Shown piece by piece: positions 1 through 34,214 of a DNA stretch of 34,214 nucleotides (position 1 is its first letter; every line of letters starts with the position of its first letter). Below the pieces are notes generated by a model. It did not search any database. It was not told the origin of the DNA and was given only the letters and a program-made list of their open reading frames with translations. The DNA comes from a virus, in the IMG/VR virus record IMGVR_UViG_3300013104_000054, positions 1 through 34,214 of that record; one strand, written 5' to 3'. A program made the position numbers and the translations under genes.

Positions 1-379
1 ATTTAGTCTTTCTTATCAATAAAAAAAGCTTTTAGAGGCGAAGTTGGTTATTAATAATTTAGTTATTTGTATTGGAAAACAAAGTGTTAAAATTATGGGG
101 TTGGGATGCTTTGAATATACAATTATCTCGAATTTTAACCTATTGAAACTACTAAGGTTTACAACTTGTTCCAACCACTTACAATCCAAACCAGACTCGG
201 CGGATTCTACTTTTTTTATAGTGTGCTTGTGGGTTTTGATGTTTTATTAATACTTTAAAAATTAATAACTTAATATGGAAAAAGTACGTGTTTTATTGAG
301 ACTGAAAAGCACTTGTAGACTATTTGTAGACTGTTGAGAAACATGGTTAAATCTAAGTTCGCTAAAACTGGTTTAAGAC
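1..379. other. Non-coding stretch before the integrase
   Basis: About 380 AT-rich bases with no reading frame that has both a ribosome site and a protein-like composition. I see no tRNA or tmRNA end that could be the integration target. It may carry the left attachment site and the integrase promoter, but I cannot place either with certainty. Confidence 0.5.
313..334 (+). repeat. Tandem 11-bp repeat upstream of integrase
   Basis: The octamer TTGTAGAC occurs at 313-320 and again at 324-331, one DNA turn (11 bp) apart. The two 11-mers, TTGTAGACTAT and TTGTAGACTGT starting at these positions, differ by one base. It lies 46 bp before the integrase start. Short same-phase repeats next to int are typical of integrase arm-type or excisionase sites, so this is a candidate part of the attachment region. 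That role is inferred. Confidence 0.4.
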
Positions 380-1642
380 ATGAAACTCAACAAATCTAAT
401 GTTGATGCTATTCCATTGACAGATAAAGGTCAAAAAATATATCGAGACTCAGAACTAATTGGATTTGCTGTTCGGGTAACCAATAAAAGCAAAACATATA
501 TCGTTGAACGTCGACATGAAGGTGAGTTATTTCGAGTAACGATTGGCAAGACTACTGATGTTCCTGCTACAAATGCTCGAGCAAAAGCTCAGATGATTCT
601 TGCGAAAATTTCAAATAACGAATATGAAAAACCAACAAGATTAAAAAGTGTTTCTAATCCGTTAGACATTACAGTGAATGAAGCGCTTCAAATTTATATT
701 GATAAAAATGACTTTAGGCCAAAAACTATAAAGCAGTACAACACGTACTTTAACCTCTATTTAGGATGGGGTAATAGGAAGCTTTTTCAGATTACCAAGC
801 AGGAAGTCTTAGATCGTTTTATTGAGGTATCAAACATAAGTGAATCTTCAGCAAATGGAGCAGTATCTCTTTTAGGTACCTTGTGGAAGTACATCCATGT
901 TCTTTATTCAACAGATGAAACCCCAATTATTAAAACTAATCCTGTTGATATCATTTCCGTAACGAGGGGATGGAACAAGATTGCCAGTAGAGATAGGCAT
1001 CTTCACAAAGACATTATTCACAAATATTACAACGCAGTACTTAACTATGAAGATGAGGTGAATCTTGAAAATACAGCAAGGTCAAATACACATCGAGATA
1101 TAGTATTAATGTGTATGTATACAGGTTGTCGAAAACAGGAAGCGTGTTCTTTAAAGTGGACTGATGTAAATATTAAAAATGGTACCTTAACTTTTAGAGA
1201 TACCAAAAACGGTACAGATCATACTTTTCCAATCGGTGAACATTTACATAGTATTTTGCGAGAACGTTGGTTATTAAGAGAAAACGATTGGGTTTTCCCT
1301 GCTACAAAGATGCCTACCTCTTGGAATATGCACGCGACTAAGGTGGATACACTGTTAAACAGAGTGGGTAAGGAAGTTGACTATTACGTTTCAATGCATG
1401 ATTTCCGTCGTACATTTGCCTCTATATGTAATCTATTAAGATTTAATATCTATGTGACAAAAAGACTTCTGAATCATACTGCTCGCCCAAGGGTCGATGT
1501 TACAGGTGGATATGTTCAAATTCCTGATGAGGAATTAAAAGCATCCATGAATATGATTGAGGCGGTTTATCAAGGAAAAATTGATTGTTTTAACTATCAA
1601 TCAGTTTGGGCGGAAAGGTTAAAAGAAATAAAGGCGGTATAA
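380..1642 (+). CDS. int: Tyrosine-recombinase phage integrase
   Basis: Site-specific recombinase that inserts and, with an excisionase, removes the prophage. The N-terminal ~75 residues look like the Arm-DNA-binding domain of P4/lambda-type integrases (SELIGFAVRV, then RVTIGK). A SAM-like core-binding domain covers about 95-195. The catalytic set is visible: R251 in TGCRKQE, K276 in DTKNG, H340 and R343 in MHDFRRTF, H366 in LLNH and the nucleophile Y378 in GGYVQ. At 420 residues it is full length. An in-frame TAA lies two codons before the ATG, which fixes the start; the ribosome site is poor. It converges on the excisionase-like gene, and their stop codons lie in one hairpin. Confidence 0.95.
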   Translation: MKLNKSNVDAIPLTDKGQKIYRDSELIGFAVRVTNKSKTYIVERRHEGELFRVTIGKTTDVPATNARAKAQMILAKISNNEYEKPTRLKSVSNPLDITVNEALQIYIDKNDFRPKTIKQYNTYFNLYLGWGNRKLFQITKQEVLDRFIEVSNISESSANGAVSLLGTLWKYIHVLYSTDETPIIKTNPVDIISVTRGWNKIASRDRHLHKDIIHKYYNAVLNYEDEVNLENTARSNTHRDIVLMCMYTGCRKQEACSLKWTDVNIKNGTLTFRDTKNGTDHTFPIGEHLHSILRERWLLRENDWVFPATKMPTSWNMHATKVDTLLNRVGKEVDYYVSMHDFRRTFASICNLLRFNIYVTKRLLNHTARPRVDVTGGYVQIPDEELKASMNMIEAVYQGKIDCFNYQSVWAERLKEIKAV

Positions 1643-1649
1643 CCGCCTT
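1631..1649. terminator. Hairpin spanning the int and xis stop codons
   Basis: AAGGCGGT (1631-1638) and ACCGCCTT (1642-1649) form a perfect 8-bp stem with a 3-base loop that covers both convergent stop codons. On the minus strand it is followed by a T-rich run (TTTATTTCTTTT), so it probably ends the leftward early operon. On the plus strand there is no T tract. Confidence 0.6.
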
Positions 1650-1917
1650 AAATCGTAGCAAGTTGTGCTGTGTTCAGCACAGTCTTGCTTTGTTCATACT
1701 TTAATACGTCTTTCTTTTTATATGAGACACGTCTTCCAATTTTAGAAAATGGCATAGATGATTGATCGCACCGCATTCTAGCTAATGTCCACGGTGAACA
1801 ATCCAGATAAAGGGCCACAACTTCCTGAGGAAATTTCTGTTCTTCATTTGCCATGATAAAACGATCTAAATATTCTTGCTGTTCATTATCAGGTAGATTT
1901 CTCAAATCTTTTAACAT
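1648..1917 (-). CDS. Excisionase-like helix-turn-helix protein
   Basis: An 89-residue protein with a MerR/AlpA-type HTH_17 domain at about 30-75: FPQEVVALYLDCSPWTLARMR, then PFSKIGRRVSYKKKDVLKYE. Such small winged-helix proteins act as phage excisionases, bending attachment DNA and steering the integrase towards excision. The start chosen has a near-perfect ribosome site (AAGGAGGAGTAAA before ATG); a longer frame back to 2004 only overlaps the upstream gene. It is the last gene of the leftward operon and lies tail to tail with the integrase, the usual place for xis. Excisionase activity is inferred from fold and position; an AlpA-like regulator is the alternative. Confidence 0.75.
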   Translation of the reverse strand: MLKDLRNLPDNEQQEYLDRFIMANEEQKFPQEVVALYLDCSPWTLARMRCDQSSMPFSKIGRRVSYKKKDVLKYEQSKTVLNTAQLATI

Positions 1918-1918
1918 T

Positions 1919-2254
1919 TTACTCCTCCTTACTTTCCGCTTTAGGCTTTGCCCACCACAAACAAGGCCCATCTTCTGTATCAAAACCTGCAATAAGAAAG
2001 GCATCTTTTATAGGTGCTTGTGGTTTCCAGTTTGACCAATCTGTACAGTCGTCTTCAGGAATTTCTGGAATATCCCAATAATCCAGTCGCTCAATAAGTA
2101 TTTCTAGACCGAGGTTTTTTTGAAGCTGTGCCCATTGCTCCTTAGTATAAAATTCAGAATTTTCACTAATGGTGTCGTGCTTCTCTATATCTGGGTGGAA
2201 CCAGTTGCAATTTAAATCATCTGGCACTTCAATTGGCTGTATTTGATATTTCAT
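1919..2254 (-). CDS. Hypothetical acidic protein
   Basis: A 111-residue acidic protein rich in Trp, Asp and Glu, with no domain I recognise. Its start overlaps the stop of the preceding gene in an ATGA, and its stop lies one base before the excisionase start and inside that gene's ribosome site. Translation of the three genes is therefore probably coupled. It contains LDYWDIPEIPEDDCTDWSNW and a C-terminal GPCLWWAKPK segment. Such Trp/Asp-rich small proteins are common in Acinetobacter phage early operons and have no known role. Confidence 0.7.
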   Translation of the reverse strand: MKYQIQPIEVPDDLNCNWFHPDIEKHDTISENSEFYTKEQWAQLQKNLGLEILIERLDYWDIPEIPEDDCTDWSNWKPQAPIKDAFLIAGFDTEDGPCLWWAKPKAESKEE

Positions 2255-2808
2255 TCCATGGCTCCCGATTCTTTTGCGTCATACATCTGTTTGCAATATT
2301 TAGCCGCTTCCAATGCAGCCTCTTCTGATTCAAGTAACTTCCATGCGATATGATCATCTTCACCATCCCAAACCCTTGCGGCATACAAAGTGTTGCTTTG
2401 AGTGATTAAATACTCTTTGTGTTGAACTGGTTTAACTTCACCAATAGTTAATTCACAAAGAGAACCGTCAATACCATCATGGTCTAACCATAGACCTTCA
2501 TCCTCATCAAGAAACCAGTCTTCGGTATTTTTCTTTTCAACAAGCATGTGTGTATCTGGCACCGCCTGAGTTTTGGCTTTCATGAAAGTTACAGCTTTTT
2601 TCCACATTGCCCAACCACTATTAACGCGGTGGTATATTTCTAAAATATCCTCTTCACTTAGCTCGGTTTTGATACCTTCAGCTATTTCAAAACACCCACC
2701 AATCATGTCAAATTCAAGAACTTCTAAATGATTTGGAAGCCAATATTTTTCTTTAAAAAAAGGTAATTGTTCTGCCCAAAATGCTTGTTTAGTTTTTAAA
2801 TCAATCAT
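2251..2808 (-). CDS. Hypothetical acidic early protein
   Basis: A 185-residue soluble acidic protein with no transmembrane segment and no motif I can assign. Its N-terminus (LKTKQAFWAEQLPFF) is followed by an acidic middle part (WFLDEDEGLWLDHDGID). The C-terminal ~45 residues (HIAWKLLESEEAALEAAKYCKQMYDA) probably form helices. It starts immediately after the stop of the upstream gene with no gap (TGAATG) and overlaps the downstream gene by 4 bases. This marks it as an integral operon member rather than a chance frame. Function unknown. Confidence 0.7.
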   Translation of the reverse strand: MIDLKTKQAFWAEQLPFFKEKYWLPNHLEVLEFDMIGGCFEIAEGIKTELSEEDILEIYHRVNSGWAMWKKAVTFMKAKTQAVPDTHMLVEKKNTEDWFLDEDEGLWLDHDGIDGSLCELTIGEVKPVQHKEYLITQSNTLYAARVWDGEDDHIAWKLLESEEAALEAAKYCKQMYDAKESGAME

Positions 2809-3105
2809 TCACGCCACCATTTTATAAATACGTTTTACTTCATGATCCAACTCATCCATTGCTGAGCGACCTTCTTTGAAATACTTCAATAACATCAACT
2901 TGTAGCGCTCTTGAGCTGCTTTGTTCATCTCACCTTTATCGGTCAAGGTGAGGGTGGCTTTATTACCTTTAATTAGGTTCACCCCGTTTGGTGTACCTCG
3001 TCCGCGATAGCCAGCATTCACATTGAAAACAATGAATTTCTCGAAAAGCTGCTGGGGTAACAGCTTTGGCTCGAAAAGAAACTCAGGAGTAATCTGTTTC
3101 GACAT
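2809..3105 (-). CDS. Hypothetical protein
   Basis: A 98-residue basic protein. The middle part (NVNAGYRGRGTPNGVNLIKGN followed by KATLTLTDKGEMNKAAQERY) looks like a small beta-rich unit leading into a helical C-terminus (DELDHEVKRIYKMVA). It is coupled to both neighbours: its ATG overlaps the upstream stop as TAATG and its stop abuts the next start. It lies between the RecA-like ATPase genes and the excisionase end of the operon. I do not recognise the family. Confidence 0.68.
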   Translation of the reverse strand: MSKQITPEFLFEPKLLPQQLFEKFIVFNVNAGYRGRGTPNGVNLIKGNKATLTLTDKGEMNKAAQERYKLMLLKYFKEGRSAMDELDHEVKRIYKMVA

Positions 3106-4106
3106 TAGAAAGGTTCCTCCAGTAAATAATCAGGTTCAGCATCTGGTTGAGAACTTGCTAGATTTTCTAATTCAAAACGGCGTTTTCTCACAAACCCCAT
3201 AAGCTTCGGTTGAATCTGTGGATCTCGTGCAGCCACATCAATTTCAAGTGCATCCAAAGTTGTAAGATCTGGTGCATTTTGGATCTGAACCATTAGAGAA
3301 GGCGGTTCACCTGAAGGAGCCTTTTCTTTTTCTAACTGTTCAAGTCGTTTGTGAGTTGCAAGAAGCAAAGGTTCCATTTGTTTATCAGACCAAGTACGGG
3401 TATAGCGATAAACTGCATTTACTTCGTCAGGTGTTTTTGACTCACTAACGCGTTGCAGAAGGGTATCAAGGTTTTTTTGATATTCAGGATCTAATGTCGG
3501 GTCAGTAGTGTCATGAACTAATAGATCCTCAGAATGGGAAACATAAGCCCCTTTAGTAATAACTACTACCCCTTCGAGGGCATCGCCAACGTCTTTTGAT
3601 GTTTCTTTAACAACTGGTAATTCATCTTTTAACTGTGATGCTTTCTTATTACGCTTCTTTTTATTCTCAATTTCAAGTTCTGTAGTTTTTAAAGGCACAT
3701 CTTTTATTGAATTGCCTCCAAGTAATTTACAAAGAGCTTCATATTGTAATCTGGCATTATCCAAATCACGTTGAGCAAAACCACTATCAACCATAGTGAC
3801 AATGCCATAACCCACACCTTGATAAACATGCTTCTCAATAAAGCCAGCGGGATTAATAACAAAAACCTCTTTATCAATCTCTAATTCATCAACAGTTAAA
3901 GGCTTAGTAAAGGTAATGCCAGCAAGTTCAATCACATCAATCTTGATGCAGAATTCAAAACCCGGTTTACCAAACACAGAAGCGGGGAATTGATCTAAAT
4001 CGGCAAATTCCAACATGTCTCCAGCAGGACGGCAGAGGACAGTCTTACCTTTTTGAAGTGCTGCAAAAGCTTCAGATGCTGTTAGTAAATTATTCATGCT
4101 GTCCAT
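3105..4106 (-). CDS. Hypothetical protein downstream of the Sak4-like ATPase
   Basis: A 333-residue protein. The first ~110 residues look globular (SEAFAALQKGKTVLCRPAGD, IKIDVIELAGITFTKPLTVD) and resemble an N-terminal module often seen at the start of phage early proteins. A lysine-rich linker follows at about 145-165, and the C-terminal half is helical (DTLLQRVSESKTPDEVNAVY, then KQMEPLLLATHKRLEQLEKE). It ends in an acidic tail (LLEEPF), which in single-strand-binding proteins recruits partners; that similarity may be chance. It overlaps the ATPase gene by 13 bases, so a joint role in recombination or replication is plausible but not shown. A start at Met4 is also possible. Confidence 0.7.
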   Translation of the reverse strand: MDSMNNLLTASEAFAALQKGKTVLCRPAGDMLEFADLDQFPASVFGKPGFEFCIKIDVIELAGITFTKPLTVDELEIDKEVFVINPAGFIEKHVYQGVGYGIVTMVDSGFAQRDLDNARLQYEALCKLLGGNSIKDVPLKTTELEIENKKKRNKKASQLKDELPVVKETSKDVGDALEGVVVITKGAYVSHSEDLLVHDTTDPTLDPEYQKNLDTLLQRVSESKTPDEVNAVYRYTRTWSDKQMEPLLLATHKRLEQLEKEKAPSGEPPSLMVQIQNAPDLTTLDALEIDVAARDPQIQPKLMGFVRKRRFELENLASSQPDAEPDYLLEEPF

Positions 4107-5164
4107 CCTTCCATATCTGATTTAGCAGTACAGGCGTTTAAAATGTTTTGTTCGTACTTAGTACCCTTGAAGTAATTAGTTGGGTAATCCAAGTCACTGA
4201 TACGTATAGCTGACTCGATGTGTTTCAAAGCGAGTTGGTACTCGTTTTCTAAAGTCTTTTCTTGTTGCTCAATAAGTCGTTGTTCATTTGCTTGTTGAGC
4301 TTGTTGATTTTGCTGAATGATCTTTTTAATACCGTCGCAAGTCTCTTCAAATATTTGCTGTTTCACATCATGAAGACTATTTAGACCACGCTTTGCACAG
4401 TAATTCGCAATATCAATTCCCGCTTGATGCATTAAGTGCTCAAGTTCTAAAAATTGATTACCATTGATACATGCATTAGCAGATCCTGAGAGTAGCCACT
4501 GTTTTAATAAAACGCCGTCATGCTCACCCAATTGACGAGGATCTAGGAACAGTCGAGAACGGTCCTTAGTTGCTATAGCAATATTGTCATGTGTTAGATC
4601 TAGAACAGTCGTAAATTCATATTCAATACCATCACGTTGTTCGGCCTTCATACCAACTTTTTCAACTTTCTTTTTGCCGTTATCGTTGGTCTGTATGGTT
4701 TCCATTTTTGAGCGCATGGTCACAATGATGTTGATGCTGGATTGCAACATTGCATCAATAAATTTGCGGTGGCGTGGCGTTACTTGGCTCCATGCACCCC
4801 AAGAATTCCCTTTAAATGGTCCTGCGGCCAGTTGATCAACAATTTCAAGACACCCACCTACACCAGACCACTCATGAGTAATGCTATCTAAAATGAGGGT
4901 GTCGAAATTTGCTTGCTCAGCTGCTTTAATTACCTGAATAAACTTTTCTGGTGTATATGGTGGTTGAATATTGGCATGTTCAAATTCAACTAAATCTTCA
5001 TATAACTCAGCGCTACTATTCTCAGTATCAGCTACAGCTATACGGCCACCCATACCCTTAGCAAGTAATAGGGCAGTAAAGGTTTTACCTGAGCCCGTAG
5101 GCCCTGCAATTGCTAAACGCAATTTCGCGTTTTTACGTTCTGCTTTTTTAAAGAAAACTGCCAT
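4094..5164 (-). CDS. AAA/RecA-like ATPase, Sak4-type recombination protein
   Basis: A 356-residue P-loop ATPase of the AAA_24 group. Walker A is GPTGSGKT (21-28) and Walker B is LILDS (90-94), followed by ITHEWSG. The C-terminal third is a Gln/Glu-rich helical region (QQNQQAQQANEQRL). Phage proteins of this type include the Sak4 family, RecA-core proteins that anneal single strands and aid recombination. Its place in the leftward early operon upstream of xis fits a recombination role like lambda red. A ribosome site (AAGGA) lies 8 bases before the ATG. The ATPase call is firm; the Sak4 assignment rests on recognition only. Confidence 0.85.
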   Translation of the reverse strand: MAVFFKKAERKNAKLRLAIAGPTGSGKTFTALLLAKGMGGRIAVADTENSSAELYEDLVEFEHANIQPPYTPEKFIQVIKAAEQANFDTLILDSITHEWSGVGGCLEIVDQLAAGPFKGNSWGAWSQVTPRHRKFIDAMLQSSINIIVTMRSKMETIQTNDNGKKKVEKVGMKAEQRDGIEYEFTTVLDLTHDNIAIATKDRSRLFLDPRQLGEHDGVLLKQWLLSGSANACINGNQFLELEHLMHQAGIDIANYCAKRGLNSLHDVKQQIFEETCDGIKKIIQQNQQAQQANEQRLIEQQEKTLENEYQLALKHIESAIRISDLDYPTNYFKGTKYEQNILNACTAKSDMEGWTA

Positions 5165-5175
5165 TTTTATTATCC

Positions 5176-5499
5176 TTATCTTGAGCCAGTGAAACCGCGA
5201 GAACGCTTATAGTTTTTACGGTCAGGTGAAGGGATGTGTGAGCCGCCTAAATCCTTGGCTAGTTGTTTAGAGCGCTGGTGGCTGATTTCTTGAGTTAAAA
5301 CGTTCCAAACTTTCGGATATTCAGTTTTAAACTCCTCAACGTTAAGAGGTGTCTTAACTTCCTTGATGATTTTGTACAGCACGGTGCCATTAGCATTTGA
5401 CACAAAAATCTGCCAACCAATGCGAACGGAGTAGAGGCCTGTATTGTCGCGGCCTAAATAAGACTTATAACCATCAGGGTGTTTTTTGAAATTATTCAT
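5176..5499 (-). CDS. Hypothetical protein
   Basis: A 107-residue basic protein with an N-terminal beta-rich part (GYKSYLGRDNTGLYSVRIGW, then VLYKIIKEV) and a strongly basic C-terminus (PDRKNYKRSRGFTGSR) that could touch nucleic acid. It starts two bases after the lipoprotein gene stop and ends 11 bases before the ATPase start, so the three genes are surely co-transcribed. No family recognised. Confidence 0.68.
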   Translation of the reverse strand: MNNFKKHPDGYKSYLGRDNTGLYSVRIGWQIFVSNANGTVLYKIIKEVKTPLNVEEFKTEYPKVWNVLTQEISHQRSKQLAKDLGGSHIPSPDRKNYKRSRGFTGSR

Positions 5500-5501
5500 G
5501 A

Positions 5502-5942
5502 TTAAGCCTCCACCAACTTATTACGTTCGATGAAGCCTTTAAGAAGTGCATTGATATTGCGATGATCGTTGTAATCTGTGAAATCGCTGTAAGACTTACC
5601 GTTTACATCGGTAATTTCATTGATTGTGAGTTGGGTTACATCAACAGCAGTAAATTCGGAACCTGGAACACCGTAGCTATCAGGATGAGTTTCAAAGTCA
5701 AAGCTAACGTTAACTCGGAAGCCATCAAGTTTAATAACTGCTATACCAGACGTATTACCAATGATCTTGGCCGTTTGAACGCCATAGCTGCTAGGTTGAG
5801 TTTGTGGTGTGAAGTTGTAGGAATTAGAACCAGAACTAGACTGTGCTGTTTTATATTCACAAGAAGCTAAACCAGCAATCAAAACTAGAGCTGTAAAGCC
5901 CGTAACTTTGATTTGGTTGAAAGGAATTGTATTTACGTTCAT
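5502..5942 (-). CDS. Small lipoprotein, first gene of the leftward operon
   Basis: The chosen start gives 146 residues with an N-terminal hydrophobic stretch ending in a lipobox (TALVLIAGLASC at about 16-27). The mature protein would be lipid-anchored, with a Ser/Asn-rich spacer and a beta-rich domain. A longer frame exists back to 6041, but it runs through the leader hairpin and the PL promoter, so the ATG at 5942 is preferred; GAG lies 8-10 bases upstream. It is the promoter-proximal gene, so it may be made early or by a leaky prophage. Envelope lipoproteins encoded by phages can block superinfection, but nothing in the sequence proves that here. Confidence 0.7.
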   Translation of the reverse strand: MNVNTIPFNQIKVTGFTALVLIAGLASCEYKTAQSSSGSNSYNFTPQTQPSSYGVQTAKIIGNTSGIAVIKLDGFRVNVSFDFETHPDSYGVPGSEFTAVDVTQLTINEITDVNGKSYSDFTDYNDHRNINALLKGFIERNKLVEA

Positions 5943-5961
5943 AATTGATCTCGCAGTTTGC

Positions 5962-5995
5962 AAAGCCCCGTTGCCGTCCAAAGTTCCGGGGCTTT
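5962..5995 (-). promoter_or_regulatory. Leader hairpin of the PL transcript
   Basis: AAAGCCCCG (5962-5970) and CGGGGCTTT (5987-5995) form a perfect 9-bp stem with a 16-base loop. It begins about 10 bases after the predicted PL start. On the minus strand no T run follows, so it is not a normal terminator for the operon it precedes. On the plus strand a TTTTTG tract follows, which could stop transcription coming the other way. It may stabilise the 5' end, act as an attenuator or serve as an antitermination site. Confidence 0.6.
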
Positions 5996-6012
5996 TTGTT
6001 GTCTGTGAGGTC

Positions 6013-6041
6013 AATATAGTTTTATCTATTATTACTATCAA
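6013..6041 (-). promoter_or_regulatory. PL: leftward early promoter
   Basis: On the minus strand TTGATA (6041-6036), a 17-base spacer and TATATT (6018-6013) give a good sigma70 promoter, with transcription starting near 6006 and running into the lipoprotein-to-xis operon. The -35 abuts the operator at 6041-6054. Confidence 0.75.
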
Positions 6042-6096
6042 TAGGTATAACTATAATTTAATAGTTTTGATAGTTGTATTTAATAGAAGTAACTAT
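6041..6096. promoter_or_regulatory. Left operator cluster (OL)
   Basis: Sites with the pattern ATAG-N6-CTAT occur at 6041-6054 (ATAGGTATAACTAT) and 6083-6096 (ATAGAAGTAACTAT), with a degenerate ATAGT half-site pair between them (6061-6074). The first site is identical to one in the right cluster (6911-6924). Matching sites beside both early promoters are what a repressor/Cro switch needs. Confidence 0.7.
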
Positions 6097-6157
6097 CGTC
6101 AAAAAGCCCACCATATAGGTGGGCAATTGTATAATAATGTTTCTAAATTGAATTTAC

Positions 6158-6829
6158 TTAACCAGCTCTCCAGAACTGACGACCCATTACTTTAAAATTT
6201 TTCCCATTGTCTTCAGTGACTTTACGATCTCTAAATTTTTCATTAAGGCTGTGAAGAATTAGTGAGCCATCTGCTTCTTTAAAGATCTGCTTCAGCATTC
6301 CTTCTCCTGCAAAATAAACAGCGTATATCTCACCATCAATTACATCTGTTTGAGAGATATCAATACCCACCAAGTCACCATCTTTAATATAATCCGTCAT
6401 GCTATCACCCTTAGCTTTAATGATTCGCATACATTCTTGAGCAACGCGTTTTTCTTTAAAGAATGATGAAGGAAATGGGACCATTCCATTTATTGCATCA
6501 AAGTGAAACTCAATAGACTCACCAGGTCCACAAGAAAAATTTGCTTCCACAACTTCTATCCAAATGTAATTGTCAGTTCCTTTTTGGGCCACAGTAGGCT
6601 TAACGAAATCTTTTTCGGTAAATCCATCTTCAGTTTTACCTGTTGTTAACCAATAAGCATCTACACCTAAATAGTTAGCAATTAGTGGAAGAAAGGCAGA
6701 TTTTAAGCTCTTACCGCTTTCTAAGGCTTGGTATGTTGGTTGTTTAATTCCAACCGCTTCAGCTACTTCATACTGACTTTTCCCAGCTTTAGTACGAGCC
6801 TCTTTTAATCGAGTTGCCAAATCAGACAT
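6158..6829 (-). CDS. CI-type repressor (XRE HTH plus S24 peptidase)
   Basis: A 223-residue lysogeny repressor. An N-terminal XRE helix-turn-helix (5-60: KSQYEVAEAVGIKQPTYQALESG) is joined by a linker to a LexA/UmuD/CI-like S24 peptidase domain. The expected self-cleavage bond is C100-G101 in NFSCGPGE, with nucleophile S143 in GDSM and general base K180 in GMLKQ. These fit RecA-stimulated autocleavage, so the prophage should be SOS-inducible. It is divergent from the cro-like gene across a 127-bp operator region. PRM drives it in lysogens and PRE at establishment. C-G at the cleavage bond is less usual than A-G but is known in the family. Confidence 0.93.
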   Translation of the reverse strand: MSDLATRLKEARTKAGKSQYEVAEAVGIKQPTYQALESGKSLKSAFLPLIANYLGVDAYWLTTGKTEDGFTEKDFVKPTVAQKGTDNYIWIEVVEANFSCGPGESIEFHFDAINGMVPFPSSFFKEKRVAQECMRIIKAKGDSMTDYIKDGDLVGIDISQTDVIDGEIYAVYFAGEGMLKQIFKEADGSLILHSLNEKFRDRKVTEDNGKNFKVMGRQFWRAG

Positions 6830-6858
6830 AGCAAAAACCTTAATTTGTTTAGAAGTGA

Positions 6859-6887
6859 ATTTTATAGGCTTAACTATAAAACTTCAA
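6859..6887 (-). promoter_or_regulatory. PRM: repressor maintenance promoter
   Basis: On the minus strand TTGAAG (6887-6882), a 17-base spacer and TAAAAT (6864-6859), with a start near 6852, 23 bases before the repressor ATG. The operator at 6864-6877 lies in its spacer and touches the -10, which predicts negative autoregulation at high repressor levels. Confidence 0.6.
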
Positions 6888-6924
6888 AAAGTTATATCTA
6901 TTGACATGTGATAGGTATAACTAT
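6864..6924. promoter_or_regulatory. Right operator cluster (OR), three sites
   Basis: ATAGGCTTAACTAT (6864-6877) and ATAGGTATAACTAT (6911-6924) match ATAG-N6-CTAT. A weaker copy on the minus strand (ATAGATATAACTTT, 6901-6888) lies between them. The spacing is 24 and 23 bp, so the sites fall on nearly the same face of the DNA, like lambda OR1-OR3. Confidence 0.7.
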
Positions 6925-6929
6925 AAATT
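6901..6929 (+). promoter_or_regulatory. PR: rightward early promoter
   Basis: A perfect -35 TTGACA (6901-6906) is followed by TAAATT at 17 bp (6924-6929) or the better TATAAA at 15 bp (6922-6927). The operator ATAGGTATAACTAT fills the spacer, so repressor binding would shut it. It drives cro, cII and the replication genes. Confidence 0.72.
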
Positions 6930-6956
6930 AACTATCAAAATAGGAGTTTGATAGTT
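6930..6956. repeat. Perfect 10-bp inverted repeat around the cro ribosome site
   Basis: AACTATCAAA (6930-6939) and TTTGATAGTT (6947-6956) flank ATAGGAG, the ribosome site of the cro-like gene, and the repeat ends one base before its ATG. The arms contain the same AACTAT/ATAGTT half-site as the operators. It is either an extra repressor/Cro site or, if transcription starts upstream, an RNA hairpin that presents the ribosome site in its loop. Confidence 0.6.
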
Positions 6957-7187
6957 ATGAGCCAGAATCTCATCGGAATCTACGAAAAACTAGTTGAGTT
7001 CTTAGGTGGTCAAACAAAGACAGCTCAAGTCCTACTTATAAAACAACCATCTGTAAATGCATGGCTTAAGGGTAAGAACCAAATGTCTGAAAAGATTGCA
7101 TTACGCGCTGAGCGTGTAACGAACGGGCATTTTAAGGCTTCTCAACTTTGTCCATCACTCTCAGAATTCGAAACATTAACCGCTTAG
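6957..7187 (+). CDS. Cro-like (YdaS-type) repressor
   Basis: A 76-residue HTH protein of the Cro/YdaS type: LGGQTKTAQVLLIKQPSVNAWLKG carries the helix-turn-helix, and SEKIALRAERVTNGHFKASQL is the typical C-terminal part of this group. It should bind the ATAG-N6-CTAT operators and push the switch towards lysis by shutting PRM. A TTG at 6948 is in frame but sits one base after the ribosome site TAGGAG; the ATG at 6957 has proper spacing. First gene of PR, 10 bases before the CII-like gene. Confidence 0.85.
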   Translation: MSQNLIGIYEKLVEFLGGQTKTAQVLLIKQPSVNAWLKGKNQMSEKIALRAERVTNGHFKASQLCPSLSEFETLTA

Positions 7188-7197
7188 GGATTAACTC

Positions 7198-7518
7198 ATG
7201 AGCAAAGTATCAAATGAATTGCCTGCAAGCGCTAGCAATAACGAATCGCTCATATTGCAAGCACTAAATTCTAGTAATCAACGTCACATTGCTGAATTGG
7301 TAAATATAGATGCTAGTACTTTATCAAGAATGAAAAATGATAAGAAATCCAATGGATTGACTGAGATTGAGTTTATTAGCTATTTGTTGGCAGTCATTGG
7401 TTTGAAGGTAGTGCCTGAGAGTGATGTGTATTGCTCACCAGAAATTGCCGAAGCAACAAGAGTGTATTTGGCACATGCATTCACTTCACCTGAGTACATG
7501 CGAATTTTATTCAAATAA
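7198..7518 (+). CDS. CII-like transcription activator
   Basis: A 106-residue protein with the phage CII fold: NQRHIAELVNIDASTLSRMKND is the DNA-binding helix-turn-helix, followed by a helix (TEIEFISYLLAVIGLKVV). CII activates the establishment promoter of the repressor at TTGC-N6-TTGC sites, and such a site lies in the first 41 bases of this very gene on the opposite strand. It follows the cro-like gene under PR with ribosome site AGGGA. The last ~25 residues (PEIAEATRVYLAHAFTSPEYMRILFK) differ from lambda CII and are less certain in role. Confidence 0.85.
   Translation: MSKVSNELPASASNNESLILQALNSSNQRHIAELVNIDASTLSRMKNDKKSNGLTEIEFISYLLAVIGLKVVPESDVYCSPEIAEATRVYLAHAFTSPEYMRILFK
7206..7238 (-). 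promoter_or_regulatory. PRE: CII-dependent promoter for the repressor
   Basis: The minus strand reads TTGCTAGCGCTTGC (7238-7225), an exact TTGC-N6-TTGC, then 13 bases, then GATACT (7211-7206) as a -10. The direct repeats flank the -35 position. It lies in the start of the cII-like gene and points leftward through cro to the repressor, as in lambda. Confidence 0.75.
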
Positions 7519-7550
7519 AAAACCACTACCTGCGGGAACAGGAGTGGTTT
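7519..7550. terminator. Terminator hairpin after the CII-like gene
   Basis: AAACCACT-A-CCTG pairs with CAGG-AGTGGTTT around CGGGAA. The T run (TTTTTTATTT) is on the minus strand, so it ends leftward transcription best; on the plus strand no T tract follows, and it would be weak. Confidence 0.6.
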
Positions 7551-7572
7551 CAATTCATTAATTTAGGAACCA

Positions 7573-7848
7573 ATGAATATGCAAACTAATTTATCAGAAC
7601 AACCAACCGAACTCAACTCACAAGAATTTGTAGTAGGTGACATGGTGGTTGTTAATGAAATGGATCATAACGAAATTTTTGAAGTATTTGGGTTTTACTA
7701 CAGCACCCCTAAACGACTTTTTGTGACGTCAGTGTGCGGGAAGCAGTTAGTTCTACCAGTTCAATTCTTTAGATCGGCATCAATTGCTGAGTTAGAGGCA
7801 AAACGTCGATTGAGTACAGAAGAGTTAGCACGGGCGGAGGTGTCATGA
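7573..7848 (+). CDS. Hypothetical early protein
   Basis: A 91-residue acidic protein. Residues ~17-65 look like a small SH3-like beta barrel (FVVGDMVVVNEM, EIFEVFGFYYSTPKRLFVTS), followed by a helix with ELEAKRRLSTEELARAE. A good ribosome site (AGGAACC) precedes the ATG. It is part of the PR operon and overlaps the next gene by 4 bases. The position just before the replication initiator is typical for small accessory early genes; no function can be assigned. Confidence 0.7.
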   Translation: MNMQTNLSEQPTELNSQEFVVGDMVVVNEMDHNEIFEVFGFYYSTPKRLFVTSVCGKQLVLPVQFFRSASIAELEAKRRLSTEELARAEVS

Positions 7849-8138
7849 ATCAGCAATTTAGACATCTTCCTGAACATAAACAGAGAGAAGGTATTCAGTC
7901 ATGGTATGAGCCTGCTCTTAATCTACTAAACAAAATGCTTGAACGAAACAAAGCAAATCTCCGTAAGCGTGGATACAACGAAGACAATGCAGCCATCACA
8001 CGTGAAGAGTTTAGACAGGAACTCGCTCGCTGCGGCCGCATTACTTTGTATTTGGCTGGGGAAATTGAAACGAGTTTGTATAAAGCTCGAAAGATTGAAT
8101 ACATGGGCGGATATGTAAAGCCTAAGGCTGGTGAGTAA
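7845..8138 (+). CDS. Hypothetical basic early protein
   Basis: A 97-residue basic helical protein (LNLLNKMLERNKANLRKRGY, TREEFRQELARCGRITLYLA). It has a strong GGAGG ribosome site inside the upstream gene and ATGA overlap there; its stop overlaps the initiator ATG by one base (TAATG). Its place immediately before the initiator suggests an accessory role in replication, but no motif shows this. Confidence 0.7.
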   Translation: MNQQFRHLPEHKQREGIQSWYEPALNLLNKMLERNKANLRKRGYNEDNAAITREEFRQELARCGRITLYLAGEIETSLYKARKIEYMGGYVKPKAGE

Positions 8139-9082
8139 TGAGTCTAGACGCAACCATTTGGGCTTTCAAAGCAGAGGTTAAAACCTCAAGTCAGAGACTC
8201 GTTTTGTTAGCTTTGGCTGATAGAGCGGGAGAGTCTCACAAGTGTTACCCAAGTATTAAACGTATGGTTAAAGACACTGTACTTAATCGCAAAACAGTAA
8301 TCAAAGTATTGGATGAACTTGAGTCAATTTCTTTAATTAGATTTACAGGTGAAATCACTGGAAATGGTGTGAAGGTTTACCAGTTAATTGGTGTGATGGG
8401 CCGTGAAGAAAATGATTTAACCAGTCCCAAAAAGGGGACTAGTACCAATAACGGAACTAGTTCCAATTTCGGTACTGGTTCCAAAAACGGTACTAGTACC
8501 AATAATGGGACTGCAACCAGTCCCAAAAACGGTACCGAGACCAGTCCCAATATTGGGACACAGAACCTATCAGGGAATCTATCAATAGAATCTAAAAATA
8601 AAAAAACATGGTTGAGTTTAAAAAAACTTGGTGAAGAAATTCGTTTGGCAACTGATCAGGAAACTTACGAGCAGATCAAAAACGCGAATTGGTTCGATCG
8701 GGAGTTACGAGCGTTTGAACTCTACAACGCCGAGAAGAATCTTTGTGATGAACTCATGCATTACCACTTTGCAGATTGGTTGATCAACGCATGTGGGAAA
8801 TACCAATCACGTGAACAATCTAAAAACTCAAAAGCTGCAACACAGGTTCGAGTCCCGCAGGGGGAATCAAACACACTAAGTTCAAAACAGATTTACTCAT
8901 TTGCTCAAAAACTTTCTGTTCATCCAGAGTTTGCAAGTAAATATGCGGAAGGGAATGAAAGCTACGATCAATTAGCTGCTCGTATCGCAGTAAAGCTTAC
9001 TGATCCTGAGCAACAACAAACATTGATGCCTTACCTAATTCAAGTGGGCTTTCAACCTAAAGGAAAAGGAGAGGCGGCATGA
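8138..9082 (+). CDS. Replication initiator (HTH_36 type) carrying iterons
   Basis: A 314-residue phage O-like initiator. The N-terminal ~85 residues form a winged helix of the HTH_36 type (SSQRLVLLALADRAGE, CYPSIKRMVKDTVLNRKTV, LDELESISLIRFTG). Residues ~96-142 are a low-complexity linker of repeats ending in -GT (such as STNNGT and SPKNGT). They are encoded by seven palindromic iterons, the likely replication origin. The C-terminal part (~165-230, WFDRELRAFELYNAEKNL, FADWLINACGKYQ) resembles helicase-loader or DnaT-like segments. As with lambda O, the protein probably binds the iterons in its own gene. No separate helicase or loader gene is seen nearby. Confidence 0.85.
   Translation: MSLDATIWAFKAEVKTSSQRLVLLALADRAGESHKCYPSIKRMVKDTVLNRKTVIKVLDELESISLIRFTGEITGNGVKVYQLIGVMGREENDLTSPKKGTSTNNGTSSNFGTGSKNGTSTNNGTATSPKNGTETSPNIGTQNLSGNLSIESKNKKTWLSLKKLGEEIRLATDQETYEQIKNANWFDRELRAFELYNAEKNLCDELMHYHFADWLINACGKYQSREQSKNSKAATQVRVPQGESNTLSSKQIYSFAQKLSVHPEFASKYAEGNESYDQLAARIAVKLTDPEQQQTLMPYLIQVGFQPKGKGEAA
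8424..8559. repeat. Seven-iteron array, candidate replication origin
   Basis: Seven 16-bp palindromic units of the form GTNCC-N6-GGNAC start at 8424, 8442, 8460, 8478, 8496, 8520 and 8544. The step is exactly 18 bp for the first five and then 24 bp twice. The spacers are mostly A/T. An A/T-rich, A-tract stretch (about 8579-8632) follows and would suit an unwinding element. The array lies inside the initiator gene, as ori lies in lambda O. Confidence 0.82.
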
Positions 9083-9546
9083 ATACTATGACTAAAAATA
9101 AGTTATTTGGCTTAGCTGATGATCGAACTGATGTTTGGGCGACGCCCCAAGATTTTTTCGAAAAATTGGATCGAGTTTTTAACTTTGATTTAGATGTTTG
9201 TGCTCTTCCTGATAATGCTAAATGTGAACGCTTTTTCACACCTGATATCGATGGTTTAAATCAAGAGTGGTCTGGCACCTGTTGGATGAATCCACCTTAC
9301 GGTAAGGAAATCATAGATTGGGTAGCTAAAGCTGCGGAAACAGCAAGTAAAGGGCATACGGTGGTGGCATTAGTTCCTGTAAGAACGGATGCACGTTGGT
9401 TTCAAGATTACTGCTTAGGCAGGGAAATTCATTTTATTCGCGGACGTTTAAAGTTTGGTAATTCTAAAACAAATGCTCCTTTTGGGTGCTGTGTTGTGGT
9501 GTTTAGACCAAGTCTTATTGATGTCAATTGGGAGAAGTTAGCATGA
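9079..9546 (+). CDS. Phage DNA N6-adenine methyltransferase (Dam family)
   Basis: A 155-residue member of the phage DNA N-6-adenine-methyltransferase family (PF05869 type). It opens with the characteristic DVWATPQDFF (18-27) and FDLDVCA (36-42). The catalytic NPPY is at 71-74, and the conserved ALVPVRTDARWF lies near 106. It transfers methyl from S-adenosylmethionine to adenine in DNA, which can protect phage DNA or mark replication. It overlaps the initiator stop by 4 bases (ATGA). A start at Met4 is possible. Length is normal for this short family. Confidence 0.88.
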   Translation: MNTMTKNKLFGLADDRTDVWATPQDFFEKLDRVFNFDLDVCALPDNAKCERFFTPDIDGLNQEWSGTCWMNPPYGKEIIDWVAKAAETASKGHTVVALVPVRTDARWFQDYCLGREIHFIRGRLKFGNSKTNAPFGCCVVVFRPSLIDVNWEKLA

Positions 9547-9653
9547 ATAAATTCGAAATTTTGGCTTGGGCAATGCTCATATCAACCGTAACTAGTGTCA
9601 TCTGTGGTGTTGTAGTGCTTTGGTGGCATACGCGCAAGGAGGCAATCGAGTAG
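9543..9653 (+). CDS. 36-residue single-span membrane protein
   Basis: This tiny frame starts in the stop of the methylase gene (ATGA) and ends sharing a base with the GTG of the nuclease-like gene (TAGTG). Its product (MNKFEILAWAMLISTVTSVI, then CGVVVLWWHTRKEAIE) is one hydrophobic segment (about 8-29) with a basic tail. The tight coupling at both ends argues that it is real. A similar role for other tiny phage membrane peptides is unknown. Confidence 0.6.
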   Translation: MNKFEILAWAMLISTVTSVICGVVVLWWHTRKEAIE

Positions 9654-10045
9654 TGAGTTCAATAAGTCTTGCTGAATATCGTGGATTATTTCCTATTCAG
9701 AAAAATAAAAAGCGCCGTTCAGCAAAGCAAACAAGAGAACCAAGTGTAGGGGAAGTTGTATTAGCAACACACTTAAGAGCATGCAAGATCGATTTTGAGC
9801 AGGAATACAAATTCCATCCAAAACGTAAATGGAGAGCAGATTTTTTAATTACAGGAAAAAAGATACTTATTGAAGTTGAAGGCGGAATCTGGAGCGGAGG
9901 CCGTCATACGAGGGGCAAAGGTTATCTAGGAGACATGGAGAAATACAACGAAGCCGCAATGATGGGTTTTACAGTTTTAAGGTTTAGTACAGAGCTAGTT
10001 AAAGCAGGCGTGGCGATTAAACAAATTGAGCAATTGGTGGGATGA
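9653..10045 (+). CDS. Putative small nuclease (DUF559/Vsr-like fold)
   Basis: The GTG at 9653 has an ideal ribosome site (AAGGAGG) 10 bases upstream and gives 130 residues; a longer frame from a TTG at 9620 lies inside the preceding gene. The core WRADF (60-64), ILIEVEGG (71-78) and WSGGRH (80-85) resembles PD-(D/E)xK or Vsr/DUF559-type endonucleases, with D63, E74 and possibly E34 as metal ligands. The C-terminal GFTVLRFSTE is the strand common to that fold. In other phages this spot holds Holliday-junction resolvases such as RusA, so DNA-branch cleavage is a reasonable guess. A paralogue lies at 13986. Confidence 0.7.
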   Translation: MSSISLAEYRGLFPIQKNKKRRSAKQTREPSVGEVVLATHLRACKIDFEQEYKFHPKRKWRADFLITGKKILIEVEGGIWSGGRHTRGKGYLGDMEKYNEAAMMGFTVLRFSTELVKAGVAIKQIEQLVG

Positions 10046-10551
10046 AAATGAATATGCCAGTACAACACATTTTACAAGCGGTCGATTGGTCTAAATACAG
10101 TTTTGAAGAGTGGTGTCGTCAATTAGGAGCATGGCTCAACGGTGATACTGAAACAATGGTTAAAATTGTTAAAACCATGCCAACTAAACGCATCACTCAA
10201 AAACAACGTGAAAAATTAATGGCTATGTACATGAGTGATGAAACTTTAAAAGATCGCTTGTGTACTCGCCGTAAGGGTACTTGCTGTCAATTAAATGATA
10301 ATGAAGCACGTGCAATCCATAGATTGTTAATTGATCTACAATCTATAGATGATGAGATTCTTCAGGAATGGATTGGAGCAATCTGGTGGCATTATGTGAT
10401 GGGTGAGTCCATTCGGGATATTGCGAAGAGCAATGATACATATGGTTCACAAATCCAACAGGATATTAAATGTGGTTTAGCCTTTATCAAATCACGTTAT
10501 CCACATTTTCAAATTGAAAAATTTATAAAGATAACAAAAGAGGAGAATTAA
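10042..10551 (+). CDS. Q-like late antitermination protein (putative)
   Basis: A 169-residue protein, last gene of the rightward early operon and directly before a promoter-plus-terminator leader, the exact place of Q in lambdoid phages. The C-terminal part has a sigma-like helix-turn-helix (IRDIAKSNDTYGSQIQQDIK) preceded by LQEWIGAIWWHYVMGES, as in Q proteins of the phage 82 kind. The N-terminal part is Lys/Arg-rich (PTKRITQKQREKLMAMYM) with a cysteine cluster (CTRRKGTCC). It overlaps the nuclease stop by 4 bases. The Q role is inferred from position and HTH; I see no decisive motif. Confidence 0.65.
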   Translation: MKMNMPVQHILQAVDWSKYSFEEWCRQLGAWLNGDTETMVKIVKTMPTKRITQKQREKLMAMYMSDETLKDRLCTRRKGTCCQLNDNEARAIHRLLIDLQSIDDEILQEWIGAIWWHYVMGESIRDIAKSNDTYGSQIQQDIKCGLAFIKSRYPHFQIEKFIKITKEEN

Positions 10552-10556
10552 TCTTC

Positions 10557-10585
10557 TTGACTGTAAATACAGGGTATGGCATATT
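10557..10585 (+). promoter_or_regulatory. Candidate late promoter (PR'-like)
   Basis: TTGACT (10557-10562), a 17-base spacer and CATATT (10580-10585) lie directly after the Q-like gene. Transcription would start near 10592 and meet a leader hairpin and a terminator within 60 bases. This promoter-terminator arrangement is the hallmark of Q-controlled late transcription. Confidence 0.6.
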
Positions 10586-10593
10586 CGTGATAT

Positions 10594-10652
10594 AGTGTTC
10601 AAAGTGTAATTGAAACACTGGTATTAAAGCTCATCAAACGATGGGCTTTTTT
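10594..10652 (+). terminator. Late leader hairpin and terminator (tR'-like)
   Basis: First hairpin: AGTGTTCAA (10594-10602) with TTGAAACACT (10610-10619), one bulged base. Second: AGCTCATC-AAAC-GATGGGCT (10628-10647) followed by TTTTTTA, a standard intrinsic terminator. The same 20-base terminator core recurs at 11351-11370. Confidence 0.75.
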
Positions 10653-10716
10653 ATTTTCTTAAAATAACAACCTGATATAATTTAAATAACAAGTAGAACT
10701 AAGAGGCTTTTGAGAT

Positions 10717-11247
10717 TTGGATTCATTTTTTAAAATTAGTTTAGAGATTTTTAAGGTACTAACACCTTTTATTATTTCGTTAATTGTTTACTTAATTTGG
10801 CATAAGCAAAAAGAAAAAGAGGTTATTGCAACAGAAGCTAAGAATTCAATTGCTTTATTAAATGTAATGAGCACAAAGACGGATGAGTTATATCAATTAA
10901 TGGGCGCTATGATTGATACATTTCCCCCTATTAATCCTACTAAAGAAATGCTCAAAAACTTTAATGATAAAATAGATGAATTAGACAAAAAAAGGTTAGA
11001 AATATTTTATTCAGCTCTTTTTATCTGTGATGCTAAAAAGGATGTACCATTAGAAACTTATTTCGTGGAACAAGATTACGCATTTAAATCAACTATATCA
11101 AAGCTTAGAATTTTTTCTCAGGAAATAACCACTATAGAAGATGTTAATGAAACGAAACAATTAGCATTTGATTTTAATTATGCTTTGATAAGGGATAATT
11201 ATGCATATAAAAGAATTCTGTTGGAGATTGCATTGTACAGAAAATAG
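10717..11247 (+). CDS. Membrane-anchored moron protein
   Basis: A 176-residue protein from a TTG start (AGAGG 10 bases upstream). One transmembrane segment lies at about 9-28 (LEIFKVLTPFIISLIVYLIW), followed at once by a basic stretch (HKQKEKE) and a helical cytoplasmic part with no enzyme motif. It lies alone between two copies of the same terminator, is AT-rich and has no structural role in related phages. These traits fit a moron expressed independently of the lytic genes. Superinfection exclusion is possible but unproven. Its layout resembles the protein at 23512. Confidence 0.65.
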   Translation: MDSFFKISLEIFKVLTPFIISLIVYLIWHKQKEKEVIATEAKNSIALLNVMSTKTDELYQLMGAMIDTFPPINPTKEMLKNFNDKIDELDKKRLEIFYSALFICDAKKDVPLETYFVEQDYAFKSTISKLRIFSQEITTIEDVNETKQLAFDFNYALIRDNYAYKRILLEIALYRK

Positions 11248-11350
11248 TTGGAAAATAGTTTTATTGTTATAAATCAGTGTTATATTATGTATTTGATCAA
11301 CGTTGCAGTTCACTAAATAGATTAAAGATAACTAAGTTATATTTATAAAT

Positions 11351-11376
11351 AGCTCATCAAACGATGGGCTATTTTA
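11351..11376 (+). terminator. Terminator, copy of the late leader terminator
   Basis: AGCTCATCAAACGATGGGCT (11351-11370) is identical to 10628-10647 and is followed by ATTTTATT. It closes the moron unit at 10717-11247. Confidence 0.75.
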
Positions 11377-11421
11377 TTGTCTATGTTATATTTATCTTGA
11401 TAGATATAAGAGATTTAAGCC

Positions 11422-11619
11422 ATGGATATGGAAGAATACTATTTAGAATTTCCAGATCAAAATCCTGAAAACTTTGATGAGAATGGTAATTTAAAGGAAG
11501 AGGTAGCAATAGAAATAGCTTTAGAGAGAGATTTTTTCTATCTTGAAAAATTGCAGAAGGTAAAAGACATTCGTGAAGAACAGAAAGCTCTTTTACAAAA
11601 ACATAAAGGTCTTAAATAA
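11422..11619 (+). CDS. Small acidic protein
   Basis: A 65-residue protein, acidic in its first half (EEYYLEFPDQNPENFDENGN) and basic in its last (EEQKALLQKHKGLK), probably all helical after residue 25. It stands alone between two terminators and has a weak ribosome site (AGAG). I recognise no family. Confidence 0.55.
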   Translation: MDMEEYYLEFPDQNPENFDENGNLKEEVAIEIALERDFFYLEKLQKVKDIREEQKALLQKHKGLK

Positions 11620-11631
11620 TCCTCAAAATAC

Positions 11632-11649
11632 CTCCTTCGGGAGTTTTTC
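11632..11649 (+). terminator. Intrinsic terminator
   Basis: CTCC-TTCG-GGAG (11632-11643) with TTTTTCT following; a short stem closed by a stable UUCG-type loop. Confidence 0.7.
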
Positions 11650-11690
11650 TTTCATGTTATAGTCCAGCCTAATTAAAACTGGTCACTTAA

Positions 11691-11921
11691 ATGAATATCT
11701 GTATTGGCGGTGATTTAGACGGTGAAGTTGTAAATAACCGTGAAGGTACTTTCTTTGAAGCAAGTACAATTGATTCAAGTAAGCAATCAACCTATAACAG
11801 CCAGAGTTATAGAATTGGTGAAAATACATATCGGTTTTGGCTTTGTGCAGAATTGCCGTATATGGAAACAACAGAAATAGCCAGTAAGCATTTAGCTGAA
11901 AAATACAAATACCTTTCTTAA
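11691..11921 (+). CDS. Hypothetical small protein
   Basis: A 76-residue protein starting MNICIGGDLDGEVV, with strand-forming segments (YRIGENTYRFWLCAELPYME) and a C-terminal helix (TEIASKHLAEKYKYL). The MNICIGGDLDG opening is common in small Acinetobacter phage proteins of unknown function. No clear ribosome site is visible. It is closed by its own terminator and so is a separate unit from its neighbours. Confidence 0.6.
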   Translation: MNICIGGDLDGEVVNNREGTFFEASTIDSSKQSTYNSQSYRIGENTYRFWLCAELPYMETTEIASKHLAEKYKYLS

Positions 11922-11941
11922 ATTTAATTTTCTGAATTCCA

Positions 11942-11966
11942 AGCCCACCTAATGGTGGGTTTTTTA
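11942..11966 (+). terminator. Intrinsic terminator
   Basis: CCCACC-TAAT-GGTGGG followed by TTTTTTATTTT. Confidence 0.8.
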
Positions 11967-11987
11967 TTTTCCATTTTCTACCACCCA

Positions 11988-12021
11988 AGCCCTATCAATT
12001 AAAAATGATAGGGCTTTTTTT
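11988..12021 (+). terminator. Intrinsic terminator directly before the next gene
   Basis: AGCCCTATCA (11988-11997) pairs with TGATAGGGCT (12006-12015), followed by a run of T. It ends 15 bases before the next start codon, so that gene can be reached only by readthrough or antitermination. Confidence 0.82.
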
Positions 12022-12035
12022 ATGAGGAAACCTTA

Positions 12036-12641
12036 ATGGTTACTACTCCAAAGCAAGCAACAATCGAAACTTTAACTGACACAAACTTGCCAGCAGGTCA
12101 TACGGTATTGGTAAAGATTGCCGATACGACTAGCTATGACCAAGTGCTGAGTAATGTTGAGGCAATTAATGCATTACCCGGCTTTACTGTCATTGGTGTA
12201 ACAAGTCTTCCGAATCCTCCAGCTTCTGACTGGTATTTGGATAACTGTACATTTGAAAATGGTGTTTTAACTCCAGTAGGTGAGCCGTTAGATTTCGGTA
12301 CACCTGAAGCACCACTGATTATGTACGGTTATCATGCAGCGACTAAAGCTAATATTGGCGATACGCTTGAAGTTGTGGCTGAGAATTTCTTAAGTGCTAC
12401 AGGTAATGTCCATAGCGGTGTTCGTTTGCAGACTACATTCGATAGCTATGATTTAGGTGGTTCGAATATTGGTTATAACAATACTGTAGATGGCAATAAC
12501 GACTTCTTTTCATTGTTAGATACTTTGTTCCAAACGCAAGCTTTGCCAGTTAAGTATTCAATGAAATACGTCTCTGCTACAGAAATTGAGCATGTGATTA
12601 CTTCGGTTGATGGTTTAACTGAAATTCATCGTTATAACTAG
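12036..12641 (+). CDS. Hypothetical beta-rich protein ending at an amber codon
   Basis: A 201-residue protein with ribosome site AGGAAAC. The N-terminal ~60 residues form a short domain (GHTVLVKIADTTSYDQVLSN, GFTVIGVTSLPNPPA). The remainder is beta-rich and low in Lys, like a virion surface or decoration domain (APLIMYGYHAATKANIGDTL, NVHSGVRLQTTFDSYDLGGS). The frame stops at a TAG, but beyond it 34 more sense codons run on in frame with the same composition. The present stop therefore looks like a recent nonsense mutation or a suppressible stop. No signal peptide. Function unknown. Confidence 0.65.
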   Translation: MVTTPKQATIETLTDTNLPAGHTVLVKIADTTSYDQVLSNVEAINALPGFTVIGVTSLPNPPASDWYLDNCTFENGVLTPVGEPLDFGTPEAPLIMYGYHAATKANIGDTLEVVAENFLSATGNVHSGVRLQTTFDSYDLGGSNIGYNNTVDGNNDFFSLLDTLFQTQALPVKYSMKYVSATEIEHVITSVDGLTEIHRYN

Positions 12642-12746
12642 ACTATTCCAGCTTTCTCAGAAGACGTTTACTTCAATATCACTCTTGTTTGCCAAAATAG
12701 TGATGAAGTGATTCCAACGACTATTAATGTGATTCGAGCTGTTTAA
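12642..12746 (+). other. In-frame continuation after the amber stop
   Basis: Thirty-four codons after the TAG at 12639-12641 encode TIPAFSEDVYFNITLVCQ and then NSDEVIPTTINVIRAV, ending in TAA. The strand-like pattern matches a C-terminal beta domain, and a terminator follows the second stop rather than the first. The intact ancestor was probably about 236 residues. Confidence 0.6.
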
Positions 12747-12769
12747 TAATTATTAAAAAGCAGAATTTG

Positions 12770-12805
12770 AGCTCCACTTGATTAGCTGATTGAGTGGGGC
12801 TTTTT
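12770..12805 (+). terminator. Intrinsic terminator
   Basis: AGCTCCACT pairs with AGTGGGGCT (one G-T pair) around a 14-base loop, then TTTTT. Confidence 0.75.
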
Positions 12806-12886
12806 AAATAAGTAACTCAAAATATGATATATAAATTAATCTTTATATCCATAATTACTAAAGTAAGAAAGTTTGTTAGTTAAATG

Positions 12887-12943
12887 TTCGATAAGCCATA
12901 TCGAATGTTGTAATTAGAAGAAGAAGAAATTTTTTGATATCTT
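12887..12943 (+). promoter_or_regulatory. Inverted repeat and extended -10 promoter of the 12974 gene
   Basis: TTCGATA-AGCCA-TATCGAA (12887-12905) is a perfect 7-bp inverted repeat and a possible operator. TGATATCTT (12935-12943) is an extended -10 within TTTTTTGATATCTTT, a 15-mer that also occurs before the accessory cassette at 29264-29278. Transcription would start near 12950. Confidence 0.45.
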
Positions 12944-12973
12944 TTATTAAATATGAATTATTTGGAAAATTTT

Positions 12974-13213
12974 ATGAATTACAAAGTGAATGAGTTGATT
13001 CTGGCAAGAAGAGATAAGGATTTAAAGTTTGTATTTGAAGTATTAATGAAGAATGTAGAAAACGATCATTACTTAATAAATCCAAATGTAAAATACAAAA
13101 TTGATGATTATCACGATGCTGTTTTTTACTTCGAGTTTGATGGTGATTTAAGCAAGCAAGATGAATTAGATCTTGATGCTGCATGGAGAGATTTCTGCAG
13201 CAAGAATGTTTGA
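12974..13213 (+). CDS. Hypothetical small acidic protein
   Basis: A 79-residue protein (MNYKVNELILARRDKDLKFV, then DDYHDAVFYFEFDGDLSK). The ATG at 12953 is in frame, but it lies about 3 bases after the predicted transcript start and has no ribosome site. The ATG at 12974 has GGA 8 bases upstream and is preferred. The C-terminal ~40 residues are acidic. It is a single-gene unit that converges with the minus-strand gene at 13276. No family recognised. Confidence 0.58.
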   Translation: MNYKVNELILARRDKDLKFVFEVLMKNVENDHYLINPNVKYKIDDYHDAVFYFEFDGDLSKQDELDLDAAWRDFCSKNV

Positions 13214-13237
13214 AAAAAACCACGAATCTATAAAAGT

Positions 13238-13266
13238 AGATATGATTGTTAAATACAACCATATCT
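13238..13266. repeat. Dyad between convergent genes
   Basis: AGATATGATTGT (13238-13249) and ACAACCATATCT (13255-13266) pair over 12 positions with one mismatch. There is no T run on either side. It lies exactly between convergent genes and may slow polymerases from both directions or protect RNA ends. Confidence 0.55.
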
Positions 13267-13275
13267 AATGAAAGA

Positions 13276-13524
13276 TTAATCAAATAAAAGAAAGGTCTCT
13301 GATTGTAGAATTTGGGTTAATTTATGTGATGGGTATTCTTCTTTTAATCGTTCCCAAAGAGGGTGAAATCGATTTGTATATAATTGATCAATATTAATAG
13401 ATTGTATCTCCTTACTTTCGGAGAGAAGTTTCAATAACTCTTCATTTTCATTATTGCTTTCATTTTCTTTGTTAAATACGAAATATTTACCATTATTTTG
13501 TAATTGATTCAATGAGATAAGCAT
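13276..13524 (-). CDS. Minus-strand small protein within the late region
   Basis: An 82-residue acidic protein (MLISLNQLQNNGKYFVFNKE, NENEELLKLLSESKEIQSIN). The ATG at 13524 has AGG about 8 bases upstream; a longer frame starts at a TTG with no ribosome site. It is the only gene between PR and the end of the window on this strand. It must therefore have its own promoter and could be expressed in the lysogen, like many morons. Function unknown. Confidence 0.55.
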   Translation of the reverse strand: MLISLNQLQNNGKYFVFNKENESNNENEELLKLLSESKEIQSINIDQLYTNRFHPLWERLKEEYPSHKLTQILQSETFLLFD

Positions 13525-13566
13525 AAGATACCTATAAGTTAATTTAAAGTTGAAGATTATACTCAA

Positions 13567-13740
13567 TTTTACTATTTTAGAATCTATTAGACTTTAAGAT
13601 GATTGTTAGGAGTTTTTCAATTCTTATACAGCTAAGTATTAGGACATCACAGGCTAATTCACTTATAAAAGTATTGCTAATAGTAGCGGTGATTTTAATA
13701 CTTTAGGCTCGCAATTAAAGCCTATTTAAAATAAAATAAT
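13567..13740. other. Gene-poor gap with inverted repeats
   Basis: No gene seen. AAAGTATT (13668-13675) and AATACTTT (13697-13704) form a perfect 8-bp inverted repeat. A weak hairpin, TAGGCT (13704-13709) with AGCCTA (13719-13724), ends in TTT. Promoters for both flanking, outward-facing genes probably lie here. Confidence 0.4.
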
Positions 13741-13770
13741 TTGTTCAATAATCATAAGCTTGGTAAATAT

Positions 13771-13944
13771 ATGTTCCTTCAGCATGAAAATTATTTCATT
13801 AATAAAGACAAGATTCGTTATTTTCACATCGATGTAGATAATCTTAAAGTAACAGTAAACTTTTCAAAAGATGAGTTTTATATAGCAGAATTCAAAGATA
13901 GACGTGATCTTGATTACTTTATTGCCCAACTACGTAAACAATAA
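13771..13944 (+). CDS. Small hypothetical protein
   Basis: A 57-residue protein starting MFLQHENYFINKDKIRYFHI, with alternating strands (VDNLKVTVNFSKDEFYIAEF) and a C-terminal helix (RRDLDYFIAQLRK). A TTG ten codons earlier (13741) is also in frame; neither has a strong ribosome site. The pattern, three strands and a helix, recurs in small Acinetobacter phage proteins upstream of the terminase. Closed by its own terminator. Confidence 0.55.
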   Translation: MFLQHENYFINKDKIRYFHIDVDNLKVTVNFSKDEFYIAEFKDRRDLDYFIAQLRKQ

Positions 13945-13951
13945 ATCTACT

Positions 13952-13974
13952 AACCGCCTTCGAGCGGTTTTTTT
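13952..13974 (+). terminator. Intrinsic terminator
   Basis: AACCGC-CTTCGA-GCGGTT with a run of T reaching 13974; the next ATG is at 13986. Confidence 0.82.
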
Positions 13975-13985
13975 ATGGAAGAGAT

Positions 13986-14462
13986 ATGGACGATAAAGAA
14001 TACTTTTGGTTTACAAGAAAAAAAGAGCCCAAAACTAAACCCAAAAGTAGACCTTTGCCTAAAGCTACACAGAAGTACCTAGAGGCAGAAGAAGAACTTA
14101 GTGAAGTTTTAGATAATCTGGGAATTAAGTATGAAAAGAAATTCCAGTTTAAGTCTACAAAGCATTGGCGTTTTGATTTTCATTTAATTGAACATCGTAT
14201 TTTAGTTGAAATTGCTGGTGGCCCTTGGTCTGGCGGTCGTAAGGGCAAGCTTAGAAATAAAGCTTGGAGTCTTGATCGTTACGATGTGGCTGAAGAGATG
14301 GGCTACACCGTAGTTCGCATTGAGACAGCGGCAAGGCATCGGATAGATGAGTCTGGACCGCCACAGATGCGAAAAGATTACGCTAGCCAATGGCTTAAGA
14401 ATTTGAAGAGGCAAATATTTAATGGATCAGATCAGACCATTCCCACCAACGGACTTTATTGA
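13986..14462 (+). CDS. Putative small nuclease, paralogue of the 9653 gene
   Basis: A 158-residue protein with ribosome site GGAAGAG. The core WRFDF (61-65), RILVEIAGG (71-79) and WSGGR (81-85) lines up without gaps against the core of the 9653 protein, 14 of 25 positions identical. D64 and E75 are kept, but the second acidic residue of that protein (E76) is an alanine here (A77), so activity may differ. A basic N-terminal extension (RKKEPKTKPKSRPLPK) is new. It overlaps the metallopeptidase gene by 41 bases, close to the terminase. A Vsr/DUF559-like nuclease that trims or nicks phage DNA is the best guess. Confidence 0.68.
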   Translation: MDDKEYFWFTRKKEPKTKPKSRPLPKATQKYLEAEEELSEVLDNLGIKYEKKFQFKSTKHWRFDFHLIEHRILVEIAGGPWSGGRKGKLRNKAWSLDRYDVAEEMGYTVVRIETAARHRIDESGPPQMRKDYASQWLKNLKRQIFNGSDQTIPTNGLY

Positions 14463-15063
14463 TCAGGCTGAAGAAGAGGAAGCAATCCGTATAATTCCAG
14501 CACCGGATTTAAAGAAGTGGGTTGTTTCTAATTATTTAAAAATTGGTGGGCCTCTTCATAACCCGGATCATGACCATATTGCAGAGCTATTGCATGATAA
14601 TGAAGAGTTCTTAGCATTTGCTTGGGCTTCAACTGCATTTAAAAGTAAACAGACTATGGTTTTAGGCCAGTGCGAAAAAGTTATGTTTAATGTTGGTGGC
14701 TGGAAGAAAGCACGCCAGGAACAACAAATGCGCGATTGGTTCGGGGCTGTTCCAACATACTTAATTACAGTCGATGCTTCTTTTTGCGAGCGGGCCAATG
14801 ATACTGAGTTCTGCTATTTGATAGAGCACGAGTTGTATCACATTGGCGTTGTGAAAGATGAAGATGGCGAAATCCTTTATAGCGACAATACGGGTTTACC
14901 TAAGCACTATCTTGCTGGTCACGATGTTGAAGAGTTCATTGGTGTAGTTAAACGTTATGGACCAAGCAAGAACGTTAAGCGACTAATTGAGGTCGCCAAG
15001 AATCCGCCGTTTGTTTCGGATCTAGATATTTCAAGATGCTGCGGAAACTGTGTAATCAATTGA
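14422..15063 (+). CDS. Putative phage metallopeptidase (HExxH type)
   Basis: A 213-residue protein of the putative phage metallopeptidase family. It has the zinc motif H136-E137-L-Y-H140 in IEHELYHIG and a likely third ligand H167 in LAGHDVEEF. A preceding strand with PTYLITVDASFC fits the substrate-binding edge. The fold suggests a soluble zinc protease; its substrate is unknown and could be a phage structural protein or a host factor. The start lies 41 bases inside the nuclease gene. The C-terminus has a cysteine cluster (RCCGNC). The gene is the last before the terminase unit. Confidence 0.78.
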   Translation: MDQIRPFPPTDFIDQAEEEEAIRIIPAPDLKKWVVSNYLKIGGPLHNPDHDHIAELLHDNEEFLAFAWASTAFKSKQTMVLGQCEKVMFNVGGWKKARQEQQMRDWFGAVPTYLITVDASFCERANDTEFCYLIEHELYHIGVVKDEDGEILYSDNTGLPKHYLAGHDVEEFIGVVKRYGPSKNVKRLIEVAKNPPFVSDLDISRCCGNCVIN

Positions 15064-15083
15064 GCCTTGCGGCTCTTTTTTTT
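15062..15083 (+). terminator. Intrinsic terminator before terS
   Basis: GAGCC-TTGC-GGCTC followed by eight T. It starts inside the TGA stop of the metallopeptidase gene. Confidence 0.82.
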
Positions 15084-15092
15084 GACCTGTTT

Positions 15093-15110
15093 GCTGTACG
15101 TAGCTGTACG
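15093..15110 (+). repeat. Tandem GCTGTACG repeat upstream of terS
   Basis: GCTGTACG occurs at 15093-15100 and 15103-15110, 10 bp apart, 12 bases before the small-terminase ATG. Evenly spaced repeats beside terS can be terminase-binding (pac/cos) elements or a regulatory site; both are inferences. Confidence 0.4.
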
Positions 15111-15121
15111 AAGGGGAAATT

Positions 15122-15592
15122 ATGGCAGCACTAAAAGAGCCTGTGAAAATATATATTGTTCAAGCTCTTGCATGCCGTGATACCCCTCAAGAAGTGGTTG
15201 AGCAGGTCAAGCAAGAGTTTGGTGTTGATATTAGTCGTAGCCAATGCGAATGCTATGACCCAACTAAATATTCTGGCAGAAACTTAAGTAAGAAATTTGT
15301 TGAGCTTTTTGAATCAACCAGAGTGAGATTTGATGAAGGCTTAATTGATATTCCTATTGCAAATAAGTATTACCGTCTTAAGCAATACCAAAGACAGCTT
15401 GATAGAACTAGAAACGTAAAAACAGCGCTAAAAATTCTAGAGCAGGCTGCAAAAGACATTGGTGGACAATTTACCAACCGCCAAGAAATAACAGGCAAGG
15501 ACGGCGGACCAGTTCAAACTGTTAATTCAGATGTGCCTGTTCCAATGGAAGAGTATTTAAAAGCGCGGAGGGAGGTCTTAGATGAGTACTGA
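15122..15592 (+). CDS. terS: Terminase small subunit (DUF2280)
   Basis: A 156-residue DUF2280 protein. The N-terminal ~45 residues carry the DNA-binding helix-turn-helix (VKIYIVQALACRDTPQEVVE, FGVDISRSQCECYDP). A helical oligomerisation region follows (IANKYYRLKQYQRQLDRTRN, LKILEQAAKDIGGQF). Small terminases bind the packaging site and load the large subunit on it. The strong ribosome site is AAGGGG. It overlaps terL by 11 bases, the usual pairing. Confidence 0.87.
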   Translation: MAALKEPVKIYIVQALACRDTPQEVVEQVKQEFGVDISRSQCECYDPTKYSGRNLSKKFVELFESTRVRFDEGLIDIPIANKYYRLKQYQRQLDRTRNVKTALKILEQAAKDIGGQFTNRQEITGKDGGPVQTVNSDVPVPMEEYLKARREVLDEY

Positions 15593-17009
15593 TGCGGCTC
15601 GGGATAAAGCCATCCGGATCGAGGCGCAAGAAGATTTATATTTCTTCACTAGGTACATGTTTAAGGAGCGCCGCAATTACAAATGGATGCAGAACTGGCA
15701 CCACTTAGAAATCTGTGAAGCTTTGATGAAAGTTTATCGTGGTGAAACAAAGCGTTTAATTATTAACGTTCCACCTCGATATTCAAAAACTGAAATTGCC
15801 GTAATTAATTTTATGGCTTGGTGTTTTGGAAAAAATCCTGATTCAGAGTTTATTCATATCAGTTATTCGGCAATGCTTGCTGCAAATAACGCATTTCAGA
15901 CTCGCAATATGGTTCAAGAGGAGGCTTATAAAAAGGTATTTCCTGATCTTAAATTGCGTGATGATAGTAAAGCTAAGGATTTCTGGCGTACAGCTGCAGG
16001 TGGTGTCTGCTATGCGACTGGTACAGGCGGTACCATTACCGGTTTCGGTGCAGGCAAAATGCGTGAAGGCTTTGGTGGGTGCATCATTATTGATGACCCG
16101 CATAAGGCCGATGAAGCCAAATCAAAAACTATCCGTGAAGGTGTAATTGACTGGTTCCAAAATACACTCGAGTCTCGTACTAACTCACCTGATACGCCGA
16201 TTATTGTCATTATGCAGCGATTGCATGAAGACGATTTGGCTGGTTGGTTATTAGGGAAAAGAGAAGACGGTTTACCAGCTGAGGGCGGTAACGGTGAGGT
16301 GTGGGATCATCTTTGCCTTTCAGCAATTCAAGAGGATGGTTCTGCTTTATGGCCAGCTAAACATAATATTCAAAAGTTGCAGCAAATGGAGAAAGCTGCA
16401 CCGTATGTTTTTGCCGGGCAATACCGTCAAATGCCTTCACCGCCAGCTGGCGGTTTTTTTAAGCCTGACAATATTGAAATTGTTGATGCTTTACCTGCTG
16501 ATATTGTGAAGCAAGTTAGAGCTTGGGACTTTGGTGCAACTGAGAATGAAGGCGACTTTACAGCAGGTGTGAGAGAAGCTTTAGGTGCAGATGGCTTGAC
16601 CTATATTGTCGATGTAACCAAAGGGCAACTTGGTCCAGACAACGTCAATAAACGCTTAAAACAAGTCACAGAGTTAGACGGGATGGGCGTATCGGTAAGG
16701 ATCCCTCAAGATCCTGGGCAAGCAGGTAAATCACAAGCCAGTTCATTCGTAAAGCTTCTTGCAGGATATGACGTCAAAGCTAAACCTGTTTCGGGTGACA
16801 AACTCACACGAGCACAGCCTTTTGCGGCTCAAGTTAACGTGGGTAACGTCAGAATTCTGAGAGGTGATTGGAATAAAGACTTTATTGAAGAGCTTCGAAA
16901 CTTTCCGAATGGAACGCATGACGACCAGGTTGATGCTGGTTCGGATGCATTTAATGAATTGAATGGAGGTTTTGAAGCCTTCTTTGCTGATATGGGATTT
17001 GCTCGATGA
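15582..17009 (+). CDS. terL: Terminase large subunit
   Basis: A 475-residue packaging motor. The N-terminal ATPase has a Walker A-like loop PPRYSKT (64-70) and Walker B CIIIDDPHK (167-175). The C-terminal RNase H-like nuclease begins at AWDFGAT with D316 and ends with a DDQVDAGSDAF acidic patch near 455-465. It pumps DNA into the prohead and cuts the concatemer. Length is normal. GGAGG precedes the ATG; the stop overlaps the portal start (ATGA). Confidence 0.95.
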   Translation: MSTDAARDKAIRIEAQEDLYFFTRYMFKERRNYKWMQNWHHLEICEALMKVYRGETKRLIINVPPRYSKTEIAVINFMAWCFGKNPDSEFIHISYSAMLAANNAFQTRNMVQEEAYKKVFPDLKLRDDSKAKDFWRTAAGGVCYATGTGGTITGFGAGKMREGFGGCIIIDDPHKADEAKSKTIREGVIDWFQNTLESRTNSPDTPIIVIMQRLHEDDLAGWLLGKREDGLPAEGGNGEVWDHLCLSAIQEDGSALWPAKHNIQKLQQMEKAAPYVFAGQYRQMPSPPAGGFFKPDNIEIVDALPADIVKQVRAWDFGATENEGDFTAGVREALGADGLTYIVDVTKGQLGPDNVNKRLKQVTELDGMGVSVRIPQDPGQAGKSQASSFVKLLAGYDVKAKPVSGDKLTRAQPFAAQVNVGNVRILRGDWNKDFIEELRNFPNGTHDDQVDAGSDAFNELNGGFEAFFADMGFAR

Positions 17010-18448
17010 GTGACGTAACTTTTAAACATCCTGAATATGTTAAAAACTTGCCATACTGGCAGAAGCTAGATGATGTTTGTGAAGGTGAGGATGCGGTTAA
17101 GGCAAAAGGTGAAAAATATCTACCTAAGCCTAATGCACATGACAAAACGCCAGCAAATAAGAGTGCTTATTTAGCTTATTTGATACGTGCTGTGTTTTAT
17201 GAAGTTACAGGTACAACGTCAAACAGTTTAGTGGGTGCTGCATTTGCCACAGATCCAAGCTTTAAGTTTCCATCCCAGCTCGCTCATTTAGAGCGTAATG
17301 CTAATGGCGCAGGCTTAAGCGCTTATCAATTGGCACAGACGGGTATTCGACACTTATTAAAGCATTACAGATGCGCCTTATATGTTGACTACCCAGCAGT
17401 TACACCGGCACGAAATCTTGCAGAGTTTAAACAGCAAAAAGCCTATCCGATGATTCACTTATTGAATGCTATTGATGTAATCAATTGGGATTCAATGATG
17501 ATTGATAACCAGAAAAAGCTTTGCTTGGTAGTTATCCGTGAATTTACTTCTGAACGTGGGAATGATGGCTTTAGTAAAACAGACGTGGAGCAATACCGGG
17601 TTCTTCGTTTAGAACCTGATAGTGAAGGAAATTACATCTATACGGTTCAGGTTTATACCAAAGGGGATAAAGATACTTGGGTGGGGGGAGAAAAGAAGTC
17701 ACCAACTGATTATAACGGTGATACCTGGTCATATATTCCTTTCACTTTTGTGGGGGCTATTGATAACTCCGAAGAGATTAAGAAGCCTCCATTGCTCCCA
17801 TTAGCTAATCTTAATTTGGCTCATTATAGAGATAGTGCGGACTTTCAAGAGTCCGTTTTTTATATGGGCCAACCACAGTTTTATGCAAAGGGAGTCAATT
17901 GGGCTTGGTACGACGAGGCCAAAAAGCGTGGCATTTATATCGGTGCAAAAGTTCTATTACCTTTACCTGAGAACGGTGATTTGGGGATTGTACAAGCTGA
18001 TCCAAACACTTTAGCTCGGGAAGCAATGAATGATAAATGGGAACAGATGAAGGAGATGGGGGCGCGTTTAATTGAAAAGGGTTCAGCAGGGAAAAAGACT
18101 GCTACTGAATCAAATAGTGATGACGCCGTGCAGCATTCCGTTCTTTCACTTTGTGTTGTGAATATGAATGAAGCTTTTTCAATGGCTTTAAGATGGGCAG
18201 CTAAGTTTGTAACGCCTAATGTTGATGTTTTGACTAAAGATGAACTGATGTTCGAAATCAGTCAGGAATTCAATAAACAAGGATATCAAGCTGAACTAGC
18301 TCGACAATTATATGAGGCAGCTTTACAAGGCCGCTCTTCATTTAAATCTTGGTGGGAATATAACCAAACTGGAATGTTCCCAAAACAAAAATATAAAGAA
18401 GAGCTGGAAAACATTGAAGGCGAAAAAGACGGAACAGTGAATCTATAG
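17006..18448 (+). CDS. Portal protein (DUF4055)
   Basis: A 480-residue portal of the DUF4055 group, which forms the dodecameric ring at one head vertex. Recognisable features are the N-terminal KNLPYWQKLDDVCEGEDAVK, the central IPFTFVGAIDNSEEIKKPPL and the helical NLAHYRDSADFQESVFYMGQ. The C-terminal region (LARQLYEAALQGRSSFKSWW) matches the family's clip/wing end. It overlaps terL by 4 bases and precedes the MuF-like gene, the standard order. Full length. Confidence 0.9.
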   Translation: MSDVTFKHPEYVKNLPYWQKLDDVCEGEDAVKAKGEKYLPKPNAHDKTPANKSAYLAYLIRAVFYEVTGTTSNSLVGAAFATDPSFKFPSQLAHLERNANGAGLSAYQLAQTGIRHLLKHYRCALYVDYPAVTPARNLAEFKQQKAYPMIHLLNAIDVINWDSMMIDNQKKLCLVVIREFTSERGNDGFSKTDVEQYRVLRLEPDSEGNYIYTVQVYTKGDKDTWVGGEKKSPTDYNGDTWSYIPFTFVGAIDNSEEIKKPPLLPLANLNLAHYRDSADFQESVFYMGQPQFYAKGVNWAWYDEAKKRGIYIGAKVLLPLPENGDLGIVQADPNTLAREAMNDKWEQMKEMGARLIEKGSAGKKTATESNSDDAVQHSVLSLCVVNMNEAFSMALRWAAKFVTPNVDVLTKDELMFEISQEFNKQGYQAELARQLYEAALQGRSSFKSWWEYNQTGMFPKQKYKEELENIEGEKDGTVNL

Positions 18449-18458
18449 GTAGGGTGAT

Positions 18459-19553
18459 ATGGCTAAAGATAATAAAAATCTTTTGGAGGTACTCACTCAA
18501 CATCAGGCTTATCTTTATCGTGCTTCTTCGCAATCAGTAAATGAATTATTGGGTTTATTCAATAATGATACGAATGCAATGCTTTCAAAGCTTCGCGATT
18601 TATTGGATGAACTTAGTGATTCAGAAAAGATTGCTTTAGCTGGAGGCAAATACACAACTCCAAACCATAAGGAAATAAGAGATTTAATTTCTCAATGGTT
18701 TAGTAGTGTAAATACCAGCTTACCTGAAGCATTCGCCGTTTCAGCTACAGCGATGGCCGTTTATGAAGCAAACTACATAGCAAAATTATACGGCGCAAAG
18801 ATTAGTAAGCCTGATGGTGAAAAACTGTTTTCAGCAGCAAAAAAAGTTCCCTTGGCTGGTGGTGCTTTAGTTGATGATCTTTTATCAAGAATTGCAGAAA
18901 GTGCTCGCCAGAAAGTTGAATACGCGATTCGTGATGGAATCAGCACAGGTAAAACAAACCAAGAAATTATTCAGCGTATTCGCGGTACCAAACGCCTTAA
19001 TTTCGAAGATGGTCTTTTAAACAGCACTAAATCTGATATTGACCGGACTGTTCGAACTATACGAAGCCATGTGGCTAATCAAGCCTATCTAGACAGCTAT
19101 AAGAAAATTGGCTTTGAATATGTTCGATTTGTTAGTGTCTTGGATGGTAGGACCTCAAAGCTATGTGCGTCATTGGATGGAACAATATGGAAAATTAACG
19201 ACCCATCTAAACGTGTACCGCCGTTACATCCACATTGCCGAAGCATTTTGGTACCAGTTGATAAAGATGGTCGCCTTGCTGGAGAGCGTCCGTTTGTCAT
19301 GGACGAACGACCAGTGAAAGACATCCCCAAAGATGAGCGCAGTCAGTTAATCGGGCAACTGGACGCAAACACCACATTTAAAGAGTTCTTCAAAAAGACT
19401 GATGACTTTTTCCAAAAAGAGTGGCTTGGGCCAAAGAGGTACAAACTTTATAAAGAAGGGAAGTTTGATTTTGATAAATTTTATGATCCGGAGGGAAAAT
19501 TATACACTTTAGAGGAGTTAAAGATTCTAGATGAAAAAATAACTAATATATGA
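18459..19553 (+). CDS. Minor head protein (Mu gpF-like)
   Basis: A 364-residue head morphogenesis protein. The conserved MuF core lies at about 190-270: ANQAYLDSYKKIGFEYVRFV, LDGRTSKLCASLDGTIW and PPLHPHCRSILVPV, with the Cys/His residues typical of the family. A helical N-terminal region (residues 1-180) probably binds the portal. The C-terminal ~80 residues are charged and look like a variable extension. The protein is packaged in the head in small numbers. GGGTG precedes the ATG. Confidence 0.88.
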   Translation: MAKDNKNLLEVLTQHQAYLYRASSQSVNELLGLFNNDTNAMLSKLRDLLDELSDSEKIALAGGKYTTPNHKEIRDLISQWFSSVNTSLPEAFAVSATAMAVYEANYIAKLYGAKISKPDGEKLFSAAKKVPLAGGALVDDLLSRIAESARQKVEYAIRDGISTGKTNQEIIQRIRGTKRLNFEDGLLNSTKSDIDRTVRTIRSHVANQAYLDSYKKIGFEYVRFVSVLDGRTSKLCASLDGTIWKINDPSKRVPPLHPHCRSILVPVDKDGRLAGERPFVMDERPVKDIPKDERSQLIGQLDANTTFKEFFKKTDDFFQKEWLGPKRYKLYKEGKFDFDKFYDPEGKLYTLEELKILDEKITNI

Positions 19554-19618
19554 ATCTTGCCTTAAAAGTGATAATTATATATTTTATAATTTATTTAATT
19601 GTTTGGTGCTTTATATAA
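19550..19618 (+). CDS. Possible 22-residue hydrophobic peptide
   Basis: The ATG overlaps the TGA of the MuF-like gene, and the TAA overlaps the ATG of the next membrane protein (TAATG). The product, MNLALKVIIIYFIIYLIVWC followed by FI, is wholly hydrophobic. There is no separate ribosome site, so translation would rely on coupling. It may be a real micropeptide or only a relay that couples the moron to the upstream gene. Confidence 0.35.
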   Translation: MNLALKVIIIYFIIYLIVWCFI

Positions 19619-20115
19619 TGAAAAAGCTTGAAGAAATATCCAGAAATAATAAATTGCTCAGAGAAATAATTATTTCTGAATTTATTATTGTATCAATTAT
19701 TTATCTAGTCGTAATATCGATGACGTACTATTTGGAAGGAGTGAAAGGTATTGATAAATTAATTAATTCATCAAATGACCAGTTTGGTTTAACGCCTATA
19801 ATTGCAACCGTAATTAATTTTGTAATTGGTTTAGTTTTTTTAATTCTTTATCGTTATTTTAACTTTGCATTTAAAAGCACCTTAATGGGGGTATCTGAGG
19901 CACTTCTAGATACATTCACAACATTATTTAGACTTTCTGGTGGTATTTTAATTGGTTTTGCAATTATCTATTTTTTAGAAGTTAGATATGAACACATATT
20001 AATCGTGTTTTTAATATATGGAATAATTTCCGTCTTTAATTCATCTTTTTTAGTATTTTTCAAAAGAAAGATGTATCAAAAGCCAGATAGGGAATTAAAA
20101 AGAATGCCCTATTAA
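19618..20115 (+). CDS. Four-span membrane protein (moron)
   Basis: A 165-residue integral membrane protein with about four spans (near 18-38, 60-80, 105-122 and 126-147) and a basic C-terminus (FKRKMYQKPDRELKRMPY). It is much more AT-rich than the head genes around it and separates MuF from the scaffold, which are neighbours in related phages. It is closed by a strong terminator. The ATG is preferred over a TTG five codons upstream because it forms the TAATG junction. No family recognised; an envelope function in lysogens is possible. Confidence 0.65.
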   Translation: MKKLEEISRNNKLLREIIISEFIIVSIIYLVVISMTYYLEGVKGIDKLINSSNDQFGLTPIIATVINFVIGLVFLILYRYFNFAFKSTLMGVSEALLDTFTTLFRLSGGILIGFAIIYFLEVRYEHILIVFLIYGIISVFNSSFLVFFKRKMYQKPDRELKRMPY

Positions 20116-20131
20116 ATCTTATTTAAATTAA

Positions 20132-20158
20132 AGCCCTATTACATATAGGGCTTTTTTT
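20132..20158 (+). terminator. Intrinsic terminator
   Basis: AGCCCTAT-TACAT-ATAGGGCT followed by a run of T. It splits the head operon between the membrane moron and the scaffold. Confidence 0.85.
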
Positions 20159-20160
20159 AT

Positions 20161-20231
20161 GCCTGCCGAAAGTGGATGCAGACGGCGAATCCGGGTGGAT
20201 GCCCATTTTGAAAATATAGGTTGGATGACCC
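20161..20231 (+). promoter_or_regulatory. GC-richer leader of the scaffold gene
   Basis: Seventy bases between a terminator and the scaffold start with no gene. It is visibly richer in G and C than its surroundings and contains GGATG three times. GCCTGC near 20161 can pair with GCAGACGGC near 20178, with a bulge. It may be a structured 5' leader; no known riboswitch is recognised. Confidence 0.35.
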
Positions 20232-20999
20232 ATGAAACTTAAAACAGTAACGATCGACGGTAAGGTATATGCGGAAGTAGAAGGTGATAAACCTATCTAT
20301 ATTCATGATGATGGCAAAGAAATGCCACATGATGCAGTTCACTCTGTAGCAACTATTGCACGTTTAAACAATGAAGCAAAAACGAACCGTGAAGCGAAAG
20401 AAGCGGCAGAAAAGGCCCTTAAAGCTTTTGAAGGAATCGAAGATCCTACAGCAGCTAAGAAAGCGATTCAGACAATGCAAAATCTTGACGATAAAAAGCT
20501 GGTGGATGCTGGCGAAGTTGAGAAAGTGAAAGCTGAAGCTATCAAAGCAGTTGAAGAAAAATATGCTCCTATTGTTGAGCAACGTGATGCTCTAGAAGCT
20601 CAATTGCATGGTGAGCTTATTGGCGGTGGTTTTGCTCGTTCTAAGTACATTCAAGACAACATTGCAGTACCAGTTGATATGGTTCAAGCGACCTTTGGTC
20701 AGCACTTCAAAATCGAAGAAGGTAAAGTGGTTGCTTACGATCAAAAAGGGGAGAAAATTTATTCCCGTCTGCGCCCTGGTGAACTTGCAAATGTTGATGA
20801 AGCTTTAGAGTCCTTGGTTGGTGGATACCAGCATAAAGACTTAATCCTTAAAGGTGGTAAAGGAAATGGCGGTGGTTTCCAAAGTGGGGGCAAAGGTGGA
20901 GCACCTGCAGGTATGAAGCGAAGCGAGATGTCAGTATCTCAAAGAGCCGATTACATCAAAGAACATGGCCAAGAATCCTTCCTAAAACTACCAAACTAA
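20232..20999 (+). CDS. Head scaffold protein (putative)
   Basis: A 255-residue protein directly before the capsid gene. It opens with a short beta unit (KLKTVTIDGKVYAEVEGDKP), has a long charged coiled coil (~40-125: NNEAKTNREAKEAAEKALKA, KVKAEAIKAVEEKYAPIVEQ) and a glycine-rich C-terminal linker (KGGKGNGGGFQSGGKGG) before a final helix. Coiled-coil proteins at this position are scaffolds that shape the prohead and are absent from the virion. No protease motif is present. Confidence 0.78.
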   Translation: MKLKTVTIDGKVYAEVEGDKPIYIHDDGKEMPHDAVHSVATIARLNNEAKTNREAKEAAEKALKAFEGIEDPTAAKKAIQTMQNLDDKKLVDAGEVEKVKAEAIKAVEEKYAPIVEQRDALEAQLHGELIGGGFARSKYIQDNIAVPVDMVQATFGQHFKIEEGKVVAYDQKGEKIYSRLRPGELANVDEALESLVGGYQHKDLILKGGKGNGGGFQSGGKGGAPAGMKRSEMSVSQRADYIKEHGQESFLKLPN

Positions 21000-21026
21000 T
21001 TATTAAACATTTGGAGATAAGTCGTT

Positions 21027-21974
21027 ATGACTACAACAGTTAATTCAGACATGATCATCTACAACCAATTGGCGCAAACTGCTTATTTAGAGCGTTTGCA
21101 GGACAATTTGAATGTCTTTAACGAGGCATCAGCTGGAGCGATTGTTTATCGCAATGAAATCATTGAAGGTGATTTTAGCAAAGATTCCTTTTACCGAGTG
21201 GGGGGCAGCATCAAACATCGTGATGTGAACTCAAATGCTAAAGTTAACCCTGAAAAAATTGGTGCTGGTGAATCTGTAGGGGTGAAAATTCCCTATAAAT
21301 ATGGTCCTTATGCTTCTACTGAAGAGGCATTCAAGCGCCGTGCTCGTACACCTGAAGAGTTTGCAATGATTCTTGGCTATGATTTGGCTGATGCTTTAGT
21401 TGCAGGACGTTTACAGTACAGCTTGGCTTCATTAAAAGCAGCGATTACAAGCAATCCTGAAATGGTTGCAAAAGGCAGTATCGCAGTAGATGGTCGTAAA
21501 GCTTTAACCAAAGGGATGCGTAAGTTTGGCGATAAGTTTGGCCGTATTAGTTTGTGGGTAATGAACTCAGACACCTATTTCGATATTGTTGATGATGCAA
21601 TTACTAAACAGATTTACGGTGAATCTGAAATCGTTATCTATGGAGGTTTACCTGGTACTTTAGGTAAGCCTGTACTGGTTACTGATGCCGTAGGTGATGA
21701 TGATGCATTTGGTTTGCAAGTGGGAGCTGTTACTGTTACCGAATCACAAGTACCAGGCTTCCGAGCTTACGACATTAATGATGAAGAAAACTTAGGAATT
21801 GGTATGCGTGCTGAAGGTACCTTTAACATGGATCTTCTTGGTTATAGCTGGGATACAACCAAAGGTATTAATCCTGATCTTTCTTTACTGGGTTCAAGTG
21901 CAAACTGGCTGAAACATGCGACCAGCAACAAAATGACGGCTGGTACATTGTTAGATTTGTCTGGTACTCCTTAA
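21027..21974 (+). CDS. Major capsid protein
   Basis: A 315-residue shell protein with a HK97-like profile: N-arm to about residue 30, E-loop region (VYRNEIIEGDFSKDSFYRVG), spine helix (RARTPEEFAMILGYDLADAL) and P-domain strands (FGRISLWVMNSDTYFDIVDD). GGAG lies 10 bases before the ATG. A terminator follows but no terminator separates it from the scaffold. It is one of the least AT-rich genes in the window, as expected for a highly translated protein. Confidence 0.9.
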   Translation: MTTTVNSDMIIYNQLAQTAYLERLQDNLNVFNEASAGAIVYRNEIIEGDFSKDSFYRVGGSIKHRDVNSNAKVNPEKIGAGESVGVKIPYKYGPYASTEEAFKRRARTPEEFAMILGYDLADALVAGRLQYSLASLKAAITSNPEMVAKGSIAVDGRKALTKGMRKFGDKFGRISLWVMNSDTYFDIVDDAITKQIYGESEIVIYGGLPGTLGKPVLVTDAVGDDDAFGLQVGAVTVTESQVPGFRAYDINDEENLGIGMRAEGTFNMDLLGYSWDTTKGINPDLSLLGSSANWLKHATSNKMTAGTLLDLSGTP

Positions 21975-21998
21975 TACTTTAAACATCTAATTATATTG

Positions 21999-22022
21999 GA
22001 GGGCTATTAAGCCCTCTTTTTT
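21999..22022 (+). terminator. Intrinsic terminator after the capsid gene
   Basis: GAGGGCT (21999-22005) pairs with AGCCCTC (22010-22016) across ATTA, followed by TTTTTT. Confidence 0.88.
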
Positions 22023-22042
22023 ATTATTAAGAGAAGAGCATC

Positions 22043-22708
22043 ATGAAATTAATCTATACACGAGTTGCCGCAGCAGCAGCTTTAGAAGTAGGCACAATTG
22101 CAAACCCTGATTATTATGAATATCCAAATCGTAGTGCTGAAGAAGTAATCATTTATGGAGATTATCCAAAAATCCAAAATGACTATGAAGCTTTGGATAT
22201 TCCAGTTGAAGTTCGCAAATTGGAAGAGGCTACAAAAACGACTTTGGCCACAGTAAATGTCGCGGTGGGAATTACTCCAGAGCTGCAAGAAGTCATTGAT
22301 CAAGCAAAAGCTGACTGTGAGAAAGTTGTTGAGGAAAACGGGCAACTTAAACAGAAAATCGAAATCTTGGAACAGGCAAGTGGTGATAGTTCAGAATTAA
22401 TTTCTGAAAACTCACGTTTAAAAGATGTTGTACTCCAAGCTGACAATGCAACTAAAGCAGCTGAAGGAAAGGTAGTCAGTATTCAAGCAGAATTTGATGC
22501 TTTCAAAAATGATATTGCTGCTATGCAAGCGCGTATTGCTGAATTAGAAGCTGGAAAAGCGGCACAAAATCCAGCAACTGAAATGGCGACAAATGATTTT
22601 GAAAGTTGGTCTAACGATCAATTAAAAGAATATTTGGCAAGTAAAGACATTGGCTACAAACCATCTGCAACAAAACCAGAACTACTTAAGTTGATCCCAA
22701 AGGAATAA
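22043..22708 (+). CDS. Coiled-coil protein with C-terminal HeH/SAP-like domain
   Basis: A 221-residue protein. The N-terminal ~70 residues are globular. A long coiled coil follows (about 85-180: VEENGQLKQKIEILEQASGD, IAAMQARIAELEAGKAAQ). The C-terminal ~35 residues (FESWSNDQLKEYLASKDI, then ATKPELLKLI) form a HeH/LEM/SAP-like helix-extended-helix that often binds DNA or protein. It sits between capsid and connector genes, where many phages have a head accessory protein. It may be a neck or head-vertex component; the exact role is unknown. Confidence 0.7.
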   Translation: MKLIYTRVAAAAALEVGTIANPDYYEYPNRSAEEVIIYGDYPKIQNDYEALDIPVEVRKLEEATKTTLATVNVAVGITPELQEVIDQAKADCEKVVEENGQLKQKIEILEQASGDSSELISENSRLKDVVLQADNATKAAEGKVVSIQAEFDAFKNDIAAMQARIAELEAGKAAQNPATEMATNDFESWSNDQLKEYLASKDIGYKPSATKPELLKLIPKE

Positions 22709-22712
22709 TGAA

Positions 22713-23102
22713 ATGAGCTTTATTACTGTAGATGACGCAAATTCAATTTTGGGCAGCGATTTTGCGCCAGACAGTGATAAAGCTCGTCTGGTTCAACTTG
22801 CAAATGTCTGGATGAAAAAACGTATTGGATTTGTGCCGGATCCTATAGATTCACTTCTTAAAGATGCTGCTTGTGAAATCGTTAAAGGTATTCTGGCCAA
22901 AGTAATTTATAACGGCAAAGAGCAGCTGCTTAAACGAAAGAAAGTTAAAGCTGATTCAGTCGAATCTGAAAAAGAGTATCAAGAAGGTACTGAAGCAATT
23001 TCTAGCTTTGAACAGATAGCAATTGATTATATTGATTCGCTTGATTTGAAAGATCCTATTGCAAGTTTTAATGGCTTCGGCATTCCACTCTACAGGGCAT
23101 AA
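22713..23102 (+). CDS. Head-tail connector (adaptor) protein
   Basis: A 129-residue protein with the compact helical fold of gp6/gp15-type adaptors: SFITVDDANSILGSDF, LVQLANVWMKKRIGF, LLKDAACEIVKGILAKVIY and a C-terminal IDYIDSLDLKDP. Adaptors bind the portal from outside and hold the DNA after packaging. In databases the same domain is sometimes labelled DnaT-like. It lies 4 bases from the previous gene and 3 from the next. Confidence 0.75.
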   Translation: MSFITVDDANSILGSDFAPDSDKARLVQLANVWMKKRIGFVPDPIDSLLKDAACEIVKGILAKVIYNGKEQLLKRKKVKADSVESEKEYQEGTEAISSFEQIAIDYIDSLDLKDPIASFNGFGIPLYRA

Positions 23103-23105
23103 ATA

Positions 23106-23474
23106 ATGGGCTTACGCGATGAACTTCAGGCAGATCTTGCTGAAGCATTTAATGAAGATCTGGAGGACACCGTTCATTCTTTTACATGTGAGCGGATTTC
23201 TAAAACGAATTGGGATCCTAAGACAGAAACTCATGTTGAAGTTAAAGAAAACTATACTGGTCGTGGTGTTCTGTTTGGATCATACAGTCAATATGAGATT
23301 CAGACACTTGGAGTACTAGCCACAGATAAAAAAGCGACTGTGCTTCAAAATGAAGTGACAATGGACCCTAAAATTGAGGATGAATGGGTAACAGCCTTAG
23401 GCTCATTTAGAGTTATTCATATTCAGCAGGATCCTATCTCTACTATTTGGAAATGCCAGTTGAGGAAGGTTTAA
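23106..23474 (+). CDS. Head-tail joining (stopper) protein
   Basis: A 122-residue beta-rich protein (VHSFTCERISKTNWDPKTET, YTGRGVLFGSYSQYEIQTLG, KATVLQNEVTMDPKIEDEWV). Size, fold type and order between adaptor and neck/tail genes fit the stopper that closes the head channel. Homologues are sometimes named glutamate 5-kinase in public records; nothing in this sequence supports a kinase. Confidence 0.7.
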   Translation: MGLRDELQADLAEAFNEDLEDTVHSFTCERISKTNWDPKTETHVEVKENYTGRGVLFGSYSQYEIQTLGVLATDKKATVLQNEVTMDPKIEDEWVTALGSFRVIHIQQDPISTIWKCQLRKV

Positions 23475-23511
23475 ATACTTGGTCTAATATCCTTCTAAAA
23501 TAGGAGGGTAT

Positions 23512-24177
23512 ATGGTTAAAAATGATTTAAAAGTAAAAATAAGAAGGATCTGGAAATGGACTTTTATTGGAATAATAATTTTTTTAGTAATCTCCTTCTT
23601 TCTGAAAAGTTCATACCCAATTACCCACTATAAATTCAATTTATCTGATGCTTATGAAGTTCTAAAAGATACTTTAACTTTAGCTGCTGGCTTTTTAGCT
23701 CCTGTTGCTGCATTTGTTCTTTTTAGTGACTGGAGAGAGCAACATGTATTAGTAAATAATGAAAAAATAAGTAAGGAAATTTTAAATATTTTAGATGAGT
23801 TTTATGAGTTCTATAATTTACATTTTGGATATGTGCTAGAAAATGATGAGTTTTATAAAAAGCAGTATTTGTATTTCCAGAAGATAAATTATTTAGCTGA
23901 AAAAAAAGCTGAAATAAATGCAAAAGATCAAGTTGCTAAAGATTTCCTTGTTCAGCTAAAAGAAATTCAAATACTTTTACCAACTTACTGGATTTTATTC
24001 ACTGAAGAAGTGAGGGCGTATCAAGATTTTCAAAAATTTCATGAACCCCAGACAGTTCTAGCTAAAGGTCTTTCGGATAGTTATAGCAATAAACATATTA
24101 ATGCTCAAAGTAAAAAGTTTAATGTACAAAAAGAGATTATTGAAAAAAGAAATAAGTTATCAATTTTATATGTATGA
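23512..24177 (+). CDS. Two-span membrane protein (moron)
   Basis: A 221-residue protein with an excellent ribosome site (AGGAGG). Spans lie near 13-31 (WKWTFIGIIIFLVISFFL) and 52-72 (LTLAAGFLAPVAAFVLFSDW), with a long helical cytoplasmic part after WREQH. It is AT-rich, interrupts the connector-neck series and has its own terminator, so it is a moron. Its layout (span, then Trp plus basic residues, then helices) resembles that of the 10717 protein. Function unknown; a membrane-based exclusion protein is one option. Confidence 0.65.
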   Translation: MVKNDLKVKIRRIWKWTFIGIIIFLVISFFLKSSYPITHYKFNLSDAYEVLKDTLTLAAGFLAPVAAFVLFSDWREQHVLVNNEKISKEILNILDEFYEFYNLHFGYVLENDEFYKKQYLYFQKINYLAEKKAEINAKDQVAKDFLVQLKEIQILLPTYWILFTEEVRAYQDFQKFHEPQTVLAKGLSDSYSNKHINAQSKKFNVQKEIIEKRNKLSILYV

Positions 24178-24190
24178 AAATCTTATTTTT

Positions 24191-24212
24191 AACCCACTTC
24201 GGTGGGTTTTTT
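24191..24212 (+). terminator. Intrinsic terminator
   Basis: AACCCAC-TTCG-GTGGGTT followed by T; closes the membrane moron. Confidence 0.85.
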
Positions 24213-24236
24213 AATGGGTGCGAGTTAGGAGGGTAG

Positions 24237-24644
24237 ATGATAAGCACAGATTATGTGCCTTTATGGCATATCTCACCATTTCAACATGTTCAATACACAG
24301 TTGCTAGAAATCAAATGCATATGGATCTGTTATTTGAGGACATGAATAAGGTTGACCCGTTTATGTCTGTAGAAGGCGCAGCGGCTCAAGTCAGTTACTA
24401 TTCCGATGGTGCCTATGCAGTTGTTCAGTTGGGCGATACCTCAGAAAGAAAATTGATAGAGATCTATGGTTTGCTTTTACATGAAGCTGTTCATGTTTGG
24501 CAGAAGGTTAAGAAGCTCATGGGAGAAAAAGAGCCTAGCTCAGAATTTGAAGCTTATTCAATTCAAGCGATCGCTCAAGACCTTTTTAAAATGTATGAAG
24601 AAAGCGAGGTGAATAATGGGATGGGAGGGGAAAAGGCCAACTGA
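24237..24644 (+). CDS. Small HExxH metallopeptidase-like protein
   Basis: A 135-residue protein with GGAGG before the ATG. The motif H82-E83-A-V-H86 in LLLHEAVHVWQ, followed by E105 in SEFEAYSIQAI, is the zinc-binding and third-ligand pattern of gluzincin-like metalloproteases. The N-terminal part (VPLWHISPFQHVQYTVARNQ) is beta/alpha. It overlaps the neck-protein gene by 29 bases, so it is part of the structural operon. It may be a phage maturation protease or a virion-associated peptidase; no substrate is known. It is distinct in sequence from the metallopeptidase at 14422. Confidence 0.68.
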   Translation: MISTDYVPLWHISPFQHVQYTVARNQMHMDLLFEDMNKVDPFMSVEGAAAQVSYYSDGAYAVVQLGDTSERKLIEIYGLLLHEAVHVWQKVKKLMGEKEPSSEFEAYSIQAIAQDLFKMYEESEVNNGMGGEKAN

Positions 24645-24984
24645 ATTTAGTTTTGAGGTGGCCAAAACAGCAGAGGAAAAGGTAAAGAAAATTACCATGG
24701 ATGCTGTTCAGTCTTTAGTTGTTTCAAGTCCTGTTGATACTGGCGCTTATCGTGCTTCTCATATTGTTTCAATTGGATCTGGTGACTATGGTGTACGTGG
24801 ACCTGAAACAAACGCCGTGCAAGATGCAGCTATTCAAGCCGTTAAGTTTAAGCTGGGTAATTTGGTCTACATACAAAACAATAAAGCATATGCTGAGCGC
24901 TTAGAAGATGGTTGGTCTGATCAAGCACCGCAAGGTATTTACAAGACTACTTTTACTTATATTTCTCAAAAGTATGGTGGTTAA
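24616..24984 (+). CDS. Neck / minor tail protein (HK97 gp10-like)
   Basis: A 122-residue protein with the HK97-gp10 family signature: SSPVDTGAYRASHIV (37-51), then YAERLEDGWSDQAP near residue 95. These proteins connect the neck to the tail in siphophages. GAGGTG lies 9 bases before the ATG. Standard order before the tail terminator. Full length. Confidence 0.85.
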   Translation: MGWEGKRPTEFSFEVAKTAEEKVKKITMDAVQSLVVSSPVDTGAYRASHIVSIGSGDYGVRGPETNAVQDAAIQAVKFKLGNLVYIQNNKAYAERLEDGWSDQAPQGIYKTTFTYISQKYGG

Positions 24985-24985
24985 A

Positions 24986-25384
24986 ATGGCAATGACTTTA
25001 GAGCAGACAAGGCAAGCTATTATCGATCATATGCAAAGCTTTAATGGTATTGCCCAGGACAGAATCCAGTATCCAAATGCTCCAGGCTTTACGGTTCCGA
25101 AGGAAGGCTTGTGGTGTCGCTTAACGATCGCTGGTGGACCTAGTTTTGTGTCTGGCGTTGCCGATAATCCTTGTACCCGCCGTACAGGAAATATTATGGT
25201 CCAGTGTTTTGCTCGACCTAATTCAGGCGTTATGGAAATCACTAAACTGAGTGACGCTTTGCTTGCCCATTTTGAATTTTACTCAATCGATCATCTTGAA
25301 TGTTTACAAGGACAATCAATTTTTGTGGGGCAAGATGCTGACTTCATTCAGTATAATGTGACGATTGGTTATAAGGTGAATTGA
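24986..25384 (+). CDS. Tail terminator protein (DUF4128-like)
   Basis: From the ATG with ribosome site GGTGG, 132 residues: MAMTLEQTRQAIIDHMQSFN, then VPKEGLWCRLTIAGGPSFVS and GNIMVQCFARPNSG. This is the DUF4128 / U-like fold of tail terminators, which cap the growing tail tube and join it to the head. A longer frame to 24908 lies wholly inside the neck gene and is rejected. One base separates it from the next start. Confidence 0.82.
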   Translation: MAMTLEQTRQAIIDHMQSFNGIAQDRIQYPNAPGFTVPKEGLWCRLTIAGGPSFVSGVADNPCTRRTGNIMVQCFARPNSGVMEITKLSDALLAHFEFYSIDHLECLQGQSIFVGQDADFIQYNVTIGYKVN

Positions 25385-25385
25385 T

Positions 25386-25604
25386 ATGTCCTGCATGCTG
25401 ACTTTGGAAGAAATCGAATTTAAACGACAAGAGCTGGAGTGTCATTTAGAAAAAGTTATGTCTGTAGAGCTGAGTAAATGGCAAAGTGAAAATAAACTAT
25501 GCGTTTCGGATGTGAATATTCGGTTAGCAAATGTGCATAACAAGGGGAAATCAAAACACAACGTCGTGACAGGCGTAAGTGTAGATCTAGATTACAAACC
25601 TTAA
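25386..25604 (+). CDS. Small hypothetical protein
   Basis: A 72-residue protein starting one base after the tail terminator gene. It has a helical N-terminal part (TLEEIEFKRQELECHLEKVM) and a strand pair (VSDVNIRLANVHNKG, VVTGVSVDLDYKP). Three residues on, a second ATG could also be the start. It is followed by two terminators. No family recognised; it may be a minor tail component or an accessory gene. Confidence 0.62.
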   Translation: MSCMLTLEEIEFKRQELECHLEKVMSVELSKWQSENKLCVSDVNIRLANVHNKGKSKHNVVTGVSVDLDYKP

Positions 25605-25620
25605 ATTTAAGAATTACAAG

Positions 25621-25642
25621 ACCGCCTTAGAGCGGTTTTTTT
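25621..25642 (+). terminator. Intrinsic terminator (first of two)
   Basis: ACCGC-CTTAGA-GCGGT followed by TTTTTT. Confidence 0.82.
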
Positions 25643-25657
25643 ATGTCTTACTCACTG

Positions 25658-25679
25658 CCACCTCATCGGTGGTTTTTTT
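25658..25679 (+). terminator. Intrinsic terminator (second of two)
   Basis: CCACC-TCATC-GGTGG followed by seven T; only 15 bases after the previous one. Confidence 0.82.
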
Positions 25680-25698
25680 ATTTTTACAGGAATCACTT

Positions 25699-26049
25699 AT
25701 GAGCAATTTCGTTTTTAAGCGTGGTGACACTTTTAACTTGAATCTACAGTTGGTTGATATTGATGAGGCTTTGCAATATCCGCCCGATGATGTTCGCCGT
25801 GCCATTGATCTGACAGGCTACACGTTCACATCGCAAGTTAAATCATTAGTCGATGGTACTACGGTGGCTACATTGACTTGTGCACCATTAAGCCAGAGCA
25901 CACAGAAAGGTTGGCTTAACGTGAAGTCAGCAAGCACAGCCGCATGGCCAGTAGGCTTATGCCAAATGGATATTAAAGCGGTCGTGAGCGGCAATATTCA
26001 ACATACCGAAACTTTGACTTTCCAAGTGATTGACGGGGTAACAGCATAA
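25699..26049 (+). CDS. Fibre-associated beta-sandwich protein (putative)
   Basis: From the ATG with AGGAA, 116 residues. The opening FVFKRGDTFNLNLQLVD and the later DLTGYTFTSQVKS and TETLTFQVIDG are the strands of a small beta-sandwich of the kind found at the N-terminus of baseplate and fibre proteins. The stop overlaps the fibre-like gene start (TAATG). It is therefore probably a partner, perhaps the anchor, of that fibre-like protein. The role is inferred from fold and coupling. Confidence 0.6.
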   Translation: MSNFVFKRGDTFNLNLQLVDIDEALQYPPDDVRRAIDLTGYTFTSQVKSLVDGTTVATLTCAPLSQSTQKGWLNVKSASTAAWPVGLCQMDIKAVVSGNIQHTETLTFQVIDGVTA

Positions 26050-27191
26050 TGGCAAATCTTGTATTTAAATTTAATTGGGACCATCGACCGTTCCAGTTGA
26101 ACTCTGCCCAAGGTAAGCGGCAATTCATGCTGCCTTTCGCTTCAGGCATTCCCAATTTGGCTCCTAACTTTTCTCAAGTAGTTGGTACAGCAGCAATCTC
26201 TCAAGGTGGTACCGGAGCAACAACTGCAGCAGATGCTCGATCAAACCTCGGAGCAGCTGAAAAAGGGGTGAATAGTGATATCACTGAGATCAAAGGCTTA
26301 ACTACGGTGCTTTCGATTGCACAGGGAGGTACAGGCGGCAATACAGCTATTAATGCCAAAGTTGCTTTAGGTTTAGGTGATGCAGGTGTTTTGGGTTATT
26401 CAGCAAACGTTGTTGCTTCTCTTTTTGATAAATCACTAGTTTCACAATGGGTAACGGTTCTGGGCCTAAATCGTTTAGTGAACATTTCCCATGGTGATTG
26501 GCAAGGTGGAAGTACATCTAATCCTCTATTAATGCCTATGCGTTACGGAACCCTTATGGGTTACCAAGCGAATGATTCAATCGGCACTTATTCATGGCAA
26601 CTCTTCAAAGGTGTGCAAGGGCACCAAATGTCATATCGATATGGTGCTGGATCTGATGCTTGGTCAGCATGGGGGCATTTAAAGACCAGCTTCAATACAT
26701 CAGTTGATGCAAATGGATTCTTAAAATCAGCCTCACCAGTAGTTAAGTTATTTAACGACCATATCGAGCTTAATAGTGATGCAGAAAAACAGCCAATCGA
26801 ATTTAAGAAAGTCGATGTAGGCGATTATTTACTTAAGGGCTCTTTAGGCTTTGCCCAGGAAGGCTGGTATATCGAAGTACCTAAAGACGCAAACGGTAAT
26901 ACAATTGTCGCTGTGGTTTATGACACATTAGAAAATGGTGACATCTCGATCAAGACCTACAAGCGTAAATTTGATTTTGAACTTGCTGCAGTAGTTGCGG
27001 ATTTAGAAACACCTATGGATATTCCAGAAGCTCGTTGGGTTGATATTCGTTTACATGAGGAGCCTGAACCAGAGCCTGAGCCTCCTAAAACTGAAACGCC
27101 TTTTGAATTTCAGCCAACAAATTTATCCGAAGCAGTAGCTGCTGCCATGGTTGGTATAGCACCGCCAGAACTCTCAGAAGAAACCCAGTAA
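26049..27191 (+). CDS. Tail fibre-like protein
   Basis: A 380-residue protein. Two phage fibre repeats, ISQGGTGATTAADARSNLGA and IAQGGTGGNTAINAKVALGL, lie near 50-115. A middle region (WQLFKGVQGHQMSYRYGAGS, DAWSAWGHL) looks like a carbohydrate-binding or knob segment. A C-terminal module with DVGDYLLKGSLGFAQEGWYI and DTLENGDISIKTYKRKFD ends in WVDIRLHEEP, known from E. coli and Acinetobacter phage tail tips, then a PEPEPEPP linker. It should help recognise the host. Its place between tail terminator and tail tube, rather than after the tip genes, is unusual. Confidence 0.8.
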   Translation: MANLVFKFNWDHRPFQLNSAQGKRQFMLPFASGIPNLAPNFSQVVGTAAISQGGTGATTAADARSNLGAAEKGVNSDITEIKGLTTVLSIAQGGTGGNTAINAKVALGLGDAGVLGYSANVVASLFDKSLVSQWVTVLGLNRLVNISHGDWQGGSTSNPLLMPMRYGTLMGYQANDSIGTYSWQLFKGVQGHQMSYRYGAGSDAWSAWGHLKTSFNTSVDANGFLKSASPVVKLFNDHIELNSDAEKQPIEFKKVDVGDYLLKGSLGFAQEGWYIEVPKDANGNTIVAVVYDTLENGDISIKTYKRKFDFELAAVVADLETPMDIPEARWVDIRLHEEPEPEPEPPKTETPFEFQPTNLSEAVAAAMVGIAPPELSEETQ

Positions 27192-27193
27192 AG

Positions 27194-27219
27194 ACCCGCT
27201 AATTTAGCGGGTTTTTTTT
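27194..27219 (+). terminator. Intrinsic terminator (first of tandem pair)
   Basis: ACCCGCT-AATTT-AGCGGGT followed by a long T run. Confidence 0.85.
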
Positions 27220-27238
27220 ACGCCCACAGTTTTTAACG

Positions 27239-27263
27239 ACCCGCTCATGAAGCGGGTTTTTTT
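27239..27263 (+). terminator. Intrinsic terminator (second of tandem pair)
   Basis: ACCCGCT-CATGA-AGCGGGT followed by T. It has the same 7-bp stem as the hairpin 45 bases earlier, so the pair may be a local duplication. Confidence 0.85.
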
Positions 27264-27288
27264 ATGCCTAAATTTTGGAGAACTATAA

Positions 27289-28206
27289 ATGAGTTCAGGC
27301 GCAAAAATTCGATTATATGCTTGTGAAGAAGCAGTTTTAGGAACAACTCCAGCAAATCCAATTTGGTACACAGTTCGCCGTGTAACTGATGGCTTATCAG
27401 AAAACGTCTCTACTGAAGAAAGCAGCGAAGTGGTTGATTCACGCTATCGTCAAGGTGGGGTAGTAACTGAAGCTGAAGTAGCTGGTCAGTTAGAGTTTGA
27501 ATTGTCACTTGGTACCTTTGATTTATTCTTAAGTGCTTTAGCTTTCAATAACTGGGCAACAAACAGCTTAACTATTGGCGGTACTGTCCGTAAGTCATTA
27601 ACGCTAGTTAAAGTTTTTGAAGATGTAGGACAGGTATTTATCTACCGTGGTGTTCAGGTAAATACTGGTGAAATCACTATTCAAACTACTGGCAAAATCA
27701 CTGGTAACTTTGGTTTAGTAGGCAGCTCATTCACACGACAAACTACAAACCCAGTTGTTAATCCGGTAGCTGCGTCAACTCGACCACTGGTCAGCATGCC
27801 AAACGTTGAAAACTTGCTAATTAATGGCCAGTCTATTCAAGGTAAAGCGTGTATGCAGTCACTTACGCTTTCTATTAATAACAACCTTGAAGCGATTCGT
27901 TGTATTGGATCTGGTAAATATACTCCAGAGTTCTACTTAGAGAAGATGATGGATATTGAAGCGAATGCTTCATTCATGTTCTCGACTACAGCAGCAGGTT
28001 GGATTGATGCTATCAAAACCCGTGATGTATTCACTCTGACTTTCGATATTAAAGATAGTAAGGGGAGTAAATACTCGTTCAACTTCCCTCAGTTAGAGGT
28101 GATGGAAGCCAATCACCCTGACGGTGGTGGTGACGACATCATTACTGTAGATATCAACTTTGCTCAAGTACGAACTGCTCCAACGATTGTGCGTGCTCTT
28201 GTGTAA
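27289..28206 (+). CDS. Major tail tube protein
   Basis: A 305-residue protein that polymerises into the siphophage tail tube. The N-terminal AKIRLYACEEAVLGTTPANP, the central EVAGQLEFELSLGTFDLFLS and the repeated beta pattern (INNNLEAIRCIGSGKYTPEF, NASFMFSTTAAGWIDA) mark it as a Phage_tube_2-type protein. TTGGAG precedes the ATG. It lies directly before the tail chaperone genes. GC-richer than the morons, as for a highly expressed protein. Confidence 0.87.
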   Translation: MSSGAKIRLYACEEAVLGTTPANPIWYTVRRVTDGLSENVSTEESSEVVDSRYRQGGVVTEAEVAGQLEFELSLGTFDLFLSALAFNNWATNSLTIGGTVRKSLTLVKVFEDVGQVFIYRGVQVNTGEITIQTTGKITGNFGLVGSSFTRQTTNPVVNPVAASTRPLVSMPNVENLLINGQSIQGKACMQSLTLSINNNLEAIRCIGSGKYTPEFYLEKMMDIEANASFMFSTTAAGWIDAIKTRDVFTLTFDIKDSKGSKYSFNFPQLEVMEANHPDGGGDDIITVDINFAQVRTAPTIVRALV

Positions 28207-28227
28207 ATCAAATTAATAAACCTTAGA

Positions 28228-28254
28228 GCCTATGGAATCCCATGGGCTTTTTTA
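28228..28254 (+). terminator. Intrinsic terminator after the tail tube gene
   Basis: AGCCTATGG-AATC-CCATGGGCT (one G-T pair) with TTTTTT. Confidence 0.82.
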
Positions 28255-28277
28255 TTTTCTAAATTTTCGAGGTAGGT

Positions 28278-28787
28278 ATGGCTTTAAAAGTTGGAATTGT
28301 ACGAAGTTCAGAAGTATCGAAGTGGTGTACGTGTGAAACTGCAGGTGGACAAGCAGAGTTTAAAATTCGTGGTATTGGCTATAAACCTTTCCAAGTTGCT
28401 TTAGAAAAAGCAGGCAATCAAATTTCATCAAAAGGCTATGATGTCATGGCAAAAGATGAAAACGGAAAGCTTTACCATGAGCTCTTATTGGATGCAGCTG
28501 GAGCACATTTAATTGAAGATTGGAAGGGCGTAGTTTTTGCTGAAGTAGAAGGTTACGATACAGTTGAAACTGAGCAACCTTATACACCTGAGAATGCATC
28601 TAAGTTGCTTAACCTTGGTGATATTGGTCTATTGATCTGGACATTCATTAAAGAGCAGGCCCAAAAGATTCAGGAAGATGCCGATAAGGACAAAGCTACC
28701 ATTTTGGGAAAGTCATCGAACTCTACAAGTACCAAAAGACCTATGCGTCAAAAACGCCGCACGAAATCGAACAAATCAAGTTCTTAG
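28278..28787 (+). CDS. Tail assembly chaperone, short form (gpG-like)
   Basis: A 169-residue short product of the tail chaperone pair. It coats or chaperones the tape measure during tail assembly. Residues 1-145 are shared with the longer form. The remaining 24 residues are a Ser/Lys/Arg-rich tail (KSSNSTSTKRPMRQKRRTK) with no protein-like pattern, as expected when most ribosomes miss the frameshift. The ATG has a GAGGTAG ribosome site. Confidence 0.85.
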   Translation: MALKVGIVRSSEVSKWCTCETAGGQAEFKIRGIGYKPFQVALEKAGNQISSKGYDVMAKDENGKLYHELLLDAAGAHLIEDWKGVVFAEVEGYDTVETEQPYTPENASKLLNLGDIGLLIWTFIKEQAQKIQEDADKDKATILGKSSNSTSTKRPMRQKRRTKSNKSSS

Positions 28788-29041
28788 GTGGACATGTTCC
28801 AGATCCACCAGAATATTCTTATGCGGCTGACTCAATTCTTGCGGCATTTAGCACGATTATTAGATCTAGACGATATGAGCAGGGTGTACCGTTATCTTTA
28901 GATCAGCAGGCTATCAATGTTTATGCTGAGAATAATGATTTGCCTGTTGATGCTCATATCTTTAGCGACTGTATTTTTGCTTTGGATAATCTGTATATTG
29001 AGGAAATACTCAAAAAATTCAAACGTATTCATAAAAATTAA
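28278..29041 (+). CDS. Tail assembly chaperone, frameshifted long form (gpGT-like)
   Basis: A -1 frameshift on GGGAAAG joins 28278-28712 to 28712-29041 and gives a 254-residue fusion. The extension is protein-like throughout: VIELYKYQKTYASKTPHEIE, QIKFLGGHVPDPPEYSYAAD, SILAAFSTIIRSRR and a C-terminal helical part ending in ILKKFKRIHKN. It has no ribosome site of its own. The frame is open from the slip site to the stop. The long and short forms together chaperone the tape measure, as G and GT do in lambda. Confidence 0.88.
28706..28712 (+). promoter_or_regulatory. -1 ribosomal frameshift slippery site GGGAAAG
   Basis: In the zero frame the heptamer reads G GGA AAG, which fits X XXY YYZ exactly and is the same heptamer as in lambda G/GT. 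After the slip the next codon is GTC at 28712. Confidence 0.88.
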
Positions 29042-29177
29042 ATGTACAATTAAGTGTAGCGATATGTAATTTTAGAAAGGAGTTAAATTAGTTGAACCCT
29101 CGTCTACACATTCAGTCTTCAGTGATTGTTGACACCTTATTGAAGAACAGTATTGCAATTTCGTCATAAGTTGTATA

Positions 29178-29206
29178 TTGACGTCAGCGAAGGTAGTAGA
29201 TATATT
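29178..29206 (+). promoter_or_regulatory. Strong sigma70 promoter before the accessory cassette
   Basis: TTGACG (29178-29183), exactly 17 bases, TATATT (29201-29206); start expected near 29213, two bases before a terminator hairpin. Confidence 0.7.
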
Positions 29207-29214
29207 TGCGGGTA

Positions 29215-29247
29215 ACCCTATTAGTATAAACTAACTAGGGTATTTTT
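29215..29247 (+). terminator. Promoter-proximal terminator or attenuator
   Basis: ACCCTATTAGT (29215-29225) pairs with ACTAA-C-TAGGGT (29230-29241) across ATAA, an 11-bp stem with one bulge, followed by ATTTTTATT. Transcripts from the adjacent promoter would be only about 35 bases unless terminated RNA synthesis is prevented. Confidence 0.8.
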
Positions 29248-29268
29248 ATTATATAAATATTGATTTTT

Positions 29269-29277
29269 TGATATCTT
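29269..29277 (+). promoter_or_regulatory. Extended -10 of the accessory cassette
   Basis: TGATATCTT within TTTTTTGATATCTTT (29264-29278), the same 15-mer as at 12930-12944. The predicted start near 29284 is 64 bases before the first gene. The -35 region (TTATAT) is weak, as is usual for extended -10 promoters. Confidence 0.4.
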
Positions 29278-29347
29278 TAAATTAGAAATTTTATTAAATT
29301 TCATATGATTAGATATCTTATTTTAGAAGTTTTTCAAAGGTAAAAGT

Positions 29348-30061
29348 ATGTCATCTAGTCCATTGGTTGAGGTGGTTTTTGAAATTAGATTTAAGCCGCA
29401 AAGTAATTTTGCTACTGAATTGCTGATTTCTTTAAACCAAGTATTTTCTAACCATTTAGACATTGTTCAACAAGATGGCTTACAATTTCCAATTGATTTA
29501 AAAAATCAGCAACCTGATTTACATTATGTTCCATCCTACAAAGTCAATTTTCCAGATTTTTCGTTGCTCATTTCTGATGGTTCATTTGTTGTACTAAAGC
29601 ATACAATTGATGTACCTTATGATGGATGGGTCAATTTTAGAAATATTCCAATCAGAATTTTGCAAATTTTGAAAATTAAAAATAAAATTGCAGATATTCA
29701 ACGATATTCAATAAAGTATACTAATTTGATTCAAGATCATGAAAACTTTAAAAATTTGAATTTAACGATTTATCTTGGCTCTGAGAAGCTTGAAGGCAAT
29801 AAAAAGTTTTCATTAAGAACTGAAGAGAAAGAAGGTAATTTTGCTATTTTGAATGAAGTCTCTTCCCATGTGGATATGGAAGTTTCAAATGATATAGATA
29901 ATACACAAAGAGTTTACTCAGGAATATTATTAGTTATTGACATTATTAATACTCAAGGTATAAAAAATATTAATGATGTTGATAATGAGTTTTCTGAAAC
30001 TTTAGATGCACTTCATGAGATAGCTTTACAAAAATATTCTAATATTTTTAATGAAGGGTAA
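29348..30061 (+). CDS. TIGR04255-like protein, first gene of accessory cassette
   Basis: A 237-residue protein. The opening SSSPLVEVVFEIRFKP matches my memory of TIGR04255, a family of sporadically distributed bacterial proteins without a firm function. Strand-rich segments (PSYKVNFPDFSLLISDGSFV, YDGWVNFRNIPIRI) follow, and then a helical C-terminus (NDVDNEFSETLDALHEIALQ). I see no catalytic motif. Very AT-rich. AAAGG lies 9 bases before the ATG. It is 12 bases from a small membrane protein gene and, with it and the 30418 gene, forms one unit closed by a terminator. The family call is from memory and would need a profile search. Confidence 0.7.
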   Translation: MSSSPLVEVVFEIRFKPQSNFATELLISLNQVFSNHLDIVQQDGLQFPIDLKNQQPDLHYVPSYKVNFPDFSLLISDGSFVVLKHTIDVPYDGWVNFRNIPIRILQILKIKNKIADIQRYSIKYTNLIQDHENFKNLNLTIYLGSEKLEGNKKFSLRTEEKEGNFAILNEVSSHVDMEVSNDIDNTQRVYSGILLVIDIINTQGIKNINDVDNEFSETLDALHEIALQKYSNIFNEG

Positions 30062-30073
30062 AGGAGAGAAGTT

Positions 30074-30397
30074 ATGAGTAGTTTAAAACTTAATAGATCT
30101 GTAGCTCCGACTTTAACTGGTGTTATTATTGCTACTGCGTTGGGCAGTTTCTCTATAGCAGACAAGATTAATAATTTTTATACACCCAATGTTCATGAAT
30201 TAACGCAGAACACTGCGCATTTGAGTAATAGATTTATTACTGAAACTTTTACCTCGGTAGATGTGAGAGAAACGAATTTAAATGAGTCATTAGACAATAT
30301 GTTAATAGATTTATTTGAGAAAATTTCGTTAAATGCTAAACCCTTAGAAGAAGATCTTGCAAAACTTCTTTCTGAAAACTTTATTGATTTATTTTAA
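30074..30397 (+). CDS. Small membrane-anchored protein of the accessory cassette
   Basis: A 107-residue protein with one hydrophobic segment near 9-27 (SVAPTLTGVIIATALGSFSI) and a soluble, acidic helical remainder (SLDNMLIDLFEKISL, PLEEDLAKLLSENFIDLF). It has a good ribosome site (AAAGGAG). The hydrophobic part is short for a lipoprotein signal and has no lipobox, so a membrane anchor is more likely. It lies between the TIGR04255-like and SNTCDI genes with gaps of 12 and 20 bases, so it is surely co-expressed and perhaps acts as the membrane partner of a complex. Confidence 0.68.
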   Translation: MSSLKLNRSVAPTLTGVIIATALGSFSIADKINNFYTPNVHELTQNTAHLSNRFITETFTSVDVRETNLNESLDNMLIDLFEKISLNAKPLEEDLAKLLSENFIDLF

Positions 30398-30417
30398 ATT
30401 TTTTTAAGGGTCTTGGT

Positions 30418-31050
30418 GTGAGTGTTGCTGAAAATTTTACAGATTTATTACCTAACTATTTAAGTGATGCTACAAGAAAAACACTTGAATTTAATTTAAA
30501 AGATTTTTCGACTAATCAAAGGATTACTCAAGACCCGTTTACTTCTTTTAAAAATGATTTCTTTTTACAAGGGGATATTGTTAGTAATGTTCCATATCCT
30601 TATTGGGAAGGTGATCAATTTAAAACAACATCTGCACCACGCTGTATTATCCTTAGTAATACTTGCGATATAGATGAAAGAAATTCAAGAAGCATACCTA
30701 TGGATTGTATACTTGCACCTATAATCAGTGTAGAAAAATATGAAAAACGTATGTTAGCAAATGGATATGGTACAGAAAGAGTTGATCAATTTCTTTTAAA
30801 TGTTAAGAAATATCAAACTACTAATTTATTTCATTTACCCATTAATGAGAATGGTGAATATGAGCCTCATGGTAAGGGTTATATCGTAGCTTTGGATAAA
30901 GCTTTTTCCTTACCAAGAAGTTTATTAAATGTGAAACAGCATTTAAAGTCTTTGAATCAGTTTTTCTCATATTTGTTTACTTTTCACTTATCACTACATT
31001 TATGTCGATTTCACGATAAAGTAGATCGCAATACGAATGTCTGTTATTAG
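30418..31050 (+). CDS. ILSNTCDI-motif protein, third gene of accessory cassette
   Basis: A 210-residue protein from a GTG start (AAGGG upstream). It holds LQGDIVSNVPYPYW (50-63) followed by APRCIILSNTCDIDERNSR (73-91), with C83 and D84. Compact Ser-x-x-Cys-Asp motifs after a GDI segment are seen in a group of bacterial proteins I know only as uncharacterised. Later strands (TTNLFHLPINENGEYEPHGK, GYIVALDKAFSLPRS) look like a beta-barrel. The C-terminus is helical and aromatic. The conserved Cys and Asp may be catalytic or metal-binding. A terminator follows. Confidence 0.68.
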   Translation: MSVAENFTDLLPNYLSDATRKTLEFNLKDFSTNQRITQDPFTSFKNDFFLQGDIVSNVPYPYWEGDQFKTTSAPRCIILSNTCDIDERNSRSIPMDCILAPIISVEKYEKRMLANGYGTERVDQFLLNVKKYQTTNLFHLPINENGEYEPHGKGYIVALDKAFSLPRSLLNVKQHLKSLNQFFSYLFTFHLSLHLCRFHDKVDRNTNVCY

Positions 31051-31063
31051 TTTTTTTAAATTA

Positions 31064-31086
31064 AACCACCTTAGGGTGGTTTTTTA
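31064..31086 (+). terminator. Intrinsic terminator closing the three-gene cassette
   Basis: AACCACC-TTAG-GGTGGTT followed by TTTTTT, 13 bases after the stop of the ILSNTCDI gene. Confidence 0.83.
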
Positions 31087-31175
31087 ATATCTATCTTTTC
31101 CTAATATATGGTTTTGTGTAAGATACAAACTATAAATAATTAATTTTAATAACTTTATATTTGATCGGGGAAAGT

Positions 31176-31484
31176 ATGTTTGAAAAGCTTTTAGATAAGT
31201 TGTGGGCATTAAATGATGTCTTTGAAGAATATCCCAAAGTCTTTTATTTAATGATGGTTTATCTAGTATTGATGGTTGCAGTGGTCTTTCTTTTCTTTTC
31301 GTGTTTAAAGTGGCTTGCGAACCTCCAAATCCTAAATACTTATCCTTTATATGAACTTATATTAAGAAACTTTGACACACTCCGCTGGGGAGTGGTTGTA
31401 TTACCATTGCTTATTGCAGTTCATGGTTTCTTTGAAGTGATTGGGCTGCATGATCGTTTAAAAAAGAGAAGATACGGAAGATGA
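31176..31484 (+). CDS. Two-span inner-membrane protein
   Basis: From the ATG with ribosome site GGGGAAA, 102 residues. Hydrophobic spans lie near 24-46 (YLMMVYLVLMVAVVFLFFSC) and 70-88 (WGVVVLPLLIAVHGFFEVIG), with a basic tail (RLKKRRYGR). It overlaps the following lipoprotein gene by 4 bases (ATGA), so the two are probably made together and may act together in the envelope. This pair is common in Acinetobacter siphophages near the tape measure; its role is not known to me. Confidence 0.68.
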   Translation: MFEKLLDKLWALNDVFEEYPKVFYLMMVYLVLMVAVVFLFFSCLKWLANLQILNTYPLYELILRNFDTLRWGVVVLPLLIAVHGFFEVIGLHDRLKKRRYGR

Positions 31485-31825
31485 GAAATTCAACTTTTTT
31501 ATCTTCCTGTTTGGTGATCTCTTTAACTTTAGTTAGCTGCACTAAACAAGTGGAAAATAAGTCACTTCCACCTTCAGTTGAAGCGCAATTCATGAGTGCG
31601 GATCAACAAATAGGAAAGATGCTCGATGATTTAAATAGTCAAAATGTTCTACTCGATCAGAAGCGGGAGATATTGTGCAAGACCTATCCTGAGGTCTACA
31701 AAAAACAGTACATGCCAGCTCTACTTAAGCTTTCTCCTAAAGTATATACAAAGGAAGCTCTATTAAGAGATTATGAGGCTGTGATTAGTTTTTATAAAAA
31801 AACTTTTGTCGTTAATTGTGGTTGA
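31481..31825 (+). CDS. Small lipoprotein
   Basis: A 114-residue protein with a lipoprotein signal (SSCLVISLTLVSC, modified Cys about 20) and a soluble helical domain (SADQQIGKMLDDLNSQNVLL, KYPEVY-like YKKQYMPALLKLSPKVYTKE). The mature form has two further cysteines (C67 and C113) that could form a disulfide. It is translationally coupled to the two-span membrane protein. Candidates are an entry-exclusion lipoprotein or a lysis-related outer-membrane protein; the sequence does not decide. Confidence 0.72.
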   Translation: MRNSTFLSSCLVISLTLVSCTKQVENKSLPPSVEAQFMSADQQIGKMLDDLNSQNVLLDQKREILCKTYPEVYKKQYMPALLKLSPKVYTKEALLRDYEAVISFYKKTFVVNCG

Positions 31826-31912
31826 TTTTTATCACTTAAGGATTTAATAGTATATAGCTTACTTTAACAAGTATTCGACAATATCATTTTAAATTCTTAC
31901 AGGTGAAAATTT

Positions 31913-32068
31913 GTGTCAAATCAAACAAAATTCATATTAGGTTCAGTAATTGTCATAATGTTTATTGCAGGTTCTAACTATTTTAAAGATTTAAATTTAT
32001 TAAACTTCGGACAAAAAGCTGGGACCTCAGCCGGAAAAGAGATTAATAGAAACATGAATAACAATTAA
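31913..32068 (+). CDS. 51-residue single-span membrane protein
   Basis: A GTG-started frame with ribosome site AGGTGA 6 bases upstream. Product: MSNQTKFILGSVIVIMFIAG, SNYFKDLNLLNFGQKAGTSA, GKEINRNMNNN. One hydrophobic segment lies at about 7-24 and a polar, Asn-rich tail follows. A terminator starts in its stop codon, which supports it as a real unit. No family recognised. Confidence 0.6.
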   Translation: MSNQTKFILGSVIVIMFIAGSNYFKDLNLLNFGQKAGTSAGKEINRNMNNN

Positions 32069-32087
32069 ACCACCTTCGGGTGGTTTT
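32068..32087 (+). terminator. Intrinsic terminator
   Basis: AACCACC-TTCG-GGTGGTT then TTCCTT; it begins in the stop codon of the 51-residue protein. The T tract is broken, so it may be leaky. Confidence 0.72.
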
Positions 32088-32153
32088 CCTTAATGTGACA
32101 TTTAGTAACCAGTTTGTTAAAGTTGGTACACTTTATAACAAATGGTGAAATTC

Positions 32154-32663
32154 ATGAAAAAATTATTGGCTGCGGGTTTATTAAGTCTTGGATTAGTTGG
32201 GTGCGCTACAACATCAGGGTTGGCTCCCAAAGTAACTACAAGCGGATTTGATGGGTCAAAAAGAGTTTCAATTGATGGTCACGGTGTTGCATGTGATCAA
32301 ATGGCTTGTCCTTTAATAGGTGCAATTTGGTCAAGTAATAATCCAAATCTTGTAGGCTTAAAGATTTCAGTTATAAATACAATTGTTTCTATAAATTCAG
32401 TCGATTTAAATATAGATGGTGAAATAATTAAATTAAGAGAAAACACCTTAACAGATTTTTCAACTGGTACTTTATTAGAGTCTAGCAAAGTATTCGTTAC
32501 TGATTTATCCGTAGTGGATAAAATTATTAATTCCAAAAAAGCTTGGATTCGAGTGAATACGAGCAAAGGATTAATAGAAAACCCTATTATTGATGGTACT
32601 AAAGATAGCAAGGCTTATCACGCTTTAAAGCGGTTTAAAGATCAAGTAAATACTGCTAAGTAA
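32154..32663 (+). CDS. Lipoprotein
   Basis: From the ATG with GGTGA upstream, 169 residues starting MKKLLAAGLLSLGLVGCATT, a textbook lipoprotein signal with lipobox LVGC. The mature part is beta-rich (KRVSIDGHGVACDQMACPLI, LVGLKISVINTIVSINSVDL), with a Cys pair (C47 and C52 in VACDQMAC) that could form a disulfide or bind metal. A start four codons earlier is possible but lacks a ribosome site. Similar lipoproteins are common in Acinetobacter prophages; role unknown. Confidence 0.74.
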   Translation: MKKLLAAGLLSLGLVGCATTSGLAPKVTTSGFDGSKRVSIDGHGVACDQMACPLIGAIWSSNNPNLVGLKISVINTIVSINSVDLNIDGEIIKLRENTLTDFSTGTLLESSKVFVTDLSVVDKIINSKKAWIRVNTSKGLIENPIIDGTKDSKAYHALKRFKDQVNTAK

Positions 32664-32735
32664 TTTACTTATATATAAAACTTTGGATTGACTTAATAAA
32701 TATTTAAGCAGCGTTTTTACAGAATTAAGGTGTTT

Positions 32736-33317
32736 ATGAGAAATATTATTGCATGTTGTTTACTGGTTTATTGCCCATTAGTTAGCGCAGAAATACCTTT
32801 TGGTCTTAAAGCGGGAATGTCTTTAAATGAGATAAAGAAATTTGATGCTAAGCCAATAGAGCTGGGTGATGGAAATTTTATTATTAAAAATGTTCCAAAG
32901 CCATATGATGGTTTTAAAGATTATGTCGTCAAAGTTTCACCAGCGATAGGTTTGTGTAAGGTCGTAGGCTGGGGTAAGCCTGTAAAAACAAGTGTATATG
33001 GTGATGGACTATCTTCTGAATTCGATTCAGTTAAGAGTGGATTAACTACAAAATATGGTGCTCCAAATGGGGATTATAACTTCCTGAAAGCAAAAAGCAT
33101 CTGGAGTCAACCAAATGAATGGATGATGGGGTTGTATAAGGAGGAGCGAATTTTAGCTGCGACTTGGGAGCCAAAAGAACCAAATGGTGTCAAAAATATC
33201 ATGTTAAAAGCAAAAGCAAAAAGTACCAATGAAGGTTATATTACAGTTGCATATGAGTTTTTTAATACGGAATCTTGTTATAAAGAACAAAAAGTAAAAG
33301 ACATAAGTGGTTTGTAA
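32736..33317 (+). CDS. Secreted periplasmic protein
   Basis: A 193-residue protein with a Sec signal (MRNIIACCLLVYCPLVSA, cleavage after VSA about residue 18). The mature domain is alpha/beta: IPFGLKAGMSLNEIKKF is reminiscent of periplasmic proteins that begin with a FGLKxGMS segment, followed by GLCKVVGWGKPV and a region (SEFDSVKSGLTTKYGAPNGD) with an amphipathic helix. AAGG lies about 6 bases before the ATG; a GTG two codons earlier is also in frame. A terminator follows. Function unknown. Confidence 0.7.
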   Translation: MRNIIACCLLVYCPLVSAEIPFGLKAGMSLNEIKKFDAKPIELGDGNFIIKNVPKPYDGFKDYVVKVSPAIGLCKVVGWGKPVKTSVYGDGLSSEFDSVKSGLTTKYGAPNGDYNFLKAKSIWSQPNEWMMGLYKEERILAATWEPKEPNGVKNIMLKAKAKSTNEGYITVAYEFFNTESCYKEQKVKDISGL

Positions 33318-33330
33318 CTGTATGTAAAAA

Positions 33331-33352
33331 AGCACCCTAGGGTGCTTTTTTA
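33331..33352 (+). terminator. Intrinsic terminator
   Basis: AGCACC-CTAG-GGTGCT with TTTTTT after it, 14 bases past the stop of the secreted protein. Confidence 0.83.
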
Positions 33353-33503
33353 TTTCATTCGATTGTTAGATTTCAGGTATCTACAAAACCAACCTCTGAT
33401 CAATGCAAATTGCTCAATGATTGCCATATCAAATGGACATAGATTTCTAGCTCGACAAATTTGGCTTAACTGCCCAGCTTAGTAATTATATTAACTTAAA
33501 CAG

Positions 33504-33528
33504 AACCCACTCACTGAGTGGGTTTTTT
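33504..33528 (+). terminator. Intrinsic terminator just before the tape measure
   Basis: AACCCACTC-ACT-GAGTGGGTT followed by TTTTTT, 21 bases before the tape-measure ATG. In the 150 bases before it (33354-33503) I see no gene. Confidence 0.85.
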
Positions 33529-33548
33529 ATTGCCTTGAGGAAAGTAAA

Positions 33549-34214
33549 ATGGCACAAGAATCTCGTCTGGTCATTGTTATTGATTCACAGAATGCTGAAC
33601 GTAATGTCAAAGCCTTAGCAGAAGAATTGTCAAAATTTACTGATCGAGGTGATTCCGCATCTAAATCATCGAAAGATATGGGGAAACAGCTTTCTGTTAC
33701 CAATAACATTGTTCAAAACTTTAATACTACAGTTAATAATTCCAATACATCAGTTCAAAAAACGGTTGAAGTGACTAAGCAAGCAACTCAACAAAATCAT
33801 AAATTTGCTCAAGAAATTAAAGCTACAACCAATGAGCTGGATAAACAGGATAAAGCGGCTAACTCATTCGGCACTTCAATTAAGGCTTTGGCTGGATATA
33901 TGGCAGGCTTGGCTACGGTCAATGCTGCAATTGGTCAAATAGATGCATATACAGGACTACAAAACCGTTTAAAGCTAGTTACTGAAGACCAGACGGAGTT
34001 AAATAAGGCGACTGAAGATACATTCAGGATTGCTCAAAATACTTATTCAGCATGGGATTCTGTTTTGCAGGTTTATCAACGATTTAGCGACAATGCTAAA
34101 ACTTTAAATTTAACCATGGATGATACAGCGCGTTTAACCGAAACGGTTTCAAAAGCTGTGGCGATTAGTGGCGCGAGTGCTTCCGCGGCAGATGCAGCAT
34201 TAGTTCAATTCGGG
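33549..34214 (+). CDS. Tail tape-measure protein, 5' part (cut by window end)
   Basis: Open from the ATG (ribosome site GAGGAA) to the last base, 222 codons, no stop. It begins MAQESRLVIVIDSQNAERNV and continues with long helices (KQATQQNHKFAQEIKATTNE). It then has the conserved tape-measure N-terminal block GYMAGLATVNAAIGQIDAYT, NRLKLVTEDQTELNKATEDT and SVLQVYQRFSDNAKTLNLTM, followed by an ALVQFG segment. The tape measure sets tail length and is carried into the host envelope. The usual size in such phages is over 1,000 residues, so most lies beyond the window. Confidence 0.92.
   Translation, partial: MAQESRLVIVIDSQNAERNVKALAEELSKFTDRGDSASKSSKDMGKQLSVTNNIVQNFNTTVNNSNTSVQKTVEVTKQATQQNHKFAQEIKATTNELDKQDKAANSFGTSIKALAGYMAGLATVNAAIGQIDAYTGLQNRLKLVTEDQTELNKATEDTFRIAQNTYSAWDSVLQVYQRFSDNAKTLNLTMDDTARLTETVSKAVAISGASASAADAALVQFG

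What the first reader, a model, noticed from the sequence alone, without database searches (positions are those of the whole stretch)
29348..31050. Three-gene AT-rich cassette: TIGR04255-like, small membrane protein and ILSNTCDI protein
Seen: three short-gapped genes (12 and 20 bp), one unit with promoter signals before it and a terminator after it, much richer in A/T than the tail genes on both sides, none with a structural role. The first protein begins with a PLVEVVFEIRF signature that I recall for TIGR04255, a sporadic family with no firm function. The second has one membrane segment and an acidic soluble part. The third carries GDIVSN followed by ILSNTCDI with a Cys-Asp pair. Inference: an accessory system carried by the prophage for the host or against other phages (defence, superinfection exclusion or a toxin-immunity-type set), with the membrane protein as effector or anchor. 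I know of no described system with this composition.
Basis: partly seen in the sequence, partly recalled or inferred. Interest (0 to 1): 0.85.

Follow-up and report, generated by a model that had tools for sequence, protein, structure and literature searches.

The report
Prophage three-gene MazF-fold toxin-like operon
A viral genome carries a tightly packed three-gene unit, conserved in the same order across distant bacteria and their viruses, whose last protein is predicted to fold like an RNA-cutting bacterial toxin; it probably lets a dormant virus protect its host cell, or itself, against other viruses, and no paper we could search describes it.

Summary
In detail: three co-directional genes (29348-30061, 30074-30397, 30418-31050; gaps 12 and 20 bp), a promoter-like site before, a terminator after, 29% GC against 41% in the tail genes on the left. 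It is far more than a local oddity. In 81 of 90 fetched loci (phages, prophages, chromosomes of several phyla) all three genes stand in the same order and strand, often overlapping by 8 and 4 nt. Gene 1 is TIGR04255 (87.8 bits, cut-off 30). Gene 3 matches no family of known function, but its AlphaFold model (pLDDT 88) finds only MazF/PemK toxins in the PDB (18 top hits, probability up to 1.00); the usual MazF catalytic Arg/Thr are absent and an SN[TS]CD motif is conserved. Gene 2 has a hydrophobic N-terminus and a conserved acidic C-terminal tail. Elsewhere TIGR04255 heads other three-gene operons, three of them ending in a true PemK/MazF gene. In phages the unit sits in accessory slots: downstream of CI, between Q and holin, at cos, between tail chaperone and tape measure. 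Best reading: a three-component, toxin-antitoxin-like prophage exclusion or abortive-infection module. Function is inferred, not shown.

The parts
29178..29206 (+). promoter-like site TTGACG-17-TATATT ahead of the cassette
   Evidence: consensus scan only, 10 of 12 positions
29348..30061 (+). gene 1 (P1): TIGR04255 / PHROG 5464 protein, 237 aa
   Evidence: TIGR04255 E 9.6e-25, 87.8 bits vs cut-off 30; phrog_5464 E 6e-59; AF2 model pLDDT 91 with weak similarity to TATA-binding protein and AdoMetDC prozyme
30074..30397 (+). gene 2 (P2): 107 aa, hydrophobic N-terminal stretch (residues about 12-29) and conserved acidic C-terminal tail ending NFIDLF (family: xNxWDLx)
   Evidence: alignment of homologues; hydrophobicity and charge bias
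30418..31050 (+). gene 3 (P3): PHROG 4575 protein, 210 aa, MazF/PemK-like fold with SN[TS]CD motif
   Evidence: phrog_4575 E 2.5e-61; AF2 pLDDT 88; Foldseek PDB hits 1-18 all MazF, best E 2.2e-4
31063..31082 (+). intrinsic terminator closing the operon
   Evidence: 8-bp stem with 4 G-C pairs, 4-nt loop, T tail

Best explanation
The cassette is a self-contained three-component toxin-antitoxin-like module carried as accessory cargo by a temperate Acinetobacter phage. P3 is the effector: a MazF-fold protein that probably acts on RNA or translation, by chemistry other than that of standard MazF because the usual Arg/Thr pair is missing and SN[TS]CD is conserved instead. P2 is the connector: its conserved acidic C-terminal tail is the likely contact to P3 (as the MazE tail holds MazF), its hydrophobic N-terminus the likely contact to P1 or the membrane. 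P1 (TIGR04255), the constant component across many operon types, is the likely sensor or holdase that keeps the complex quiet. During lysogeny the three are made together; infection by another phage would disturb P1 or P2 and free P3, stopping growth and the incoming phage. Shown here: the conserved unit, the predicted fold of P3, the modular use of TIGR04255, the accessory positions. Inferred: toxicity, complex formation, sensing, exclusion.
For: Order P1-P2-P3 on one strand in 44 of 52 chromosomal/MAG loci and 37 of 38 viral loci, gaps at most 40 bp in all but three; most exceptions are contig ends, a broken copy, or copies too divergent for the P1/P2 profiles that still show the same gene layout. 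Frequent 8-nt and 4-nt overlaps suggest translational coupling. P1 and P3 distances co-vary (Spearman 0.72, 0 of 500 permutations). P3 fold: only MazF among confident PDB hits. Three TIGR04255 operons (L162, L224, L225; two phyla) end in a Pfam PemK_toxin gene (best E 1.1e-18), and others end in larger proteins that keep QG and [ST]xxC or in HEPN-like proteins (PADLOC HEPN_IX E 4.9e-6). Accessory positions: directly downstream of CI (VW-6S, L092, L098); between Q and holin against the late strand in E. coli prophages, 92 of 5426 genomes; cos end next to portal in Dobby; in Acinetobacter phages the tail chaperone-tape measure slot holds different cargo from phage to phage.
Against: No experiment. 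Profile-profile comparison of P3 with 19 MazF sequences is not significant (probability 2%), so the MazF relation rests on predicted structure. The canonical catalytic residues are not conserved, so P3 may be non-catalytic. PADLOC has no model for these proteins and flanking genes of chromosomal copies are mostly ordinary. The hydrophobic stretch with a positive-inside charge bias would put the C-terminal tail of P2 outside the cytoplasm, against a P2-P3 contact, if it is a true membrane segment.
Confidence: 0.52

Rival explanations
1. A plain addiction module: P3 is a toxin neutralised by P2 (with P1 as stabiliser), and the unit is kept because loss of the prophage kills the cell; phage exclusion is not its role.
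For: MazF fold of P3; small acidic gene ahead of it as in type II systems; also on a small circular Phocaeicola plasmid and scattered among housekeeping genes.
Against: Needs a third conserved gene that simple type II systems lack; position next to CI and Q/holin in phages fits exclusion at least as well.
Confidence: 0.2
2. A Rex-like membrane exclusion system: P2 is an inner-membrane protein that damages the membrane when P1/P3 sense infection.
For: P2 hydrophobic N-terminus at a constant place in 94% of 69 distinct copies, with positive-inside charge bias; cassette directly downstream of CI in Pseudomonas phages, the place of rexAB in lambda.
Against: Hydrophobicity is borderline (median shuffle p 0.12); the best conserved part of P2 is its tail; partner operons put a helix-turn-helix domain (a cytoplasmic function) behind a similar hydrophobic stretch (L208, L219, L242).
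Confidence: 0.12
3. An anti-defence or host-takeover cassette: P3 binds RNA or a host toxin and protects the phage during lytic growth.
For: MazF-fold protein without standard catalytic residues could be a decoy; in the window the genes point the same way as the late genes.
Against: Own promoter-like site and terminator; opposite to the late genes in E. coli prophages; many copies on chromosomes with no phage gene among the nearest neighbours.
Confidence: 0.09
4. Ordinary phage metabolism or virion accessory genes without a conflict role.
For: Lies among tail genes in this window.
Against: Found at unrelated genome positions and in bacterial chromosomes of several phyla; related Acinetobacter phages with the same tail genes lack it.
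Confidence: 0.04

Closest known systems
TIGR04255 (NCBIfam sporadTIGR04255), PHROG 5464 and PHROG 4575
   Same: P1 is a full-length member of TIGR04255 and PHROG 5464, P3 of PHROG 4575, both far above noise.
   Different: These are family labels without function; none of the entries describes the three-gene operon, the MazF fold of P3 or the modular partners. No held paper contains the word TIGR04255.
MazEF / PemIK type II toxin-antitoxin systems (Pfam PF02452)
   Same: P3 model matches MazF over the whole MazF domain (TM by MazF length about 0.6-0.7); a small acidic protein is encoded just upstream; true PemK genes take the same place in three sister operons.
   Different: P3 is 210 aa, with an N-terminal helical extension and a helical insert, no Pfam match, no conserved catalytic Arg/Thr, and the unit has a third gene, TIGR04255.
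Toxin-antitoxin-chaperone systems such as CmdTAC (PMC11618068)
   Same: Three genes, one constant component with exchangeable toxins including RNases, an antitoxin-like middle partner with a hydrophobic stretch; anti-phage role shown for CmdTAC.
   Different: The constant component there is a SecB-like chaperone; P1 is not SecB-like (no such hit). Chaperone activity of P1 is only a guess.
Lambda RexAB exclusion system
   Same: Position directly downstream of CI in several Pseudomonas phages.
   Different: Three genes instead of two, no sequence relation reported by any library, and at most one weak membrane stretch.
PADLOC candidate PDC-M32 (PDC-M32A/B)
   Same: The C-terminal third of PDC-M32A matches the middle gene of three TIGR04255 operons of another type.
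   Different: The window's proteins do not match it; PDC-M32 is itself only a candidate.

Membership tests
TIGR04255 (P1) | whole-protein score above curated cut-off (30 bits) | tested here: met
   87.8 bits, E 9.6e-25, residues 2-229 on profile 3-238 of 252
PHROG 4575 (P3) | full-length profile match | tested here: met
   E 2.5e-61, residues 4-206 on 7-208 of 209
MazF/PemK toxin (P3) | fold | tested here: met
   Foldseek PDB hits 1-18 all MazF, best E 2.2e-4, probability 1.00, on a predicted model
MazF/PemK toxin (P3) | sequence profile PF02452 or significant profile-profile match | tested here: not met
   no Pfam hit for P3 nor a PF02452 hit for 62 aligned family members; hhalign with 19 MazF sequences probability 2.2%
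MazF/PemK toxin (P3) | conserved catalytic Arg (RP before strand 2 core) and Thr (end of strand 3) | tested here: not met
   by motif alignment the positions are about 74-76 and 103-104, all variable in 61 sequences; the alignment of the two families was made by eye
MazF/PemK toxin (P3) | toxicity and RNA cleavage | not testable with these tools
   needs expression and RNA assays
TAC (toxin-antitoxin-chaperone) | SecB-like chaperone as third component | tested here: not met
   P1 model finds TBP/AdoMetDC-type folds at low TM, no SecB in the 50 hits shown
RexAB | two genes, RexB polytopic membrane protein | tested here: not met
   three genes; P2 has one borderline hydrophobic stretch, P1 and P3 models are soluble folds
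CBASS phospholipase effector (weak PADLOC hits of P2) | patatin-like phospholipase, about 320-330 aa, NCBIfam cut-off 200 bits | tested here: not met
   PADLOC E 2.6e-4 over 65 residues but NCBIfam 11.8 bits vs 200; P2 is 107 aa without a catalytic domain
PADLOC PDC-M32 | PDC-M32A and PDC-M32B proteins | tested here: not met
   no hit of P1-P3; partial hits only in sister operons of another type
Rst_3HP (prophage-borne defence system of DefenseFinder) | its three protein models | not testable with these tools
   no hit to any PADLOC model but the 3HP models were not identified by name; the text of Rousset et al. 2022 does not use the words searched

The most novel reading that the evidence does not exclude
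TIGR04255 is the common sensor of a large, so far unrecognised superfamily of modular three-component immune or exclusion systems, in which a variable middle protein couples it to exchangeable, mostly RNA-directed effectors (SNTCD-type MazF-fold proteins, true MazF/PemK, HEPN-like, HicA-like and unknown ones), and the phage cassette is one member whose MazF-fold effector uses a new Cys-Asp active site.
Probability: 0.33. Interest if true: 0.87.

Novelty: new variant of a known kind. Interest (0 to 1): 0.66.

Why it matters
TIGR04255 and two phage protein families (PHROG 5464, 4575) have had no function. A fixed three-gene operon with a MazF-fold third gene turns them into one testable system that is also present, nearly unchanged, in 92 of 5426 complete E. 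coli genomes (in a prophage in the one read out), so it can be tested in a laboratory strain at once. If the wider pattern holds, TIGR04255 would be a marker for finding many related systems in phages and bacteria.

Tried and rejected
Pfam, NCBIfam and PADLOC matches of P2 to CdiA tRNase (E 0.042) and CBASS phospholipases: rejected, far below cut-offs. PDB sequence search with P1 and P3 profiles: nothing of use. Pfam, PADLOC and NCBIfam on all P3 homologues: only chance hits. Defence-island test by scanning 144 flanking ORFs of chromosomal copies: some methyltransferase and RtcR hits, but each in at most two members and no control set, so inconclusive. Sequence-level proof that P3 is MazF by hhalign: failed. 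Fold search of P3 in viral structures: PemK-like proteins among the top hits but none below E 0.001. Literature for TIGR04255, the PHROG numbers and PDC-M32: nothing on function. Identity with Rst_3HP: unresolved. The invariance of SN[TS]CD is partly built in by the peptide patterns; a profile search that does not use the pattern still found it in the hits read out.

Full report
Observation. The unit has 29.1% GC, the tail genes on its left 41.3%, the accessory genes on its right 33.2%. The window is a virus record whose tail genes match 44 Acinetobacter phages at 80-95% identity.

The unit is real and widespread. Profiles made from ten relatives were run on all loci fetched by two scans for gene 3. 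In 44 of 52 genome loci and 37 of 38 viral loci the order P1-P2-P3 on one strand is complete. Hosts include Acinetobacter, E. coli prophages, Pseudomonas, Burkholderiaceae, Rhodobacterales, Desulfobacterota, Bacteroidota, Ignavibacteria, Verrucomicrobiota and Fibrobacter; in Bacilli-like MAGs (L062, L065, L066) the same layout (244-258, 93-95, 199-200 aa) is present with a first gene too divergent for the profile. Caveat: many viral loci are near copies of one another (for instance the E. coli group L073-L081). Genes 1/2 often overlap by 8 nt and genes 2/3 by 4 nt. P1 and P3 tree distances correlate (Spearman 0.72), P2-P3 0.49 and P1-P2 0.34, none reached in 500 permutations; shared descent of the operon alone would also give this.

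Gene 3. No family in Pfam, NCBIfam or PADLOC. The AlphaFold2 model from 61 sequences (pLDDT 88, pTM 0.82) gives, as its 18 best PDB matches, only MazF toxins, the first 16 with probability 0.99-1.00, TM-score by MazF length mostly 0.6-0.7. The core is MazF-like with about 50 extra N-terminal residues and a helical insert after the third main strand. Sequence profiles do not reach significance, although the short stretch that hhalign aligns (GYIVALDKAFSLPRS with SWVDCAQLRVVALER) is the one expected from the fold. Invariant or nearly so in 61 sequences: S80, N81, C83, D84, N89, R91, P94, P101, D160, R197, R204; positions that should hold the MazF catalytic Arg and Thr vary. So it is built on a MazF-like scaffold, but it is not filed as a MazF family member.

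Gene 1. TIGR04255 by curated cut-off. Its confident model (pLDDT 91) is best matched by TATA-binding protein and AdoMetDC prozyme at E about 1e-4 but with low TM-scores (0.3), so only a helix-grip-like, duplicated sheet architecture can be claimed.

Gene 2. 107 aa. In 69 distinct homologues the most hydrophobic 17 residues start within the first 35 residues in 94% of cases, median Kyte-Doolittle 1.62, modest against shuffles. Charge is +0.65 before and -0.99 after the stretch on average. The conserved part is the C-terminal tail, ending xNxWDL(Y/I/F). A membrane segment is possible but not established.

A wider pattern. TIGR04255 was found in 30 of 398 genomes of the phylum of Acinetobacter, 16 of 296 of the phylum of L031 (Bacteroidota) and 20 of 246 of the phylum of L052; P3 in 8 of the 398. 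Of 53 TIGR04255 genes taken with flanks, 49 are followed by two more co-directional ORFs within 120 bp (a few of these are likely chance neighbours, for instance L241). The third genes fall into kinds: the SNTCD type of the window (L223, L250, L251); larger proteins with QG and [ST]xxC, mostly behind a helix-turn-helix middle gene (ten aligned); true PemK toxins behind a 95-104 aa acidic gene (L162, L224, L225; Pfam best E 1.1e-18, three members); HEPN-like proteins (L212, L221, L233, by the SRAYYA motif; one PADLOC HEPN_IX hit); a DUF7689 protein (one member; L245 by its sequence); one HicA-like by eye (L243); and a large group of unknown 130-180 aa proteins, many behind a middle gene with an NWDG motif, whose C-terminal part matches PADLOC candidate PDC-M32A in three operons. 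The first gene is thus constant and genes 2 and 3 change together, as expected if P2 is the cognate partner of P3 and P1 a shared sensor or scaffold. This is inference.

Positions in phages. Downstream of the CI repressor on its strand (VW-6S; L092, L098); between antiterminator Q and holin on the opposite strand to the late genes in E. coli prophages, an operon present in 92 of 5426 complete E. coli genomes; upstream of the portal gene at the cos end of the P2-like phage Dobby; next to integrases (L097, L100). In Acinetobacter phages related to the window the slot between tail chaperone and tape measure holds other cargo: a regulator pair in Acba_15 and the same layout in Ab11510-phi, a ribonuclease-annotated gene and a BRO-type gene in vB_AbaS_Ftm, and no Acinetobacter phage of that collection encodes P1 or P3. 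These are places where temperate phages keep genes for lysogeny and for exclusion of rivals (general knowledge of phage morons and of rexAB).

Mechanism. The best-supported model is a three-component toxin-antitoxin-like exclusion or abortive-infection module with P3 as effector. It resembles toxin-antitoxin-chaperone systems in layout; in CmdTAC newly made capsid protein pulls the chaperone off the complex, the antitoxin is degraded and the toxin freed (PMC11618068). P1 is not SecB-like, so only the logic, not membership, is compared. What is missing is any proof of toxicity, binding or phage exclusion.

Novelty. No paper in the held library names TIGR04255 or the PHROG numbers and no PADLOC model covers the proteins. 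DefenseFinder's Rst_3HP could not be compared and remains a possible prior description. Rated as a new variant of a known kind, with a more novel reading for the TIGR04255 superfamily as a whole.

Noticed in passing
L162 2676-4051, L224 1479-2858, L225 (reverse strand): TIGR04255 gene followed by a 95-104 aa acidic gene and a true PemK/MazF toxin gene, in Pseudomonadota and Bacteroidota; in L162 the gene upstream looks like a PglZ-type (BREX-like) protein by its TSDHGYA motif (by eye).
   Followed up: partly
L199, L206, L209, L213-L217, L222, L228, L246 and others: A large group of TIGR04255 operons with an NWDG-motif middle gene and an unknown 130-180 aa third gene; the middle gene overlaps PADLOC candidate PDC-M32A in L215, L217 and L246.
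   Followed up: partly
L202, L203, L208, L218, L219, L236-L239, L242, L244: TIGR04255 operons whose middle gene carries a helix-turn-helix and whose third gene (in ten of them) keeps QG and [ST]xxC: a possible larger relative of the SNTCD MazF-fold family.
   Followed up: partly
NZ_CP007491.1 278864-280591 (L288): E. coli version of the operon in a lambda-like prophage between antiterminator Q and holin, opposite strand; 92 of 5426 complete E. coli genomes, 99% identical or more.
   Followed up: yes
window 12100-14100 and 10200-11700, 23400-24300, 19500-20100: Further A/T-rich stretches (GC down to about 0.25-0.30) with ORFs without Pfam match, possibly other accessory cargo.
   Followed up: partly
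window 31161-33317: Right neighbour genes are small membrane and lipoprotein-like proteins (33% GC), no Pfam family above cut-off; looks like more cargo in the same tail chaperone-tape measure slot.
   Followed up: partly
L061, L063, L064, L085: Broken copies of the operon (split ORFs) in chromosomes and a prophage, suggesting that it is lost when not needed or is costly.
   Followed up: no
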